Assembly (NCBI GenBank): GCA_016866235.1
Contig: VGMW01000002.1
Coordinates: forward strand, 310,001 to 374,000
DNA from: Bacteroidota bacterium
GTDB taxonomy: Bacteria; Bacteroidota; Bacteroidia; Cytophagales; Cyclobacteriaceae
DNA: 64,000 nt
Direction of reading: 5' to 3'
In this document: piece by piece, positions 1-64,000 of the stretch
How the letters are laid out: each line of letters begins with the position of its first letter
Numbering within the stretch: position 1 is the stretch's first letter
The notes under the pieces: generated by a model
Told to the model about the DNA's origin: nothing
Database searches by the model: none
The model's input: the letters and a program-made list of their open reading frames with translations, nothing else
Made by a program: the position numbers and the translations under genes

Positions 1-2
1 AC

Positions 3-698
3 GCCGAATTGCTCAGCAAATTGCTGAAGGGTGATGACAAAATTCAGCTCTATTTGGAGACGTACGCCAAAACTTTTCCGGATGCGCCATCATTTAATGT
101 GGTGGGTGAAATAACAGGAACCTCAAAAAAAGATGAAATAATTGTGGTGGGTGGTCACCTGGATTCATGGGATCTTGGCCAGGGTGCGCACGATGATGGA
201 ACGGGCTGCGTACAATCCATTGAGGTGCTTCGTCTGTTTAAAGCCATGGGTGTCCGTCCGAACCGAACCATCCGGGCGGTTATGTTTATGAATGAAGAGA
301 ATGGTTTGCGTGGCGGTCTAAAATATGCGGAGCTCGCGAAGTTGAACAAAGAGAAACACATTGCCGCCATCGAATCTGACCGAGGGGGATTCACGCCACG
401 CGGTTTTACCATCGGAAAGACCAAGGAGTCAATTAAACAAACCATACAAAGCTGGAAACCATTGTTGGAGCCCTATGGTCTCTCTGACTTTAGCCAGGAA
501 GGCGGAGGGGCGGACATTGGACCGCTTCAGGATCAGGGTGTAACCCTCATGGGTTTCCTGCCAGATTCACAACGCTATTTTAATTATCACCATACTCCTG
601 AAGATACTTTTGATAAGGTGGATAAACGTGAACTGGAACTTGGCGCCGCTTCGATGGCGGCCATGGTATACCTGATCGATCGATACGGTCTTAAATGA
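3..698 (+). CDS. M28-family zinc aminopeptidase/carboxypeptidase, C-terminal part (cut by window edge)
   Basis: The frame is open to the left edge, so the signal peptide and N-terminal part lie outside the window. The visible 230 residues carry the M28 co-catalytic zinc site in order: His in GGHLDSWD, bridging Asp in AHDDGTG, the Glu pair in NEEN, Asp in ESDRGG, and the last His in YHHTPEDT. The family removes N-terminal residues from peptides or cleaves C-terminal dipeptides, usually outside the cytoplasm; substrate cannot be read from this fragment. All five ligand positions are present, so the enzyme looks active. It ends at a normal TGA, 50 bases before the next gene. Confidence 0.9.
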   Translation, partial: AELLSKLLKGDDKIQLYLETYAKTFPDAPSFNVVGEITGTSKKDEIIVVGGHLDSWDLGQGAHDDGTGCVQSIEVLRLFKAMGVRPNRTIRAVMFMNEENGLRGGLKYAELAKLNKEKHIAAIESDRGGFTPRGFTIGKTKESIKQTIQSWKPLLEPYGLSDFSQEGGGADIGPLQDQGVTLMGFLPDSQRYFNYHHTPEDTFDKVDKRELELGAASMAAMVYLIDRYGLK

Positions 699-748
699 TT
701 TTTATGAACGTCGGGAGTATTGCCTGTTCCCAATACCGATGAATTATT

Positions 749-1330
749 TTGGAGAATCTTCTTCCTTTTGATGGACGCCTGGTCTACCTCCCGAAACTTC
801 TGAAACAAGAGGAGGCTGATCGGTTTTTTGAGTTACTCATCAATGAACCGCATTGGAAGCCCGATGAGGTCATGATGTTTGGTAAGCTTATTGTCACCAA
901 ACGAAAAATGGCATGGTACGGAGATCCCGGCGCACAGTATCGTTATTCTGGTATTGATCGAAAGCCATTGGGCTGGACACCGGTTTTGAAAGCGCTTAAG
1001 GAAATTACTGAAGCAGGATCCGGCGAAAAGTTTAATTCCTGTCTGCTTAATCTTTATCACCACGGAAGCGAATCCATGGGATGGCACAGCGACAATGAAC
1101 CTGAACTAAAGAAAAATGGAACGATTGCATCGGTGAGTTTGGGTGCTGATCGGAAATTCTCTCTTAAGCATCGAAAATCAGGAGAAAAAATTTCGCTCCT
1201 GCTCGAGCATGGAAGTGTATTGCTGATGCAGGGAACTACACAGGAGTATTGGTTGCACCAACTTCCTCCCATGAAGAAGGTCACCGACCCGAGGATCAAC
1301 CTGACCTTCCGACAAATCAATTTACCCTAA
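749..1330 (+). CDS. AlkB-like 2-oxoglutarate/Fe(II) dioxygenase
   Basis: 193 residues, about the normal length for bacterial AlkB-type proteins. The iron-binding HxD is in [11 protein letters not shown] and the 2OG-binding arginines are in the C-terminal RINLTFR motif; the distal His is probably in the QEYWLHQLP stretch. The family repairs alkylated bases by oxidative demethylation. The frame opens after a TGA at 740 and contains no ATG until about residue 42, so a TTG start at 749 is chosen; two ATT codons just before it are less likely. Its stop overlaps the stop of the convergent gcvP by a few bases, leaving no room for a terminator between them. Confidence 0.85.
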
Positions 1331-4191
1331 GACTGCTGCGCTGCGTATTCCTCTATCGGCAGGCAACTGCACACGAGGTTACGGTCACCATAAGCATTGT
1401 CGACGCGGCTAACCGATGGCCAAAATTTAGCCTCCTTAACATAAGGAAGCGGGAACGCAGCCTTTTGTCTGGAGTATGGCCTGTCCCACGCATCCGCCGT
1501 GATCACAGCAGCTGTATGCGGTGCCCGCTTCAGCACATTGTTTTCTTTATCGGCTTTGCCCTCTTCAACCTCTCTGATCTCGTTACGGATTTCAATCAGT
1601 GCATCGCAGAAACGATCCAACTCCGGCTTTGATTCACTTTCTGTCGGCTCAATCATAATCGTACCAGCTACCGGGAATGAAACGGTTGGTGCGTGGAATC
1701 CATAATCCATCAATCGCTTGGCCAGGTCCTCAACTTCAATTCCTGATTTTTTGAAATCACGGCAATCGACAATCATTTCATGGGCGCTGCGACCGTTCGT
1801 GCCGGTGTATAAAATTTTAAAATGTCCGTTCAAACGCTCTTTAATGTAATTGGCGTTCAGGATGGCAATTTTGGTCGCGTTGGTTAAGCCCTCGCCGCCC
1901 ATCATGGCGATGTAGGCGTATGAAATAGCAAGAATGCTTGCGCTGCCGAATGGTGCAGCCGATACAGCACTGATGGCCTTAGTGCCACCGGTTGTTACCA
2001 GGCTATGACCAGGCAGGAATGGCTTGAGCTTATCATTAACGCAGATTGGCCCCATGCCAGGACCGCCACCACCGTGGGGAATGCAAAACGTTTTGTGGAG
2101 GTTGAGGTGGCAAACATCAGCGCCAATGTTCGCAGGGCTGGTCAACCCAACCTGCGCATTCATATTTGCGCCGTCCATGTAGACCATTCCACCGAAACTG
2201 TGGATGACACTACAAATTTCTGTGATGGCCTCTTCGAATACACCGTGCGTAGAGGGATAGGTCACCATCAGACAAGAAAGATTGTCTTTGTATTGTTCTG
2301 CCTTGGCTTTCAGATCGGCGACGTCAATTTTTCCTTCTTCGTCAGACTTAACGACAATAACAGTCATGCCGGCCATGACAGCGCTCGCAGGATTTGTTCC
2401 GTGTGCCGAGGCAGGGATCAGAGCAATGTTTCTGTGGTGATCGCCACGGCTGAGGTGGTAAGCACGAATTACCATTAGTCCGGCATATTCTCCCTGAGCG
2501 CCACTGTTGGGCTGAAGAGATACACCAGTGAATCCGGTGATTTCAGAAAGCCATTGAATAAGATCATTCGTCAGCGTCTGGTAGCCTTCCGTTTGGTTAG
2601 ATGGCGCAAACGGATGGAGGTTTCCGAGTTCAGGCCAGGTAACCGGAATCATTTCCGCGGTGGCGTTGAGCTTCATCGTGCAGGACCCCAAAGAAATCAT
2701 GGAGTGCACCATGGATAGGTCTTTGGCCTCGAGCTTTTTGATGTAGCGCAGCATTTCATGTTCAGAATGATAGCTGTTGAATACCGGATGGGAAAGGTAG
2801 TTTGAGGTTCGTTTGATCGATTGGCTCCAATTGCTGTCCGCACCCGTGGTTTCCGATGGTGCAATCCCAAATACGGATGCAATTGATTTTATATCGTCAG
2901 GCGTTGTGGTTTCATCCAGTGAGATGCCTACTGAACCGTTTCCGAAGAACCTGAAGTTCATTTGATGCTCCTCCGCTTTTTTACGAAGGGCTGCCTCATC
3001 CTTCACTTCAACATGAAGGGTGTCGAAGAAAAAGTTATTGGTCTGTTTAAAGCCGCCCTTTGTAAGGACGTTATTTAATGAGGTAGTGAGCGAATGGATG
3101 CGCTCAGCAATCATCTTTAGCCTTTTTGGTCCGTGGTAAACGGCGTACATGCCGGCCATCACACTGAGCAACACCTGTGCTGTACAAATGTTCGAGGTTG
3201 CTTTTTCTCTTCGAATGTGTTGTTCGCGGGTTTGAAGCGCCATACGGTAGGCTGCTCCACCGGAGGCATCGACCGATGCACCGATGATGCGACCGGGCAT
3301 CAGTCGCTTGTATTCATCTTTAGTAGAGAAGAAGGCTGCGTGCGGTCCACCGAATCCCATTGGAATGCCGAACCGTTGGGAAGATCCAACCACCACATCT
3401 GCACCCATTTCACCAGGTGATTTCATCAACAGGCAGGCCATCAGATCGGTGCCCATCACCACGGCGACTTCCTGCTCGTGGGCTGCAGCGGCGAAGGCTG
3501 AGTAATCTCGAATATTTCCATGGTCGTCCGGGTTCTGAACGTAAACCGCGAACAGTGAAGCGTCGGTGATGTCAAGCTGATTGATATCTCCGGTTACCAG
3601 TTCGATGCCGATGGGGGCAGACCTGGTTTTGAGTACATCGATGGTTTGTGGAAAACATTTTTTGTCAACAAAAAATTTCGCTGCGTTTTTCTTGGAAGGC
3701 TTGCGTGACGCAAAGAGCATGTGCATGGCTTCTGCGGCAGCGGTGGCTTCGTCGAGCAGCGATGCATTGGCGATCTCCATTCCGGTGAGATCGATTACCA
3801 TGGTCTGGTAATTGATCAGCGCTTCAAGTCTGCCCTGAGCGATTTCAGCCTGGTAAGGAGTATAAGCGGTGTACCAACCTGGATTTTCCAGAATGTTGCG
3901 AAGAATAACGCCCGGAGTGAACGTCGGGTAATAGCCCGCGCCGATGTAGGAGCGGTAGACTTTATTTGCAGAGACTGTTTTTTTGAAGGATGCTAAAAAT
4001 TCCTGTTCTGTTTTTGGGGCTGGCAGGTCAAGAGGCTTACGAATCCTGATGCCGGCGGGAACCGTCTGGCTGATTAATTCGTCCAGACTTTTTACGCCTA
4101 TGGTTTTGAGCATTTGTGCTACCTGAGCATTGTCCGGTCCATTATGCCGGTTTTCAAAATTTTCCCTGTATGAAGCAGCAGATGAAGTCAT
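1327..4191 (-). CDS. gcvP: Glycine dehydrogenase (decarboxylating), P-protein
   Basis: 954 residues, the normal length for a single-chain P-protein with two homologous halves. The PLP lysine lies in [17 protein letters not shown] near residue 701, followed by the glycine-rich loop typical of the family. It decarboxylates glycine and passes the aminomethyl group to the H-protein of the glycine cleavage system; gcvT and gcvH are not in the window. A minus-strand TAnnTTTG box (TAGATTTG) lies at 4217-4224, 25 bases before the ATG, so it probably has its own promoter separate from ndk, which ends in a terminator just upstream. Confidence 0.97.
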
Positions 4192-4216
4192 GAAAATCAG
4201 TGGTTTTTTTGCGGCA

Positions 4217-4224
4217 CAAATCTA
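4217..4224 (-). promoter_or_regulatory. Bacteroidota -7 box upstream of gcvP
   Basis: Read on the minus strand this is TAGATTTG, a full match to TAnnTTTG, 25 bases upstream of the gcvP ATG. No good TTTG -33 element at the usual 18-19 base spacing was found. Confidence 0.55.
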
Positions 4225-4260
4225 TATGTTTTTGCCAAGGGCCTTCCTGGTCTGTAAACA

Positions 4261-4286
4261 AAAAACCCCGGCTCATCCGGGGTTTT
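4261..4286 (-). terminator. Intrinsic terminator behind ndk
   Basis: CCCCGG, loop CTCAT, CCGGGG, with an A-run on the left and a T-run on the right, so it works as a U-tailed hairpin on either strand. It sits 20 bases past the ndk stop codon and separates ndk from gcvP. Confidence 0.85.
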
Positions 4287-4305
4287 GCTGTGGTTCAGTT
4301 TTTAT

Positions 4306-4725
4306 TCAGAATCTTTCAAACTGGCTGAAGAAGAAGTTGCCTTCAATCTCTGCGTTGGCATCTGAATCGGAACCGTGAATGGCATTGGCATCGATGGACT
4401 TGGCAAAGAGTGCCCGAATGGTTCCGGGGGCAGCCTTTTGCGGGTCGGTAGCACCAATCAGTTTTCTGAAATCCTCAACGGCATTGTCTTTTTCAAGAAT
4501 CATCGGAACAATGGCCCCGGAGGACATGTACTGGCAAAGATCCTTGTAGAAGGGTCTTTCCTTGTGGATGGCATAAAATTGTCCTGCAAGTTCAGCGGAG
4601 AGACGGGTTTTCTTCATGGCAACGATCCTGAAGCCCGCTTCTTCAATCATTTTGGTGATTGCTCCCGCATTTCCCGCCGAAACTGCATCCGGCTTAAGCA
4701 TGGTAAAAGTCCTGTTGTTGGGCAT
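4306..4725 (-). CDS. ndk: Nucleoside diphosphate kinase
   Basis: 139 residues starting [15 protein letters not shown], the standard NDK N-terminus, with the phosphorylated His117 in [12 protein letters not shown]. It transfers the gamma phosphate between nucleoside triphosphates and diphosphates. The frame stays open 38 codons further upstream, but that extension has no family similarity and runs through the promoter box TATTTTTG at 4755-4762, so the ATG at 4725 is the start. The gene is divergent from the DHH phosphoesterase, with which it shares the intergenic control region, and ends in a strong terminator. Confidence 0.96.
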
Positions 4726-4754
4726 AATCGTTTCCTTTTTTGGTTTTTGAGGCG

Positions 4755-4762
4755 CAAAAATA
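4755..4762 (-). promoter_or_regulatory. Bacteroidota -7 box of ndk
   Basis: Minus-strand TATTTTTG matches TAnnTTTG and lies 30 bases before the ndk ATG. It decides the start codon, since the upstream open frame would begin before the promoter. Confidence 0.55.
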
Positions 4763-4844
4763 GTAAAAGCAGCAAATCCTGACCCCTGCCTACAGGTACT
4801 GTCGGGGAGGCGATGTCTGATTTTTTGCCAATTTTGCACCCCTC

Positions 4845-5867
4845 ATGAATATCCCTTCTGAACTTATTGACCTGCTGGGAAAACCGTCACGGGTGGTTAT
4901 TGTCACCCACTTTAAGCCGGATGCAGATGCTCTAGGCTCCTCCCTGGGTTTGAGCGGATATTTAAAAAAGAAGAACCACAGTGTACGGGTAATCACACCC
5001 AGCGATTACCCTGATTTTTTAAACTGGATGCCTGGGGCGGATGACGTTACCATGGTCCGCAAGGGTCAGCCCGCGACGCAGCAAGAGGCAGACGCGTACA
5101 TCCGAAATGCAGAACTGATTTTTTGTCTCGACTTTTCCGGGTTGAACAGAATTGAAACCCTTGAAGACCCTGTTAGAAAGTCGCCAGCATATAAGGTGAT
5201 GATCGATCACCATTTGGAGCCAGAAAGTTTTTCTGATTTCAGTGTGTGGGATTTACGCTCTGCATCAACAGCCGGGCTCGTGTTGAGGTTCATGGATATG
5301 ATGGGCGATGGCGATTTGGTCGACGCATCCATTGCAACCTGTCTGTATGCCGGATTGATGACCGACACCGGAGGCTTTCGTCACAACAACACCACCGCCG
5401 ACGAATTTGAAACTGCGGCACGACTTACCAGGAAAGGTGCCGTGCCAAATGAAATTGCTGCTAAAATTTATGACAGCAGCACCTTAGATCGCCTCAAGCT
5501 TACTGGACATGTGCTGTGCAACAAACTCACGGTGCTGACAGAATTCAGGACGGCTTACATGACCCTTTCTAAAAATGAATTGGAAAATTTCAGTTTTCAG
5601 ACCGGAGACACGGAAGGGTTGGTCAACTATGGCCTCTCCATCAAAGGAATTCAGCTTTCAGTATTTTTTATTGAACGCGATGATCAGATAAAAATTTCAT
5701 TCCGATCGGTTGGTTCCTTCTCGGTGAATGAAATGGCCCGTAAACATTTTAATGGCGGTGGTCATCGAAACGCTGCCGGTGGATCGTCCTCAGAAAGTTT
5801 ACAGGAAACAGTTAGCCGGTTTTTAAATATTTTGAACGAATACAGGGATAAACTTCTTAGCAACTGA
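4845..5867 (+). CDS. DHH/DHHA1 phosphoesterase, NrnA-like oligoribonuclease
   Basis: 340 residues. The N-terminal DHH domain shows the first metal motif THFKPDADALGSS (residues 21-33) and the signature DHH at 121-123; the C-terminal DHHA1 domain has GGGHRNAAGG near residues 305-315. Proteins of this build degrade nanoRNA and pAp (NrnA), and some act on cyclic dinucleotides; which applies here cannot be decided from sequence alone. A near-consensus box CAATTTTG ends 8 bases before the ATG. The stop codon overlaps the next gene's start (TGATG), so it heads an operon with the two FKBP genes and rdgB. Confidence 0.9.
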   Translation: MNIPSELIDLLGKPSRVVIVTHFKPDADALGSSLGLSGYLKKKNHSVRVITPSDYPDFLNWMPGADDVTMVRKGQPATQQEADAYIRNAELIFCLDFSGLNRIETLEDPVRKSPAYKVMIDHHLEPESFSDFSVWDLRSASTAGLVLRFMDMMGDGDLVDASIATCLYAGLMTDTGGFRHNNTTADEFETAARLTRKGAVPNEIAAKIYDSSTLDRLKLTGHVLCNKLTVLTEFRTAYMTLSKNELENFSFQTGDTEGLVNYGLSIKGIQLSVFFIERDDQIKISFRSVGSFSVNEMARKHFNGGGHRNAAGGSSSESLQETVSRFLNILNEYRDKLLSN

Positions 5868-6766
5868 TGAATCAAATACGTGTTTTCGGGAAGTCATTAA
5901 TGTACCTCGCTGCCATCTCTTTGTTGGGTGCTTGTTCTAAACCCAAGACAACCGCTGGTTTGGAGTTTGAATACCTCCGGAAAGGAGATGGAAAAGTGGT
6001 GGCCCCAGGACAGTTTCTGCTTATCGATCTTACCGTAGAAGACGGAAAAGATTCTGTTTGGCTGGACACCCGGGAAAGTCGCGAACCTGCATTGGTTAGG
6101 GTCGATCCTGAAAATGAAAAATTCCCTGATCAGGGTGAAAGCGGTGTGTACAGGATGTTGTCCAAAGGCGACAGCGTAACTTTTACCATCGATGTGGCTA
6201 CCATTTATGAAAAAACATGGATGCAGCCAGTACCGAAATCACTGGACAGAAAAATGCCGGTAACCTATCAGGTAGGGGTGCTTGAGGTGATGGATGAATC
6301 CAGGCTCAAAGCCTATCAACAACAGCGCCTCGAAGAGCAGGAACGAAATCGCCTCAACGAAGCAATCGTTCAGTTTGGGAAGGATACAACCACCATTTCG
6401 ACGCATCTCAAATCAAAAAACATCAAACCAAAAATTTCTGCTGATGGCATTCGATATACAGTCGAGCGGGAGGGCAGTGGCCGCACACCACAGACCGGGT
6501 CAAAAGCCTATGTCCGATACAAGGGTTACACCCTGGACGGCAGGGTCTTTGATAATAATTTACAGGGTTCACCACTTGAGGTAGAAGTTGGTAAGGGAAA
6601 AGTGATCAGTGGATGGGACACCATGTTAAAGGAAATGAAAAAGGGTAGTCGTTACACAGTTTACCTGCCTTCGTTGTTTGGTTATGGAGACCGCGGTTTT
6701 GAGCCTGATATCAAGCCAAACACCATCCTGGTTTTTGAAATGGAGATCACCGATATCAAAGACTAA
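5867..6766 (+). CDS. FKBP-type peptidyl-prolyl isomerase lipoprotein, two FKBP-like halves
   Basis: 299 residues with a lipoprotein signal (lipobox LLGAC, Cys23), so it is probably anchored on the periplasmic or outer-membrane side. The C-terminal FKBP domain (about 188-299) is well kept: VRYKGYTLDGRVFDNN, the VISGWDTMLKEMKKGSR segment and LFGYGDRG. The first half (about 33-135) has the same strand order but lacks the conserved aromatic residues, and looks like a degenerate FKBP domain. It should assist proline isomerisation during folding of exported proteins. Its start overlaps the DHH gene stop by one base and its end overlaps the next FKBP gene the same way. Confidence 0.88.
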   Translation: MNQIRVFGKSLMYLAAISLLGACSKPKTTAGLEFEYLRKGDGKVVAPGQFLLIDLTVEDGKDSVWLDTRESREPALVRVDPENEKFPDQGESGVYRMLSKGDSVTFTIDVATIYEKTWMQPVPKSLDRKMPVTYQVGVLEVMDESRLKAYQQQRLEEQERNRLNEAIVQFGKDTTTISTHLKSKNIKPKISADGIRYTVEREGSGRTPQTGSKAYVRYKGYTLDGRVFDNNLQGSPLEVEVGKGKVISGWDTMLKEMKKGSRYTVYLPSLFGYGDRGFEPDIKPNTILVFEMEITDIKD

Positions 6767-7278
6767 TGAACAAGTTGTTTGCTCCGCTGGTTGTAATGGC
6801 CCTGCTGGGTTTGGGGTCTTGTCTAAACCTTGATTCTCCCTGTATACGAAATGTGAGTCAGGGATTGTTGGACCTGGTAGATACCGTCAGACTCAATCAG
6901 GATACTAAACTTATTGATGCATATCTGGTCAAAAACAGCATTACGGCCATCAAGGATCGGACAGGCTTACGTTACCGGATTACACAGGAAGGCACAGGGG
7001 ATACGGCTTGTCTTGGAAGTTACATTACTGCCAATTATTCCGGCCGATTCTTGTCCAATGGTTCAACATTTGATCAATCCGGGGCCTCTCCTAGATCTTT
7101 TAGAGTTTCCGACCTTATTCTAGGATGGCAGATTGGATTCCTGAAACTTAAAAAAGGTTCGAAAGCAGTTTTCTATGTACCCTCAGGACTTGCGTACGGC
7201 GTCAATGGGAAACCTCCTTCTATTCCTTCCAATGCAGTGTTGATTTTTGATCTTGAGGTGATCGATATTCAGCAATGA
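6766..7278 (+). CDS. FKBP-type peptidyl-prolyl isomerase lipoprotein, single domain
   Basis: 170 residues with a lipobox GLGSC (Cys19) and one FKBP domain from about residue 62 to the end: the ITANYSGRFLSNGSTFDQS, LILGWQIGFLKLKKGSK and GLAYGVNG elements. It is the second of a translationally overlapping pair of FKBP lipoproteins. Gliding bacteria of this phylum have an FKBP lipoprotein named GldI, but nothing here is specific enough to use that name. Its stop overlaps the rdgB start (ATGA). Confidence 0.87.
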   Translation: MNKLFAPLVVMALLGLGSCLNLDSPCIRNVSQGLLDLVDTVRLNQDTKLIDAYLVKNSITAIKDRTGLRYRITQEGTGDTACLGSYITANYSGRFLSNGSTFDQSGASPRSFRVSDLILGWQIGFLKLKKGSKAVFYVPSGLAYGVNGKPPSIPSNAVLIFDLEVIDIQQ

Positions 7279-7856
7279 TTTCGGTTTGCTTTGCAACCAA
7301 CAACCTTCACAAACTAGAGGAAGTTCGTGCCATCGTGCCCGACATCAGGATTTTGAGCCTGAAGGAAATCGGCTTTACCGGTGAACTTCGTGAGGATTTC
7401 GAAACGCTAGAGGAGAACGCACTTCAAAAAGCACAACAAATCGCAAATCGGTTTGGCATTGATTGTTTTGCCGACGACAGCGGTCTTGAGGTGCAGGCCT
7501 TACAGGGTGCGCCCGGAGCACACACTGCACATTATGCAGGACCAGAACGTGATGATGGAAAAAACATGGATCTGCTTTTAAAAAATCTTCAAGGGCAGTT
7601 GTACCGACAGGCTCAATTCAGGACAGTAATCGCGCTGCTTCAAGGTGGTGCAACACAAATTTTTCAAGGCACACTGAGTGGATCCATCGCTGATTCAAAA
7701 CAAGGAACCAATGGATTCGGATATGATCCGATTTTTATTCCAGACGGATATTCCTGCACGGTGGCTCAGCTGAGTATGGATGAGAAAAATAAAATCAGTC
7801 ACCGATCTAAAGCCGTGAAACAATTGGCGGTATTTCTGAACCAGGGTGCTTCCTGA
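7275..7856 (+). CDS. rdgB: XTP/dITP pyrophosphatase (Ham1 family)
   Basis: 193 residues. Family motifs are FATNNLHKLEEV at the N-terminus, FADDSGLEVQAL with ALQGAPGAHTAHYAG in the middle, and GTNGFGYDPIF followed by SHRSKA at the C-terminus. It removes deaminated purine nucleotides before they enter DNA or RNA. It starts inside the stop of the FKBP gene by an ATGA overlap, which places nucleotide-pool cleaning in the same transcript as the folding lipoproteins; this is probably gene packing rather than shared function. Confidence 0.95.
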   Translation: MISVCFATNNLHKLEEVRAIVPDIRILSLKEIGFTGELREDFETLEENALQKAQQIANRFGIDCFADDSGLEVQALQGAPGAHTAHYAGPERDDGKNMDLLLKNLQGQLYRQAQFRTVIALLQGGATQIFQGTLSGSIADSKQGTNGFGYDPIFIPDGYSCTVAQLSMDEKNKISHRSKAVKQLAVFLNQGAS

Positions 7857-7926
7857 CGGTCGTCATGGCAAGCAATGATTCTCTGAATTAAAAATCCGGA
7901 TCGTCGGAGGCAGCAATAATATTGCT

Positions 7927-8517
7927 GTGTTGGAAGAAATACTTTCTGCTTATACAGACGCTCAAAAAAAGGAACTGTTTCATCAGGAACTTTTCCCACA
8001 TCTTCGTGCGCTGTACAACTTTGCTTACCGTCTCACCCTCCAGGAAGACGACGCCCGTGATTTGGTTCAGGACACTTTTCTAAAGGCATTGCGTTTTCTG
8101 GATTCTTTCAAAAAGGGAACCAATGCACAAGCTTGGCTGTTCCGTATTCTGAAAAACAGCTTCATCAACGAGTACCGAAAGAAGCGTAAAGAGCCCGTCA
8201 AGGTTGATTACCAGGATGTCGAAAACATTTACAATGCTGAAGAAGGCACAGCGCGTATGGGTGAGCTGATTCGAATTGATGAATTTAAAAATCAGGTAGG
8301 CGACGAGATATCGGGTGCCGTAAACGGATTGGATGAGGATTTCAGAACTGTGGTGGTGCTCTGTGACCTTGAAGGCTTTAAATATGAGGAGATTGCTGAG
8401 GTGCTCGAAATTCCAATTGGTACTGTGCGCAGCCGGCTGCATCGGGCGAGGCATTTGCTGCGTGAAAAGCTAATGACCTATGCAAAAGAAATGGGGTATA
8501 AAACAAACGGACAATGA
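7927..8517 (+). CDS. ECF-type RNA polymerase sigma factor
   Basis: 196 residues. Region 2 covers about residues 20-95 (LVQDTFLKALRFLDSF, then the AQAWLFRILKNSFINEYRKK segment) and region 4 about 125-185, with the helix-turn-helix in YEEIAEVLEIPIGTVRSRLH. It starts at GTG; there is no better in-frame start. The stop overlaps the ATG of a small zinc-type anti-sigma gene, the usual sigma/anti-sigma arrangement. That partner is broken here by an in-frame stop, so the sigma factor may be unrestrained or controlled in another way. Confidence 0.9.
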   Translation: MLEEILSAYTDAQKKELFHQELFPHLRALYNFAYRLTLQEDDARDLVQDTFLKALRFLDSFKKGTNAQAWLFRILKNSFINEYRKKRKEPVKVDYQDVENIYNAEEGTARMGELIRIDEFKNQVGDEISGAVNGLDEDFRTVVVLCDLEGFKYEEIAEVLEIPIGTVRSRLHRARHLLREKLMTYAKEMGYKTNGQ

Positions 8518-8759
8518 ACAATTCGGATAAGCTATTCAGAAATGGTGGGTATTGTTTTCAAGAGGCGCATGCTGTTTTGGATGGAATGGCCACCCCGTAA
8601 CAAACGGAATTTTTCATGAAACACGCTGCAACCTGTGGTCGATGCCGTAATAATTACGAAATTGACCGCTTCATTCAGGGACAAATCCGCAGCAAGTGCA
8701 ACGGAATGGCTCCTCCGGATGATTGGATTTCAAAACTGATCCGAACACTTAAACTTTAG
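8514..8759 (+). pseudogene. Zinc-type anti-sigma factor interrupted by an in-frame TAA
   Basis: Translation from the ATG at 8514 overlapping the sigma factor stop gives 28 residues ending ...HAVLDGMATP, then TAA at 8598-8600, then 52 more residues in the same frame to TAG at 8757-8759. The whole makes an 81-codon protein with the HX3CX2C zinc motif (His37, Cys41, Cys44) that small anti-sigma factors of this phylum carry after a VLDGxATPEQ-like segment. The stop falls where Glu is expected, so a single G to T change of GAA to TAA explains it. An ATG at 8616 could still give a 47-residue piece that keeps the zinc motif. A sequencing error cannot be excluded. Confidence 0.8.
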
Positions 8760-8763
8760 ATCC

Positions 8764-9330
8764 ATGGCCGGAAAGGCTCTGATTTTTTGTGCGCCTTCCG
8801 GCTCTGGAAAAACAAGTCTGGTAAAAGGGCTTCTCGCCCGAAATGGCAATCTGGCTTTCTCTGTGTCGGCTACCACCAGATCTCCCCGACAGCAGGAACT
8901 TCATGGCAGGGATTATTATTTTATTTCCCCTGAGGATTTCCAATCAAAAATAAATGCAGGTGATTTTGTTGAATGGGAAGAAGTGTATGCGGGAACCCGG
9001 TATGGAACGTTGACTTCTGAAATCGAACGAATTTGGTCGGAGGGAAAGGATGTGATTTTTGACATCGACGTACAAGGTGGCCTGAACCTGAAAAAGTATT
9101 TTGGTGATAAGGCCCTGGCGATTTTTGTTGCCGTTCCGTCGTTGGAGGTGCTCAAAACCCGACTTGCGCGCAGGGGTACGGAGAGCGACGAGTCATTTCA
9201 GAAGCGCATAGACAAGGCAGCGCATGAGGCAAAATTTAGCAATCAGTTTGATAGGATAATTATCAATGATGATTTTGACCGTGCATTGAATGAGGCTGAA
9301 CAAGTCTATGATGTCTTCGCAAAGGGTTAG
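8764..9330 (+). CDS. gmk: Guanylate kinase
   Basis: 188 residues. The P-loop APSGSGKTSL is at residues 10-19, and the GMP-binding segment RSPRQQELHGRDYYF follows, with VEWEEVYAGTRYGT and DIDVQGGLNLK typical of bacterial Gmk. It phosphorylates GMP to GDP. It starts 5 bases after the broken anti-sigma gene, so it is probably co-transcribed with the sigma factor. Confidence 0.96.
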   Translation: MAGKALIFCAPSGSGKTSLVKGLLARNGNLAFSVSATTRSPRQQELHGRDYYFISPEDFQSKINAGDFVEWEEVYAGTRYGTLTSEIERIWSEGKDVIFDIDVQGGLNLKKYFGDKALAIFVAVPSLEVLKTRLARRGTESDESFQKRIDKAAHEAKFSNQFDRIIINDDFDRALNEAEQVYDVFAKG

Positions 9331-9412
9331 TTTCCAAACGGCCATCCACTAATCTTAAATGAGGATTCTGGAGTGCGTCTTGTACCAAACCGGTAATCCG
9401 ATTCTTGCTTTG

Positions 9413-9420
9413 TAGTTTTG
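9413..9420 (+). promoter_or_regulatory. Bacteroidota -7 box of nadD
   Basis: TAGTTTTG, a full TAnnTTTG match, ends 7 bases before the nadD ATG at 9428. Transcription from it would start at or next to the start codon. No clear -33 TTTG was found. Confidence 0.5.
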
Positions 9421-9427
9421 CTCTGGA

Positions 9428-10006
9428 ATGGCGCAACACATAGGTCTCTTTTTTGGGTCTTTTAATCCGGTGCACATCGGGCACCTGATCATTGCCAATA
9501 GCATGGTTGAACTATCGGATTTGGACAAGGTTTGGTTTGTGGTCTCTCCACAGAACCCTTTTAAGCCTGCCAAAGGATTGCTTCATGAATTCGACCGTTA
9601 TGACATGGTCTGCGCAGCCATCGCGGACAACCATAAGCTAGAGGCCAGTGATGTGGAATTCCGACTGCCACGACCAAGTTATACCATCCATACGTTAAGC
9701 CATTTGTCTAAAAAATATCCTGACAAAAAGTTTAGCCCCATCCTGGGTGAAGACAACCTTGGAGACTTCCATAAATGGAGGGAGCCGAATGCAATTTTGG
9801 ATCAATATGGCTTGTATGTTTATCCCAGACCAAATTCGTTAACCACGGAGCTGCACAACCATCCCAACGTAAAAATCGTTAAGGCACCCATGATGGACAT
9901 TTCTGCAACATTTATCAGGCAGTGCATTCGGGACCGTAAGTCGATACGTTATCTGGTTCCTGATGCGGTTGAAGAGATCATCCAACGAAAAGGATTTTTT
10001 CTTTGA
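9428..10006 (+). CDS. nadD: Nicotinate-nucleotide adenylyltransferase
   Basis: 192 residues of a nucleotidyltransferase fold: GLFFGSFNPVHIGHL gives the adenylyl-binding HIGH motif, and ISATFIRQ near the C-terminus is the second signature. It adenylylates nicotinate mononucleotide to deamido-NAD. A TAGTTTTG box ends 7 bases upstream, which suggests its own, nearly leaderless transcript. Its TGA stop overlaps the TTG start of the following outer-membrane protein gene (TTGA). Confidence 0.94.
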   Translation: MAQHIGLFFGSFNPVHIGHLIIANSMVELSDLDKVWFVVSPQNPFKPAKGLLHEFDRYDMVCAAIADNHKLEASDVEFRLPRPSYTIHTLSHLSKKYPDKKFSPILGEDNLGDFHKWREPNAILDQYGLYVYPRPNSLTTELHNHPNVKIVKAPMMDISATFIRQCIRDRKSIRYLVPDAVEEIIQRKGFFL

Positions 10007-12654
10007 CTACAGCATTTAGGGTATTTATTTTTTCTCTGCTGCTGGCTTGTGCCGGCAGTTCCTGTTTATATGCCGGTGGACTTCGTGGAAAGGTAACCGA
10101 TGAGTCAGGCGCGCCGCTCGCCAATGCATCCGTTTATGTTCGGGAGACCGGTACAGGAGGTGCAACCGATGTGGGTGGTCAATATGAAATTTTGTTACCG
10201 CCCGGGAAATATGAAGTCATTTTTCAATACCTCGGTTACCAGGCTACTACGATAACTGTTCAGATTGGAAATGAAATGAAAGTGCTTGATGTTCGATTGA
10301 AAGCACAAACTGTCGAGTTGCCCACACTCACCATTCGGGCAAAAAAGGAAGATCCTGCCTACTCCGTCATGCGCAGGGCCATTGCAAGGGCAAAGTACCA
10401 TCTGCAGCAGGTGGATAGTTTTTCTGCTACCGTGTACATCAAGGGTAAGGGAAAATTAAAGGACTTTCCCTTTCTCGCTAAAAAGATGCTTGAGAAGGAA
10501 GGCATCACCAAAGACCGGCTTTTTATTCAGGAGTCGGTGAGTGAAGTAAGGTATAAGCGACCCAACAAGTTCACAGAAAAAGTGATTGCCATTTATACGC
10601 AGGGAAAGAACAGCACGGCCTCACCAAACGAATACATTTTCGGAAGTTTTTATGAACCTGAAATTGCGGAGACGATTTCACCACTCTCTCCAAAAGCATT
10701 TTCCTACTACAGGTTCGAGTATGTAGGAATTTTCAAGGATGGCCGGCATGAAGTCAATAAAATAAAGGTGATACCCAGATCAAAAGGCGATAATGTGTTT
10801 GATGGCGTCATCAGTATTGTGGAAGACTCCTGGAGTATTCATAGTGTTGAGCTGACTTCAAACCGCCTGGGAATCAGGTTTAACATTCGACAGCTGTATT
10901 TGCCGGTATTGGATGCTGTGAATAAGAAACATGAAGCCTGGATGCCGGTGAACCAAAACTATACGGTAGGAGGATCTGTTTTTGGATTTGAGTTTGAAGG
11001 GCAGTATTTGGCGACGGTTCGTGATTACAAAGTTTTTTTGAATCCGAAACTGCAGCACGATATGGTGGTGGTTGATGTGCCGCGAAAGGAGCAGCCGGCC
11101 GCAGTGGTTGCGAAAAAGGATCAGCGACAGCAGGCCATCAAGTCGAAACTTGAGAAAGGGGAAGAGGTTTCCACCAAAGAGCTCAGTCAGTTTATTAAGA
11201 CGGTGGAGAAAGAGGAAGCAAGGAAAAGTCCGGATGCCAATGTTACTTCAGACCGTTCTTTTAAAGTTGATTCACTTGCATCGAAGAAGGATTCTGTCTT
11301 TTGGTCTGCCCTTCGTCCTGCACCCTTGGAGAGGGAGGAGATTCGTGGTTACATCAAGGCGGACAGTCTGGCAACCATTGAAAAGAAAAAAGCGGAAGGT
11401 GATTCAGCGAAGGAATCTAAGAGTAAGGGTTTTCAGTTGTACGATCTTGTTTTTGGCGATCGGTACAAGGTGGGTAAGACCACAGGGTTTGAGATCAAGT
11501 TGCCGTATGGTGGTTTCAATTCGGTAGAGGGATGGAATTTGATTTATCGGTTGGGATTTGACCATCGCTGGGTGCGCAAGGATTCATTGAAGCCGGAGGA
11601 GCCGGCAAGCGTAACGCGGCTTGATGTAACGCCTGTGTTTCGGTATGCGATGAGTACGCGGCGGGCGTCAGGATTTCTTAGGGCAGACCTTCGGATGTCG
11701 AACGCCAGGATTACGATGCAGGGAGGTCGTTATGTTCAGCAATTGAATCCTGGTGATCCGATTCATCCTTTGGGAAACAGTTTTTCAACGCTGGTATTGG
11801 CTCGGAACTACATGAAAATTCTTGAGCGCGACTTTGTTTCGCTGACCGGTCGATATCGGGCCAGTGATGTTCTGACGTTCACAACCGACTGGTCATACAA
11901 CAACCGCAGGGAGCTTAGCAACAACACATACTTTACATTTTTTGGAGATGGGAGAAAAACATTTACCTCGAATACGCCGGAGGTTACGGAGTCGGGTGTA
12001 GCCACCATCGGCAAGCATCAGGCATTCATTGGTTCGATTGGTGCGGAGGTACGTCCGTGGCAGCAGTATCGGATTAGAAATGGCAGAAAGTATCGGGTAG
12101 AGGGATCGCCATGGTTTGTATTGGGTTATCGGAAAGGATTTGGTGGTGTGATGGGAAGTGATGTTGATTATGATTTGGCGGAGATCGGCTATCGACATGC
12201 TCTTCGGTTGGGTTACCGTGGACGGTTGGAGTACCGTTTAGATGCCGGTGCGTTTTTAAATACGGAGTCGGTATATTTCCCTGACTACAAACACTTTCCT
12301 GGTAACCGTACTTTTTTGATGGTTTTTAACGGGCCGGGTAGCTTCCGATTGTTGGATTATTATCGGTATAGTACAGCAGATCGTTATTTCACGGCCACGG
12401 CGAATTATTATTTCCGGAAGTTTATGCTCACGCGGGTGCCGAAGCTTCGGTTGTTTGGAATCCGGGAGAATGTTTTTGGTGCGTATCTGACCACGCCTTA
12501 CGCCGGAAATTATTTTGAGGCTGGTTATGGCATTGACGGAATTTTGCGCGTGTTCAGGATTGAGGGCGCGGTTGCTTTTCAGAATGGCAGGCGGTTGCCG
12601 GCGGGTATACGCATAGGGATTGCCGCCAGTTTAGCGATGGAGTTTGGTGATTGA
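10003..12654 (+). CDS. DUF5686 / carboxypeptidase-regulatory-like outer-membrane protein
   Basis: 883 residues. A signal peptide (about 1-24) is followed by a CarboxypepD_reg-like beta domain (about 27-110, GLRGKVTDESGAPLANASVY), then a long DUF5686 region starting near YSVMRRAIARAKYHLQQ, a charged linker (about 365-480), and a C-terminal half rich in alternating aromatic strands that reads as a beta-barrel. Location is therefore probably the outer membrane; the molecular function of DUF5686 proteins is not established. It starts with TTG overlapping the nadD stop, the only sensible start before the signal peptide. The hairpin array begins right after it. Confidence 0.85.
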   Translation: MTTAFRVFIFSLLLACAGSSCLYAGGLRGKVTDESGAPLANASVYVRETGTGGATDVGGQYEILLPPGKYEVIFQYLGYQATTITVQIGNEMKVLDVRLKAQTVELPTLTIRAKKEDPAYSVMRRAIARAKYHLQQVDSFSATVYIKGKGKLKDFPFLAKKMLEKEGITKDRLFIQESVSEVRYKRPNKFTEKVIAIYTQGKNSTASPNEYIFGSFYEPEIAETISPLSPKAFSYYRFEYVGIFKDGRHEVNKIKVIPRSKGDNVFDGVISIVEDSWSIHSVELTSNRLGIRFNIRQLYLPVLDAVNKKHEAWMPVNQNYTVGGSVFGFEFEGQYLATVRDYKVFLNPKLQHDMVVVDVPRKEQPAAVVAKKDQRQQAIKSKLEKGEEVSTKELSQFIKTVEKEEARKSPDANVTSDRSFKVDSLASKKDSVFWSALRPAPLEREEIRGYIKADSLATIEKKKAEGDSAKESKSKGFQLYDLVFGDRYKVGKTTGFEIKLPYGGFNSVEGWNLIYRLGFDHRWVRKDSLKPEEPASVTRLDVTPVFRYAMSTRRASGFLRADLRMSNARITMQGGRYVQQLNPGDPIHPLGNSFSTLVLARNYMKILERDFVSLTGRYRASDVLTFTTDWSYNNRRELSNNTYFTFFGDGRKTFTSNTPEVTESGVATIGKHQAFIGSIGAEVRPWQQYRIRNGRKYRVEGSPWFVLGYRKGFGGVMGSDVDYDLAEIGYRHALRLGYRGRLEYRLDAGAFLNTESVYFPDYKHFPGNRTFLMVFNGPGSFRLLDYYRYSTADRYFTATANYYFRKFMLTRVPKLRLFGIRENVFGAYLTTPYAGNYFEAGYGIDGILRVFRIEGAVAFQNGRRLPAGIRIGIAASLAMEFGD

Positions 12655-12676
12655 GATTGGATTTGATGTTGCGTGT

Positions 12677-12719
12677 GGGCAAATGTGACAGGTCACAAGA
12701 CCTGACACGGAGTATGTGG
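12677..12719 (+). repeat. Hairpin repeat module A, copy 1
   Basis: Starts GGGCAAATGTG and holds TGACAGGT, loop CACAAG, ACCTGACA as a stem-loop, then CGGAGTATGTGG. It is followed by a TATAACTTAATGCTCTTAAT-like segment shared with copy 2. Confidence 0.8.
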
Positions 12720-12760
12720 TTAGACGTATAACTTAATGCTCTTAATATAATGCCCGCGCC

Positions 12761-12982
12761 ATGTCGGGTGTCTTTGTGTGATGTCGGGTGTTATCACCCC
12801 ACATGATTTCATTCTTGTTGATTAAAGATATCCGCATTCCATGTCGGGTGTTGTCACCAACATTATTTCAATCTTGTCGTTTAATGGCATATGCGTTCCA
12901 TGTCGGGTGTTATCACCAACATCATTTCATTCTTGTCGTTTAATGGCACACGTGTTCCATGTCGGGTGTTATCACCCGACAT
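12761..12982 (+). repeat. Tandem run of hairpin repeat module B
   Basis: Copies begin at 12781, 12841, 12900 and 12959, so the period is 59-60 bases; a partial copy lies at 12761. Only the copy at 12959-12982 is a perfect 10-bp inverted repeat; the others have one or more stem mismatches on the right arm. The inter-hairpin segment is itself conserved, which separates this from a CRISPR array. Confidence 0.85.
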
Positions 12983-13029
12983 CATTTTATACTCGACTTT
13001 TAAAAAAGTGCTGAGTTTGTGTTGCCGTT

Positions 13030-13074
13030 GGGCAAATGTGTCAGGTCACAAGACCTGACACGGAGTATGTGGTT
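13030..13074 (+). repeat. Hairpin repeat module A, copy 2
   Basis: The best copy: GTGTCAGGT, loop CACAAG, ACCTGACAC, a perfect 9-bp stem, followed by the same CGGAGTATGTGG and by a second TAATGCTCTTAAT segment leading into another module B at 13114. Confidence 0.85.
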
Positions 13075-13264
13075 TTGACGTATAATTAATGCTCTTAATT
13101 TAATGCCTACGCCATGTCGGGTGTTCTCGTGCAATGCCGTGTCTTTTCACCCGACATTATTTTATTCTTGTCGTTTAATGGTATACTTATTCCATATCGG
13201 GTGTTATCACCCGACATCATTTTTTACTCGACTTTTGAAATAGTGCTGAGGATGTTTTGTGGAT

Positions 13265-13306
13265 GGGCAAATGTGTCAGATCACAAGACCTGACACGGAG
13301 TATTTG
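13265..13306 (+). repeat. Hairpin repeat module A, copy 3
   Basis: GGGCAAATGTG and the stem-loop with one mismatch (GTGTCAGAT against ACCTGACAC). It is followed by a diverged tail and by module B copies at 13349-13372 and from 13409. Confidence 0.8.
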
Positions 13307-13408
13307 GGTACGTCTATTACCTATGGCATTTTTTTAAACGCCCACGGTATGTCGGGTTTGGTCACCCGACATCATTTCATTCTTGTCGTTTAATGGCATA
13401 CGCGTTCC

Positions 13409-14557
13409 ATGTCGGGTGTTATCTACCAGGATGAGTCACCCTATTTGCTGAGCGCTACGTCCTCGACGGGTCTTGGGATAAAGTTTTCGGTTGTAGAGGG
13501 CAATGCGACGGTGAACGGCACACAGCTGATTATTAACGGATCAGGAGGGATTAAGGTAAGAGCCTACCAGGAGGGTACGGAGATCTATGCATCGGCGGAG
13601 GTTATTGCCACGACAGTTGTACCGGCGAGCTATAAGGTATCGGGTTTAATTACCAAGCCGACCAATGTTGGATTAGGGAGTGGCCTTGTGAAGCTGTTTT
13701 ATGAGAAGGGAGGTCTTGCGAAAAGCGGACAGGTTACCAACGGGGTCTATAGCATCAGCCAGGTAAGACCGGGTCGATATGTGCTACAGGTTGTTCCCAC
13801 GGGCAGTGAGGATGCATTGGTGTTTCCGGCGTACTACAATGGGGCGTTACTGAACAAGGATGCGACGGTGATTACAGTAGATGGAGATGTTACGGTAAGC
13901 ATGGAGCTACCGGGCAAACAGGTAAATGCAAATGAGGCGAAGGGTCCAGGTCAGATCAAGGGGAAGGTGGTAGGCAGTGGCAGTGGCGGCAGGTTTATCG
14001 TGGGCAGGATAGTGGAGGGGGTAGGGCTATCGGATGTACCGGTTTATTTGCTGGACACCTCGGAGAAGGTCTTGAAGACGGTGAAGACGGACAAGGATGG
14101 TTTGTTTGAGTTCAGGGAACTGGTGACGGGCAGTTATAAACTAGCCTTGGATGTAGTAGGAGCGAGTCTTGCGAATACGGCAGCGAGCATCACGTTAACG
14201 CCACAGAACCCGATACTGGAGGTGAGTGCGGTGATCGGGGAGAAGGACGGCCAGCCGGTGGTTGGGTTAGAGGTGTTGGTGATCACGGGATTAGAGGGTG
14301 ATAAGCAAGAGCTGAGGGTTTATCCGAATCCATTCAGGGAGGAGCTGGTGGTGGAGTATGTAGGGAAGGAGGGGAATCCGATAGAGTTCAGGCTACTGGA
14401 TATGAATGGCCGGGAGGTGATAAAGGAGGAGAAGTCATACAGTGTGTCGGCACGCTACAGGATCGAAGTGAAAGAGAAGGACCTGCCACAGGGGATGTAC
14501 ATATTGGAAATCCTTCAATCCAACCGCCGGGCCTTGCTTAAGGTGGTGAGGAGGTAA
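13409..14557 (+). CDS. Headless T9SS-type secreted protein fragment (start codon supplied by a repeat)
   Basis: 382 codons with a C-terminal T9SS sorting domain (LRVYPNPFREELVVEY ... GMYILEIL ... LLKVVRR). There is no signal peptide: the first five codons, ATG TCG GGT GTT ATC, are the start of hairpin module B, and protein-like sequence begins after that junction with a piece of an MBG/Ig-like module (LLSATSSTGLGIKFSVVEG). Two carboxypeptidase-regulatory-like beta domains follow (about 75-165 and 175-275). A T9SS cargo without a signal peptide cannot reach the periplasm, so this is probably the 3' remnant of a longer gene. The rest of the frame is intact and ends before a strong terminator. 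Confidence 0.75.
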   Translation: MSGVIYQDESPYLLSATSSTGLGIKFSVVEGNATVNGTQLIINGSGGIKVRAYQEGTEIYASAEVIATTVVPASYKVSGLITKPTNVGLGSGLVKLFYEKGGLAKSGQVTNGVYSISQVRPGRYVLQVVPTGSEDALVFPAYYNGALLNKDATVITVDGDVTVSMELPGKQVNANEAKGPGQIKGKVVGSGSGGRFIVGRIVEGVGLSDVPVYLLDTSEKVLKTVKTDKDGLFEFRELVTGSYKLALDVVGASLANTAASITLTPQNPILEVSAVIGEKDGQPVVGLEVLVITGLEGDKQELRVYPNPFREELVVEYVGKEGNPIEFRLLDMNGREVIKEEKSYSVSARYRIEVKEKDLPQGMYILEILQSNRRALLKVVRR

Positions 14558-14580
14558 CGTGGTTAAAGTGTTTTGATATG

Positions 14581-14618
14581 AAAGCCCGTTGTCGAAAGAT
14601 AGCGGGCTTTATTATTTT
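14581..14618 (+). terminator. Intrinsic terminator after the headless T9SS gene
   Basis: AAAGCCCG ... CGGGCTTT with an inner stem closed by a GAAA tetraloop, about 13 base pairs allowing wobbles, followed by ATTATTTT. Because the hairpin covers the first codons of the open frame beginning at 14578, it shows that the kelch-like gene starts downstream. Confidence 0.85.
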
Positions 14619-14742
14619 GCATTACAGGTTATATCGAACAGTCTCAGCTGGTATGATTTTGTCCTGGCAGTTTTTTTGCGCACCCCACATTCTCAAGACT
14701 TTTATTCTCGTTAAAAATCCTTTACATTTTGAATTGATTAAA

Positions 14743-17700
14743 ATGCGAGCTGTGAAAAAAACTTATTTCATTCTTAGTCTCTTACTTTTCATATTATTCA
14801 CAAACCTATTATTTTCTCAAGATCCTCAATATACTTGGATTGGTGGCAATTCTGTTTGGAACGAAGGGCCAAACGGTGTTCCCTATTCAGCGGGGATTTA
14901 TGGAACCAAAGGAGTAGGTTCGATTGGAAACCAGCCTGGGCAGAGATTTTTTGGTTCCAGTTCAGGTAAATGGGTTGACAACTCAGGTAGACTATGGATG
15001 TTTGGCGGTTCAGGTTCAGATGCAGTCGGCAAGAGTGGTAGATTAAATGATTTATGGAATTACAATCCAGCTACTTCTGAGTGGATGTGGGTAGGTGGAA
15101 GCGATAAGGCAAATCAGCGAGGAATTTACGGCGTAAAAGGAATTGCTTCCGCTGAAAATATTCCAGGAGCGCGAAATGCATTTGTTTCATGGAAAGATCA
15201 GTCAGACAATCTATGGTTATTTGGGGGAGAAGGATTTGATAAAAATGGCGAGAAGGGCAGATTGAATGATATGTGGAAATATAATATTGCTTCTAATTCA
15301 TGGACTTGGATAAGTGGAAGTGATCTAAAAAATCAATCTGATGGACCGGGTTCTCGTGTCTATTCAACCTCATGGGTTGATGGTGCAGGTAACTTTTGGT
15401 TATTTGGTGGAATAGGGGATTCAGGACCAAAAAGTGATCTCTGGAAATTCAATCCGGTGACCAATGTGTGGTCCAATATGGGTGGTGGAAATTTTGATGC
15501 CCCTGTTTATGGCACCAAAGGTGTAGGTGCTCCTGGAAATAAACCTGGTCACCGGGAACTTGCCTTTGGATGGACTGATCAATCTGGTAACCTTTGGATG
15601 TGGGGAGGATTTTGTAATAGTTGCAGTTCAAATTTTTTACCACCAGTACTTTGGAAGTATGACGTCTTTACCGGTTGGTGGACATGGATGGGTGGGGATA
15701 AAGATTCTAATTCGGGTGCAGCTGTTTTTGGCACCAAAGGGATCGGATCAGTAACCAATAACCCGGGTGGGAGAGGAGGGCATATTGGTTTCACAGACTC
15801 GAATGGTGATCTGATATTGGTTGGTGGGTTAGGAACTGACGTCAACGGAAATTTCTCTGTTATGGATGATGTGTGGAGGTATGAGATTTCTACTGGTAAA
15901 TGGGCCTGGGTTACGGGCTCTAGCACTGGCAATCAAGCGGCGGTATATGGCGAAAAAGGCGAAGCAAATATTTTATTCACTCCAGGGGCAACTTGGATAA
16001 CGGGATCCCATTGGTATGCTGGGAATGGTAATTTTTGGCTTTTTAGTGCCGGAAATTCGAATCCCCTATGGAAATATAATTCAGGTCAAAATTCCTGGTC
16101 CTGGATAAATGGAAACCCTGTCCCTCAAAAAAAATCAGTTAATTATGGGACTAGAGGAATTTCAGAAGCCTCAAATTATCCAGGTGGTAGATTTGGTTCT
16201 TCTACTTGGTCTTCATTTTCAGGGCAATATTGGCTTTTTGGAGGAATTGGATATGACAGGGTTGGAGATTACGGTGTTCTAAACGATCTGTGGCGATATG
16301 AAAAAAATGATAAAAAATGGACTTGGGTTTCCGGATCAGATCAAATTAATAAATCAGGTGTTTATGGATCTAAAGGTGTTGCTTCTCCAAATAATTTTCC
16401 TGGATCGAGAACTTCGTCTGTAAGTTGGAAGGATCAACAGGGGAATCTATGGTTGTTTGGTGGTGAGGGCTATGATCGAAGCGGAGGTTATGGTAAATTA
16501 AATGATTTATGGAAATTTGATCTAAACTCATTACAATGGATTTGGATTAATGGTAGCGATCAGATTTCTCAATTTGGAAATTACCCAGCCTTAGGCCAGG
16601 GAGACCTGAGTTCAAATCCAGGTTCAAGAAAGTCGGCTTCAGCTTGGACTGATTCTAATGGCGACTTGTGGTTATTCGGGGGTCAGGGAAATGGGGGCGC
16701 CTCAATTGGGTATTTAAACGATCTATGGAAATTTGAAATATTATCTGGTAAATGGTTTTGGATGGGAGGCATGAGCCAGACCAACCAGGCTGGTGTTTAT
16801 GGCTCAAAAAATATTGGAGTGAATTCCAATAACCCAGGATCTAGAAAAGCAGCAGTAGCTTGGACTGATCTTCTTGGAAATTTTTGGTTATTCGGAGGCG
16901 AGGGTATTGATAGTAATACCTCGTATGGTTTGCTGAATGACCTTTGGATGTATGATAAAACAAATAAAGTTTGGATATGGATATCTGGTGCAGATACACA
17001 AAATCAAACAGGGATTTATGGTAAAAAAGGAATCTCTTCTCCGGATAATCTTCCAGGAGCAAGGCGAAGTGCATTCGGTTGGGTGGATGAACGAAATGAC
17101 CTTTGGTTGTCTGGTGGATATTCAATCGGAGTAAATGGTGAAAATTATTTAAATGATTTGTGGAAATTTAATTTGAAAAATAAGACTTGGGTTTGGCTGG
17201 GTGGTAGTGACCAACTCGATAAAAATGGGAACTACGGAGTTAAGGGTACGGCAGACTCGGGTAATATTTTGGGAGGAAGGGAATCTGCGGCGGTTTGGCA
17301 CCAGAACTCAAATAATATTTTGGTGTTCGGAGGATTTGGAGTAGATAAAAATGGAGCAAAGGGCGATTTAAACGACTTGTGGGATATTCAGTTATTAAAA
17401 AATCAAAGTATTTCTTTTGAAGAATTATCAGATAAAACTTACGGGGATTTATCTTTCAATCTTACCTCTATCCCTTCCTCAGGTTTAACAGTAACCTACA
17501 GTAGTTCTGATACCACTATTGCTAAGCCTGATGGATTAAAGCTTGTTATTTTGAGCGCCGGCACTGTAACCATAACTGCCAGCCAAAGTGGAAATGAGAT
17601 TTTTCTACCTGCATTAAGTGTGTCGCGTTCATTAAAAATCAAAAAAGCTCCATTGAGCGTTAATATTGATCCAAAATCTAAAAATTATGGCGACCCTAAT

Positions 17701-17844
17701 CCCTCATTAACCTTTAATTATTCTGGATTTAAGTTTCAGGATAGCTCAAGCTCCATTAATGCTTCGCCGATCATTACTACCGGAGCAACCTTATCGAGCA
17801 GTGTTGGAGTATATTCAATAACAGCTTCTGGTGGTATAGATTAA
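14743..17844 (+). CDS. Large kelch-like/MBG-like secreted protein, N-terminal part up to an in-frame stop
   Basis: Starts MRAVKKTYFILSLLLF with a clear signal peptide ending near NLLFSQ; the frame upstream (from 14578) runs through a terminator and is ignored. Twelve repeats of about 65-80 residues follow, each with WxWxxGS, NQxGxYGxKG, NxPGxR, GNLWLFGGxGxD and LNDLWxY elements, as in kelch/galactose-oxidase-type propellers. After about residue 890 come MBG/Ig-like modules. Translation stops at TAA 17842-17844 inside the second such module, but the same frame continues to 18861. The gene is visibly more A+T-rich than its neighbours. Function unknown; likely surface or secreted adhesion-type protein. 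Confidence 0.8.
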   Translation: MRAVKKTYFILSLLLFILFTNLLFSQDPQYTWIGGNSVWNEGPNGVPYSAGIYGTKGVGSIGNQPGQRFFGSSSGKWVDNSGRLWMFGGSGSDAVGKSGRLNDLWNYNPATSEWMWVGGSDKANQRGIYGVKGIASAENIPGARNAFVSWKDQSDNLWLFGGEGFDKNGEKGRLNDMWKYNIASNSWTWISGSDLKNQSDGPGSRVYSTSWVDGAGNFWLFGGIGDSGPKSDLWKFNPVTNVWSNMGGGNFDAPVYGTKGVGAPGNKPGHRELAFGWTDQSGNLWMWGGFCNSCSSNFLPPVLWKYDVFTGWWTWMGGDKDSNSGAAVFGTKGIGSVTNNPGGRGGHIGFTDSNGDLILVGGLGTDVNGNFSVMDDVWRYEISTGKWAWVTGSSTGNQAAVYGEKGEANILFTPGATWITGSHWYAGNGNFWLFSAGNSNPLWKYNSGQNSWSWINGNPVPQKKSVNYGTRGISEASNYPGGRFGSSTWSSFSGQYWLFGGIGYDRVGDYGVLNDLWRYEKNDKKWTWVSGSDQINKSGVYGSKGVASPNNFPGSRTSSVSWKDQQGNLWLFGGEGYDRSGGYGKLNDLWKFDLNSLQWIWINGSDQISQFGNYPALGQGDLSSNPGSRKSASAWTDSNGDLWLFGGQGNGGASIGYLNDLWKFEILSGKWFWMGGMSQTNQAGVYGSKNIGVNSNNPGSRKAAVAWTDLLGNFWLFGGEGIDSNTSYGLLNDLWMYDKTNKVWIWISGADTQNQTGIYGKKGISSPDNLPGARRSAFGWVDERNDLWLSGGYSIGVNGENYLNDLWKFNLKNKTWVWLGGSDQLDKNGNYGVKGTADSGNILGGRESAAVWHQNSNNILVFGGFGVDKNGAKGDLNDLWDIQLLKNQSISFEELSDKTYGDLSFNLTSIPSSGLTVTYSSSDTTIAKPDGLKLVILSAGTVTITASQSGNEIFLPALSVSRSLKIKKAPLSVNIDPKSKNYGDPNPSLTFNYSGFKFQDSSSSINASPIITTGATLSSSVGVYSITASGGID

Positions 17845-18861
17845 AATTACGAGTTCAATTTTAATACTTCTGCATTAACGATTCGTAAAAGTCCACTAAC
17901 CGTTATTGCGGAAAATAAAAATCGGGTATATGGTCAGGCCAATCCTGATTTAACCTTACGATATTCTTCATTTAAATTGAACGAAAGTCAGGCGGTAATT
18001 AATGTGGCTCCTAGAGCCACAACTCTTGCAAACATCTCCAGTAATGCAGGCAGTTATTCAATTTCAGTTTCAGGTGGCGAGGATGATAACTACGACCTAA
18101 TTTATGTTGATGGAATCCTCACAATTAATCCTGCTTCTCAGATAATTAATTTTGATAAGCCGGCAGATTTAGTTGAATCTGTTGGAAAATTTAATTTAAC
18201 GGCAAGTGCTGACTCTGGTTTAACCGTTGAATTCACTTCGGTAAATACTGATAAAATTTCTATTTCAGGAGCGACGGCAACCGTACGACTACCTGGTAGT
18301 GTCACCATAGTCGCAAGGCAATTAGGCAGCCAAAACTTTCTGGCCGCACCTGTGGTTAGTCGAACGTTTTGTATAAACCCCAAAAAGCCAACCATAAGTT
18401 CTTTAGGTGAAGGAACAAGTGAGGTTGTTTTGGTTTCCTCTGGTTCAGCAGGGAATCAGTGGTATCGAAATCAAATCCCAATTGAAGAAGCCACTAATTT
18501 TAATTTTAAGGTTTTATCAGACGGGATTTACCAAACCAGAGTGACCATTGATGGATGCTTCAGCGAAATTTCGGATGGTTTTAATCTTATAATTACCAGC
18601 AATCCTGAACCTGAAGGGAAAAATTTCCCCTCAGTCTTTCCTAATCCTTCAAATGGTGAAGTGTTTATTAAAATGACTGATGTCAGTGTAGACGATCAAG
18701 TGGTCATTGAGTTAACAGATGGTTTGGGAAGAATACTAAAATCAATTTCGCAAAGGGGGCCGGATACAAGCATCAGCATCTTTGAATATGGTACCGGAAT
18801 TTATTTTCTGAAAATCAAATTGAATAATCGCACTTATTGGAAGAAAATAATGAAGCAGTGA
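17845..18861 (+). pseudogene. Detached C-terminal part of the kelch-like protein with T9SS sorting domain
   Basis: Directly continues the frame of the preceding gene after its TAA. It begins NYEFNFNTSALTI, which completes the interrupted MBG-like module (other modules here read GGEDDNYDLIYVDGILTI at the same place). Then come another MBG-like module, an Ig-like module, and a T9SS type A sorting domain (VFPNPSNGEVFIKM ... GTGIYFLKIKL). It has no signal peptide, and its first ATG-type or other start is at about 17977, so alone it would not be exported. Read together, 14743-18861 is one 1,372-codon T9SS cargo gene with a single nonsense codon. Confidence 0.75.
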
Positions 18862-19225
18862 TCACATATTAACAATTTGAATGGTGCTGTGCAGCAGTCC
18901 ACGTCACAAATCAATCACCTCTATTTTTTATTATGTGAATTTTATAAAACGAAGATTCGGGATTGTAAATATTTTTAGATCTAGATTTTCTGGTTAGTTA
19001 AATCGTATTTGATTACTGACTATAAATTTCACACGGCTACAACTCAATAAGTTGTCGAAATATGCCATCAAATCTGACTGTAATAATTTAAAATTCAAGA
19101 CCTATGTGTCAAGTCATAAGACCTGACACTTAACACGTGAAAATGTTTATTAAATCAAAGTACTTTTTTACTTGGAAGCCCCAAGCAATGTGCTCTTATA
19201 CGAACATGGAGTTTAATGATCTCAC
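18862..19225. other. Intergenic region with one diverged hairpin
   Basis: About 360 bases between the kelch-like gene and ribH. It is A+T-rich and without a credible reading frame. The only structure seen is the degenerate module A hairpin at 19106-19129. Confidence 0.6.
19106..19129 (+). repeat. Diverged hairpin repeat module A, copy 4
   Basis: GTGTCAAGT, loop CATAAG, ACCTGACAC differs from copy 2 by two bases, one in the left arm and one in the loop. It lies on the far side of the two T9SS-type genes from the main array. Confidence 0.7.
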
Positions 19226-19687
19226 TCACCCCAACAGCTCCAGCAACGTTGCCGCCGCTTCCTCTCCTTTATTGCCAAGCTTGCCACCTGCACGGTCAAT
19301 CGCTTGCTGTCGCGTAAGCGTGGTAATCACACCAAACACCACAGGCTTATTCAGTTTCAATCCAACCTCCATGATCCCACCAGCCGTTGCTTGTGCAATC
19401 ACTTCAAAATGCGGCGTATCACCTTTAATCAAACAACCCAAACAGATTACACCAGAAACTTCCTTCCTCTGACCCAACTGTTGCGCCGCCAGCGGTAATT
19501 CAAAACTTCCTGGCACTTGTCGGACCAAAATATTTTTTGTCGACACACCGGATGCCTTTAAGCTTTCCAATGCACCCAGCAACAAAGCTTCAGTGATGTC
19601 CTCGTTCCATTTGGAAACTACAATCCCGATCTTTCCGATTTTACGGGTGATTTTTTTCCCTGTTGATGTTTTGAGGTGTCCTGCCAT
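19226..19687 (-). CDS. ribH: 6,7-dimethyl-8-ribityllumazine synthase
   Basis: 153 residues, standard length. Motifs: IGIVVSKWNEDITEALLLGA for the substrate-binding N-terminal part, VPGSFELPLAAQQL, and IKGDTPHFEVIA with the catalytic His. It condenses the two precursors that give lumazine, the penultimate step of riboflavin synthesis, and forms an icosahedral or pentameric shell in the cytoplasm. No FMN riboswitch was seen in the 97 bases upstream. The TPR protein gene lies upstream on the same strand, separated by a terminator. Confidence 0.96.
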   Translation of the reverse strand: MAGHLKTSTGKKITRKIGKIGIVVSKWNEDITEALLLGALESLKASGVSTKNILVRQVPGSFELPLAAQQLGQRKEVSGVICLGCLIKGDTPHFEVIAQATAGGIMEVGLKLNKPVVFGVITTLTRQQAIDRAGGKLGNKGEEAAATLLELLG

Positions 19688-19735
19688 AATTCTTTTCTGT
19701 CAACAGCAAGATAAAGCCCACTTGACCATAAAAAC

Positions 19736-19759
19736 AAAACCCCGGAATGCCGGGGTTTT
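19736..19759 (-). terminator. Intrinsic terminator between the TPR gene and ribH
   Basis: CCCCGG, loop AATG, CCGGGG (approximately), flanked by AAAA on the left and TTTT on the right. It follows the TPR gene stop on the minus strand, and is nearly the same hairpin as the one behind ndk. Confidence 0.8.
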
Positions 19760-19784
19760 GGATTCATTCACTTCCCTTGGAAAA

Positions 19785-20480
19785 TTATTCCAGACGGGCT
19801 TTGTATTTCTTTGCACTGCTGGCTTCTGGCGCATCAGCAAAGGCACTGATGAGTTCATTGTATACTTCCACCGCTTCCTTATTCTTGCCTTGCTTCTCAT
19901 ACGCCAAACCTTCTTTGATCATGTATGCAGGCGTAAAGTCCTTGTTGGGATTGTATTTTGATGCTTTGCCATAGTATACAGCTGCGTTGGCGAAGTCTTT
20001 CTCCTCCATGTACGTGTCACCAATCAAACTATAGGCACGCGCTTGAACCAATTGATCATCGGCGCTGAAATCCTCTAGGTACAACCGCGCAGGTTTGAAT
20101 TTTCCCTGCTTGAGGTAAATCACACCAACATAATAATTGGCAAGGTTGGCTGCAGGTGTGGAACCGAACTCATCGATTACATCCAGAAAGCCCAGGTTAT
20201 TACCGTCGCCTTCCAGCGCAAGCTTCAAGCTATCGCTTCCGGCGTCGATATACGATTCAAAATACCGGACTGCCTGGAACATTTCTTTTTGCGCCTGGTC
20301 TTCCTGAGTGTCCTGGTAATAGCTATAGCCAAACCAGCCACCAACCACCAGCAGCAATGCGCCAAGAATGCCCATTACTGCACGAGGATTCTCCTCTACC
20401 CAGTGCTCCAGACCAACAAACTTTTCCTGTAACACTTCTGCGCTTTCCAGTAGTTCTTCTTTCTCTTCCTTCTTTGCCAT
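19785..20480 (-). CDS. TPR-repeat protein with one membrane anchor (YfgM-like)
   Basis: 231 residues. A charged cytoplasmic N-terminus (1-32) leads to one membrane segment (about 33-55, AVMGILGALLLVVGGWFGY), then a periplasmic domain with tetratricopeptide-type helices (AANLANYYVGVIYLKQGKFK; ARAYSLIGDTYMEEKDFANA; AYMIKEGLAYEKQGKNKEA). The build matches YfgM-type ancillary proteins of the Sec translocon; the specific role here is inferred. It lies 38 bases downstream of pdhA on the same strand and ends in a terminator, so the two are probably co-transcribed. Confidence 0.8.
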   Translation of the reverse strand: MAKKEEKEELLESAEVLQEKFVGLEHWVEENPRAVMGILGALLLVVGGWFGYSYYQDTQEDQAQKEMFQAVRYFESYIDAGSDSLKLALEGDGNNLGFLDVIDEFGSTPAANLANYYVGVIYLKQGKFKPARLYLEDFSADDQLVQARAYSLIGDTYMEEKDFANAAVYYGKASKYNPNKDFTPAYMIKEGLAYEKQGKNKEAVEVYNELISAFADAPEASSAKKYKARLE

Positions 20481-20518
20481 GGATGTCTTGAAATTAAAAT
20501 TGTAAAGCCGCGCGAAAA

Positions 20519-21532
20519 TTAATCGCGGGCAAATGGATAATCAGGTTCAAAATAAATATCAGTAAGCGCTTCCGATGAATCAGGGAATGGTGAGTTCTCT
20601 GCAAACGTTACGCTCTCTTCAACAATCGCGTTGATTTTTTCCTCGAGTGCATCGAGGTCAGCCTCGGTTGCCATTTGATTTTCCAGAATGGTCGTTTTAA
20701 CAACCTCCAGTGGATCACGCTGCTTGTATTCTTCTACTTCCTCTTTTGTGCGGTACTTTCCGGGATCGGACATCGAATGTCCTTTGTAGCGGTACGTTCT
20801 GAATTCCAGAAGGGTTGGACCTTCGCCGTTGCGGGCCCGCTCCGCTGCGCGTGCAACCGCATGATGAACTTCTTCAACACGCATGGCATCTACAGACTCC
20901 GAAGGCATGTCGTAAGATTCTCCAAGCGTAAACAATTCCGTTACATTCGATGTCCTTGACACGGAGGTGCCCATCGCATAACCATTGTTTTCAATCACAA
21001 AAATTACAGGCAGTTTCCAGAGCATGGCCAGGTTTAGCGCTTCGTGAAACGCACCCTGACGAACTGCGCCGTCGCCCATGTAAGTCATGCAGACATTCTT
21101 GGTGCCATTGTACTTTTCAGCGAAGGCAATGCCGGCACCCAGCGGAACCTGAGCCCCAACAATTCCATGCCCACCAATGAAGTTTTTCGATTTATCAAAT
21201 ATGTGCATCGAACCACCTTTTCCCTTGGTGGTACCGGTGGCCTTACCATACAACTCTGCCATGACCGCCTTCGGATCAGTCCCCAATCCGAGGGGATGAC
21301 CATGGTCCCTGTATGCAGTGATCCATTTATCCTCAGCATGCAAGGCGCTCACAGCACCCGCCACACAGGCCTCCTGGCCAATATAGAGGTGACAAAATCC
21401 TTTAATTTTTTGCTGACCATACAGCTGGCCGCATCGTTCTTCGAACCGGCGCATGAGCAACATGCTCTCGAACCAGGTCATATAGGTCTCCCTGGAAAAT
21501 TCCGTTTTGCCTGATTTTGACGGCTTTGCCAT
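20519..21532 (-). CDS. pdhA: Pyruvate dehydrogenase E1 component, alpha subunit
   Basis: 337 residues. The thiamine diphosphate motif runs from GDGAVRQGAFHEALN to the closing VIENNGYAMGT (about residues 150-185); GKGGSMHIFD and the phosphorylation-loop-like YRYKGHSMSDPGKYR are also typical. It forms the E1 tetramer with PdhB, which is not adjacent here. The gene is divergent from recF with a 70-base gap that must hold both promoters. Confidence 0.93.
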   Translation of the reverse strand: MAKPSKSGKTEFSRETYMTWFESMLLMRRFEERCGQLYGQQKIKGFCHLYIGQEACVAGAVSALHAEDKWITAYRDHGHPLGLGTDPKAVMAELYGKATGTTKGKGGSMHIFDKSKNFIGGHGIVGAQVPLGAGIAFAEKYNGTKNVCMTYMGDGAVRQGAFHEALNLAMLWKLPVIFVIENNGYAMGTSVSRTSNVTELFTLGESYDMPSESVDAMRVEEVHHAVARAAERARNGEGPTLLEFRTYRYKGHSMSDPGKYRTKEEVEEYKQRDPLEVVKTTILENQMATEADLDALEEKINAIVEESVTFAENSPFPDSSEALTDIYFEPDYPFARD

Positions 21533-21590
21533 TGATTTTCAGAAAGTGGACTGCGAAATTAAGGAAACCCCACCAACTACAAAATCGGCT

Positions 21591-21598
21591 TAGTTTTG
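21591..21598 (+). promoter_or_regulatory. Bacteroidota -7 box of recF
   Basis: TAGTTTTG matches TAnnTTTG and ends 4 bases before the GTG start at 21603, so the recF message is probably leaderless. No good -33 element was found. Confidence 0.5.
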
Positions 21599-21602
21599 CG
21601 GG

Positions 21603-22697
21603 GTGCGGCTGCTTTCGGTTAAACTAAACGACTTCAAAAATTATACAGGACAGGTGGTCCGGTTCGGCCACCGTTTTACAGCCCTGCTCGGATCAAACGG
21701 CTCAGGCAAAACCAATGTGCTGGAGGCCATTGCCTACCTCTGTTTGACGCGATCTTACGCCGCCGGGTCAGACCAGAACAGCATCCGGTCTGGTCAGGAT
21801 TTTTTTTCGATCTCGGGCGAATTTGAAAAATCAGGACAGCGGTATGAGGTGAAGTGCACATATACCCAGGGCAAAAAAGAAATCAGGGTCGATGGAAAGG
21901 ACTGTAAAAAATTCTCAGAACACATAGGAAAATTTCCGGTGGTGATGATTGCCCCGCAGGACATCAGTCTGGTTTGGGATGGCGGCGAAGAGCGCAGAAG
22001 ATTTTTTGATCAACTCCTCAGCCAGGTCAATAAAAATTATCTTGAAGACCTCATTCATTATAATCATACGCTGCGTCAGCGAAATGCATCGCTGAAGTCG
22101 TTGCGCGAGTCAGCTTCCGGCGACCACGATTTGCCTGATTTCTATGCTGCAGAAATGAATGGTCCTGCCCTGCGCATCATGCAGGAGCGGGAACGATTTA
22201 TAGCGGAGCTGATACCCTTGCTCAATCTTTATTATTCGTCCATAGCCGGACTTGGTGAACAGGTTTCAGTTTCCTATCACCCTGATTTACAGGGTTTAGT
22301 GCCTATAGAACATTGGAAATCAAACCGCGATAGTGATTTACGCGCTGGCAGAACAACCGCCGGTCCGCACCTGGATGATTATCAATTTTTATTGGGTGAT
22401 ATGGAAGCAAGAAGGTTTGGTTCACAGGGACAGCAAAAGTCTTTTCTCATTGCATTGAAGCTTGCGGGTTATGAGATTTTGTCCAGACTGTCTGGTGTTC
22501 ATCCGCTCTTGTTGCTCGATGACATCTTTGAGAAAATGGACGAGGATCGAACCTGTAACTTATTGAAGATGGTCTCTGGAAAAAATTTTGGTCAGGTTAT
22601 AATGACCGATTCAAGCCGGGACAGAGCCATGGCATTATCCGGTAAGGCGGGTTTGGAGATAGGGGTGGTGCAGGTGAAAAATGGTTTGATCGAATAG
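21603..22697 (+). CDS. recF: DNA replication and repair protein RecF
   Basis: 364 residues, normal length. Walker A LGSNGSGKTN at 29-38, the ABC signature region around FGSQGQQKSFLIALKLA, and Walker B HPLLLLDDIFEKMDEDR follow the RecF pattern. It loads RecA at gapped DNA together with RecO and RecR. It starts with GTG directly behind a promoter box. The DUF721 gene follows after 16 bases, a common bacterial arrangement. Confidence 0.95.
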   Translation: MRLLSVKLNDFKNYTGQVVRFGHRFTALLGSNGSGKTNVLEAIAYLCLTRSYAAGSDQNSIRSGQDFFSISGEFEKSGQRYEVKCTYTQGKKEIRVDGKDCKKFSEHIGKFPVVMIAPQDISLVWDGGEERRRFFDQLLSQVNKNYLEDLIHYNHTLRQRNASLKSLRESASGDHDLPDFYAAEMNGPALRIMQERERFIAELIPLLNLYYSSIAGLGEQVSVSYHPDLQGLVPIEHWKSNRDSDLRAGRTTAGPHLDDYQFLLGDMEARRFGSQGQQKSFLIALKLAGYEILSRLSGVHPLLLLDDIFEKMDEDRTCNLLKMVSGKNFGQVIMTDSSRDRAMALSGKAGLEIGVVQVKNGLIE

Positions 22698-22713
22698 CTG
22701 GTGGTATAAGCTT

Positions 22714-23010
22714 ATGAGTGCGAAGGATTTTAACACCAAACACATCGGCGCAGCGATTCGCGAGATGTTCGAACGTTACAGCCTCACCGGCAAGTTTGAT
22801 GAGGCTACCCTGTTGGCTTCCTGGGAAAATTTGGTTGGCAAGCCGGTGGCCAGAAACACCCGCCGGCTCTACATCCGGGATAAGGTTTTGTTTGTCCAAA
22901 TGGACTCTGCTGCCATGAAGCATGACCTAACCTACTTAAAGGACGGCATCCTCCAGCGGCTTGAAGCCGAATTTGGCAAGGGCCTAATCAATGAAATAGT
23001 CGTTATTTAA
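22714..23010 (+). CDS. DUF721 domain protein
   Basis: 98 residues: IGAAIREMFERYSLTGKFDE, then the central AWENLVGKPVARNTRRLYI-like segment and LFVQMDSAAMKHDLTYLK typical of DUF721/DciA-like proteins. DciA recruits the replicative helicase in many bacteria, and the position right after recF fits a DNA replication role. This short form covers only the domain itself, so the link to DciA is inference. Confidence 0.85.
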   Translation: MSAKDFNTKHIGAAIREMFERYSLTGKFDEATLLASWENLVGKPVARNTRRLYIRDKVLFVQMDSAAMKHDLTYLKDGILQRLEAEFGKGLINEIVVI

Positions 23011-23067
23011 AGGTTTATCGCGGTTTTATCGGTAGGGTGCCTCCAAGCCTTTAATTTGTCACCCCTC

Positions 23068-23097
23068 TTTGGAAAACCGAAAATCCCATTAATTTTG
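23068..23097 (+). promoter_or_regulatory. Strong Bacteroidota promoter of the tRNA-tuf operon
   Basis: TTTG at 23068-23071, an 18-base spacer, then TAATTTTG at 23090-23097: both elements at the expected spacing. The first tRNA begins 90 bases downstream. Confidence 0.75.
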
Positions 23098-23186
23098 CAC
23101 TCCTGTTTTTTTAGGTGGGTGCCCCAGACGGGTTGGTGCTCCTCTAAAATTGGCCGGTTGAGTCCGGGAAAGCAGTTTTGAAAGCA

Positions 23187-23269
23187 GGGGGAATACCAAA
23201 GCGGCCAACTGGGACAGACTGTAAATCTGTTGTCTTATGACTTCCTAGGTTCGAATCCTAGTTCCCCCA
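23187..23269 (+). tRNA. tRNA-Tyr (GTA)
   Basis: 83 nt with acceptor GGGGGAA/TTCCCCC, anticodon GTA within GACTGTAAATC, a long variable arm and T-loop GGTTCGAATCC. CCA is not encoded. Confidence 0.95.
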
Positions 23270-23281
23270 CGTTGAGTTTAT

Positions 23282-23354
23282 GCGGGAGTAGCTCAGTTGG
23301 TAGAGCGATAGCCTTCCAAGCTATAGGTCGCGAGTTCGAACCTCGTTTCCCGCT
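23282..23354 (+). tRNA. tRNA-Gly (TCC)
   Basis: 73 nt with acceptor GCGGGAG pairing TTCCCGC, anticodon loop CTTCCAA (TCC), D-loop AGTTGGTAGAG and T-loop GTTCGAAC. Confidence 0.95.
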
Positions 23355-23416
23355 CTGGGAGTTATCCGTGAATTGTTGAACGACTGTCGTTTAACTATAA
23401 GCGTGTAACGGTTAAA

Positions 23417-23488
<72 letters not shown>

Positions 23489-23763
23489 CACGGAATGATT
23501 TTAGTAGGAATAAGAGAAAGAGAATTGAGAGAGGAGTTGGGAGAAGGGGAAAGAAGGGGAAAGAGGGGAAAAGGATAAGTAGGATGTGAAAGAATAAGAG
23601 GAAGGCAGTTGGATGCGGTAGCGGTGGAAGTAGAACTTAGTTTAAGAGACAGTAAACAGATTTAAAACAGATAAAACAGACAATAAATACAGAACCGCGA
23701 GAGCACTTAAATTTTATATAACTAACTAACAATTAACAACTTAACTAACCGGGATTTTCAAAT
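23489..23763 (+). other. Long purine-rich leader between tRNA-Thr and tuf, with a G-quadruplex motif
   Basis: The 275 bases before tuf contain no gene. The first half is strongly purine-rich, with 37 uninterrupted purines at 23539-23575. Within it, four G-runs at 23539-23541, 23546-23549, 23556-23559 and 23565-23568 are separated by loops of 4, 6 and 5 bases, which fits the intramolecular G-quadruplex pattern on the transcribed (RNA-like) strand. The second half is A+T-rich. Confidence 0.65.
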
Positions 23764-24954
23764 ATGGCAAAAGAAAACTTTGACCGTTCGAAACCGCACG
23801 TAAACGTTGGTACCATTGGTCACGTTGACCACGGTAAAACCACGTTGACCGCTGCGATCACAAAGGTGCTTGCAGGCAAGGGTCTTGCAGCGGAGCGCGA
23901 TTTCTCCTCTATCGATAATGCGCCAGAGGAAAAAGAACGTGGTATCACCATCAACACTTCACACGTGGAGTATCAGACGGAGAACCGTCACTACGCACAC
24001 GTAGACTGTCCTGGTCACGCCGACTATGTAAAGAACATGGTTACTGGTGCTGCCCAGATGGACGGAGCGATCCTGGTGGTTGCTGCGACCGACGGTCCTA
24101 TGCCTCAGACTCGTGAGCACATCCTGCTTGCTCGTCAGGTAGGTGTACCTGCGCTCGTGGTCTTCATGAATAAAGTTGACCTTGTAGACGATGCAGAACT
24201 TCTTGACCTCGTTGAAATGGAGGTTCGTGAACTGCTTTCTTCATACAACTTCCCTGGCGACAAAATTCCTGTTGTTCGTGGATCAGCGCTTGGTGCCCTC
24301 AACGGCGAAGCCAAGTGGGTTGCTAAAGTTGAAGAACTCATGAAGCACGTGGATGAGTACATCCCGCTTCCTGTTCGCGATGTGGACAAGGACTTCCTGA
24401 TGCCTGTTGAAGACGTATTTTCCATCACTGGTCGTGGAACGGTTGCTACCGGTCGTATCGAGCGTGGTGTTATCAAGACTGGCGACGAAGTTCAGATCCT
24501 TGGAATGGGTGCCGCTGAAGGTCTTAAGTCAGTCATTACAGGTGTTGAAATGTTCCGTAAGATCCTCGACAGAGGTGAAGCCGGTGACAACACAGGTCTA
24601 TTGCTGCGCGGTATTGAAAAGACTGATATCTGCCGTGGTATGGTTATTTGTAAGCCTGGTTCAGTTACCCCTCACGCAAAGTTTAAGGCTGAGGTGTACG
24701 TACTGTCCAAGGAAGAAGGTGGTCGTCACACCCCTTTCTTCAACAAATACCGTCCCCAGTTCTATTTCCGTACCACCGACGTTACAGGTGAGGTGAAACT
24801 CCCTACCGGTGTGGAAATGGTTATGCCTGGCGATAACGTATCTATTGAAGTTGAGCTGATCAACAAGATTGCCATGGAAAAAGGACTCCGTTTCGCTATC
24901 CGTGAGGGTGGTCGTACGGTAGGTTCTGGCCAGGTAACTGAGATCCTCGACTAA
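23764..24954 (+). CDS. tuf: Translation elongation factor Tu
   Basis: 396 residues. GTPase motifs GHVDHGKTT (about 19-27), [12 protein letters not shown] and NKVDLVDD are intact, followed by the two beta-barrel domains. It carries aminoacyl-tRNA to the ribosome. It lies in a tRNA-rich operon between tRNA-Thr and tRNA-Trp and is followed by a strong terminator that divides it from secE-nusG. Codon use is clean and highly biased, as expected for an abundant protein. Confidence 0.98.
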
Positions 24955-24978
24955 TAGTCTGATTCTCAATCACTAAGG

Positions 24979-25016
24979 GCGTTTCCTTGATTTTTCAGGG
25001 AAACGCTTTTTGTTTT
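24979..25016 (+). terminator. Intrinsic terminator after tuf
   Basis: GCGTTTCCTTGA, loop TTTT, TCAGGGAAACGC forms a 12-bp stem with one wobble, followed by TTTTTGTTTT. Its T-run contains the TTTG used as the -33 element of the next promoter. Confidence 0.9.
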
Positions 25017-25038
25017 ATGCCCCTTTCTTCTACCTTTG
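25009..25038 (+). promoter_or_regulatory. Promoter of the tRNA-Trp-secE-nusG-ribosomal-rpoBC operon
   Basis: TTTG at 25009-25012, an 18-base spacer and TACCTTTG at 25031-25038. The same element spacing as the tRNA-tuf promoter supports both. The -33 element overlaps the tuf terminator tail. Confidence 0.7.
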
Positions 25039-25140
25039 CAGTCCTTTTGAGTAAACGAAGTGGAATAAGAGGGTGAAACTCAGCGAATCTGGCGGTGGTG
25101 ACGCAAGTGATTGAGTAACCAGGAGGGCAGAGTAGAACAG

Positions 25141-25213
25141 ACGGGTGTAGCTCAATTGGTAGAGTAGCGGTCTCCAAAACCGTTGGCTGGGAGTTCGAGT
25201 CTCTCCACCCGTG
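25141..25213 (+). tRNA. tRNA-Trp (CCA)
   Basis: 73 nt with acceptor ACGGGTG/CACCCGT, anticodon loop CTCCAAA (CCA) and T-loop GTTCGAGTC. It sits 15 bases before secE. Confidence 0.95.
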
Positions 25214-25228
25214 CAAAGGAACTGTAAA

Positions 25229-25423
25229 ATGATAGAGCGAGTAAAAAATTACGTACTGGAGTCTGTGGACGAGGTCAAGAATAAAGTGACCTGGTCCAGG
25301 TTCACCGAATTGCAAAGCAGTGCCATACTGGTGCTGGTGGCATCGGTGATTTTCGCCATAGTCATTGGAATCATTGACTTTGGTTTTCAGAACGCCTTGG
25401 CGTGGTTTTATCGTGAATTCTAA
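25229..25423 (+). CDS. secE: Preprotein translocase subunit SecE
   Basis: 64 residues, the short single-helix form of SecE. An amphipathic N-terminal part with the conserved EVKNKVTWSRFTEL segment is followed by one membrane helix (about 30-53). It clamps SecY in the inner membrane. The ATG at 25229 is chosen; a GTG 18 bases upstream lies inside the tRNA-Trp 3' end. nusG follows immediately. Confidence 0.95.
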   Translation: MIERVKNYVLESVDEVKNKVTWSRFTELQSSAILVLVASVIFAIVIGIIDFGFQNALAWFYREF

Positions 25424-25441
25424 GTGTTGAACACGACGGCA

Positions 25442-25999
25442 ATGGGAGAGCTTAAATGGTACGTGCTGAGGGTGATCAGTGGACAGGAGAAGAAAGTAAA
25501 GTCTTACCTGGAAACTGAAGTGGAGCGCTCCAAACTGAAGGACTATATCCCAGAGGTACTGATCCCTTCAGAAAAGGTATTTGAAATGCGAAACGGGAAA
25601 AAGAAAGTGCGCGAACGCAATTTCTTCCCCGGATATGTTCTTGTTTCTGCTGATTTGGCTCACCCCGAAGCTCAGCACACCGTGACCAACATTCCCGGTG
25701 TGATAGGTTTTTTGGGGGACAGCGGCGCCAGCGCTTCCAAGGAGCCGGTAGCCCTAAGGCAGAGTGAGGTGAACCGTATTCTTGGCAAGGTTGATGAATC
25801 CGACGCGTCGGAGGAAAAACTGGAGAAGCCTTTCAATAAAGGCGAGAGCGTCAAGGTAATGGATGGACCTTTCAGCGGGTTCACCGGTACGGTGGAGGAG
25901 ATATTTGAAGACAAGAAGAAGCTTAACGTTATGGTTAAGATCTTCGGTCGTAATACTCCTGTAGAGCTGAGCTATTTACAAGTAGAAAAAATTGACTAA
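25442..25999 (+). CDS. nusG: Transcription termination/antitermination protein NusG
   Basis: 185 residues from the ATG at 25442 ([19 protein letters not shown]). The frame could begin 18 bases earlier at a GTG touching the secE stop, but the family starts with the KWYVLR strand. The NGN domain is N-terminal and the KOW domain C-terminal (about 130-185, [19 protein letters not shown]). It binds RNA polymerase and couples it to Rho or the ribosome. An acidic linker ([11 protein letters not shown]) separates the domains. Confidence 0.95.
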
Positions 26000-26013
26000 A
26001 AGAATTTAAACCG

Positions 26014-26454
26014 ATGGCAAAGGAAGTAACCGGTTTTCTCAAACTTCAGGTGAAAGGCGGACAGGCAAACCCTGCTCCTCCTATCGGACCAGCGCTGGGT
26101 AGTAAGGGCCTTAACATTATGGACTTCTGCAAGCAGTTCAACGCTCGCTCGCAGGACAAACAAGGTCAGGTTCTCCCTGTTCTGATTACGATCTATAACG
26201 ACAAGTCTTTTGACTTCGTCATCAAAACACCGCCTGCAGCAATCCTCATTATGGAGGCTATCAAGCTGCAGAAAGGTTCAAAGGAACCAAACCGCAATAA
26301 GGTAGGCAGCATCAGCTGGGACCAGATCCGTAAGATCGCCGAGCTTAAAATGCCCGACCTGAACGCATTTAAAGTAGAGTCTGCTATGCGCATGGTGGCC
26401 GGAACGGCCCGCAGCATGGGTGTGACGGTAACCGGAAACGCCCCCTGGGCATAA
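26014..26454 (+). CDS. rplK: Ribosomal protein L11
   Basis: 146 residues with the standard [22 protein letters not shown]-terminal segment split over the prolines, and the RNA-binding C-terminal domain ending [12 protein letters not shown]. It forms the base of the ribosomal stalk. It begins 14 bases after nusG; no separate promoter was seen. Confidence 0.98.
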
Positions 26455-26466
26455 ACACTCAGAATC

Positions 26467-27165
26467 ATGGCAAAAATCTCAAAAAACCGTAAGGCCGTAA
26501 TGGCCAAATACAATCCTGAAAAGGAATACTCACTCGATGAAGCAGCAAAGATTCTGAAGGACATCACCTTCACGAAATTTGACTCTTCCGTTGATGTGGA
26601 CATTCGTTTGGGTGTAGATCCAAAGAAATCAGACCAGATGGTACGCGGCGTAGTTTCCCTTCCTCACGGATTGGGTAAAGTGGTTCGCGTATTGGTGCTC
26701 TGCACGCCCGACAAACAGCAAGAGGCAAAGGATTCAGGCGCAGACCATGTTGGTCTCGACGATTACATCACCAAAATCGAAGGCGGCTGGACCGACATCG
26801 ATGTGATCATCTGTACACCTACCGTTATGGCAAAGGTCGGACGTCTGGGTAAGGTGCTGGGTCCACGTGGACTTATGCCAAATCCTAAGTCCGGTACCGT
26901 AACCCTCGAGGTTGGAAAAGCTGTAAAGGATGTAAAGGCCGGTAAAGTTGATTTCAAGATCGACAAGCAGTCCATCATCCACGCCAGCGTGGGTAAAGCA
27001 TCTTTCACCGCCGATAAAATCAGAGACAATATTTCTGAGCTTATCAACACCGTTGCAAGATTAAAGCCCGCTTCCGCAAAAGGAGATTACTTCAGAAGCA
27101 TCACCATCTCAACGACGATGAGCCCCGGTGTTGCCATTGACAAATCATCTATTGCCGGAATCTAA
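26467..27165 (+). CDS. rplA: Ribosomal protein L1
   Basis: 232 residues. [20 protein letters not shown] is the family signature, with both L1 domains present. It forms the L1 stalk of the large subunit and in other bacteria represses its own operon. It begins 12 bases after rplK; with so little room, any L1 operator would have to lie further upstream and none was identified. Confidence 0.98.
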
Positions 27166-27176
27166 AGACTACAGCT

Positions 27177-27704
27177 ATGACCAGAGAAGATAAAGGCAAA
27201 ATCATAGACGCGTTGTCGGAGAAATTCTCCAACAACCAGCATTTCTACATCACCGATGCAGGCGGTTTTACCGTTGAGCAGGTGAACGCTTTCCGCAAAG
27301 TCTGTTTTCAAGCAGGCGTGGAATATGGTGTTTATAAGAACACCTTAATCCGGAAGGCACTTGAGCGGAACGGTAAAGCCGATGATCAGTTATTCGGCGC
27401 CCTCAAAGGATTCTCAGGAGTAATTTTCTCTAAAGAATCCGGGAATACCCCCGCACGTGCCATCAGGGAATTCCGCAAGAAAATAGACGGAAAGCCAGTG
27501 TTAAAGGCTGCTTCCATCGACTCTGAGGTTTTCCTCGGAGACGGTAATTTAAATATGCTTAGTGAGCTCAAATCCAAAAATGAACTCATTGGCGAGGTTA
27601 TTTCCATCCTTCAGTCTCCTGCCAAGAACGTCCTCTCCGCTCTTCTCAGCGGTAAGGGTAAGGTGGCCGGAATTGTCAAGGCCCTGGAAGAACGTAAAAA
27701 TTAA
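27177..27704 (+). CDS. rplJ: Ribosomal protein L10
   Basis: 175 residues: an N-terminal rRNA-binding domain (GGFTVEQVNAFRKVCFQAG, YGVYKNTLIRKAL) and a C-terminal helix that binds L7/L12 dimers. It is the anchor of the L7/L12 stalk. It begins 11 bases after rplA, so the usual long L10 leader is absent at this junction. Confidence 0.97.
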   Translation: MTREDKGKIIDALSEKFSNNQHFYITDAGGFTVEQVNAFRKVCFQAGVEYGVYKNTLIRKALERNGKADDQLFGALKGFSGVIFSKESGNTPARAIREFRKKIDGKPVLKAASIDSEVFLGDGNLNMLSELKSKNELIGEVISILQSPAKNVLSALLSGKGKVAGIVKALEERKN

Positions 27705-27730
27705 TGTGTAACAAGTAAACAATTCAAACA

Positions 27731-28111
27731 ATGGCTGACGTAAAAGCTCTCGGAGATCAACTGGTAGAACTTACCGTTAAGGAAGTGAACGAGCTCGCTT
27801 CCTACCTCAAGGAAACTTATGGCATCGAGCCCGCAGCAGCAGTAGCTGTTGCCGGTCCTGCTGCCGGTGGCGCTGCTGGCGGTGCTGCAGTGGCTGAGAA
27901 GACCAACTTTGATGTGGTCCTCAAGTCACCCGGTGCAAACAAATTGCAAATCGTTAAACTGGTGAAAGAACTCACCGGTCTCGGTTTGAAAGAAGCCAAA
28001 GACGTCGTTGACGGTGCTCCCAAAACCATTAAGGAGGGACTCCCCAAGGATGAGGCTGAAAACCTTAAGAAGCAACTCGTCGAGGCGGGTGCTGAGGTTG
28101 AACTGAAGTAA
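27731..28111 (+). CDS. rplL: Ribosomal protein L7/L12
   Basis: 126 residues. An N-terminal dimerisation domain, an Ala/Gly-rich hinge (about 36-55, [15 protein letters not shown]) and the globular C-terminal domain with KIAK-like and [14 protein letters not shown] segments. It recruits elongation factors to the ribosome. The hinge is typical of the family. A hairpin-containing spacer separates it from rpoB. Confidence 0.98.
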
Positions 28112-28239
28112 GACCTCCCGGGTGCTCAGTACCGCCCGGAACAACCAGTGAGGCCCGTTCTGCTCAAAAAAGCAGGAGGGGCTTCGCCTGTTTGTACTGC
28201 ATGTAATTGAAATAGTCCCGTTTTTAAACTGTTATCACC
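28112..28239 (+). promoter_or_regulatory. rplL-rpoB spacer with hairpins, possible attenuator
   Basis: CCGGGTG (28118-28124), an 8-base loop and CGCCCGG (28133-28139) form a stem 6 bases after the rplL stop, and CTGCT/AGCAG forms a second small stem near 28160. Neither is followed by a T-run. In other bacteria this spacer holds an attenuator or processing site that lowers rpoBC expression relative to ribosomal proteins; that role here is inferred. Confidence 0.4.
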
Positions 28240-31200
28240 TTGGCAAAATCCTCAAACAACGGACGGATCGACTTCTCCAGGATTGAAAAAGTCATCGATT
28301 ACCCTGACTTCCTGGATGTCCAGCTCCAGTCATTCAAGGACTTCCTTCAAATCGACACCCCGGCGGAAAAAAGACAGAACGAAGGCCTCTTCAAGGTCTT
28401 TGCTGAAAACTTCCCCATCTCCGATTCAAGGGAAAACTTCGTACTCGAGTTCGTCGATTACAACATCGATCCTCCGAAATATTCGGTGGATGAGTGTATA
28501 GACCGGGGTTTGACCTTCAGCGTGCCGCTGAAAGCCAAACTCAGGCTTACCTGTAACGACGAGGACAACGAAGATTTCCAAACGATCGAGCAGGAGGTGT
28601 TCCTCGGGAACATTCCTTACATGACTGCAAAGGGATCTTTCATCATCAATGGTGCTGAAAGAGTAATAGTGTCTCAGTTGCACAGATCACCCGGCGTGTT
28701 CTTTGCGATGAGCAAACACACCAACGGCACCAAACTCTATTCTGCAAGGATCATTCCTTTCAAAGGATCTTGGATTGAATTTGCTACCGACGTAAACGCG
28801 GTGATGTATGCTTACATCGACCGTAAGAAGAAATTCCCTGTGACCACATTGCTACGCGCAATTGGTTATGGTTCAGATAAAGCCATTCTCGATCTCTTCG
28901 GCTTGTCTGAGGAAATTGAAGCCACCAAGCCCGCCCTTAAAAAAGCCGTAGGAAGAAAGTTGGCGGCAAGGGTATTGAAAACGTGGACGGAAGATTTCGT
29001 TGACGAAGATACCGGTGAAGTAGTATCCATCGACCGCAACGAGGTACTCCTCGAGCGCGATCATGTGATCACAGCAGAAGATGCAGAAACCATTCTTCAG
29101 TCTGGCGCAAAGAGCATCATTCTCAACAGGGAAGATGTGAACATCGCCGACTTCCAAATCATCTTCAACACATTAGCGAAAGATGCCTCCAATTCTGAAA
29201 AAGAAGCGGTGGAGTACATCTACCGCCAGCTGCGTAACACGGAAGCACCCGACGAGCAAACCGCTCGCGACATCATCACCAGTTTGTTCTTCTCTGAAAA
29301 GAGATACGATCTTGGTGAAGTAGGTCGTTACCGTATCAACAAGAAATTAGGACTCGACCTCGCTGCAGACCAGCGCGTTCTCACCACCCAGGACATCATC
29401 CTGATCGTGAAGTACCTCATCGGTCTGATCAACAGTAAGGCTGTAGTCGATGACATCGACCACCTGAGCAACCGCCGCGTAAGAACCGTTGGTGAACAGC
29501 TCTATTCCCAATTCGGAGTAGGCCTTGCCAGGATGGCCCGTACCATTAAAGAAAGAATGAACGTCCGCGACAACGAGGACTTCAAACCTGTTGACCTGAT
29601 CAATGCGAGAACACTCTCCTCAGTCATCAACTCTTTCTTCGGTACCAACCAGTTGTCGCAGTTCATGGACCAGACCAACCCTCTGGCAGAAATCACCCAC
29701 AAGCGCAGGATGTCAGCCCTGGGCCCCGGTGGTCTCTCCCGCGAGCGCGCAGGTTTCGAGGTTCGTGACGTACACTATACCCATTACGGCCGCCTGTGTA
29801 CCATTGAAACACCGGAAGGTCCGAACATCGGTCTGATTTCCTCGCTCTGCGTTCATGCCAAAGTGAACAAGATGGGCTTCATTGAAACGCCTTACCGAAA
29901 GGTTGAAAGCGGAAAAGTGAAAAAAGACGGAATCATCTTCCTGACTGCAGAAGAGGAGGACACACACAACATCGCACAGGCCAATGTGAAAATCGCCGGC
30001 AACGGTGAATTTGCAGAGGAGAAGATCAAGGCAAGATTTGAAGGTGACTTTCCTGTGGTTGAACCTAAGGAGGTTCGCTTCATGGATGTGGCACCCAACC
30101 AGATCGTATCCATTGCCGCTTCGCTGATTCCGTTCCTGGAGCATGATGACGCCAACCGTGCGCTCATGGGCTCTAACATGCAACGTCAGGCTGTTCCACT
30201 GCTTCGCGCAGAGGCCCCGATCGTAGGTACAGGACTGGAAGGAAAAATTGCACTGGATTCCAGAACCCTTGTCCTCGCAGAAGGAAAAGGTGTTGTGGAT
30301 TATGTCGATGCCAAGAAGATCGTTGTGAAATACGACATCTCCGAAGACGATATGCTGGTGCGCTTTGAAGATGAATTCAAAACATACAACCTGATCAAGT
30401 TCCGTCGCACAAACCAGGATACTTGTATCAACCTTTCTCCCATCGTTAAGAAGGGTGATAAGGTCGTCAAAGGTCAGCCTCTGGTACAAGGTTATGGCAC
30501 AGCCGACGGTGAATTGGCGCTCGGAAGAAATCTTCTGGTAGCCTACATGCCTTGGCAGGGTTACAACTTTGAGGACGCTATCGTTATTTCTGAGCGCGTT
30601 GTGCGCGACGACATCTATACTTCAATTCACATCGAGGAGTTCGAACTTGAAGTTCGTGACACCAAGCGAGGAGAAGAAGAGCTTACTTCTGAAATTCCGA
30701 ACGTAAGTGAAGAAGCGGTTAAGCACCTTGATGAAAACGGCGTAATCCGCGTAGGTGCTGAAGTTCGTGAAGGCGATATCCTGATTGGTAAAATCACCCC
30801 TAAAGGCGAAACCGATCCTACACCGGAAGAAAAACTTCTCCGGGCAATCTTTGGTGATAAGGCAGGCGATGTGAAGGATGCTTCACTTAAGGCGCCTCCA
30901 TCATTGAAAGGTATCGTAATCGACACTAAAATTTTCTCAAGACCCAAGCGCGACAAAGACGTGCGCAGCAAGTCGAAGAAAGAAATTGATCTGCTCAAGA
31001 CCCGGTACAGCAAGCAGCTTACCGATCTGCGTACGGAGATGATCAAAAAGCTGACCCACCTGTTGTCTGGCAAAACCAGTCAGGGTGTTAAGCATAAGTT
31101 TGGTGACGAGTTGATCTCCAAGAGTGTTAAATTCTCTGCGAAGGTTATTGAGTCCGGATTGTTCCCGGACAAAAACATCTACAGAGATGAGAGCAATTAC

Positions 31201-32109
31201 AATGTGCCGGAGGAAGTTAACCTGATTGCAGACGTTAGTCTGGAAGGTTGGACCACCGACGAGCACACCAACAAACTTGTTGGTCAGACTGTTAAAAATT
31301 ACTTGCACGTCCGCAACGTCATCTCCGGTGAATTCAAGCGTGAGCGCTTCACACTGGAAGTTGGTGACGAACTTCCTGTAGGCATCGTTCAACTGGCTAA
31401 AGTTTATGTCGCCAAGAAGCGTAAGCTTAAGGTTGGTGATAAAATGGCCGGTCGCCACGGTAACAAAGGTGTGGTGGCAAGAATTGTACGCGACGAGGAT
31501 ATGCCATTCCTGGAGGATGGATCCCCTGTTGACATTTGCCTCAACCCGCTTGGCGTACCATCCCGTATGAATCTTGGACAGCTTTATGAAGCCGTTCTCG
31601 CCTGGGCTGGTAAGCGACTCGGTCGCCGCTATGCAACTCCGATTTTTGATGGTGCAACACTTGATGATGTATCTAGTCAGCTGAAAGAGGCAGGACTTCC
31701 TGATTTTGGAAGAACTTACCTCTACGACGGACTCACCGGTACAAAATTCGATCAGCCCGTTACGGTTGGTGTGGCATACATGCTGAAACTTGGTCACCTC
31801 GTTGACGATAAAATGCACGCGCGTTCTATCGGACCATACTCACTTATTACCCAGCAGCCGCTTGGTGGTAAGGCACAGTTTGGTGGTCAGCGATTTGGTG
31901 AAATGGAAGTGTGGGCCATCGAGGCATTCGGTGCTTCACACATTCTTCAGGAAATCCTCACGGTTAAATCCGACGATGTTATCGGACGCGCGAAAGCGTA
32001 CGAGTCCATTGTTAGAGGCGAGACCATGCGGAAGCCAAACATCCCTGAGTCCTTCAACGTGCTTGTTCACGAACTCCGTGGACTGGCCCTGGAGATCACC
32101 ATGGATTAA
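28240..32109 (+). CDS. rpoB: DNA-directed RNA polymerase subunit beta
   Basis: 1289 residues. The rifampicin-binding segment [19 protein letters not shown] and [20 protein letters not shown] lies at about residues 465-505 and shows the usual sensitive-type residues. [14 protein letters not shown] and the C-terminal region that meets beta-prime are intact. It starts with TTG; the N-terminus [17 protein letters not shown] fits the family and no ATG is nearby. rpoC follows after 45 bases. Confidence 0.98.
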
Positions 32110-32154
32110 GGCAGTATTAAAAGATAATTACCGACAGACTGAACAACACAAGAC

Positions 32155-35100
32155 ATGTCTTTCAGAAAGAATAAAAAGATCAACAACGACTTCTCGAAGA
32201 TCACCATTAGTTTGGCTTCGCCGGAGTCTATTCTGGAGAGCTCACACGGCGAAATCACTCAGCCGGAGACCATTAATTACCGGACCTATAAGCCGGAAAT
32301 GGGCGGTCTCTTCTGCGAGCGCATCTTCGGTCCCGTAAAGGACTGGGAATGTCATTGCGGAAAGTATAAGCGCATCCGATACAAAGGCATCATCTGCGAT
32401 CGCTGCGGAGTTGAGGTTACCGAGAAGAAGGTTCGCCGCGAGCGAATGGGCCATATTGAGCTGGTTGTGCCAGTCGCCCACATCTGGTATTTCCGTTCGC
32501 TGCCCAACAAGATCGGTTACCTGCTCGGTCTGGCCACCAAGAAATTGGATCAGATCATCTACTACGAGCGCTATGTAGTTGTTCAGCCTGGTATTAAGGA
32601 AGAAGACGGCATCAATAAGCTGGACTTCCTCACAGAAGAAGAATACCTCGACATCATGGACAAACTCCCAAGGGAGAACCAGATGCTCGATGACAGCGAT
32701 CCGAAGAAATTTATTGCCAAGATGGGCGCCGATGCACTCGAGATGCTGTTGTCAAGACAAAAACTTGACGAGCTCAGCAACGATTTGCGTTATCAGGCTG
32801 CGACCGACACCTCACAACAGCGAAAGGCTGAAGCGCTTAAGCGTTTGAAAGTGGTGGAAGCATTCCGTGATGCCAATACCCGCGTAGAAAATCGCCCTGA
32901 GTGGATGGTCATCCGCATGGTGCCGGTTATTCCTCCGGAACTTCGTCCACTTGTGCCACTCGATGGCGGAAGATTTGCAACGTCTGATCTTAATGACCTC
33001 TACCGTCGTGTGATCATTCGTAACAACCGTCTGAAGCGACTTATTGACATCAAAGCGCCGGAAGTTATTCTCAGAAACGAAAAGCGTATGCTCCAGGAAG
33101 CTGTCGACTCACTGTTCGACAACTCCAGAAAAGTAAATGCTGTTCGTTCTGAAGGTAACCGCGCACTAAAGTCCCTCAGCGATATGCTGAAAGGAAAACA
33201 AGGTCGCTTCCGTCAGAACCTCCTTGGAAAACGTGTAGACTACTCCGGTCGTTCAGTAATCGTTGTAGGCCCTGAATTGAAACTCCATGAGTGCGGACTT
33301 CCGAAGGATATGGCGGCAGAACTATTCAAGCCGTTCATTATTCGCAAGCTCATCGAGCGCGGAATTGTTAAAACGGTAAAGTCGGCCAAAAAGATTGTTG
33401 ACCGCAAAGACCCTGTAGTTTGGGATATTCTTGAGAATGTTCTGAAAGGACATCCTGTTCTCCTGAACCGCGCCCCAACACTCCACAGACTTGGCATTCA
33501 GGCCTTCCAGCCAAAGCTTATTGAAGGTAAAGCCATTCAGCTTCACCCGCTCGTGTGTACGGCCTTTAACGCCGACTTCGACGGTGACCAAATGGCGGTT
33601 CACGTACCGCTGGGTCACGAGGCGATCCTCGAGGCTTCCATGCTGATGCTTTCATCACACAACATCCTGAACCCTGCCAACGGCGCTCCCATCACTGTGC
33701 CTTCACAGGACATGGTACTTGGTCTGTACTATCTGACCAAAGGACGCAAAGGTGAGCTCGGCGAAGGCAAGCGCTACTACTCTGCTGAGGAAGTAATCAT
33801 TGCTTTCAACGAAGGCAGACTTTCAAAGCATGCCATCATTAAGGTAAGGGTGCGTGTCCGTGATAAAAAGACTGGCGAACATTCTTACAAGGTCATCGAA
33901 ACTGCTGCGGGTCGTGTAATCTTCAATCAGGTTGTCCCTGAGGAAGTAGGCTTCGTAGATGAATTGCTTACCAAGAAGAAACTCCAGGTTATTATCGGAG
34001 ATGTCTTCAAGCAAGCAGGTCAGGCCAAGACAGCTAAATTCCTTGATGATATTAAGGAGCTTGGTTTCCAAATGGCGTATCGTGGTGGTCTCTCCATGGG
34101 ACTCAACGATGTAAAGGTGCCTGCAGAAAAAGATAAACTTGTCGCCATCGCCCAGGAAGAAGTTGATGCCGTGTGGAACAACTACATGATGGGTCTGATT
34201 ACCGACAACGAACGATACAACCAGGTCATCGATATTTGGACAAGAACCAACACTACCCTTACCAACACGCTGATGAAGCAGTTGGAAGAGGATAGCCAGG
34301 GTTTCAACCCCATCTATATGATGATGCACTCCGGTGCAAGGGGATCCAGAGAACAGGTTCGTCAGCTCGGCGGTATGCGCGGTCTGATGGCCAAGCCTCA
34401 AAAGAACCTCGCCGGATCGGTTGGTTCTATCATTGAAAACCCAATTCTGTCCAACTTTAAAGAAGGTCTGGACGTACTCGAGTACTTCATTTCTACCCAC
34501 GGTGCTCGTAAGGGTCTTGCCGATACCGCCTTGAAGACGGCCGACGCAGGTTACCTGACCCGCCGTTTGGTGGACGTAGCTCAAGACCTCGTGGTTACAG
34601 AAGAGGATTGCGGTACGCTCAGAGGATTGAAGGTTGCTGCACTCAAGGACAATGAGGACATCGTTGAACCTTTGTCGGAGCGTATCCTTGGAAGGGTTTC
34701 CGTTCACGATATCTATGATCCTATCACCGATGAACTCATCTGTGCTACGAATCAGGAGATCAACGAAGAGATCGCCAAGCGCATTGAGGAGACCAGCATC
34801 GAAGAAGTGGAGATTCGTTCACTGCTGACCTGCGAAACCCGCATCGGTGGATGTGCGAAATGCTACGGTCGTAACCTGGCTACTGGTAAAATGGTTCAGG
34901 CTGGTGAAGCAGTTGGTGTTATCGCTGCCCAATCCATCGGTGAACCTGGTACCCAGCTTACACTTCGTACCTTCCACGTGGGTGGTACTGCCTCAAACAT
35001 TGCAGTTGATGCCAACATCAAAGCGAAGTTTTCAGGTTCCGTTGAATTCGAAGGAATCAGAACCGTTGATACGGTTAACGCTGAAGGCAACAAAGTAAAA

Positions 35101-36447
35101 GTTGTGATGGGCCGCACCGGAGAAATCCGAATTCTGGACAAAGACAAAACCAGAGTGCTTATTTCCAACAACGTGCCTTATGGCTCCTTCCTTCAGGTAA
35201 AGGACGGACAACAGGTAGAGAAAGGTGAACAGCTTTGTTACTGGGATCCTTACAACGCCGTGATTTTGTCTGAGGCCGACGGAGAAGTGGAATTCGAATC
35301 CATTATCGAAGGCATAACATTCAAAGAAGAATCCGACGAACAAACCGGTCACCGCGAAAAGGTTATTACCGATTCAAGGGATAAGAGCAAGAACCCTACG
35401 ATCCGCATTAAATCCGGATCTGAGGAGAAGTCTTACAACATCCCTGTTGGTGCCCACTTGGCCGTCGATCAGGGCGACTCGATCAAAGCCGGTCAGGTGC
35501 TGGCCAAGATCCCGCGCAACATGGGTAAGTCCCGCGACATCACAGGTGGTCTCCCCAGAGTAACTGAACTTTTCGAAGCACGTAACCCATCCAACCCTGC
35601 GGTGGTGAGCGAGATCGATGGTGTGGTTTCTTATGGCGAAATCAAGCGTGGTAACCGCGAGATCTTCGTTGAATCAAGAGATGGTGTCAAGAAGAAATAC
35701 ATGGTTCCGGTTTCCAAGCACATTTTGGTCCAGTCCAACGACTTCATCAGAGCCGGTCAGCCATTGTCCGATGGTGCCATTACACCAAACGACATCCTTT
35801 CCATCAAAGGACCTACCGCAGTACAGGAGTATTTGGTGAATGAGATTCAGGAAGTTTATCGTCTACAGGGTGTTAAGATTAACGACAAGCACATCGAGGC
35901 CATTGTAAGCCAGATGATGGAGAAGGTTGAAATTCTTGACTCCGGTGACACCAGCTTCCTGCAAGGTGAGTATGTCGATAAGTTTGAATTCCGTGAAGTA
36001 AACGATCAGGTACTGGACAAGAAGTTCGTTACCGATGCCGGTGATTCACAGAAGTTCAAGAAAGGACAAATTGTAACGGCGCGTGAATTGCGTGACGAAA
36101 ACTCAGCACTGAAGAGAAAAGATCTCCGATTGGTTGACGTACGCGACGCCATGCCTGCTGTATCGGCACCTACCCTTCAGGGTATCACCCAGGCTTCACT
36201 GAAGACGGAAAGCTGGCTCTCTGCAGCTTCCTTCCAGGAGACTACGAAGGTGTTGAGCGAAGCCGCCATTCGCGGTAAAGCCGATACCCTCATCGGATTG
36301 AAAGAAAACGTAATTGTAGGTCACCTCATTCCTGCCGGAACGGGACAGCGTAAGTTCAACGATCTTATCGTAGGTTCTGAAGAAGAATACGAGAAAATGG
36401 TCGAGTCAACTTCTACGCCTCGCCGGGAGAAGGAGTACCAGCAATAA
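32155..36447 (+). CDS. rpoC: DNA-directed RNA polymerase subunit beta-prime
   Basis: 1430 residues. The N-terminal zinc site is CxC...CxxC (Cys66, 68, 81, 84) and the catalytic magnesium loop NADFDGDQM is near residue 475. The second zinc site is around [13 protein letters not shown]. The bridge-helix and trigger-loop regions are present, the latter near [19 protein letters not shown]. The gene ends the operon at a strong terminator. Confidence 0.98.
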
Positions 36448-36468
36448 GCGGAAATACACAAACGGAAT

Positions 36469-36503
36469 TAATGGCTATCCAACGGGTAGCCATTAGTTCT
36501 TTT
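36469..36503 (+). terminator. Intrinsic terminator after rpoC
   Basis: TAATGGCTATCC, loop AAC, GGGTAGCCATTA gives a 12-bp stem with one wobble, followed by GTTCTTTT. It closes the secE-rpoC operon 22 bases after the rpoC stop. Confidence 0.9.
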
Positions 36504-36515
36504 AAGGAGTCTCAA

Positions 36516-36523
36516 TATTTTTG
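36516..36523 (+). promoter_or_regulatory. Bacteroidota -7 box of the DUF3467 gene
   Basis: TATTTTTG matches TAnnTTTG and ends 3 bases before the ATG at 36527. The in-frame TTG at 36521 lies inside this box, which argues for the ATG and for a leaderless message. Confidence 0.5.
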
Positions 36524-36526
36524 GCA

Positions 36527-36847
36527 ATGGCAAAAGAAAAAAAAGAACAGGAAAATCAGATCAACATCGAGTTGTCGGAGGAGGTAGCGGAGGGCGTTTA
36601 CTCTAACCTCGCCATGATCGCTCACTCCAACAGCGAATTTGTTATTGATTTTATACGCCTGATGCCCGGGGTGCCTAAGGCAAAGGTTAAATCCAGAATC
36701 GTAATCACCCCAGAGCATGCCAAACGCCTGCTCAACGCATTAAAAGACAATATTGATAAGTATGAAAGTTCTTTTGGTGCGATCAAAAGAACTGACGATG
36801 GCCCACATTTTCCGATGAATTTCGGCGGCGCTATGGGCGAGGCATAA
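36527..36847 (+). CDS. DUF3467 family protein
   Basis: 106 residues, small and soluble. The family core is visible as GVYSNLAMIAHSNSEFVIDF, RLMPGVPKAKVKSRIVITP and HAKRLLNALKDNIDKYE. The function is not known. The position straight after rpoC recurs in this phylum as far as I recall, but the terminator and the promoter box between them make it a separate transcript here. Confidence 0.85.
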   Translation: MAKEKKEQENQINIELSEEVAEGVYSNLAMIAHSNSEFVIDFIRLMPGVPKAKVKSRIVITPEHAKRLLNALKDNIDKYESSFGAIKRTDDGPHFPMNFGGAMGEA

Positions 36848-36918
36848 GAGCAATCTTGCTCGCCTACAAAGGCGATTGTAAATTGGTCCTTACTTATGGG
36901 ACTTCTACCAATTGAAAT

Positions 36919-38076
36919 ATGACGTTGAAGTCAAGACTTCCGGGGACTGAGACAAGCATTTTTACCAGGATGTCGAGGCTGGCTTCAGAACACGGAGCCA
37001 TCAATCTTTCACAGGGTTTCCCTGATTTTCCGATCGACCCACTTTTGGCTGACCTTGTTCATAAGGCGATGCTTGACGGCAGCAATCAATATGCGCCAAT
37101 GGCCGGCTTGTTGCCGCTTAGGGAACAAATTGCGCGGGTGGTTGAGGAGACCTACGGAAGGAAAACCAATCCAGATCTTGAAATCACCATCACTGCAGGT
37201 GGAACCGAAGCTTTATTCATGGCTATTGCAGCAGTTGTCCATGCTGGTGATGAAGTGATCATTTTCGATCCCAGCTTCGACACGTACGCACCTGCAGTTT
37301 TACTCAACGGAGGTAAACCGATCCACCTGAATATGAGTCCGCCGGATTTCAGCATACCTTGGGATGCCCTGCAGCAGGCAATTAATTCCAGAACCAGGTT
37401 GATCATTGTAAACACACCCCACAATCCGTGTGGAACCGTTCTATCTTCCTCAGATTTGGATCGGTTGGCATCATGGTGTGTGGAGCATGGGATTTATTTA
37501 TTGAGTGATGAAGTCTATGAACGCATAATTTTTGACGGACAACAGCACCAAAGTGCATTGTCCCGGCCTGAGTTGCAACCATGGGCCATGGCTGTTTTTT
37601 CGTTCGGTAAAACTTTTCACGTAACAGGGTGGAAGAGCGGATATGTGGTTGCTGCTCCGGAATTAACCGCTGAAATGAGAAAAGTGCATCAGAATATTGT
37701 TTTCTGCACCAATACTCCTGTTCAGGTTGCTTTTACTGAATACATGAAAAATCCTGAGCACTATTCCACCCTCGGACCATTTTACCAGATCAAGCGCAAC
37801 TTTTTCCTCGATCAACTAAAGCATACACCGCTGAAACCTCTTTCCTGCAGTGGCTCCTATTTTCAGTTGGTTTCCTATGGACATCTGACGCAGGCAGATG
37901 ATTTGGATTTGGCGGTAAAACTCACCCGTGAAGCCGGTATAGCCACCATCCCGGTGTCCAACTTTTACGCCGATCATGCCGATCATAAATTGTTACGACT
38001 TTGTTTCGCTAAAAAGGAGGAGACACTGGCGGCTGCCGGTAAAAAGTTAAGCCAATTGGATTGGTCTGAATTCTAA
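36919..38076 (+). CDS. Class I/II PLP aminotransferase, YbdL-like (methionine/glutamine type)
   Basis: 385 residues. Fold-type I motifs: NLSQGFPDFP near the N-terminus, ITAGGTEALF, NTPHNPCGTV, SDEVYERI and the PLP lysine K231 in SFGKTFHVTGWKSGY. The sequence resembles YbdL/MtnE-type enzymes that transaminate the keto-acid of methionine using glutamine or other donors. The omega-amidase gene 15 bases downstream supports glutamine as donor, because omega-amidase removes the alpha-ketoglutaramate by-product. Confidence 0.88.
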   Translation: MTLKSRLPGTETSIFTRMSRLASEHGAINLSQGFPDFPIDPLLADLVHKAMLDGSNQYAPMAGLLPLREQIARVVEETYGRKTNPDLEITITAGGTEALFMAIAAVVHAGDEVIIFDPSFDTYAPAVLLNGGKPIHLNMSPPDFSIPWDALQQAINSRTRLIIVNTPHNPCGTVLSSSDLDRLASWCVEHGIYLLSDEVYERIIFDGQQHQSALSRPELQPWAMAVFSFGKTFHVTGWKSGYVVAAPELTAEMRKVHQNIVFCTNTPVQVAFTEYMKNPEHYSTLGPFYQIKRNFFLDQLKHTPLKPLSCSGSYFQLVSYGHLTQADDLDLAVKLTREAGIATIPVSNFYADHADHKLLRLCFAKKEETLAAAGKKLSQLDWSEF

Positions 38077-38091
38077 TCTAATCGCCAAATC

Positions 38092-38892
38092 ATGAAAGAT
38101 CTTTCAATAGCACTGGTTCAAACCGATCTGCATTGGGAAGATCCTGCAGCCAATCTTGCTATGCTGGAAGAAAAAATCTGGCAGGTGAATAAGGCAGTAG
38201 ATGTGATCATACTTCCTGAGATGTTCAACTCCGGTTTTACCATGCACGCAGAGAAAGTTGCTGAAAAAATGAACATGCGTACTACGCAATGGCTAAAGCA
38301 AATGTCGGCTCAAACCGGCGCCTTGTTGTTGGGCAGCGTCATCATTGAAGAGGATGGAAATTTCTACAACCGACTTTGTTGGGCGCAGCCCGATGGAAAA
38401 ATGATGCACTATGATAAAAAGCATCTCTTTCGCATGGCTGGTGAGCATAAAGTTTTCTCCTCCGGAACAAAATCGTTCACGGCTGAATGGCGTGGATGGC
38501 GCATTCGTCCGCTGGTTTGCTATGACTTACGATTTCCGGTCTGGAGTAGAAATACATGGAGCAAAGACCTGAATAAGCCAGCGTATGATCTACTGGTGTA
38601 TGTCGCCAATTGGCCATCGGCAAGATCTGTTGCATGGGATTCGTTGCTGAAGGCACGAGCCATTGAAAACCTTTCGTTTGCTGCCGGTGTAAACCGAGTA
38701 GGAAAGGATGGAAATCAAGTCGAATACAATGGTCATTCAGCACTCTTTGGTCCGAGAGGGGAAGAGATTATCCCGTCTTTTGAGGAAGAAGCCATTAAAG
38801 TGACTACCCTTAGCGCTGAAGACCTGCATGCATACAGAGAAAAATTCCCTGCATTTATGGATGCCGATGGTTTTCGGCTGGAGGATAACTAG
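38092..38892 (+). CDS. Nitrilase-superfamily omega-amidase (YafV-like)
   Basis: 266 residues. The catalytic triad of the superfamily is Glu43 (LPEMFNSGF), Lys109 (YDKKHLF) and Cys143 (LVCYDLRFP). The family hydrolyses alpha-ketoglutaramate to 2-oxoglutarate and ammonia. It is co-directional with and 15 bases behind the aminotransferase, so the two probably run methionine/glutamine keto-acid salvage together. Specificity is inferred from sequence and context. Confidence 0.88.
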   Translation: MKDLSIALVQTDLHWEDPAANLAMLEEKIWQVNKAVDVIILPEMFNSGFTMHAEKVAEKMNMRTTQWLKQMSAQTGALLLGSVIIEEDGNFYNRLCWAQPDGKMMHYDKKHLFRMAGEHKVFSSGTKSFTAEWRGWRIRPLVCYDLRFPVWSRNTWSKDLNKPAYDLLVYVANWPSARSVAWDSLLKARAIENLSFAAGVNRVGKDGNQVEYNGHSALFGPRGEEIIPSFEEEAIKVTTLSAEDLHAYREKFPAFMDADGFRLEDN

Positions 38893-38950
38893 TTCGATTT
38901 AAGGTTTACAACAGGCACTTCAAACCTGATCTATTTTCGTCAATAAGGTC

Positions 38951-38958
38951 TATTTTTG
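38951..38958 (+). promoter_or_regulatory. Bacteroidota -7 box of purH
   Basis: TATTTTTG matches TAnnTTTG and lies 18 bases before the ATG at 38977. An in-frame TTG at 38956 is inside the box and is rejected as a start for that reason. Confidence 0.55.
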
Positions 38959-38976
38959 CGGCCTAAACCCCAGGCC

Positions 38977-40512
38977 ATGGCCTCAACCGAAGTCCGAAAA
39001 ATCAAGCGCGCACTCATCTCTGTTTATTACAAAGACAACCTTGAACCTGTGATCCACGCCCTTGCTAAAAGGGGTGTCGAATTTGTCTCCACAGGCGGAA
39101 CGCAAGACTTCATTAAAAAACTCGGCTACGAGGTCATCCCCGTTGAATCGCTGACTGGTTACCCGGAAATTTTTGGTGGAAGGGTGAAAACACTTCACCC
39201 TGCTATTTTCGGTGGAATACTTTACCGCAGGTCTCATGGGCAGGATGTTGCAGAAGCTGAGGCACATCAGATTACAGGAATTGATCTGGTGATCGTCGAT
39301 TTGTATCCATTTGAGGAAACCGTTTCCAAGGGCGAAGACCACGCCTCGATCATCGAAAAGATTGATATCGGCGGAATTTCCTTAATCCGGGCAGCAGCTA
39401 AAAACTTCGCAGATGCGCTTATCGTTTCCTCCAGAAGTCAGTATTCAGAGTTGCTGGATTTGGTCAACAGCGGCGGAGGGGAAACAACATTGGCCGACCG
39501 CTACCGCTTTGCTGCATCTGCCTTTGCAACAACCTCCCATTACGACACTGCAATCTTTAATTACTTCAATCAAGGAGCAGGTCTGGTCACTTTCCGAAAA
39601 AGCGTCCAGGATGGGCGAGTGCTTAGATATGGAGAAAATCCGCACCAGAAAGCGGTGTTTTTTGGAAGGCTCGAAGATCTTTTTGAACAACTGAATGGTA
39701 AGGAACTTTCTTACAACAATCTTGTGGATGTAGATGCCGGCGTGGCCTTGGTAGAGGAATTCAATCAGGATACTGCCTTTGTCATTATCAAACATACCAA
39801 TGCTTGTGGTGCTGCAACCGGTATAACCGTAAAGGAGTCATACCTCAAGGCACTTCAGGCAGATCCTGTTTCTGCATTCGGTGGAATCCTGGTAACCAAC
39901 AAGACGGTAGATGAATCCGCTGCACAGGAGATCAACAAACTCTTTTTTGAAATCCTGGTGGCACCCGATTTTGATCAGTCTGCTTTGTCATTGCTTCAAA
40001 CCAAAAAGAACCGGATTATCCTAAAGCAAAAAGCTAAACTTGCTCAGGAGAAACACTTCAAGACCTTGCTCAATGGAGTCATCGAGCAGGATGCAGACCG
40101 TTGGACCGATACCAGGGACGAATTGAAAGTGGTTACCCAAAAGGCACCATCTGCAGACCAGGTAGAGGCCCTTTTGTTCGCCTCAAAAATCTGTAAACAC
40201 ACCAAGTCCAATACCATTGTTTTGGCCAACCAGGGACAATTGCTAGCCAGTGGTGTAGGTCAAACAAGCCGTGTCGACGCCTTAAAGCAGGCCATCGAAA
40301 AGGCCAAACAGTTTGGGATGGACGTAGCGGGAGCGGCCATGGCTTCCGATGCTTTTTTTCCTTTTCCGGATTGTGTGGAGATCGCTGCCGGAGCAGGGAT
40401 TTCATCCGTCATTCAGCCAGGTGGCTCGGTCAAGGACCAGGACTCCATCGATGCTTGCAACCGTACCGGACTCGCCATGGTCTTTACCGGCCGGCGACAT
40501 TTCAGGCACTGA
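38977..40512 (+). CDS. purH: Bifunctional AICAR transformylase/IMP cyclohydrolase
   Basis: 511 residues from the ATG at 38977. The N-terminal MGS-like IMP cyclohydrolase domain shows KRALISVYYKDNLEP, VSTGGTQDFIKKLG and VKTLHPAIFGG; the C-terminal AICAR transformylase domain shows RYGENPHQKA, IKHTNACGAA and SDAFFPFPD. It performs the last two steps of IMP synthesis. It stands alone between two operons. Confidence 0.97.
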   Translation: MASTEVRKIKRALISVYYKDNLEPVIHALAKRGVEFVSTGGTQDFIKKLGYEVIPVESLTGYPEIFGGRVKTLHPAIFGGILYRRSHGQDVAEAEAHQITGIDLVIVDLYPFEETVSKGEDHASIIEKIDIGGISLIRAAAKNFADALIVSSRSQYSELLDLVNSGGGETTLADRYRFAASAFATTSHYDTAIFNYFNQGAGLVTFRKSVQDGRVLRYGENPHQKAVFFGRLEDLFEQLNGKELSYNNLVDVDAGVALVEEFNQDTAFVIIKHTNACGAATGITVKESYLKALQADPVSAFGGILVTNKTVDESAAQEINKLFFEILVAPDFDQSALSLLQTKKNRIILKQKAKLAQEKHFKTLLNGVIEQDADRWTDTRDELKVVTQKAPSADQVEALLFASKICKHTKSNTIVLANQGQLLASGVGQTSRVDALKQAIEKAKQFGMDVAGAAMASDAFFPFPDCVEIAAGAGISSVIQPGGSVKDQDSIDACNRTGLAMVFTGRRHFRH

Positions 40513-40566
40513 TCCTTATCATAAGTTTTGCCATTCCATCTTGAAAATTTGAGGGTTAAATTTTCT

Positions 40567-40574
40567 TAACTTTG
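40567..40574 (+). promoter_or_regulatory. Bacteroidota -7 box of the mre operon
   Basis: TAACTTTG matches TAnnTTTG, 33 bases before the mreB ATG. A TTTG at 40548-40551 lies 15 bases upstream, closer than the usual spacing, so the -33 element is uncertain. Confidence 0.5.
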
Positions 40575-40607
40575 TCCTTTAGTCTTTACTGAATCAATTT
40601 CCAGCGT

Positions 40608-41633
40608 ATGGGTTTCCTAGACTTTTTCACCGCAGACATCGCCATCGACCTTGGAACCGCCAACACGCTCATTATCCATAAGGATAAGGTCGTGGTGGAT
40701 GAGCCCTCCATCATCGCTTTGGAAAGATCAACGGGAAAAGTCCTTGCAGTTGGCCGGGAAGCCATGCAAATGCATGAAAAAACCCATGAAAACATCAAGA
40801 CCATCAGGCCGCTGAAGGAAGGTGTGATTGCCGATTTCCATGCGGCTGAAATGATGATCCGTGGCATGATCAAGATGATCGACACCGGAAAAAAGCTTTT
40901 CCCACCGTCACTGCGGATGGTTATTTGTATTCCCGGTGCCATCACAGAAGTTGAAAAAAGGGCCGTGCGTGACTCCGCAGAGCATGCCAACGCCAAAGAG
41001 GTTTATATGATCTATGAACCGATTGCGGCAGCCATTGGAATTGGAATTGACATCGAACAGCCCATCGGAAACATGATTGTCGATATTGGCGGAGGAACCA
41101 CCGATATTGCTGTCATTGCCCTTTCTGGCATTGTTTGCGATCAATCCATCCGAATCGCCGGAGACACCTTTAGCAGAGATATTCTTGATTATATGCGCAG
41201 GCAGCACAACCTGTTGATCGGTGAAAGAACAGCGGAGCGTGTAAAAATTGAGGTAGGCTCTGCGCTTACCGAACTCGATGACGGCCCGGACGACTATGAG
41301 ATTCGTGGTCGGGATCTGATGACCGGTATACCAAAGACCATCAAGATTTCCTACTCTGAGGTTGCCTTTGCATTGGATAAGTCGATCTCCAAATTGGAAG
41401 AAGCGGTCCTAAAAGCATTGGAGCTTTCACCACCTGAATTGTCGGCCGATATTTACGAGCGTGGAATATACCTGACCGGTGGAGGTGCTTTACTCCGGGG
41501 TCTGAACAAAAGACTGGCATTGAAAACGAAACTTGCTGTGCACGTTTCAGAAGATCCGCTACGCGCAGTGGTACGGGGTACCGGACAGGCCCTTAAGAAC
41601 ATCAAACAATTCCAGAAGGTTTTGATGACCTGA
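40608..41633 (+). CDS. mreB: Rod shape-determining protein MreB
   Basis: 341 residues of an actin-like ATPase: phosphate-1 IAIDLGTANTLI, phosphate-2 MIVDIGGGTTDIAV, adenosine motif LTGGGALLRGLNKR. An amphipathic membrane-binding N-terminus (MGFLDFF) is visible. It forms filaments that guide lateral wall synthesis. It heads mreB-mreC-mreD-mrdA-rodA, all with gaps under 10 bases or overlaps. Confidence 0.98.
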   Translation: MGFLDFFTADIAIDLGTANTLIIHKDKVVVDEPSIIALERSTGKVLAVGREAMQMHEKTHENIKTIRPLKEGVIADFHAAEMMIRGMIKMIDTGKKLFPPSLRMVICIPGAITEVEKRAVRDSAEHANAKEVYMIYEPIAAAIGIGIDIEQPIGNMIVDIGGGTTDIAVIALSGIVCDQSIRIAGDTFSRDILDYMRRQHNLLIGERTAERVKIEVGSALTELDDGPDDYEIRGRDLMTGIPKTIKISYSEVAFALDKSISKLEEAVLKALELSPPELSADIYERGIYLTGGGALLRGLNKRLALKTKLAVHVSEDPLRAVVRGTGQALKNIKQFQKVLMT

Positions 41634-41640
41634 CGAAGAG

Positions 41641-42459
41641 ATGCGCAAGCTCTTCAACTTTCTTTTTAAGAATAGGGCTATACTCCTTTTTGCTGTTCTG
41701 GAGTTGATCTGCGGCATTATGGTGGTGAACAGCAGACAATATCAACAAGCACAATATTTCAACAGTTCTGCAGAGGTTGCTGCTAAAATTCTTACTGCGT
41801 CACAGAATACTGAAAACTATTTCAGATTGCGGGACGCCAACCTTCAGCTGGCAAAGGAAAATGCCCGACTGAGGACTCTGATCGAAAAGCTTGGTAAAAA
41901 TATTCCTGCCAACACCGATTCAACCGCACCTAATCCTTTTGAGTTTATTTCAGCTAAGGTTGTCAACAACACTACTGCCTTGTTCAGAAATTTTATCACC
42001 ATCGACAAGGGAAGTAGGGACGGTGTAAAGCCCGGTATGGCGGTCACAGGACCAAATGGAATTGTTGGTAAAGTCAAAGCCGTCTCTGATTCATATGCCG
42101 TGGTCATTTCCTTGCTGAATTTTGACGAACATGTCTCAGCCGCCATCAGCCGAACCGGAAATTTTGGAACCATTCGTTGGGATGGCGTATCACCGGATCG
42201 GATTAAGTTGCTCTACCTCCCCCGACACTCCAGCATCTGGAGTGGCGATACAGTGGTTACGAGTGGTTTTAATGCAATCTTTCCACCCGATTTGCCGGTG
42301 GGCATTGTAAGGGAAGTACAACTGAAAGACAATGATTTGTTTTATGACGTCTCGGTCGAACTTTCCCAGGATTTTTCGCGTTTGCAGTTTGTGGACGTGA
42401 TTTTCAGTCGTGACGCCAGCCAGATTGATTCACTTAGAAAAATAGTTGAGAAGCCATGA
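41641..42459 (+). CDS. mreC: Rod shape-determining protein MreC
   Basis: 272 residues. One N-terminal membrane segment (about 12-30), a coiled coil (about 50-87, LRDANLQLAKENARLRTLIE) and a periplasmic beta domain with FITIDKGSRDGVKPGMAV and a GIVGKVKAVSDSYA segment. It links MreB filaments to the PBP2/RodA synthase. Its end overlaps mreD (ATGA). Confidence 0.95.
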   Translation: MRKLFNFLFKNRAILLFAVLELICGIMVVNSRQYQQAQYFNSSAEVAAKILTASQNTENYFRLRDANLQLAKENARLRTLIEKLGKNIPANTDSTAPNPFEFISAKVVNNTTALFRNFITIDKGSRDGVKPGMAVTGPNGIVGKVKAVSDSYAVVISLLNFDEHVSAAISRTGNFGTIRWDGVSPDRIKLLYLPRHSSIWSGDTVVTSGFNAIFPPDLPVGIVREVQLKDNDLFYDVSVELSQDFSRLQFVDVIFSRDASQIDSLRKIVEKP

Positions 42460-42965
42460 CCAGAAGCCTGGTATTTATTCCGGTTTCATTTATTGTGTTC
42501 CTGCTTCTGCAGGTTATGCTCCTTCAGCGTATTGTTTTGTTTGATACTGCTTTCTGCCTGGCCTATGCCGGCTTTATACTTTTTGCCCCAATGGAAATCA
42601 GTACTGTTGTCCTGATGTTGATGGGTTTCGGATTTGGTCTTAGCCTTGATCTTTTTCAAAATAGTGCCGGAGTACATGCGTCGGCTACTGTTTTACTTGC
42701 CTTTGTACGGAACTATTGGCTGGAGTTCATCTCACCACTAGGAGGCTATGATGCCGCGGGAGCCGATTCTTACGATGCCCACGGATTGGTGTGGTTGCTT
42801 ACCTATGTCGCGCCCCTATTGTTGATCCATCATTTTATTCTTTTCTATGTTGAGGCCGGAGGGTTTCATATGTTCTGGACCACCTTCGGAAAGGTATTTT
42901 TCAGTTTTCTATTCACGCTCACGGTGTTGTTGTTGTACCGATTGTTTACTGGCAGTCGCCGATAA
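42456..42965 (+). CDS. mreD: Rod shape-determining protein MreD
   Basis: 169 residues, very hydrophobic, with about five membrane segments. MreD is poorly conserved; the call rests on position between mreC and mrdA plus the hydropathy and length. It starts in an ATGA overlap with mreC. Confidence 0.85.
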   Translation: MTRSLVFIPVSFIVFLLLQVMLLQRIVLFDTAFCLAYAGFILFAPMEISTVVLMLMGFGFGLSLDLFQNSAGVHASATVLLAFVRNYWLEFISPLGGYDAAGADSYDAHGLVWLLTYVAPLLLIHHFILFYVEAGGFHMFWTTFGKVFFSFLFTLTVLLLYRLFTGSRR

Positions 42966-42968
42966 GTC

Positions 42969-44780
42969 ATGAGGGATCAACGCAAATATTTTTTTACAGT
43001 TCTGATTGTTTTGGTGGGAAGTATCTTCCTGATCAAGCTCTTTGCCATTCAGGTATGGGACGATCGGTACGGTGAACTCGCTGATAGCAATTCGGTTTTG
43101 CGCATCACCGAATACCCTTACCGTGGACTGATCTATGACCGTAACGGAAATCTTCTGGTGTACAACGAACCGGAATTCGATCTGATGGTGCAGGTGAACG
43201 AAATGCAGGAGTTTGATTCACTTACTTTTTGCTCGCTGGCCTCGTTGGATCTGCCTAAGCTACGTTCGCTGTTTCTTGAAATGAAGGCACGAAAGGAATT
43301 TCTTCCTTATAAGCCAATACTTTTTATGCCTAAACTTTCGGCAAAAGATGTTGCTTCCATAGAAGACCGACTTGATGAGTTTCCAGGGTTTTACCTCCAG
43401 GCCCGAACGACACGGGCTTATACGTGGCCCTCTGCCGCCAATGCCCTGGGTTACGTTAGCGAGATTTCATCTGAACAGCTTGCCAGCGACTCAGCCCGAA
43501 TTTATAAGCAGGGCGATTATATCGGACAGAGTGGAATTGAAGCGTATTATGAATCTGTGTTGCGTGGCAAACGTGGTGTGCGCAACATGTGGAGAAATGC
43601 CAAAGGCGTTGAAAAAGGTTCCTTCAAGGAAGGAAAATACGATACCATGGCCGTTCCAGGAATCAATTTGATCACTTCACTCGACATCGATTTGCAGCGA
43701 TATGGTGAGAAACTTTTGGAAGGTAAAGCTGGAAGTATTGTCGCGGTAGAACCATCCACCGGTGAAATTTTGTCTTTTATTTCTGGGCCATCCTATGATC
43801 CGGGAAGACTTTCCGGAAAGAATTATAGTGCCAACTACAAAATCATCAGTTCCGATACCAACAAGCCTTTGTTCAACCGTCCATTGATGGCGCAATACCG
43901 ACCAGGATCAATATTCAAGGTGGCGCAGGCTATGATTGCGTTGGAAGAGGGCGTGATTTCTACCGACACAAGATTTCCATGCGACCGCTCCATTATCAAT
44001 TGCCATGGAGGGCATAACAATGTCGACTTGCGTGGAGCAATCACCAATTCCTGTAACCCATACTTTCATGCTGTATTCAGAAGGTTGCTCAGCCAGGGAA
44101 AAACCGGAGACCCGTTCCGCGACAGCCGGGAGGGTTTGGCAGAATGGCATAAGCTGGTGGTGACTTTTGGATTTGGTTCACCACTCGGAATTGATTTGCC
44201 AAATGAGAAAGGTGGGCTGATGCCGTCTGTTCCATACTACGATAGAGCCTATAGAAACCGGCCATGGAAATTCTCCAATATTTATTCGATTGCTATCGGT
44301 GAAGGTGAAAATCTCGTTGTACCAATTCAGATGGCCAATTTTGCTTCCACGGTAGCCAACCGTGGATTTTACTATACGCCTCACTTGGTGAAATCCATCG
44401 GTAATACTGGAAATCCGCTGGAACAGTTTCAAGTGAAGCACATGGTTCCCATCGATTCAATGAATTTTGAGGTTGCTGTAGATGCCATGGAAAGTGTGGT
44501 GACTTCAGGAACGGCGCTTAGGGCAAACCTCAAAGACATTGTTGTCTGCGGAAAAACGGGCAGCGTCCAGAATGACCCCAATCCGGAACACTCCGTATTC
44601 ATTGCTTTCGCACCGAAGGTTAATCCTAAAATTGCCATTTCGGTTTATGTTGAATATTCCGGGATGGGTGGCCGTGCTGCTGCAACCATCGCAGGTCTTA
44701 TGATTGAAAAGTACCTGAAAGGAAAGGTTAGCAGGAATTATTTGGAGGACTATGTTCTAAAAGGAGATTTTCTGGATTGA
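42969..44780 (+). CDS. mrdA: Penicillin-binding protein 2, elongasome transpeptidase
   Basis: 603 residues. One membrane anchor (about 8-28), a dimerisation/pedestal region with the YRGLIYDRNGNLL motif, and a transpeptidase domain with SIFK (Ser314, Lys317), SCN (361-363) and KTG (529-531). It cross-links peptidoglycan in cylindrical growth as partner of RodA. Its TGA overlaps the rodA TTG start. Confidence 0.96.
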   Translation: MRDQRKYFFTVLIVLVGSIFLIKLFAIQVWDDRYGELADSNSVLRITEYPYRGLIYDRNGNLLVYNEPEFDLMVQVNEMQEFDSLTFCSLASLDLPKLRSLFLEMKARKEFLPYKPILFMPKLSAKDVASIEDRLDEFPGFYLQARTTRAYTWPSAANALGYVSEISSEQLASDSARIYKQGDYIGQSGIEAYYESVLRGKRGVRNMWRNAKGVEKGSFKEGKYDTMAVPGINLITSLDIDLQRYGEKLLEGKAGSIVAVEPSTGEILSFISGPSYDPGRLSGKNYSANYKIISSDTNKPLFNRPLMAQYRPGSIFKVAQAMIALEEGVISTDTRFPCDRSIINCHGGHNNVDLRGAITNSCNPYFHAVFRRLLSQGKTGDPFRDSREGLAEWHKLVVTFGFGSPLGIDLPNEKGGLMPSVPYYDRAYRNRPWKFSNIYSIAIGEGENLVVPIQMANFASTVANRGFYYTPHLVKSIGNTGNPLEQFQVKHMVPIDSMNFEVAVDAMESVVTSGTALRANLKDIVVCGKTGSVQNDPNPEHSVFIAFAPKVNPKIAISVYVEYSGMGGRAAATIAGLMIEKYLKGKVSRNYLEDYVLKGDFLD

Positions 44781-46051
44781 GAAAGGAAGATTCCATAGTA
44801 AACAACATCGACTGGATTTCCGTATCCATTTACGGCGCATTGGTCTTGCTTGGCTGGTTCAATATTTTTGCATCTGTATACGATGAGTCTGTTAGCCAAA
44901 GTATTCTTGACATAAAACTTAATTCAGGAAGGCAGCTTCTGTTTATGGGCATCAGCATTGTGCTCATCGTTGGCATTCTGGTGGTTGACATGAGGTTTTT
45001 TGAAGCAGTCTCATTCTTGGTTTATGGTTTCATTCTTTTTTTGGTTTTGCTGGTTCCGTTTATTGGAAAAGAGGTTGGAGGCAATAAGGCATGGATTGGA
45101 ATTGGCAGTTTTGGTGTTCAGCCTTCTGAATTTGCAAAGTTTGCGACGGCACTGGTCGTAGCCAGGGTCATCTCAACCCCAACGTTTCGATTCGACAACA
45201 TCCGGAATCAGGCAGTTGTATTTGCGATTATTCTTGCCCCACTGGCATTGATCTTATTGCAAAAAGACTGGGGTACAGCAATGGTCTTTACCGTTTTTAT
45301 CCTTGTTTTTTACCGCGAGGGAATGAGTCCCGTTTTGCTGATCACCGGTGCTTCGGGCGTGGTTATTTTCTTACTTACCTTATTGGTACCACAGCAATGG
45401 TGGTTGCACGGTGCTGTCCTTTCTGTGCTCGCACTGCTCATCATTTTCGGCAAAAAAAAGTTCAGAAGAATATTTACGCTTACCGCCTCCGCGCTGGCCA
45501 TTATGGCGCTTATCGAAAGTGCTGATTATGTTCTGACCAAGGTCCTAAAACCGCACCATCAAAATCGTATTAAGGCCCTCATCAATCCCGACGCTGATCC
45601 CCTTGGTTATGGTTGGAACGTCACTCAATCAAAAATTGCAATTGGCAGCGGGGGATTTTTTGGCAAAGGTTTTCTGAAGGGCACACAAACCAAGTTTGAT
45701 TTTATTCCGGAACAGGACACCGATTTTATATTCTGTACCATAGGAGAGGAGCATGGTTGGGTGGGCAGTATCATGGTTATCGGATTATTTTGTGGCTTGT
45801 TTCTTCGGTTGTTGTATCTGGCGGAGCGACAGAAAAGTAAATTTTCCCGAGCCTATCTCTACGCTGTGGTTTGCATCTTATTTTTTCACTTTTCGGTTAA
45901 TATTGGAATGACCATCGGATTGTTTCCAGTGATTGGTATTCCACTTCCATTTTTTAGCTACGGAGGATCGGCTTTGATTGGTTTCACCATCCTGCTCTTT
46001 ATCGGCCTTAAATTGGATTCGCACCGTGGACAGGTGCTGCAAAGAATTTAA
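44777..46051 (+). CDS. rodA: Peptidoglycan polymerase RodA (SEDS family)
   Basis: 424 residues with about ten membrane segments and the SEDS features GNKAWIGIGSFGVQPSEFAK, VQKDWGT-like LLQKDWGTAMVF, and EQDTDFIFCTIGEEHGWVG followed by GIPLPFFSYGGSALIG. It polymerises glycan strands for PBP2. It starts with TTG in a TTGA overlap with mrdA, the same junction type as nadD/DUF5686. It ends one base before a convergent gene. Confidence 0.95.
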   Translation: MRKEDSIVNNIDWISVSIYGALVLLGWFNIFASVYDESVSQSILDIKLNSGRQLLFMGISIVLIVGILVVDMRFFEAVSFLVYGFILFLVLLVPFIGKEVGGNKAWIGIGSFGVQPSEFAKFATALVVARVISTPTFRFDNIRNQAVVFAIILAPLALILLQKDWGTAMVFTVFILVFYREGMSPVLLITGASGVVIFLLTLLVPQQWWLHGAVLSVLALLIIFGKKKFRRIFTLTASALAIMALIESADYVLTKVLKPHHQNRIKALINPDADPLGYGWNVTQSKIAIGSGGFFGKGFLKGTQTKFDFIPEQDTDFIFCTIGEEHGWVGSIMVIGLFCGLFLRLLYLAERQKSKFSRAYLYAVVCILFFHFSVNIGMTIGLFPVIGIPLPFFSYGGSALIGFTILLFIGLKLDSHRGQVLQRI

Positions 46052-47038
46052 TTAAAGAAATCGGCGCTCGATCAGGTCTCTGAATTCCTGATATTCTTCT
46101 GACTCCCTGTTCCATTCAGGGTAGGAGAGGTCTATAAATTTTTCTGCCTGTTCCAGACGATCCATTCGATCCAGTCGTTCAATGGCCTGATCAAAAAGTT
46201 CAAAATCCTCATTGAACAACGACCGGGTGAACATGAATTTCTGGTTGATGGTTAGATGCTCGCGGAGCTTGTTGATTCGGGTTTTTCTCAGATTGTCGGC
46301 GAGTGTCGGACGGGTATCTTTCTCCAACTCATCGTATAAGCTCGTCTGAGCACTTGGCTGAGCTCGTTTGACTTCTTCCGGTTTACGATACGTCACCTTG
46401 GGTGCGTCCAACAAATCATTGAGGTTTACGGCGAGCAACTGATTGAAGGAATTGATGTGCTCTTCAACAGGTTCAGGCGTAAATGATTCCGACTCCAGAA
46501 TTTCATCAAGTAGGGCGAAACATTCTTTACCGGATAAAGTGGCCTGTTCCCCTTTTTGCTCAACCCTTTTGTGCAGCTGTTCAAGTGGTTGACGGTTTAT
46601 CTTCAGGTATTTCACCTGGACTGCAATTTCGTGTACGCTGATTTTTCGGTTTTCGTCAGGTTCTAAAACGTCGGCATAGTAGTCGTAAGGTGCCAACACC
46701 ACGCGCAGGGTGTCGAAGATGGCCTGCTCAGCCAGCGGACTGAAATCACCTGCAGTTATGGAAATGTGATTGGAAAGAATGTTGCGGAAACGATTGAGCG
46801 CTTCCTTTACCTCGGGCGCTTCGTAATTAAACCATGGACTGCGTAAACGGCGGGCCTCTGCCTCCCATCGAACCATCAGTTCGCGGACAATAAAAAGATT
46901 CACCTGGCCGATGGAACAGAAAGATGTTATTTCCCTTCCGGAAATAGTTTTTGTTTCGCGGAAGTGGTCTGCGGTGAGCCTGGCGGCAAGCTTAAGGCTG
47001 TAGCTTCTGATCTTATCGAAATTTGGCTTTCCTTCCAT
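46052..47038 (-). CDS. Uncharacterised soluble protein
   Basis: 328 residues from the ATG at 47038; a TTG 9 bases upstream is rejected because a TATCTTTG promoter box sits at 47053-47060, only 14 bases before the ATG. No signal peptide or membrane segment. The first half is helix-rich (FVRELMVRWEAEARRL-like), the middle is acidic, and the C-terminal 70 residues resemble a compact helical domain (INQKFMFTRSLFNEDFELFDQAI). I do not recognise a family with confidence. It is convergent with rodA and divergent from tdk. Confidence 0.75.
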   Translation of the reverse strand: MEGKPNFDKIRSYSLKLAARLTADHFRETKTISGREITSFCSIGQVNLFIVRELMVRWEAEARRLRSPWFNYEAPEVKEALNRFRNILSNHISITAGDFSPLAEQAIFDTLRVVLAPYDYYADVLEPDENRKISVHEIAVQVKYLKINRQPLEQLHKRVEQKGEQATLSGKECFALLDEILESESFTPEPVEEHINSFNQLLAVNLNDLLDAPKVTYRKPEEVKRAQPSAQTSLYDELEKDTRPTLADNLRKTRINKLREHLTINQKFMFTRSLFNEDFELFDQAIERLDRMDRLEQAEKFIDLSYPEWNRESEEYQEFRDLIERRFL

Positions 47039-47052
47039 GTTCAGCAATGTTG

Positions 47053-47060
47053 CAAAGATA
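47053..47060 (-). promoter_or_regulatory. Bacteroidota -7 box of the uncharacterised gene
   Basis: Minus-strand TATCTTTG, a full TAnnTTTG match, 14 bases upstream of the ATG at 47038. Confidence 0.5.
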
Positions 47061-47137
47061 AGGGATTAAGGGAGCCCACCTTTCAATCTGTGCTTGACAG
47101 ATGATTTTCTGAGCTGTGGTGTTGTTAACTTGCATGC

Positions 47138-47743
47138 ATGTTCCAGGAACCCCGACTGTACGACAGCAGCCAGCCTAAAAAGGCCGGTTGGATTGAAGTC
47201 ATATGCGGTTGTATGTTTTCAGGAAAAACGGAGGAATTGATTCGGAGGCTAAACCGGGCCATCATTGCCAAACAGAAGGTTGAAATTTTTAAGCCAGCAC
47301 TCGAAAAACGATACCACGAAACTGATATTGTTTCCCATAGCGAACGTTCCATACGATCTACCCCGGTTCAGTTTGCCGGCGATATCCTGCTTTTATCGGG
47401 TAATTGTGATGTAGTAGGTATTGATGAGGCGCAGTTTTTTGACCATGCCATCGTTGAAATTTGTAATACCCTTGCTAACGCTGGTAAAAGAGTTATTGTT
47501 GCAGGCCTTGATATGGATTTCGAAGGAAAACCATTTGGGCCCATGCCGTCACTTCTTGCCGTGGCGGAATATGTTACCAAAGTTCAGGCCATATGTGCGC
47601 AGACAGGTGACCCTGCTTCTTTTTCTTACCGTCTCCGAAATGAAACCGGTCAGGTCCTGCTGGGTGAAAGGGAATCCTATGAAGCCAGAAGCCGTACCGC
47701 TTTTTTTGAAGGCATGAAACTTCGTAATAAGAAAGACAACTGA
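47138..47743 (+). CDS. tdk: Thymidine kinase (type II)
   Basis: 201 residues. P-loop CGCMFSGKTEEL, IDEAQFF and the GLDMDFEGKPFGPMP lasso region identify a type II thymidine kinase. The usual structural zinc site of four cysteines is reduced: only the first Cys of the C-terminal ribbon (QAICAQTGDPA) is present and the final pair is replaced (EARSRTAFFEG). Such zinc-less forms may be normal in this lineage; this was not checked. selD follows 7 bases later. Confidence 0.93.
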   Translation: MFQEPRLYDSSQPKKAGWIEVICGCMFSGKTEELIRRLNRAIIAKQKVEIFKPALEKRYHETDIVSHSERSIRSTPVQFAGDILLLSGNCDVVGIDEAQFFDHAIVEICNTLANAGKRVIVAGLDMDFEGKPFGPMPSLLAVAEYVTKVQAICAQTGDPASFSYRLRNETGQVLLGERESYEARSRTAFFEGMKLRNKKDN

Positions 47744-47750
47744 TCCATAA

Positions 47751-48794
47751 ATGAACCATACCTCAGAGCCCATTCGACTTACTCAATATTCTCATGGCGC
47801 CGGTTGCGGCTGCAAAATTTCACCAGCCATCCTGGATACCATCCTACATTCTGAGTTACCAAAAGGAATATTTCCTCAGTTGTTGGTAGGCAATGAATCG
47901 AAAGATGATGCGGCCGTTTACGAAATCGGTGATGGAAATTGTGTGGTCAGCACCACTGATTTTTTTATGCCTATTGTCGACGATCCCGGTGATTTTGGAG
48001 CCATCGCCTCTGTTAATGCGATCAGCGATATTTATGCCATGGGCGGTAAGCCGATGATGGCCATTGCAATTTTAGGTTGGCCGATCAATAAAATTTCCTC
48101 CGAAGTGGCTCGTGAAGTTTTAGAGGGCAGCAGAAGGGTGTGTGCTGATGCCGGGATCCCATTGGCCGGCGGCCACAGCATTGATAGCCCCGAGCCCATA
48201 TTTGGATTGGCGGTAACCGGTCTGGTTTCTAAAGAAAACCTCAAGCGAAACGATTCAGCATGCGCAGGTGATCATTTGTACCTGACCAAAAAGCTGGGTG
48301 TAGGCATAGTGACCACAGCTCAAAAAAAAGGAATTGTTTCAGGGGAGCACCTAAAGGTGGCTGTTGATTCAATGCTTACCCTGAACAAACCAGGAGGGCA
48401 TTTTGGTGCCTTGCCATACATCAGTGCTATGACCGATGTTACCGGTTTTGGATTGCTGGGACATCTGACGGAAGTCTGCGAAGGCAGCGGACTTTCAGCT
48501 GAAATACATTTTGAAGCTGTCCCTAAGTTTGAGTTTTTGGATAGCTACCTCGATCAGAATTCTACACCGGGTGGAACGCAGCGCAACTGGGACAGCTATG
48601 GCCATAAGGTTGCGGGTGCCGACGAAAAAACCAGGAAAATTTTAGCAGACCCACAAACCAGCGGAGGTTTACTGGTTTGCGTTAAGGATGGCTTCACCGA
48701 TGCCTTCGAACAGGAAGCAAAAAAAATTGGATTAGCGTTGACGTCTTTCGGTCGCCTAATTCCAAAAAAAGAAACTGTGGTGACCGTCTATTAA
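47751..48794 (+). CDS. selD: Selenide, water dikinase
   Basis: 347 residues. The catalytic motif LTQYSHGAGCGCKIS has Cys19 at the place that is Cys or selenocysteine in other bacteria, so no UGA recoding is needed here. ATP-binding residues follow in DDAAVYEIGDGNCVVSTTDFF. It makes selenophosphate for selenocysteine, 2-selenouridine in tRNA, or both. No selA, selB or tRNA-Sec lies in the window, so the user of selenophosphate is not known. It converges on frr with a small overlap at the stops. Confidence 0.95.
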   Translation: MNHTSEPIRLTQYSHGAGCGCKISPAILDTILHSELPKGIFPQLLVGNESKDDAAVYEIGDGNCVVSTTDFFMPIVDDPGDFGAIASVNAISDIYAMGGKPMMAIAILGWPINKISSEVAREVLEGSRRVCADAGIPLAGGHSIDSPEPIFGLAVTGLVSKENLKRNDSACAGDHLYLTKKLGVGIVTTAQKKGIVSGEHLKVAVDSMLTLNKPGGHFGALPYISAMTDVTGFGLLGHLTEVCEGSGLSAEIHFEAVPKFEFLDSYLDQNSTPGGTQRNWDSYGHKVAGADEKTRKILADPQTSGGLLVCVKDGFTDAFEQEAKKIGLALTSFGRLIPKKETVVTVY

Positions 48795-49345
48795 ACGGTC
48801 ATAATCTCAGCCTCCTTCTTCTTCATTAGCGCATCGATTTTACCGATGAAGTCGTCGGTAATTTTTTGAACTTCCTCTTCCGCATTTTTGACGTCATCCT
48901 CGGAAACGCCTTTTATTTTTTTCAGTGATTCATTCGTCTCTTTTCTGACGGACCTAACGGCAACCCGTCCATGTTCACATTCCGTATGGACCTGCTTCAC
49001 TAAATTTTTTCTTCGCTCCTCGGTAAGCATTGGAATGTTGATGATCACACTTGCGCCATCATTTTGGGGAGTGAGACCAATGTTTGCCGCCATAATGGCT
49101 TTTTCAATTTCCGGAATAAGTTGTTTTTCCCATGGTTTGATGAATAAGGTGCGTGGCTCAGGGGCAGTAACAGAAGCCACCTGGTTCAGCGGGCTGTTCA
49201 CACCATAGTAAGGAACAATGATGCCATCAAGCATACCTGGCGAGGCTTTTCCAGCTCTGATCTTCATCAGTTCATTGCCCACATGGTGATAGGCTTTGGT
49301 CATCCTATCGCGGGCATCTTCAAGAAAAAGTTCGATTTCTTCCAT
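48791..49345 (-). CDS. frr: Ribosome recycling factor
   Basis: 184 residues of the two-domain RRF fold: AGKASPGMLDGIIVPYYGV, WEKQLIPEIEKAI and the C-terminal three-helix bundle ending ALMKKKEAEI. It releases ribosomes from mRNA after termination. It lies 11 bases behind pyrH on the same strand, as in many bacteria. Confidence 0.97.
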   Translation of the reverse strand: MEEIELFLEDARDRMTKAYHHVGNELMKIRAGKASPGMLDGIIVPYYGVNSPLNQVASVTAPEPRTLFIKPWEKQLIPEIEKAIMAANIGLTPQNDGASVIINIPMLTEERRKNLVKQVHTECEHGRVAVRSVRKETNESLKKIKGVSEDDVKNAEEEVQKITDDFIGKIDALMKKKEAEIMTV

Positions 49346-49356
49346 ATCCGGTTCAA

Positions 49357-50064
49357 TTATTCAATTAATGTTCCTGCCGGTTCACCCGCCGCTACCCTCA
49401 ACAGATTGCCCGGTGTGTTCATATCAAAAACAATGATGGGCAGTTTATTTTCCATGCAAAGTGTAAAAGCCGTCATATCCATAATGTTGAGACTTCTTTC
49501 GTAGGCTTCCTGAAAGGTAAGCGACTTGTATTTCACTGCATCGTTATGTTTCTCCGGATCTTTGTCATAAACACCATCTACCCTCGTTCCCTTTAAGACA
49601 ACATCAGCCTGGATTTCTACTGCCCTTAAACTGGCCGTTGAGTCGGTGGTGAAGTACGGGTTACCAATTCCTGCACCGAAAATTACAATTCGGCCTTTTT
49701 CCAAATGCCGTATCGCCCTCCTTCGTATAAAAGGTTCGCATACTTGTTCAATTTTTATTCCAGACATCAGCCTGGTGTACATTCCGTGGCGTTCCAAAGC
49801 ACTTTGTAATGCCATAGCATTAATGACCGTAGCCAACATGCCCATGTAGTCTCCCTGTACCCTGTCGATTCCAAGTTTCTCGGCTTGTCCGCCTCTGAAA
49901 ATATTGCCGCCTCCAATCACAACCGCTATTTCAACGCCCTGATCCCTCACAGCCTTTATTTCTGCTGCATACTGTTCCAAAACATCGTGGTCAATGCTGG
50001 TTTTTATTCCACTTCCCATCAACGACTCACCACTGAGTTTGAGCAAAATGCGCTTGTATTTCAT
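49357..50064 (-). CDS. pyrH: Uridylate kinase
   Basis: 235 residues of the amino-acid-kinase fold: [26 protein letters not shown] and the [18 protein letters not shown] segment. It makes UDP from UMP. A minus-strand TATCTTTG box lies at 50103-50110, 38 bases upstream, and probably serves pyrH-frr together. Confidence 0.97.
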
Positions 50065-50102
50065 AAGGTAAGGCGGGGTTTAAAGGTTTAGGGTCAGTCT
50101 GG

Positions 50103-50110
50103 CAAAGATA
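50103..50110 (-). promoter_or_regulatory. Bacteroidota -7 box of pyrH-frr
   Basis: Minus-strand TATCTTTG matches TAnnTTTG; the pyrH ATG follows 38 bases later. The -33 element is not clear. Confidence 0.5.
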
Positions 50111-50238
50111 TGATTCTTGGCCTTTTTGACCATTCAAATTTTTCAGAAACAGTCCTGACAGGCGTCATAATTCACCCATGTCTTTAAAGTGCTTTAACTT
50201 CACCCCCACAAAAAATTACCTTCTTTCGGATCCTTGGT

Positions 50239-52218
50239 ATGGAATTCAACCGCAGAGACATTAACAACGATACGCTGATCGATCTGTATAAACGGATCGT
50301 CTTTCCCAGAATGATCGAGGAGAAAATGCTCGTCCTTCTTCGGCAAAACAAAATCAGTAAGTGGTTCAGTGGTATCGGACAGGAAGCAGTTGCGGTGGGC
50401 GTAACCGCTGCGCTAAAGCCTGATGAATTCATCCTCCCAATGCATCGAAACCTTGGCGTTTTCATTGGCCGCGAGATGCCTTTTGATAGACTTTTTGCAC
50501 AATGGCAGGGTACCACCAATGGATATACAAAAGGAAGGGATCGCTCTTTTCATTTTGGCTCGGCAGAACACCACATCGTAGGAATGATTTCTCACCTTGG
50601 TCCGCAAAATGGTGTCGCTGATGGAATTGCACTGGCCGATGTCCTGAAAAAAACCGGCGCCGTGACTGCAGTATTTAATGGGGATGGGGGCACCAGTGAA
50701 GGAGATTTTCATGAAGCGGTGAACCTCGCTGCTGTCTGGGATTTGCCCGTAATCTTTATTGTTGAAAACAATGGTTATGGATTGAGTACGCCAAGTATCG
50801 AACAGTTCAGATGTAAAAACATTGCAGATAAGGCCATAGGTTATGGCATCGAAGGCGTAACCGTAGATGGCAACAATATTCTTGATGTCTATTGTGCTGT
50901 GCAGGAAATAGCCGATCGAATGAGAAAAAAATCAGCGCCGGTGATCCTGGAGTGTATGACATTTCGGATGCGAGGGCATGAGGAAGCCAGCGGTACCAAG
51001 TACGTACCTAAAGAGCTCATGGAATCCTGGGCACAAAAAGATCCTGTGGACAACTACGAAAAATGGTTGATCAGGAGCAGTGTTTTAAATGAAGCGTCTG
51101 TTCAGGAAATAAGAAATGATTTTCGTGAGGAGATCGAAAAGGGATTGGAGGTTGCATTTGCCGGTGCTTTGCCGGAAGCTGAAACGGATAGAGAAGTGTA
51201 TGACGTTTATGCGCCATTCGTTCAACATGTAACGACTCCTGTTTCAGCTTCAGAAACGGAAAAAAGGTTTATTGATGCCATCAGCGATGGACTCAGACAA
51301 AGCATGGAGCGTTTTCCGGAGCTGGTCCTGATGGGACAGGACATTGCTGAGTATGGCGGGGTTTTTAAAATCACGGAAGGATTTGTTGAGCAATTTGGAA
51401 AGGGACGGGTCAGAAATACTCCAATATGTGAGGCGGCGGTTGTGGGTGCGGGGTTGGGTCTAAGCATCAAAGGCATGAAGTCGATGGTGGAAATGCAGTT
51501 CGCTGATTTTGTTTCTGAGGGCTTCAATCAAATTGTGAACAATCTGGCAAAAGTTCATTGGCGTTGGGGTCAGCCTGCCGATGTGGTGGTTCGAATGCCA
51601 ACAGGTGCTGGTACAGCCGCTGGACCTTTTCACAGCCAAAGTAATGAAGCATGGTTTTTCCATACGCCCGGTTTAAAACTGGTGTATCCTTCCAATCCTT
51701 ATGATGCCAAGGGATTATTGTGTGCTGCCATTGAAGATCCTAATCCTTATCTCTTTTTTGAACACAAACTCATGTACCGTTCCATTAAAGGAATGGTGCC
51801 GGACGATTTTTATACGGTTGAAATAGGTAAGGCCTCAACGGTTCAATCGGGAACAGATCTCTCCATCATCACCTATGGCATGGGTGTTCATTGGGCCATG
51901 GAGACATTAGGAACCATGCCGGAAATCTCAGCTGAAGTTATCGATCTGAGAACGCTGTTGCCTTGGGACAAGGATGCTGTTGCCGATACCGTCCGAAGAA
52001 CGCATAGGGCATTGGTATTACACGAGGACACTTTAACGGGAGGTATTGGTGCCGAGATTTCTGCGTGGATAAATGAAAATTGTTTTGAATCGTTGGATGC
52101 TCCTGTGAAAAGGGTTGCCTCACTGGACACCGCAGTACCCTTTGCACCAACGTTGGAGAAAAACTTTTTGCCAGCCGGAAGGCTTCCCGATGCCATTCGG
52201 GAACTTCTCGCTTATTGA
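50239..52218 (+). CDS. 2-oxoacid dehydrogenase E1, fused alpha and beta subunits (branched-chain type)
   Basis: 659 residues. The N-terminal E1-alpha part (about 1-320) carries the thiamine diphosphate motif GDGGTSEGDFHEAVN...VENNGYG; the C-terminal E1-beta part (about 338-659) shows LMGQDIAEYGGVFKITEGF and RVRNTPICEAAVVGAGLG. The fusion in one chain is known for the branched-chain 2-oxoacid dehydrogenase complex in this phylum. The E2 and E3 partners are not in the window. It is distinct from the stand-alone pdhA at 20.5-21.5 kb. Confidence 0.92.
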   Translation: MEFNRRDINNDTLIDLYKRIVFPRMIEEKMLVLLRQNKISKWFSGIGQEAVAVGVTAALKPDEFILPMHRNLGVFIGREMPFDRLFAQWQGTTNGYTKGRDRSFHFGSAEHHIVGMISHLGPQNGVADGIALADVLKKTGAVTAVFNGDGGTSEGDFHEAVNLAAVWDLPVIFIVENNGYGLSTPSIEQFRCKNIADKAIGYGIEGVTVDGNNILDVYCAVQEIADRMRKKSAPVILECMTFRMRGHEEASGTKYVPKELMESWAQKDPVDNYEKWLIRSSVLNEASVQEIRNDFREEIEKGLEVAFAGALPEAETDREVYDVYAPFVQHVTTPVSASETEKRFIDAISDGLRQSMERFPELVLMGQDIAEYGGVFKITEGFVEQFGKGRVRNTPICEAAVVGAGLGLSIKGMKSMVEMQFADFVSEGFNQIVNNLAKVHWRWGQPADVVVRMPTGAGTAAGPFHSQSNEAWFFHTPGLKLVYPSNPYDAKGLLCAAIEDPNPYLFFEHKLMYRSIKGMVPDDFYTVEIGKASTVQSGTDLSIITYGMGVHWAMETLGTMPEISAEVIDLRTLLPWDKDAVADTVRRTHRALVLHEDTLTGGIGAEISAWINENCFESLDAPVKRVASLDTAVPFAPTLEKNFLPAGRLPDAIRELLAY

Positions 52219-52269
52219 GGATCAGGCGTTTAAGCCGTACCTTAGGTGCCCCATTCAGATGAGGTATCG

Positions 52270-55020
52270 ATGAAAAGTACGAGAACACTTAGGTCATTTT
52301 TCCCTGTTTTTTTAACAGGAATGATGATTGTGTTTGCTATTTCGGGGCCGCAAGGCTTTAGCCAGAATACCAAGGGGGATCGTCCTGCTGAACGGCCACT
52401 GCCTCCAACCTTAGGTGTTGGGCAAAATGTAAAGTCAAAAAAAATTAAGTCTAGACCGGCACGCTCCTCGAAGCAAACCGGATTTTCAGCCCGAACCTTC
52501 CGACAAAATAAAAAGAATCTTCAAAACAATTCTGCTCGCCCATCATCAGGTGACCGCGTCAGTATTCCGCCCTCCAGAGTACAGGTTCGTTCGGCATCTC
52601 CAAGGCAGGAATCAACAAAAGTGACTAGAGAAAGTGATTACCTGAATGCTACTGCTCGTCCGCGTTCCGGTGACAGGCCAACCAAGGGAAATGTTTCCGC
52701 TTCTGGAAGAAGGGTAACACCAAAGAATAATCCTGCCCGTGCAATTGTGATTTATCCACAGTCTGGTGCATTCGTTAAAAATGCTTCCCCTTCTCCGCCA
52801 CGAGTAGAAAAACCTTCCTCAGTAAGACTTCCCTCTTCAGGAAAGGGCCTTAGGGAACCAAAACGTGTTGATGTAGCATGGTCTTCAGCACGCACAGCCT
52901 CCGGAAGGAAAATTCAGGACAGGAAACCCACAACCCAGCAACAAGCATGGTCCGGTAATTCTGCAGGTAAGCGACTTCAGGTAAGATCCGATCAATCCAA
53001 TGCGCGAAAGGTTTTCTCTGCTACCAATAAAATGGTGCACAATAAGTCGCCGCAGCCAAATCTTAAGTCTGAAAAAGGCCTTCCGCTTCGAGCGATTCGA
53101 AATGCAAAGGGTTACACCCCTGCCGCTGTTGCTGTAACACCATCTAAATCTGCGCCATCTGCCAGTGCAACCTGGCTCGGAAAAGAAAAGAAGAATGTTT
53201 ATTGGGGGAAAATATTTAAGGACCGAAGCCGTATCACCACCGATTTAACCGGTGGACCATTGCGTAAGGTTGATTTTAAATCCGGTGCTGCAGGCATTGC
53301 ATCAAATGATACCGTTCGATCCTCTCGTCCAAATGTTGCTGCAGGAGGTCTCTCGAATGCAAAAACTCCGGGATATAAGTCTGCAACCAAAGGAGGTAGA
53401 GCATGGTCTGGAGATTTGGCGGGTAAGCGTCTTCGCTCAGGTCGAATGACTGGAGGAAGAGGTGCCAAAGGGCAGCCTTTATTATCTGCCCAGAGTGCGG
53501 GCGCTGATTTTCAGGTGAAGAAAACCGGTCGTGCGAAAAAACCTGACGCCACTGCATCTGGTTATGGAAGGGAAGGAAAAAAAGTTCTTGGCTTTCCGGC
53601 ACCAAAGGGATTTGCAACTGCTGCTTTGTCAGCTGCGGCATTACGTCAGCAGTTGATGTATGGTGCCTTAAAGCCAGTTGGAAAAGCTTTGTTGGCAGCG
53701 GGACTAATGAAGCCAACCGGATTTTCCTCAGCCAACGCGCTCTCTTCTAAAAATCTTTACCCGCGAACCAGTGCACGGAATCAAAACTTTAATCCGGCCA
53801 ACTTCAGAAAAGAAAAAGGAATTGCATCAGGCAATCTGAATGTGAGAAGCATGCCGGGTAAAGCCAGGCTTGCCGGTGGCACGATAGCCATGAACCAGTT
53901 TACTCCGGGAAGGTTAAAAGCCATGAGCAAAGCCAATGCACCGATTGCCAAATCGACAAGATCTAATCTAGCTTCCAGAAAAATCTTTGCTTCGCTTCGC
54001 CCTTCTGAAGTCCGGCGCTCCATTCTCATGCATAAAATGCCTGTTTCATTGAGAGGCTGGACCACACCTCCATTTGAAAAAGGAACACCACAAGGTATAA
54101 TGGTGATTAGAAGGCAACCAGGCAATACCAATGTTCTTTTGAATCGTATGAGAATCAATGATCCGGCCTCCAGGCAACGTGAGCTTTCAGGTTTCAAACA
54201 ACGGTATCCATACGAAAAACTCCCAGGAGACTTTAAAGCAGTAGCCGGCTATTCAGGAAACTTAAGAATTACCAGGCCTGAGCGAATCGCTGGAAGTTTA
54301 AGGTCCAGGCCTGAGCAGTCTTTAAAGCCCGTGGATGTATCGGGGTGGAATCAAAATTACCGCATTGAAAAAATTCCTGGCGCCTTTAAACATGTAGCCG
54401 GGTATACTGGAGGTGTTAGACTCACTAAAGCCAATCGGTCAAGCCTTGCATCCGGCAAAAGCTATGGAAATCCATTCCGAAACAACTGGGTTAAGCATCC
54501 ACAAGCCGACCCCGATGCTTTAAAGAAACGTCGCCCGTCTGAGGGGATCTATCTCACGGCAGGATTGCAAAAGGAACGCATGAGATTGTTGGCTCCCAAT
54601 AAAAATCCTGATCTCCTAAAACTGGACTACCGATCTGAAAAATTTAATCGTTCAGTGGTCTCTGATATCGCCTCCTACTCAGGAAAACAACCTCAAAAAA
54701 ATTATGTCAATAGTCCATCCGGTGTAGCCAGTGCGCTGAGGGTAGTTAATCCCTATCAGGCGCCGCTTCGACCCGCCCAATTTCAGGTGGGGTTCAGACT
54801 TTATAATGAGCACCGTGCGTTCGTGCCCGGCGCGCACCCCGATGCACGCTTTGCTCAACTGAAAGAAGATAATGTAAAGGGAGAGCGCTCTCAATTGTCC
54901 GGTATTAAAATGTTGTGGTCAAAGACATTCCGGAAAAATGAACTACAGCCCTCCAGCGTAAAACAAAAAATCCGGAGACCCAGGTACGATCCACGTGAAG
55001 TTGGTATCTGGTACGACTAA
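52270..55020 (+). CDS. Large basic secreted protein of unknown function
   Basis: 916 residues from the ATG at 52270 (MKSTRTLRSFF), with a signal peptide ending near QGFSQ; a GTG 24 bases upstream is less likely. The mature part is very rich in Lys, Arg, Ser and Pro and low in acidic residues. Short motifs recur: QAWSGNSAGKRL and RAWSGDLAGKRL; YEKLPGDFKAVAGYSGNLRIT and YRIEKIPGAFKHVAGYTGG. Only the C-terminal 60 residues (ALRVVNPY ... RRPRYDPREVGIWYD) look like a folded, conserved unit. I recall similar tails in other Cytophagales but cannot name a family. It lies 51 bases after the fused E1 gene. Confidence 0.8.
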   Translation: MKSTRTLRSFFPVFLTGMMIVFAISGPQGFSQNTKGDRPAERPLPPTLGVGQNVKSKKIKSRPARSSKQTGFSARTFRQNKKNLQNNSARPSSGDRVSIPPSRVQVRSASPRQESTKVTRESDYLNATARPRSGDRPTKGNVSASGRRVTPKNNPARAIVIYPQSGAFVKNASPSPPRVEKPSSVRLPSSGKGLREPKRVDVAWSSARTASGRKIQDRKPTTQQQAWSGNSAGKRLQVRSDQSNARKVFSATNKMVHNKSPQPNLKSEKGLPLRAIRNAKGYTPAAVAVTPSKSAPSASATWLGKEKKNVYWGKIFKDRSRITTDLTGGPLRKVDFKSGAAGIASNDTVRSSRPNVAAGGLSNAKTPGYKSATKGGRAWSGDLAGKRLRSGRMTGGRGAKGQPLLSAQSAGADFQVKKTGRAKKPDATASGYGREGKKVLGFPAPKGFATAALSAAALRQQLMYGALKPVGKALLAAGLMKPTGFSSANALSSKNLYPRTSARNQNFNPANFRKEKGIASGNLNVRSMPGKARLAGGTIAMNQFTPGRLKAMSKANAPIAKSTRSNLASRKIFASLRPSEVRRSILMHKMPVSLRGWTTPPFEKGTPQGIMVIRRQPGNTNVLLNRMRINDPASRQRELSGFKQRYPYEKLPGDFKAVAGYSGNLRITRPERIAGSLRSRPEQSLKPVDVSGWNQNYRIEKIPGAFKHVAGYTGGVRLTKANRSSLASGKSYGNPFRNNWVKHPQADPDALKKRRPSEGIYLTAGLQKERMRLLAPNKNPDLLKLDYRSEKFNRSVVSDIASYSGKQPQKNYVNSPSGVASALRVVNPYQAPLRPAQFQVGFRLYNEHRAFVPGAHPDARFAQLKEDNVKGERSQLSGIKMLWSKTFRKNELQPSSVKQKIRRPRYDPREVGIWYD

Positions 55021-55042
55021 TCGAAGTCAGCATTTCATTCTA

Positions 55043-55050
55043 TAAATTTG
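55043..55050 (+). promoter_or_regulatory. Bacteroidota -7 box of ytxJ
   Basis: TAAATTTG matches TAnnTTTG and ends 13 bases before the ytxJ ATG at 55064. Confidence 0.5.
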
Positions 55051-55063
55051 TGCAACATTTTAT

Positions 55064-55402
55064 ATGCATTGGAACCAATTAGCGTCCATCGGACAGCTCT
55101 CTGAAATTGACGAAAAATCAAAGCGTGGCCCTGTTGCCATTTTTAAGCACAGCACGCGGTGTTCCGTCAGTTTAACAGTACTGGATCGTCTGGAGAGAAA
55201 TCTTCCTTCCGATACGAAGACCGAAAATTATTTTTTGGATCTCTTCGCCTTTCGTCCGGTATCCAATGCAGTTGCGGAACATTATGGTATTGAACATGAA
55301 TCACCTCAGCTCCTGATCATCCGTGATGGTAAGGCTGTTCATGTTGCATCACATTTTGAAATCAGTCCAAAGGTTTTACTTGAAGAAAGCAAGCCAGCGT
55401 AA
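55064..55402 (+). CDS. ytxJ: Monothiol bacilliredoxin YtxJ (DUF2847)
   Basis: 112 residues of thioredoxin-like fold with a single active-site cysteine, Cys33, in KHSTRCSVSLTVLDRL. The family removes bacillithiol from S-bacillithiolated proteins, so its presence suggests the organism makes bacillithiol; the biosynthetic genes are not in this window. It has its own promoter box and is followed after 18 bases by the VOC gene. Confidence 0.9.
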   Translation: MHWNQLASIGQLSEIDEKSKRGPVAIFKHSTRCSVSLTVLDRLERNLPSDTKTENYFLDLFAFRPVSNAVAEHYGIEHESPQLLIIRDGKAVHVASHFEISPKVLLEESKPA

Positions 55403-55420
55403 AACGGAATTTTTAATTTC

Positions 55421-55816
55421 ATGATTCGCTCGGTACACCACATTGCCATCATTTGTTCCGATTACCAGCGGTCTAAAAAATTTTATACTGAAGTACTGGG
55501 GCTGGAACCGGTAAGGGAGGTTTTCAGGGCTGAAAGAAATTCATGGAAGCTCGATCTCGCCCTCAAGGGGAACTATGTGGTAGAGCTATTTTCGTTCCCC
55601 AATCCACCTGCTCGACCTTCCCGGCCGGAAGTATGTGGTCTGCGCCATTTGGCATTTGAGGTTGATGATCTGGATCGAGTTATCGACCAACTGAAAAGGC
55701 ACAACGTGGCTGTTGAATCGGTTCGTACGGATGAATGGACCGGAAAGCGATTTACTTTTATTGCTGATCCCGATGATCTTCCGATTGAATTTTATGAAGT
55801 GCCAGCCGATCGCTAA
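55421..55816 (+). CDS. VOC-family glyoxalase-like protein (YaeR/GloA2-like)
   Basis: 131 residues. VHHIAIICSDYQRSKKFYTEVLGL starts the fold, with the first metal His; later ligands are in VVELFSFPNPP, GLRHLAFEVDD and DDLPIEFYE. The pattern matches E. coli YaeR along most of the length. YaeR-type proteins are presumed metal-dependent lyases or isomerases of unknown substrate; a link to thiol adduct detoxification is suggested by the neighbouring ytxJ but not shown. Confidence 0.88.
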   Translation: MIRSVHHIAIICSDYQRSKKFYTEVLGLEPVREVFRAERNSWKLDLALKGNYVVELFSFPNPPARPSRPEVCGLRHLAFEVDDLDRVIDQLKRHNVAVESVRTDEWTGKRFTFIADPDDLPIEFYEVPADR

Positions 55817-55820
55817 AGGT

Positions 55821-57185
55821 TTATTTCACCCTGGTTTGTTCGTAGAGCTTTTTCAAAGCTGAAACGATTCTTGTTTCGGTATCCTTTCGGAAGCGAGATG
55901 GCTTGTTGTAGTAGGCCATAGAAAAATCCACTTCATATCCACCTTCATTGTACAATCTTTCGGAGGCGATGTAGCAGGAGACGTCATTGGAATAGGCATT
56001 CATCCAGAGTTTTTCAGGGCCAAGCTCCTGTTTCATTTTTCTAACGTAGTCCACCACCACTTCCCCTCCCATAAAAATCATCGTCAGATCATTACCAAAA
56101 TTCCATACTTGGACGGGTAGGAGGTAATGATCTGGAATTTTCTCTCCTCTGGAGCGTGTCTCAAGATAACTTCTGGCCAGAAGTCCATTCACATCTTTTT
56201 TTAAAGCTCTTGATTTAAGCAGTGTGAGATCGGGGATGGTATCGAAATGCAATGGAACTTTCTCGAATGCTGTAACCGGAGCCGATGTTAAGGACATCAT
56301 TTGATTGGAAGAAAGTAGCCTGGAGGCTTCATTGGCGATGGTCTGCCCATGTTGAACAGTGAAGGCAGCTTCGCCGCGGGGCTGGGGATCAGAATCTGCA
56401 CCACAACCAATCACGACCATGGCTTGTGCTCCCGGGAATTTTTCTTCTACCATAAGCTGAGCATCTCCCATCCAGTCACCGTGCACATAATTGTGTTTTG
56501 GGACCAGTGTTGTGCCGTGGCATGCATAGTTCATAAGGATGCAGGTAGTTTTACCTTCACTGTTCACCACCTGAAGAATGGGTAGGTCGTGCTCTGCTGG
56601 TCCGTCGTTTTTTCCAAAGCCCACCCATTTTCCATTTTCAATCATTCTGCGGTTCATAGCAAACGACGCACTGCCCTTACCCCATTTCAAAATCGATGGT
56701 TTTCTTGACTCTAGTGCTTTCACTGTTACGTCTTTTAATTTTTTACGAAGTGCCTCCTGATACTGTACCACAGCAGCGAGTTGTTCCGGTGATTGTTTTT
56801 CTCCTGTGATGTTGATCAGAATTCCTGTTTCAGGGCCGGTGTGCGTGTGTGTTGCGGTTACTGCAAGCTGATGTCTTTGAATACCGTAGGGCTCAAGATC
56901 CTTGGCAAGTTGATCGGCCAGTGATGCAGGAAAACCGATCAAATCTGTGGTGATCAGAATGGCTGTTTTTCCACTCGCATCGCTCATGGCCAGCGCCTTA
57001 GCCCACAACTTCTGCTCAATTTTTTCAAAAGTGCCTGCTCTGCCGCCATAACCGGTAAGTGCGATCGGAAAATCAGGAGAAATATCTACTGATGCAGTGC
57101 CGGCTGAGATGGTTTGCTGAGCGAATGTCGAGGCACCGGCAAGCAGTAAAATAATAATTGATTGAATGAGGCGGATTGATGTCAT
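55821..57185 (-). CDS. Neutral/alkaline ceramidase-like secreted hydrolase
   Basis: 454 residues with a signal peptide (about 1-22, ending STFAQ). The ceramidase N-terminal domain shows SAGTASVDISPDFPIALTGYGGR, the zinc-site segment VTATHTHTGPETG, NYACHGTTL and GCGADSDPQPRG. It is shorter than full ceramidases (about 650 or more residues) because the C-terminal Ig-like domain is missing. The family hydrolyses ceramide, but many bacterial members of this length have no known substrate. Confidence 0.85.
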   Translation of the reverse strand: MTSIRLIQSIIILLLAGASTFAQQTISAGTASVDISPDFPIALTGYGGRAGTFEKIEQKLWAKALAMSDASGKTAILITTDLIGFPASLADQLAKDLEPYGIQRHQLAVTATHTHTGPETGILINITGEKQSPEQLAAVVQYQEALRKKLKDVTVKALESRKPSILKWGKGSASFAMNRRMIENGKWVGFGKNDGPAEHDLPILQVVNSEGKTTCILMNYACHGTTLVPKHNYVHGDWMGDAQLMVEEKFPGAQAMVVIGCGADSDPQPRGEAAFTVQHGQTIANEASRLLSSNQMMSLTSAPVTAFEKVPLHFDTIPDLTLLKSRALKKDVNGLLARSYLETRSRGEKIPDHYLLPVQVWNFGNDLTMIFMGGEVVVDYVRKMKQELGPEKLWMNAYSNDVSCYIASERLYNEGGYEVDFSMAYYNKPSRFRKDTETRIVSALKKLYEQTRVK

Positions 57186-57317
57186 GTCTAAAATGGAATT
57201 GGATTATTGAATGTAGGAAGAAAATATTTTAAGTGTATGGAATGCAAAGGACAATCAGGCGATGCGTCGGAGATCAATTTATTATTTAAATGGGCAGAGT
57301 CTGCAGTCGACAAAGAC

Positions 57318-57325
57318 TAACTTTG
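57318..57325 (+). promoter_or_regulatory. Bacteroidota -7 box of the DUF5916 gene
   Basis: TAACTTTG, a full TAnnTTTG match, ends 6 bases before the ATG at 57332. The longer open frame from 57290 would begin upstream of this promoter and is rejected. Confidence 0.55.
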
Positions 57326-57331
57326 CCGACC

Positions 57332-59611
57332 ATGTATTGTAATTACCGGCGTTTTATATTGTTTTTGGTTGTTTTGCTCGCCAATCTTTCCATGGGTCAG
57401 AATTTGCCCGGCACGGAATTACGGGTGAAGAAAGCTACCGGGCCTGTGGTTATAGATGGAAAAGCTGAAGAGGCAAATTGGCAGGTTGCGGAAATAGCCG
57501 GTAACTTTTATCTCAACTACCCAACCGATACGCTACCGTCACCGTTCCGCACGGAGGCTAAAATGACTTTCGATGATCAAAATCTCTACATTTTTTTTAC
57601 CTGCTACGACGACAACAAGCCTTTAGTCGTTCAGTCTCTTAGAAGGGATTTCGAATGGCCACTGAACGACAACGTGGGCATCTATTTTGATCCCTACAAC
57701 GACTTTACCAATGGTTTTTTCTTCGGAATTTCCCCATACGGTGCTCAGCGCGAGGGTACGCTTTCCGGAGGTGGTGTTGATCGCGAAAACAGTTTCAACA
57801 TCAACTGGGATAATAAGTGGTACAGCGAAGTCACCAGGCAAGACGACCGATGGACAGCTGAGTTGGCCATTCCGTTCAAATCACTTCGATATAACAGCGA
57901 TGTCAATTGGAATATTGCATTCCTACGACAGGACATTAAACACAATCAGGTCTCCAGCTGGATTCGCACACCCATTCAGAACCTGCCTGCCTCTATGCCT
58001 TTTTCAGGAAAGTTGGTTTGGGAGACTCCGCCACCACAACCAGGAACCAATATTTCCATCATTCCCTATGCCGTTACCTCTTCATACACCGATAAGGAAA
58101 ATGAAACACCCAGAGATGTCACGGCTACCGCTGGTTTCGATGCTAAAATTGGCCTTACGCCTGCCATCAATCTCGATTTGACAGTAAATCCGGATTTTTC
58201 TACGGTGGATGTCGATCGTCAAATTGTTAACCTTACGCGTTATGAATTCCAGTACCCTGAACGACGACAGTTTTTTCTGGAGAACAGTGATTTGTTTAAC
58301 TCGCCAGGCTTTACTTCCTACACGCAGCCATTTTTTACCCGACGGATCGGTCTGATCGCCGATACCACCGGCTCACTTACGAGGGTGCCCATTGAATATG
58401 GTGCCAGGGTCAGTGGAAAAATCGGCAGCAACTGGCGGTTGGGTATGATGAACCTCCAAACCAGAAAGGTTGCTGCACTTGGATTGCCAGCACAGAACTA
58501 TGGTGTGGCGGTGGTTCAGCGTCAGGTTTTCTCACGATCGAATCTTGGTTTTGTATTTGTAAATAAACAGTCGGCACTCAGCGACCGTTACGACCCTGAA
58601 AAATTATACCATCCCTCATTGTTGGCAAGCCGTGAGAACAACGGCGTCACCGATACGGTGGTAAACCGATACAATCGGATTGTCGGTGCTGATTTCACCC
58701 TAATCACCAAAACCAATCGGTGGGGTGGTAAAATGTACTACCATCGGTCATTTGATGATTATCGATCCGGCAGCGATCATTCCTCCGGGCTTTTTATGAA
58801 TTACAACGGACGCAACATCCGCTTGGGTTTTGGTGGTTTAAGTTCAGGCAAAGATTTCCGTGCTGAAGTGGGTTTCATGCCTGGTCAGGATCTCTACAAG
58901 GGTTATTTGGCGCACTTCATTATTTCTGACTTTCCCATATATCCAAAGAGTAACATCCTTGTTCAACATGCTCCTGGATTTGAATCAGGATACAATTACA
59001 GGCCCGATGGTCAACTGATGGAGATCAACAACATTTTCCGGTATACCTTTCGTTTTTTAAGTACGGCTGACTTTTTAATTGGTGCAATCAGAAATTATCA
59101 ACTGCTCCCATCTGATTTTAATCCCTTGTTTCCAAGAGGAGATACCACACTGCTGTTGGGTCAACAATACAACTGGACAGAATACAGAACGGAGTTTAAC
59201 TCCAACAGCCGAAGGTTGCTAACTTTTCGACTTACCGGAGCCGCTGGCCAATACTACAATGGGAGACGTACAGGATTCGGTGGCACCCTCACGTACCGTG
59301 TGCAGCCTTATGGGAATTTTTCGGTGACGTGGGATTACAACGACATCCGTCTGCCTGAACCATACGGAAGAGCAAAATTTCTTTTGTTGAGTCCGCGATT
59401 GGATCTGACACTAAGCCGTAGCCTCTTTCTTACCTCTTTTTTGCAGTACAACGATCGGTTTGATAACGTAAACCTGAACACCCGATTGCAATGGAGGTTC
59501 AGACCTGCATCTGATTTATTCCTTGTTTATGCCGAGAATTATCTGCCGGAAGGAATGGTCAGTAAGAACCGTTCGGTAGTTCTTAAGTTCACCTACTGGA
59601 TCAATCTTTAG
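57332..59611 (+). CDS. DUF5916 protein with CBM9-like N-terminal domain
   Basis: 759 residues from MYCNYRRFILFLVVLLANL with a signal peptide. A carbohydrate-binding-family-9-like domain (about 30-225: VVIDGKAEEANWQVAE, MTFDDQNLYIFFTCYDD, DNVGIYFDPYNDFTNGFFF) is followed by a long region of alternating strands typical of DUF5916 outer-membrane barrels, starting near DLTVNPDFSTVDVDRQ and YPERRQFFLENSDLF. Function is unknown; outer-membrane location is inferred. It converges on the S8 protease gene. Confidence 0.88.
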   Translation: MYCNYRRFILFLVVLLANLSMGQNLPGTELRVKKATGPVVIDGKAEEANWQVAEIAGNFYLNYPTDTLPSPFRTEAKMTFDDQNLYIFFTCYDDNKPLVVQSLRRDFEWPLNDNVGIYFDPYNDFTNGFFFGISPYGAQREGTLSGGGVDRENSFNINWDNKWYSEVTRQDDRWTAELAIPFKSLRYNSDVNWNIAFLRQDIKHNQVSSWIRTPIQNLPASMPFSGKLVWETPPPQPGTNISIIPYAVTSSYTDKENETPRDVTATAGFDAKIGLTPAINLDLTVNPDFSTVDVDRQIVNLTRYEFQYPERRQFFLENSDLFNSPGFTSYTQPFFTRRIGLIADTTGSLTRVPIEYGARVSGKIGSNWRLGMMNLQTRKVAALGLPAQNYGVAVVQRQVFSRSNLGFVFVNKQSALSDRYDPEKLYHPSLLASRENNGVTDTVVNRYNRIVGADFTLITKTNRWGGKMYYHRSFDDYRSGSDHSSGLFMNYNGRNIRLGFGGLSSGKDFRAEVGFMPGQDLYKGYLAHFIISDFPIYPKSNILVQHAPGFESGYNYRPDGQLMEINNIFRYTFRFLSTADFLIGAIRNYQLLPSDFNPLFPRGDTTLLLGQQYNWTEYRTEFNSNSRRLLTFRLTGAAGQYYNGRRTGFGGTLTYRVQPYGNFSVTWDYNDIRLPEPYGRAKFLLLSPRLDLTLSRSLFLTSFLQYNDRFDNVNLNTRLQWRFRPASDLFLVYAENYLPEGMVSKNRSVVLKFTYWINL

Positions 59612-59620
59612 GCCTGCGTA

Positions 59621-62600
59621 TTAGGGCTGTAACAACACCTTTTTAGTTTTCAACCCTGAAGGGGTATTGATTTTAAGTAAGTACAATCCCGGTGCAGAAC
59701 CGCTCACATCAATCGTTAATTGCTTCTCGCCGCTGTAAGATTTAGTGAAAGTTTTTCTTCCACCGATGTCGATTAAAGTAATTCCGGTGATGCCGCTCTC
59801 TTCCTCAATGGTAAGCCATTCAATGGCGGGGTTAGGGAACAATCCTGCTGAGTTTTTTTCATCCTCCAAGCCTGTTACAACTGAAATGGTTTTATTGGTA
59901 TTGGCTTTACATCCAAATTCGTTGCTAACCTGCAGCACAATGATGTACTCTTTGATGATGGTATAAATTTTTACCGGATTTTTTTCCGTGCTGGTGGTGT
60001 TGTCGCCAAAAACCCAGAAGTAGCTGTTTCCTCCCGTGCTCTCATTGATGAATTTGATTTCTTCATTGATGTTCAATGCGGGATTTTCAATACTGAATTT
60101 CGCTGTTGGCAGTGGACTTACTGAGATGCTGACAGGTTTAGACTCAGTGGAACAGCCTAAAGCCGCGTCCGTCAGTTTCACAGAATAATTACCCGCCTCC
60201 TTAACATTGATGCTCTGCGTGGTAGCACCATTGCTCCACAAATAGCTACCGGCAGTGCCCGCAGTGAGTGTTACCGAGCCCCCTTCACAGAAAGTTGTTG
60301 CACCAAGGACGAGTACTTCAGGGATGGCACTGATCGTAACGGTCGCCTTGGTTCTCACGCTTTCGTAATCTTTGTCCGCATTTGAGACATAAAGCACGGT
60401 ATCGCGCACGAGTTTTCCGGTGGTGAGCGTTGGTCCTTCAAAAACCGGTTCTCCACCGGTGAAGTTTGTGTACCATTTAAATTTTCCTGCGCCGGTCGCT
60501 GTGATGTTGGCAGATGAATTGTAACATGTGGTCACGGGTTGAACGACCGGCTTTGGTGCCTGAAGCATCAATTTGTAGGCTGTGTAAGCATCGGCACCTG
60601 CTTGTTGAAGCTCGGTCAGGTTGGCTGCCGCCAACAATGCGAAGACAATGGTGACTTCCTCATTCACTCCGATATTGTAAGGGCCTGCACCCACTACAGT
60701 ACTCACATCCCCACCCTCCGGTTTTGATGTGCCGGCTTCTGTTCGACCAACACCAGAGGTGATGGTGGTAATTTTTTCCTGGTCCGTGAAACCGTCATAC
60801 AATCCAAATGGGGCGTTGGGTGTAGCCTGGTTGTTATCGATGGCATAGAAAATCGGAGATATTCCTTCCAGGATTCGAACGCCTGCATGTGGCTTGGTAT
60901 TCTCAATGGCTGGATAAATGTAACCGAGGTTCGTTTGGGGATCCCACCGCGCAACATCCTGAGCACCACTTTCCGTTATATCCCAGTCGCTGAACAAGGC
61001 AAAATTGAATCCGGTGAGAGGGCTACCGGAGACATTTTTCACTTTGTACTCCATGATTACAAACTTATCGTAAGGCACGTCCCGCCAGGCCAGGCTACGG
61101 TATTTAACAGATATCGCCGGGGTACCGCTGCTGTTGAATGAACCAAAGGTTTCTGAAGCAGAACGTTCGCCTGGTGTTATTTCACGAATCTTATCGACGA
61201 TCGTGAAGTCCTGATCAAAGGAGTTGGTTGCACGAACGTTGTTGTACAACTGCGTGGTGGAGCTTCCTGCAATAATGCCCATTTCGAACAGTAATGAATT
61301 TTCTTCAAATACAAAGCCTACTCCATTGGTGCTGCTTGATGTATTCTCGTAGCCGATTCGGCCATTTGATGCTACTGTGGTAATCACCTTATTTTCATCA
61401 ACATCGATATAGGTTGGATTGACCAGAAACGAAACATAGTCGTAATCTGAGTAGGTACCGTCGGTATAGGTAATCAGGAGTGTAACGGAAGTATTTGAAC
61501 CCAGTGCTGAACTGATTTTGAATTCAAAAGGATTGTAACGGTTGTTGTATTTTTTTCCACCCTCGATCACACCTGGATTGATGGTCGCTTTCTTCAGGGT
61601 TACAAAATTCGAAATCACCGGTTTGATGGTGATCGTAATATTGCTCGAGGTGCTGTTGAGGTAATTGTTAAAGTCCATGCTCAAAAAGGCATCTTCACCG
61701 GGTTCTGCTGAACTTCCGGAGGCGTTAACCAATCTCGGGTTGGACGCTCTGATCGAAGGAAGGTTTTTAGTCAGCGCACTTAAAATATCCAGTCTTCCTT
61801 TGCCAAGTTTTTTGGAGACGGTGGTTGAATTTTTAGAGTAGAAGGATTCATCTGCTGTTACCCTAAGCTGTTCTGCTACTTGCACGGCTGAGTATTTGGG
61901 AAATTTAGACCACACCAACGCCGCCGCACCTGCAACAATAGGGGAAGAGAAAGATGTGCCGCTTACACTCGAATAACCATTGTCATAGGCAGTGGTCTGG
62001 ATCGACGAGCCTGGTGCGCTTAAATCGATGGATGTGCCATAGTTGCTAAAGTTTGATTTGGCATCGGATGAGGTGGTGGCGGCAACAGACATCACGTAGT
62101 TGTATGCGGCGGGATAAAAAGGATTTTCAGTTCCGTCGTTGCCTGCAGAAGAAACAATAAGACAATCCAAATCAAGGGTAATGAAGGTGATGAGTTGTTG
62201 TACAATTTCACTTCGGAAAGGACTGCCCCAGGAAAGATTAATGATTTTCGCCCCATGGGTGGCGGCGTATAACAAACCAGAGTAACCCAGATACAGTGAT
62301 CCTTTGTTTGGACTCTGGTTGTCTGCTGAATGTTTGGTGAACATTACCTTGGCTTTGTAGCCAACCCCTGCTATGCCAATGCCATTATTTACGGTAGCCA
62401 CGGCGGTTCCTGCAACGTTCGTACCGTGGGAACCAAACCCAGAGGTGTAGGTGTTCGGATCGTTGTCGCCAATGAAATCAGGATCGTTAACATTTAAGGT
62501 ATCTGCGCCAATGAAGTCCCAGCCTCTATTGTTGTCTATGTATCCATCGCCGTCGTTGTCAATGCCATCAGTGGGTTCATTAGGATCAACAAAAATTTTA

Positions 62601-63151
62601 TCGGCAATGTCTGGGTGATCTAAATCGCCGCCGGAATCTACAATACCGATGAGGATGTTTTCTCCTGTGGCAATATCCCATGCCTCCTGAGCCTTGATCA
62701 GGTTTAGGTAATACTGGCTTGAAAGTTTTTCGTCATTAGGCGTTAGGCGTATGTTGTCGGTGTAAATGGGTTCGACCAATTCGAAAAGTCCGGTCGCATA
62801 CAGTTTGTTGATGAAAGCCTCGACATTGTTCCCCTGAACAGCCACCTCTGCAAACTGATTTAGGTTGAATCCTGATGAGGATTCGCGCGGAGCGGTGCGG
62901 TAGGCGATTTTATCAAGCGCCTTCGCAGGCACCAGCGATCGGATGGACAAATCTTTTAGACCCTGGGCACCATTCATTTTTACACTTCTGGAATGAATGT
63001 TTATTGGTGCGTTGTTCTTGGTCTTAACCAGAACAAATGCCGTTGAGTAGTCTCTGGTTTGGATTCCAGCGGGCAGGCGGAAATTAGGTCGCTTTTGCTG
63101 ACCAAAGGCCTGGATGGAAAATGCCAAAAAGATTAGAAAGAATAATCTCAT
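59621..63151 (-). CDS. Subtilisin-like (S8) protease exported by T9SS
   Basis: 1176 residues from the ATG at 63151 (MRLFFLIFLAFSIQAFG signal peptide); the TTG 36 bases upstream falls in a promoter-like box at 63185-63192. Catalytic triad: Asp172 (GIVDSGG), His242 (GSHGTNVAG), Ser400 (SGTSFSSP), with Asn338 as oxyanion residue. A DNDGDGYID loop insert may bind calcium. After the protease domain come Ig/CARDB-like regions, a PKD domain (about 1020-1100) and a T9SS type A sorting domain (LFPNPAIEWLTIEE ... GLYLLKI). A secreted degradative enzyme is the likely role. Confidence 0.92.
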   Translation of the reverse strand: MRLFFLIFLAFSIQAFGQQKRPNFRLPAGIQTRDYSTAFVLVKTKNNAPINIHSRSVKMNGAQGLKDLSIRSLVPAKALDKIAYRTAPRESSSGFNLNQFAEVAVQGNNVEAFINKLYATGLFELVEPIYTDNIRLTPNDEKLSSQYYLNLIKAQEAWDIATGENILIGIVDSGGDLDHPDIADKIFVDPNEPTDGIDNDGDGYIDNNRGWDFIGADTLNVNDPDFIGDNDPNTYTSGFGSHGTNVAGTAVATVNNGIGIAGVGYKAKVMFTKHSADNQSPNKGSLYLGYSGLLYAATHGAKIINLSWGSPFRSEIVQQLITFITLDLDCLIVSSAGNDGTENPFYPAAYNYVMSVAATTSSDAKSNFSNYGTSIDLSAPGSSIQTTAYDNGYSSVSGTSFSSPIVAGAAALVWSKFPKYSAVQVAEQLRVTADESFYSKNSTTVSKKLGKGRLDILSALTKNLPSIRASNPRLVNASGSSAEPGEDAFLSMDFNNYLNSTSSNITITIKPVISNFVTLKKATINPGVIEGGKKYNNRYNPFEFKISSALGSNTSVTLLITYTDGTYSDYDYVSFLVNPTYIDVDENKVITTVASNGRIGYENTSSSTNGVGFVFEENSLLFEMGIIAGSSTTQLYNNVRATNSFDQDFTIVDKIREITPGERSASETFGSFNSSGTPAISVKYRSLAWRDVPYDKFVIMEYKVKNVSGSPLTGFNFALFSDWDITESGAQDVARWDPQTNLGYIYPAIENTKPHAGVRILEGISPIFYAIDNNQATPNAPFGLYDGFTDQEKITTITSGVGRTEAGTSKPEGGDVSTVVGAGPYNIGVNEEVTIVFALLAAANLTELQQAGADAYTAYKLMLQAPKPVVQPVTTCYNSSANITATGAGKFKWYTNFTGGEPVFEGPTLTTGKLVRDTVLYVSNADKDYESVRTKATVTISAIPEVLVLGATTFCEGGSVTLTAGTAGSYLWSNGATTQSINVKEAGNYSVKLTDAALGCSTESKPVSISVSPLPTAKFSIENPALNINEEIKFINESTGGNSYFWVFGDNTTSTEKNPVKIYTIIKEYIIVLQVSNEFGCKANTNKTISVVTGLEDEKNSAGLFPNPAIEWLTIEEESGITGITLIDIGGRKTFTKSYSGEKQLTIDVSGSAPGLYLLKINTPSGLKTKKVLLQP

Positions 63152-63227
63152 GGTGGGAAGGATTGATCGAAGCTTAAAATTATCCAAAGATGGACAATCG
63201 GGCTACGAAATTATCTCCCAACTTCTT

Positions 63228-63596
63228 CTAGGATAGACCAGGTTGGGTTCTTTCCAGCATGGAAAGCAATCTTTTCCGATCCTCCCTAAGGTTTACAATC
63301 TCCTCCTGCAACATGCTAACCAGAGGAGTTTGCTGGTAGCTGTTGCGCACCATCACCGGAACCTCCTCCGGCATTGATGCATTAAAGAGTCTGGATTCGT
63401 TGAAGGTCAGAATTTCCTGGGTATTGATTTCCAGGACTTCTGCAATTTCAGCCAGGGTTTTGAGCGTCAGGTTTATCTGGTCGAGCTCTATTCGACTGTA
63501 ATTGTTCTGTGACATCTTTAAGCGAATCCCCATGTATTCCTGAGAATAGCCCCGGATGTTTCTGATCTTCCTGATTTTTTCACCGATTCCTTTCAT
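63228..63596 (-). CDS. XRE-family transcription regulator
   Basis: 122 residues. The helix-turn-helix is at about 5-60 (KIRKIRNIRGYSQEYMGIRL then MSQNNYSRIELDQ). The C-terminal part ends in a predicted coiled coil (LQEEIVNLREDRKRLLSML) that probably dimerises. It is co-directional with the S8 protease gene, 77 bases upstream of its start, and could control it; a TACTTTTG box at 63665-63672 is its likely promoter. Confidence 0.88.
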   Translation of the reverse strand: MKGIGEKIRKIRNIRGYSQEYMGIRLKMSQNNYSRIELDQINLTLKTLAEIAEVLEINTQEILTFNESRLFNASMPEEVPVMVRNSYQQTPLVSMLQEEIVNLREDRKRLLSMLERTQPGLS

Positions 63597-64000
63597 ACAA
63601 GTAGTGGTTGTTTAGGTTGGTGGTTTCTTTTTTCAGGCGAAGCTTTTTTTGCCTCCGTCTGCGACAAAAGTACTGGGCACCTTTGCCGGCCTGATTTTGA
63701 TTTAGGACGGAAACCTTACCCGCATCAAGCCGGGAAGGTCTTTAGTTGTTTTCAGCCATGAATTGCCTTGGGATAGATCGTTTGGAGGCTAGGCCATCAG
63801 TTTAATGCATGAAATCCACGGATCGTGCTCAATACATCTGACAGAATCATCTATAAACCTGACATGCAGAACAAAACCCTACAGATCAAAACTTTAAAGT
63901 GACGCTTTAAGTGGTCGATTCGTTTTGATATAAATTACATTTCTTAACCGCCAGAGCCCTGAAAAAGAGAAAACAAGGGTGTTTCAAACCTCTCGGTTCC
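63597..64000. other. Intergenic region at the right edge
   Basis: About 400 bases without a credible gene. It holds the minus-strand box TACTTTTG at 63665-63672, which fits the XRE gene, and an imperfect hairpin at 63714-63738 (CCTTACCCG, 8-base loop, CGGGAAGG with one bulged A) with only a weak T-rich tail. Nothing else was recognised. Confidence 0.5.

Follow-up and report, generated by a model that had tools for sequence, protein, structure and literature searches.

A composite hairpin array in a Bacteroidota genome resembling a tandem cluster of REPIN-like doublets

The array and the genes on either side

The array lies at positions 12677-13425 of the window, which here means the whole 64,000-nucleotide stretch of DNA that was analysed. 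It starts about 20 bases past the stop codon (12654) of a gene of the DUF5686 family and is followed by a reading frame with a type IX secretion C-terminal domain. An earlier note had placed the repeats in a gene-free region; the array does sit between two genes, but its right end lies inside the second reading frame (13409-14557). REPs are repetitive extragenic palindromes and RAYTs are Y1 single-strand transposases. The features are as follows.

10003-12654, plus strand: upstream gene, DUF5686 family, reaching its stop
12677-13425, no strand: composite array of tandem REPIN-like doublets with conserved spacers
12685-12708, minus strand: module A1, stem with one mismatch
12761-12770, plus strand: half B, 5' arm alone, seen in the sequence
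12781-12804, plus strand: module B1, one mismatch
12841-12863, plus strand: module B2, broken 3' arm
12900-12922, plus strand: module B3, broken 3' arm
12959-12982, plus strand: module B4, loop TTAT, perfect 10-bp stem
13038-13061, minus strand: module A2, loop ACAA (plus strand), perfect 10-bp stem
12959-13061: B4-A2 inverted doublet, REPIN-like, 103 nt
13114-13123, plus strand: half B, 5' arm alone, seen in the sequence
13134-13157, plus strand: module B5, degenerate 5' arm (three mismatches)
13194-13217, plus strand: module B6, one mismatch
13273-13296, minus strand: module A3, one mismatch
13194-13296: B6-A3 inverted doublet, 103 nt, with 92 of 103 positions the same as in B4-A2
13349-13372, plus strand: module B7, one mismatch
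13409-13425, plus strand: module B8, 3' arm cut off, right edge of the array
13409-14557, plus strand: reading frame with a type IX secretion C-terminal domain
19106-19129, minus strand: lone A hairpin, 5.7 kb past the array

In total, the array holds three A hairpins, eight B hairpins (the last cut off) and two half B arms. The hairpins, their alternation and the conserved spacers described before are all present, and the B core is matched 15 times in the window, a count that includes some A copies and minus-strand readings of B, whereas 100 shuffled sequences give 0.39 matches on average and never more than 2. Details of the earlier description were corrected. Module A had been given a 9-bp stem and a 6-base loop, which misses one pair; it reads GTGTCAGGTC-ACAA-GACCTGACAC, with a 10-bp stem and a 4-base loop. 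The order, given as A-BBBB-A-B-A-B, is A-(half B)-B-B-B-B-A-(half B)-B-B-A-B-B(cut). B4 is the only perfect B in the window and several B copies no longer fold into a hairpin. A tandem repeat finder gave periods of 59 and 235 bases, and tandem duplication inside the array is likely.

A and B had been taken for two separate families. Read on the minus strand, A aligns with B without gaps over 24 columns and has the same geometry, and the two look like orientations and variants of one hairpin class. The alignment comprised 21 copies from the array's own genome (8 A and 13 B), without the half arms, the truncated B8 and an A that duplicates another one exactly. Pairing is found in 86.5% of its cells (shuffled mean 79.9, none of 500 shuffles as high), while structures slid along the alignment pair in 20 to 49%. 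The covariation score of 0.276 exceeds that of all 500 shuffles (0.158 in shuffled alignments), and cells changed on both sides number 20 (shuffled mean 7.9, none of 500 as high). Of the five covariation measures, two do not stand out from shuffled alignments, namely the number of pairs with both sides changed (3, shuffled 2.8) and that of additional pair types (8, shuffled 9.2). The A-to-B difference accounts for much of the covariation, although a single B copy on contig C1 changes both sides of one pair by itself.

The distance from the start of B to the start of A is exactly 79 nt at 12959 to 13038 and at 13194 to 13273, and the same on contigs C1 and C6. The resulting B-then-A inverted doublet of constant 103 nt, i.e. 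a fixed-spacing inverted pair as in a REPIN, occurs at four places, two in the window and one each at the starts of C1 and C6, and 81 to 99 of its 103 positions agree across the six pairwise comparisons. Because the doublet length is constant, we read the array as a tandem cluster of REPIN-like doublets with their spacers. Most window copies carry a CC or GCC foot in place of the GT[AG]G foot of canonical REPs. CC is present at B2, B3, B4, B6, B8 and, on the minus strand, A1-A3, and absent from B1, B5, B7 and the single A at 19106.

The stable hairpins on one strand might also be expected of a structured RNA encoded between the two genes, as the earlier note had suggested. No Rfam match was found at 12500-13700 up to E=1, and promoter-like sites number 1 against 2.2 in shuffles, although such scans say little in Bacteroidota. 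The suggestion thus found no support, and we consider an RNA of this kind extremely unlikely.

On the right side, the first possible start of the 13409 frame lies inside hairpin B8, with later in-frame starts present, and its residues 7-73 match parts of long open frames in relatives (2837 aa in G209, 1133 aa in G239). For these two reasons, the secreted-protein gene has probably lost its 5' part. No orthologue of the frame was found among 62 genomes of the genus, the best match outside its own genome (E=2.7e-12) covering residues 111-373, so that the original junction at 13425 is not readable. The position of the array at this apparent truncation is compatible with the earlier suggestion of a recombination substrate. 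Past the frame, a terminator-like hairpin (window 14572-14617) recurs at 85% identity at the starts of contigs C1 and C6 (L016:11-56 and L017:11-56), before a similar repeat array.

Copies and Y1 transposase genes in the same genome

Copies of the array type are found at six places in the 2.77 Mb assembly; classical REPs have hundreds of copies. Further copies lie at C1:98-358 and C6:98-400. At C1:865871-866042 the order is A-B-B, and the segment 865871-866033 shares 80% identity with window 13261-13423. A lone related hairpin with a CC foot, GAGTCAGGTG-TTTT-CACCTGACTC, is located at C1:834673. The first 127 bases of C1 and C6 are exactly identical, which looks like a k-mer overlap of the assembly, with both contigs breaking at one repeat beside array copies. 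In the array and its copies, elements of this type are seen at contig ends and at what appears to be the breakpoint of a truncated gene.

The possibility that the repeats occur only here, which the earlier note had reckoned with, is contradicted by the copies at other places of the genome. They also bear on a rival account of the array, namely plain local tandem duplication of a region with a terminator-like or regulatory hairpin and no transposase. Unequal crossing-over would give such conserved spacers and the two periods of 59 and 235 bases, and a terminator scan of 12500-13600 returned five sites (shuffled mean 1.2, sd 1.1), of which four fall on B copies or a half B of the array. However, the same composite recurs elsewhere in the genome, no T run follows the A hairpins and closely similar hairpins stand on either side of RAYT genes in relatives (below). 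Taken together, we regard plain duplication as unlikely.

Two Y1 transposase genes are present in the assembly.

C6:196016-196552 of the array's genome, G000 (L023:6016-6552): Y1 transposase gene
C5:121370-121825 (L024:5370-5825): Y1 transposase gene

Both were rejected as drivers of the array: their motif (Y-x3-Q-x2-HH) places them in another subclass, NCBIfam classes them as IS200-like, and their hairpins are different. The C6 gene adjoins arrays of GGGTCCC-ATC-GGGACCC every 48-49 bases and GGGTCCC-TAT-GGGACCC every 51, and the C5 gene adjoins arrays of GAGCTCC-TGAC-GGAGCTC every 38-39 bases and a related one every 58. At similar Y1 loci in the genus, these two included, at least three similar triloop hairpins lie within 700 bases at 10 of 30, with a 31st locus (L258), scored on a run of N, left out of the count; the control ORFs gave 0 of 156. 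The motif resembles that of subclass 1.2, for which the available text of PMC6006769 gives no REPs.

RAYT genes and their hairpins in relatives

The core TGTCRGGT-N6-ACCYGACA is present in 14 of 196 genomes of the family, the array's own included, and a reversed control pattern in 2. This patchy distribution is unlike that of a housekeeping site and speaks against the hairpins being kept because a host protein (a nucleoid protein, gyrase or recombinase) binds or cuts there. Such a role would fit the joint change of both arms in part of the copies, and E. coli REPs bind host proteins. The accessible part of Nunvar 2010 also reports such binding. On balance, we consider host-protein sites highly unlikely.

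Hairpins very similar to those of the array flank RAYT genes in relatives. In six genomes of the same genus (G094, G201, G225, G208, G235 and G226), a RAYT gene has an A-type hairpin, GTCAGGTC..GACCTGAC, on either side, with a shorter downstream stem in G235 and G226. A seventh RAYT, more distant and also from the genus (G240), is flanked on either side by the B-type GTGTCAGGTG-TTAT-CACCTGACAC. Hairpins directly adjoin the RAYT gene in G131 and G005, and in G131 two hairpin types, TGTCAGGT and ATGTCGGAT, alternate in two places, one of which adjoins its RAYT. Some of these genes are damaged: that of G005 has an inner stop and that of G131 is truncated at its start and lacks the first part of the Y1 profile. 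Those of G225 and G226 match in two frames and look damaged as well; RAYT fragments with stops were found in G210 and G183.

The G094 protein scores 90.2 against the NCBIfam family NF047646, 'REP-associated tyrosine transposase' (cut-off 80), which is also the best family for G131 (73.2) and G240 (67.1), both below the cut-off. The motifs of G131 (NHIH, WQ, YIHNNP) fit the set of TnpA-Y1 subclass 2.6 (NH[LIV]H, WQ, YIH[QN]NP), G094 (NHLH, WQ, YIHTNP) differs by one variant, and G240 has NHIH, but WE and YIHRNP in place of two of the motifs. As protein queries, G131 gave matches in 147 of 196 family genomes and G094 in 50 of the 62 genomes of the genus; many of these matches are distant RAYTs. 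The array's own assembled genome gave no RAYT of this class in searches that included both queries. The earlier proposal of a RAYT-linked repeat thus finds support in same-genus relatives, with no counterpart found at home. The cognate RAYT would have been lost or would lie in an unassembled gap, and the array is for this reason probably a relic or served in trans. RAYT loss that leaves orphan REPs has been published (PMC3686654, accessible part).

A scan of database contigs for the B core returned at least 80 loci. Among the 80 matches listed, record titles assign 41 to Zixibacteria (17 in one genome, 13 in another), 5 to Calditrichaeota and 12 to Bacteroidota. One of the 80 has a RAYT homologue in the DNA retrieved (tblastn, two queries), at locus L158, 46 bases from the B-core hairpin. 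The B core by itself was rejected as proof of kinship in view of these numbers.

Stems of at least 8 bp within 300 bases were found upstream at 67, downstream at 62 and on both sides at 54 of 89 RAYT loci, with a matching pair at 50. On the RAYT tree of these 50 loci, the other 39 without a pair being left out, the hairpin core changes 14 times (minimum 8, shuffled mean 33.6, 0 of 200 shuffles as low). Hairpin type follows the RAYT tree. The CAGGT core is found in two separate parts of it, the G094/G131 clade and G240, so it either arose more than once or was exchanged. The closest RAYT clade differs between A and B, so two transposases may have been involved. Among the 50 upstream hairpins, G and T near the apex are each conserved at 96% and C at two positions before the 10-bp stem at 66% and 64%; in the reverse-complemented downstream hairpins, the values are 92-94% for apex GT and 62-64% for the two C positions. 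The GT apex, like the CC foot, recurs in most window copies.

We therefore favor, with good confidence, the reading of the array as a tandem cluster of REPIN-like elements, i.e. inverted pairs of REP hairpins of the kind a RAYT is thought to recognise and mobilise. B would correspond to the orientation found upstream of a RAYT gene and A to the downstream orientation, and B-55 nt-A would then be a RAYT-less miniature of the hairpin-RAYT-hairpin cassette. Acting on the folded single strand, the transposase may cut a few bases beyond the stem and join the strand to a nearby site, and such joinings, or later unequal recombination, would have copied a hairpin and its adjoining DNA in tandem. Copying of the hairpin together with adjoining DNA would explain why the spacers are as conserved as the stems. 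That a RAYT made the array, and that its spacers are copied flank, we infer from the relatives, as the array's own genome yielded no RAYT of the class.

Flank duplications at RAYT cassettes and comparison with known systems

The sequences flanking RAYT cassettes were compared with one another for direct repeats of at least 50 bits. In a first set of 49 different RAYT loci, of which 7 with short flanks were dropped, a repeat between the two flanks was found at 18 of 42 loci; when the flanks were taken from different loci, 2 of 1722 pairs had one. A second set was assembled once this result was known and comprised 40 further places hand-picked from the match list (one dropped); it gave 11 of 39 against 0 of 1482. 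Control ORFs, which came from loci fetched for other reasons, had a flank repeat in 5 of 150 cases (Fisher 7e-10 for the first set and 1.6e-5 for the second) and, because those loci overlap, a cross-locus rate of 85 in 22350. It should be noted that loci from one genome or clade are non-independent and that some flank matches are array spacers and not host DNA, since masking removed perfect stems of at least 7 bp only.

In a stricter form that asks for copies wholly outside the chosen hairpin pair, 17 of the 50 loci have direct copies of 44-336 bp. The downstream copy begins within 8 bases of the 3' hairpin in 10 of the 17 and the upstream copy stops within 6 bases of the 5' hairpin in 7; both edges lie within 12 bases in 5 and neither does in 5. 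Two loci were compared with sister genomes, and both gave a cassette-less site with a single copy. At L074 (genome G171; with L285), G255 has one copy of the 119 bp that are present twice in G171, and the 756-bp element ends 5 bases outside the hairpins; among the 19 genomes of its genus that were searched, G118 also has a cassette there. At L223 (genome G064; with L310 and L312), G151 and G172 have one copy of 142 bp and the 660-bp element ends 6 bases outside the hairpins. Five genomes were searched for this site; neither G193, with 43 extra bases, nor G121, with about 0.7 kb of other DNA and a partial copy, offers a clean empty site. In G118, at C49:381463-381914, a RAYT cassette end (query 1356-1580 of L074:600-2900) is repeated in tandem, with two additional copies that are about 225 bp long and 91-92% identical.

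Insertion of the cassette accounts more simply for the empty and filled sites, while an empty site can also arise from loss of the cassette by recombination between the two copies. The sites suggest that these elements would duplicate about a hundred bases of host DNA on insertion. A single-stranded element might be ligated on the lagging strand to an extended 3' end on one side and a displaced 5' flap on the other, and the length of the overlap there would set that of the duplication. We put forward, as a possible if rather doubtful generalization, that RAYT cassettes of the Bacteroidetes class move as units, each insertion duplicating tens to hundreds of target bases (44-336 bp at the loci measured), and that arrays like the present one are ladders built by repeated insertion of RAYT-less doublets. 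Long direct flank copies around RAYT cassettes are possibly new; target duplications of this length were not found in the literature searched, a scope that excluded most subscription journals. A paper from 2021 states, in its accessible part, that there is no evidence of tnpA-REP mobility (PMC8266576). The filled and empty sister sites at two loci, with edges 5-6 bases outside the hairpins, give likely element ends and make transposition testable.

Elements of the IS200/IS605 family encode a Y1 HUH transposase and carry subterminal hairpins, and the BIMEs of enterobacteria are mosaics of REPs in alternating orientation. RAYT cassettes share the transposase type and the subterminal hairpins with IS200/IS605. 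The available text of PMC2817692 says that IS200/IS605 elements generate no larger target site duplications, unlike the 17 of 50 RAYT cassettes with direct copies of 44-336 bp outside their hairpins, and it also describes enterobacterial BIMEs as mosaics of REPs in alternating orientation. The array resembles BIMEs in this alternation and differs in hairpin class, foot and transposase subclass.

The closest transposase class is TnpA-Y1 subclass 2.6 (RAYT group 5), mostly found in Bacteroidetes and described as having 'atypical secondary structures' without the GT[AG]G foot (Quentin et al. 2018, PMC6006769, accessible part). The RAYTs of G131 and G094 resemble it in carrying its three motifs or near variants, and their hairpins in flanking the gene, having copies elsewhere in the genome and lacking the GT[AG]G foot. 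As far as the accessible portion of PMC6006769 goes, it holds no hairpin consensus for the subclass, and 'tandem' and 'direct repeat' are absent from its main text.

For the array as a whole, the nearest parallel is Pseudomonas fluorescens SBW25, where tandem REPIN clusters that include flanking sequence, and alternating GI-GIII REP arrays, have been described (Bertels and Rainey 2011, PMC3116915, accessible part). Each REP type has a cluster that adjoins a RAYT gene in that genome (PMC3116915). In contrast to the high-copy REPs and resident RAYTs of SBW25, the elements described here occupy six places and have a CC foot, with no RAYT found in the assembly. In both genomes, inverted REP doublets stand in tandem together with flanking sequence and two REP types alternate (PMC3116915). 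The earlier note knew of no described element with this two-part make-up; the tandem array of two alternating REP types is a kind already known from Pseudomonas.
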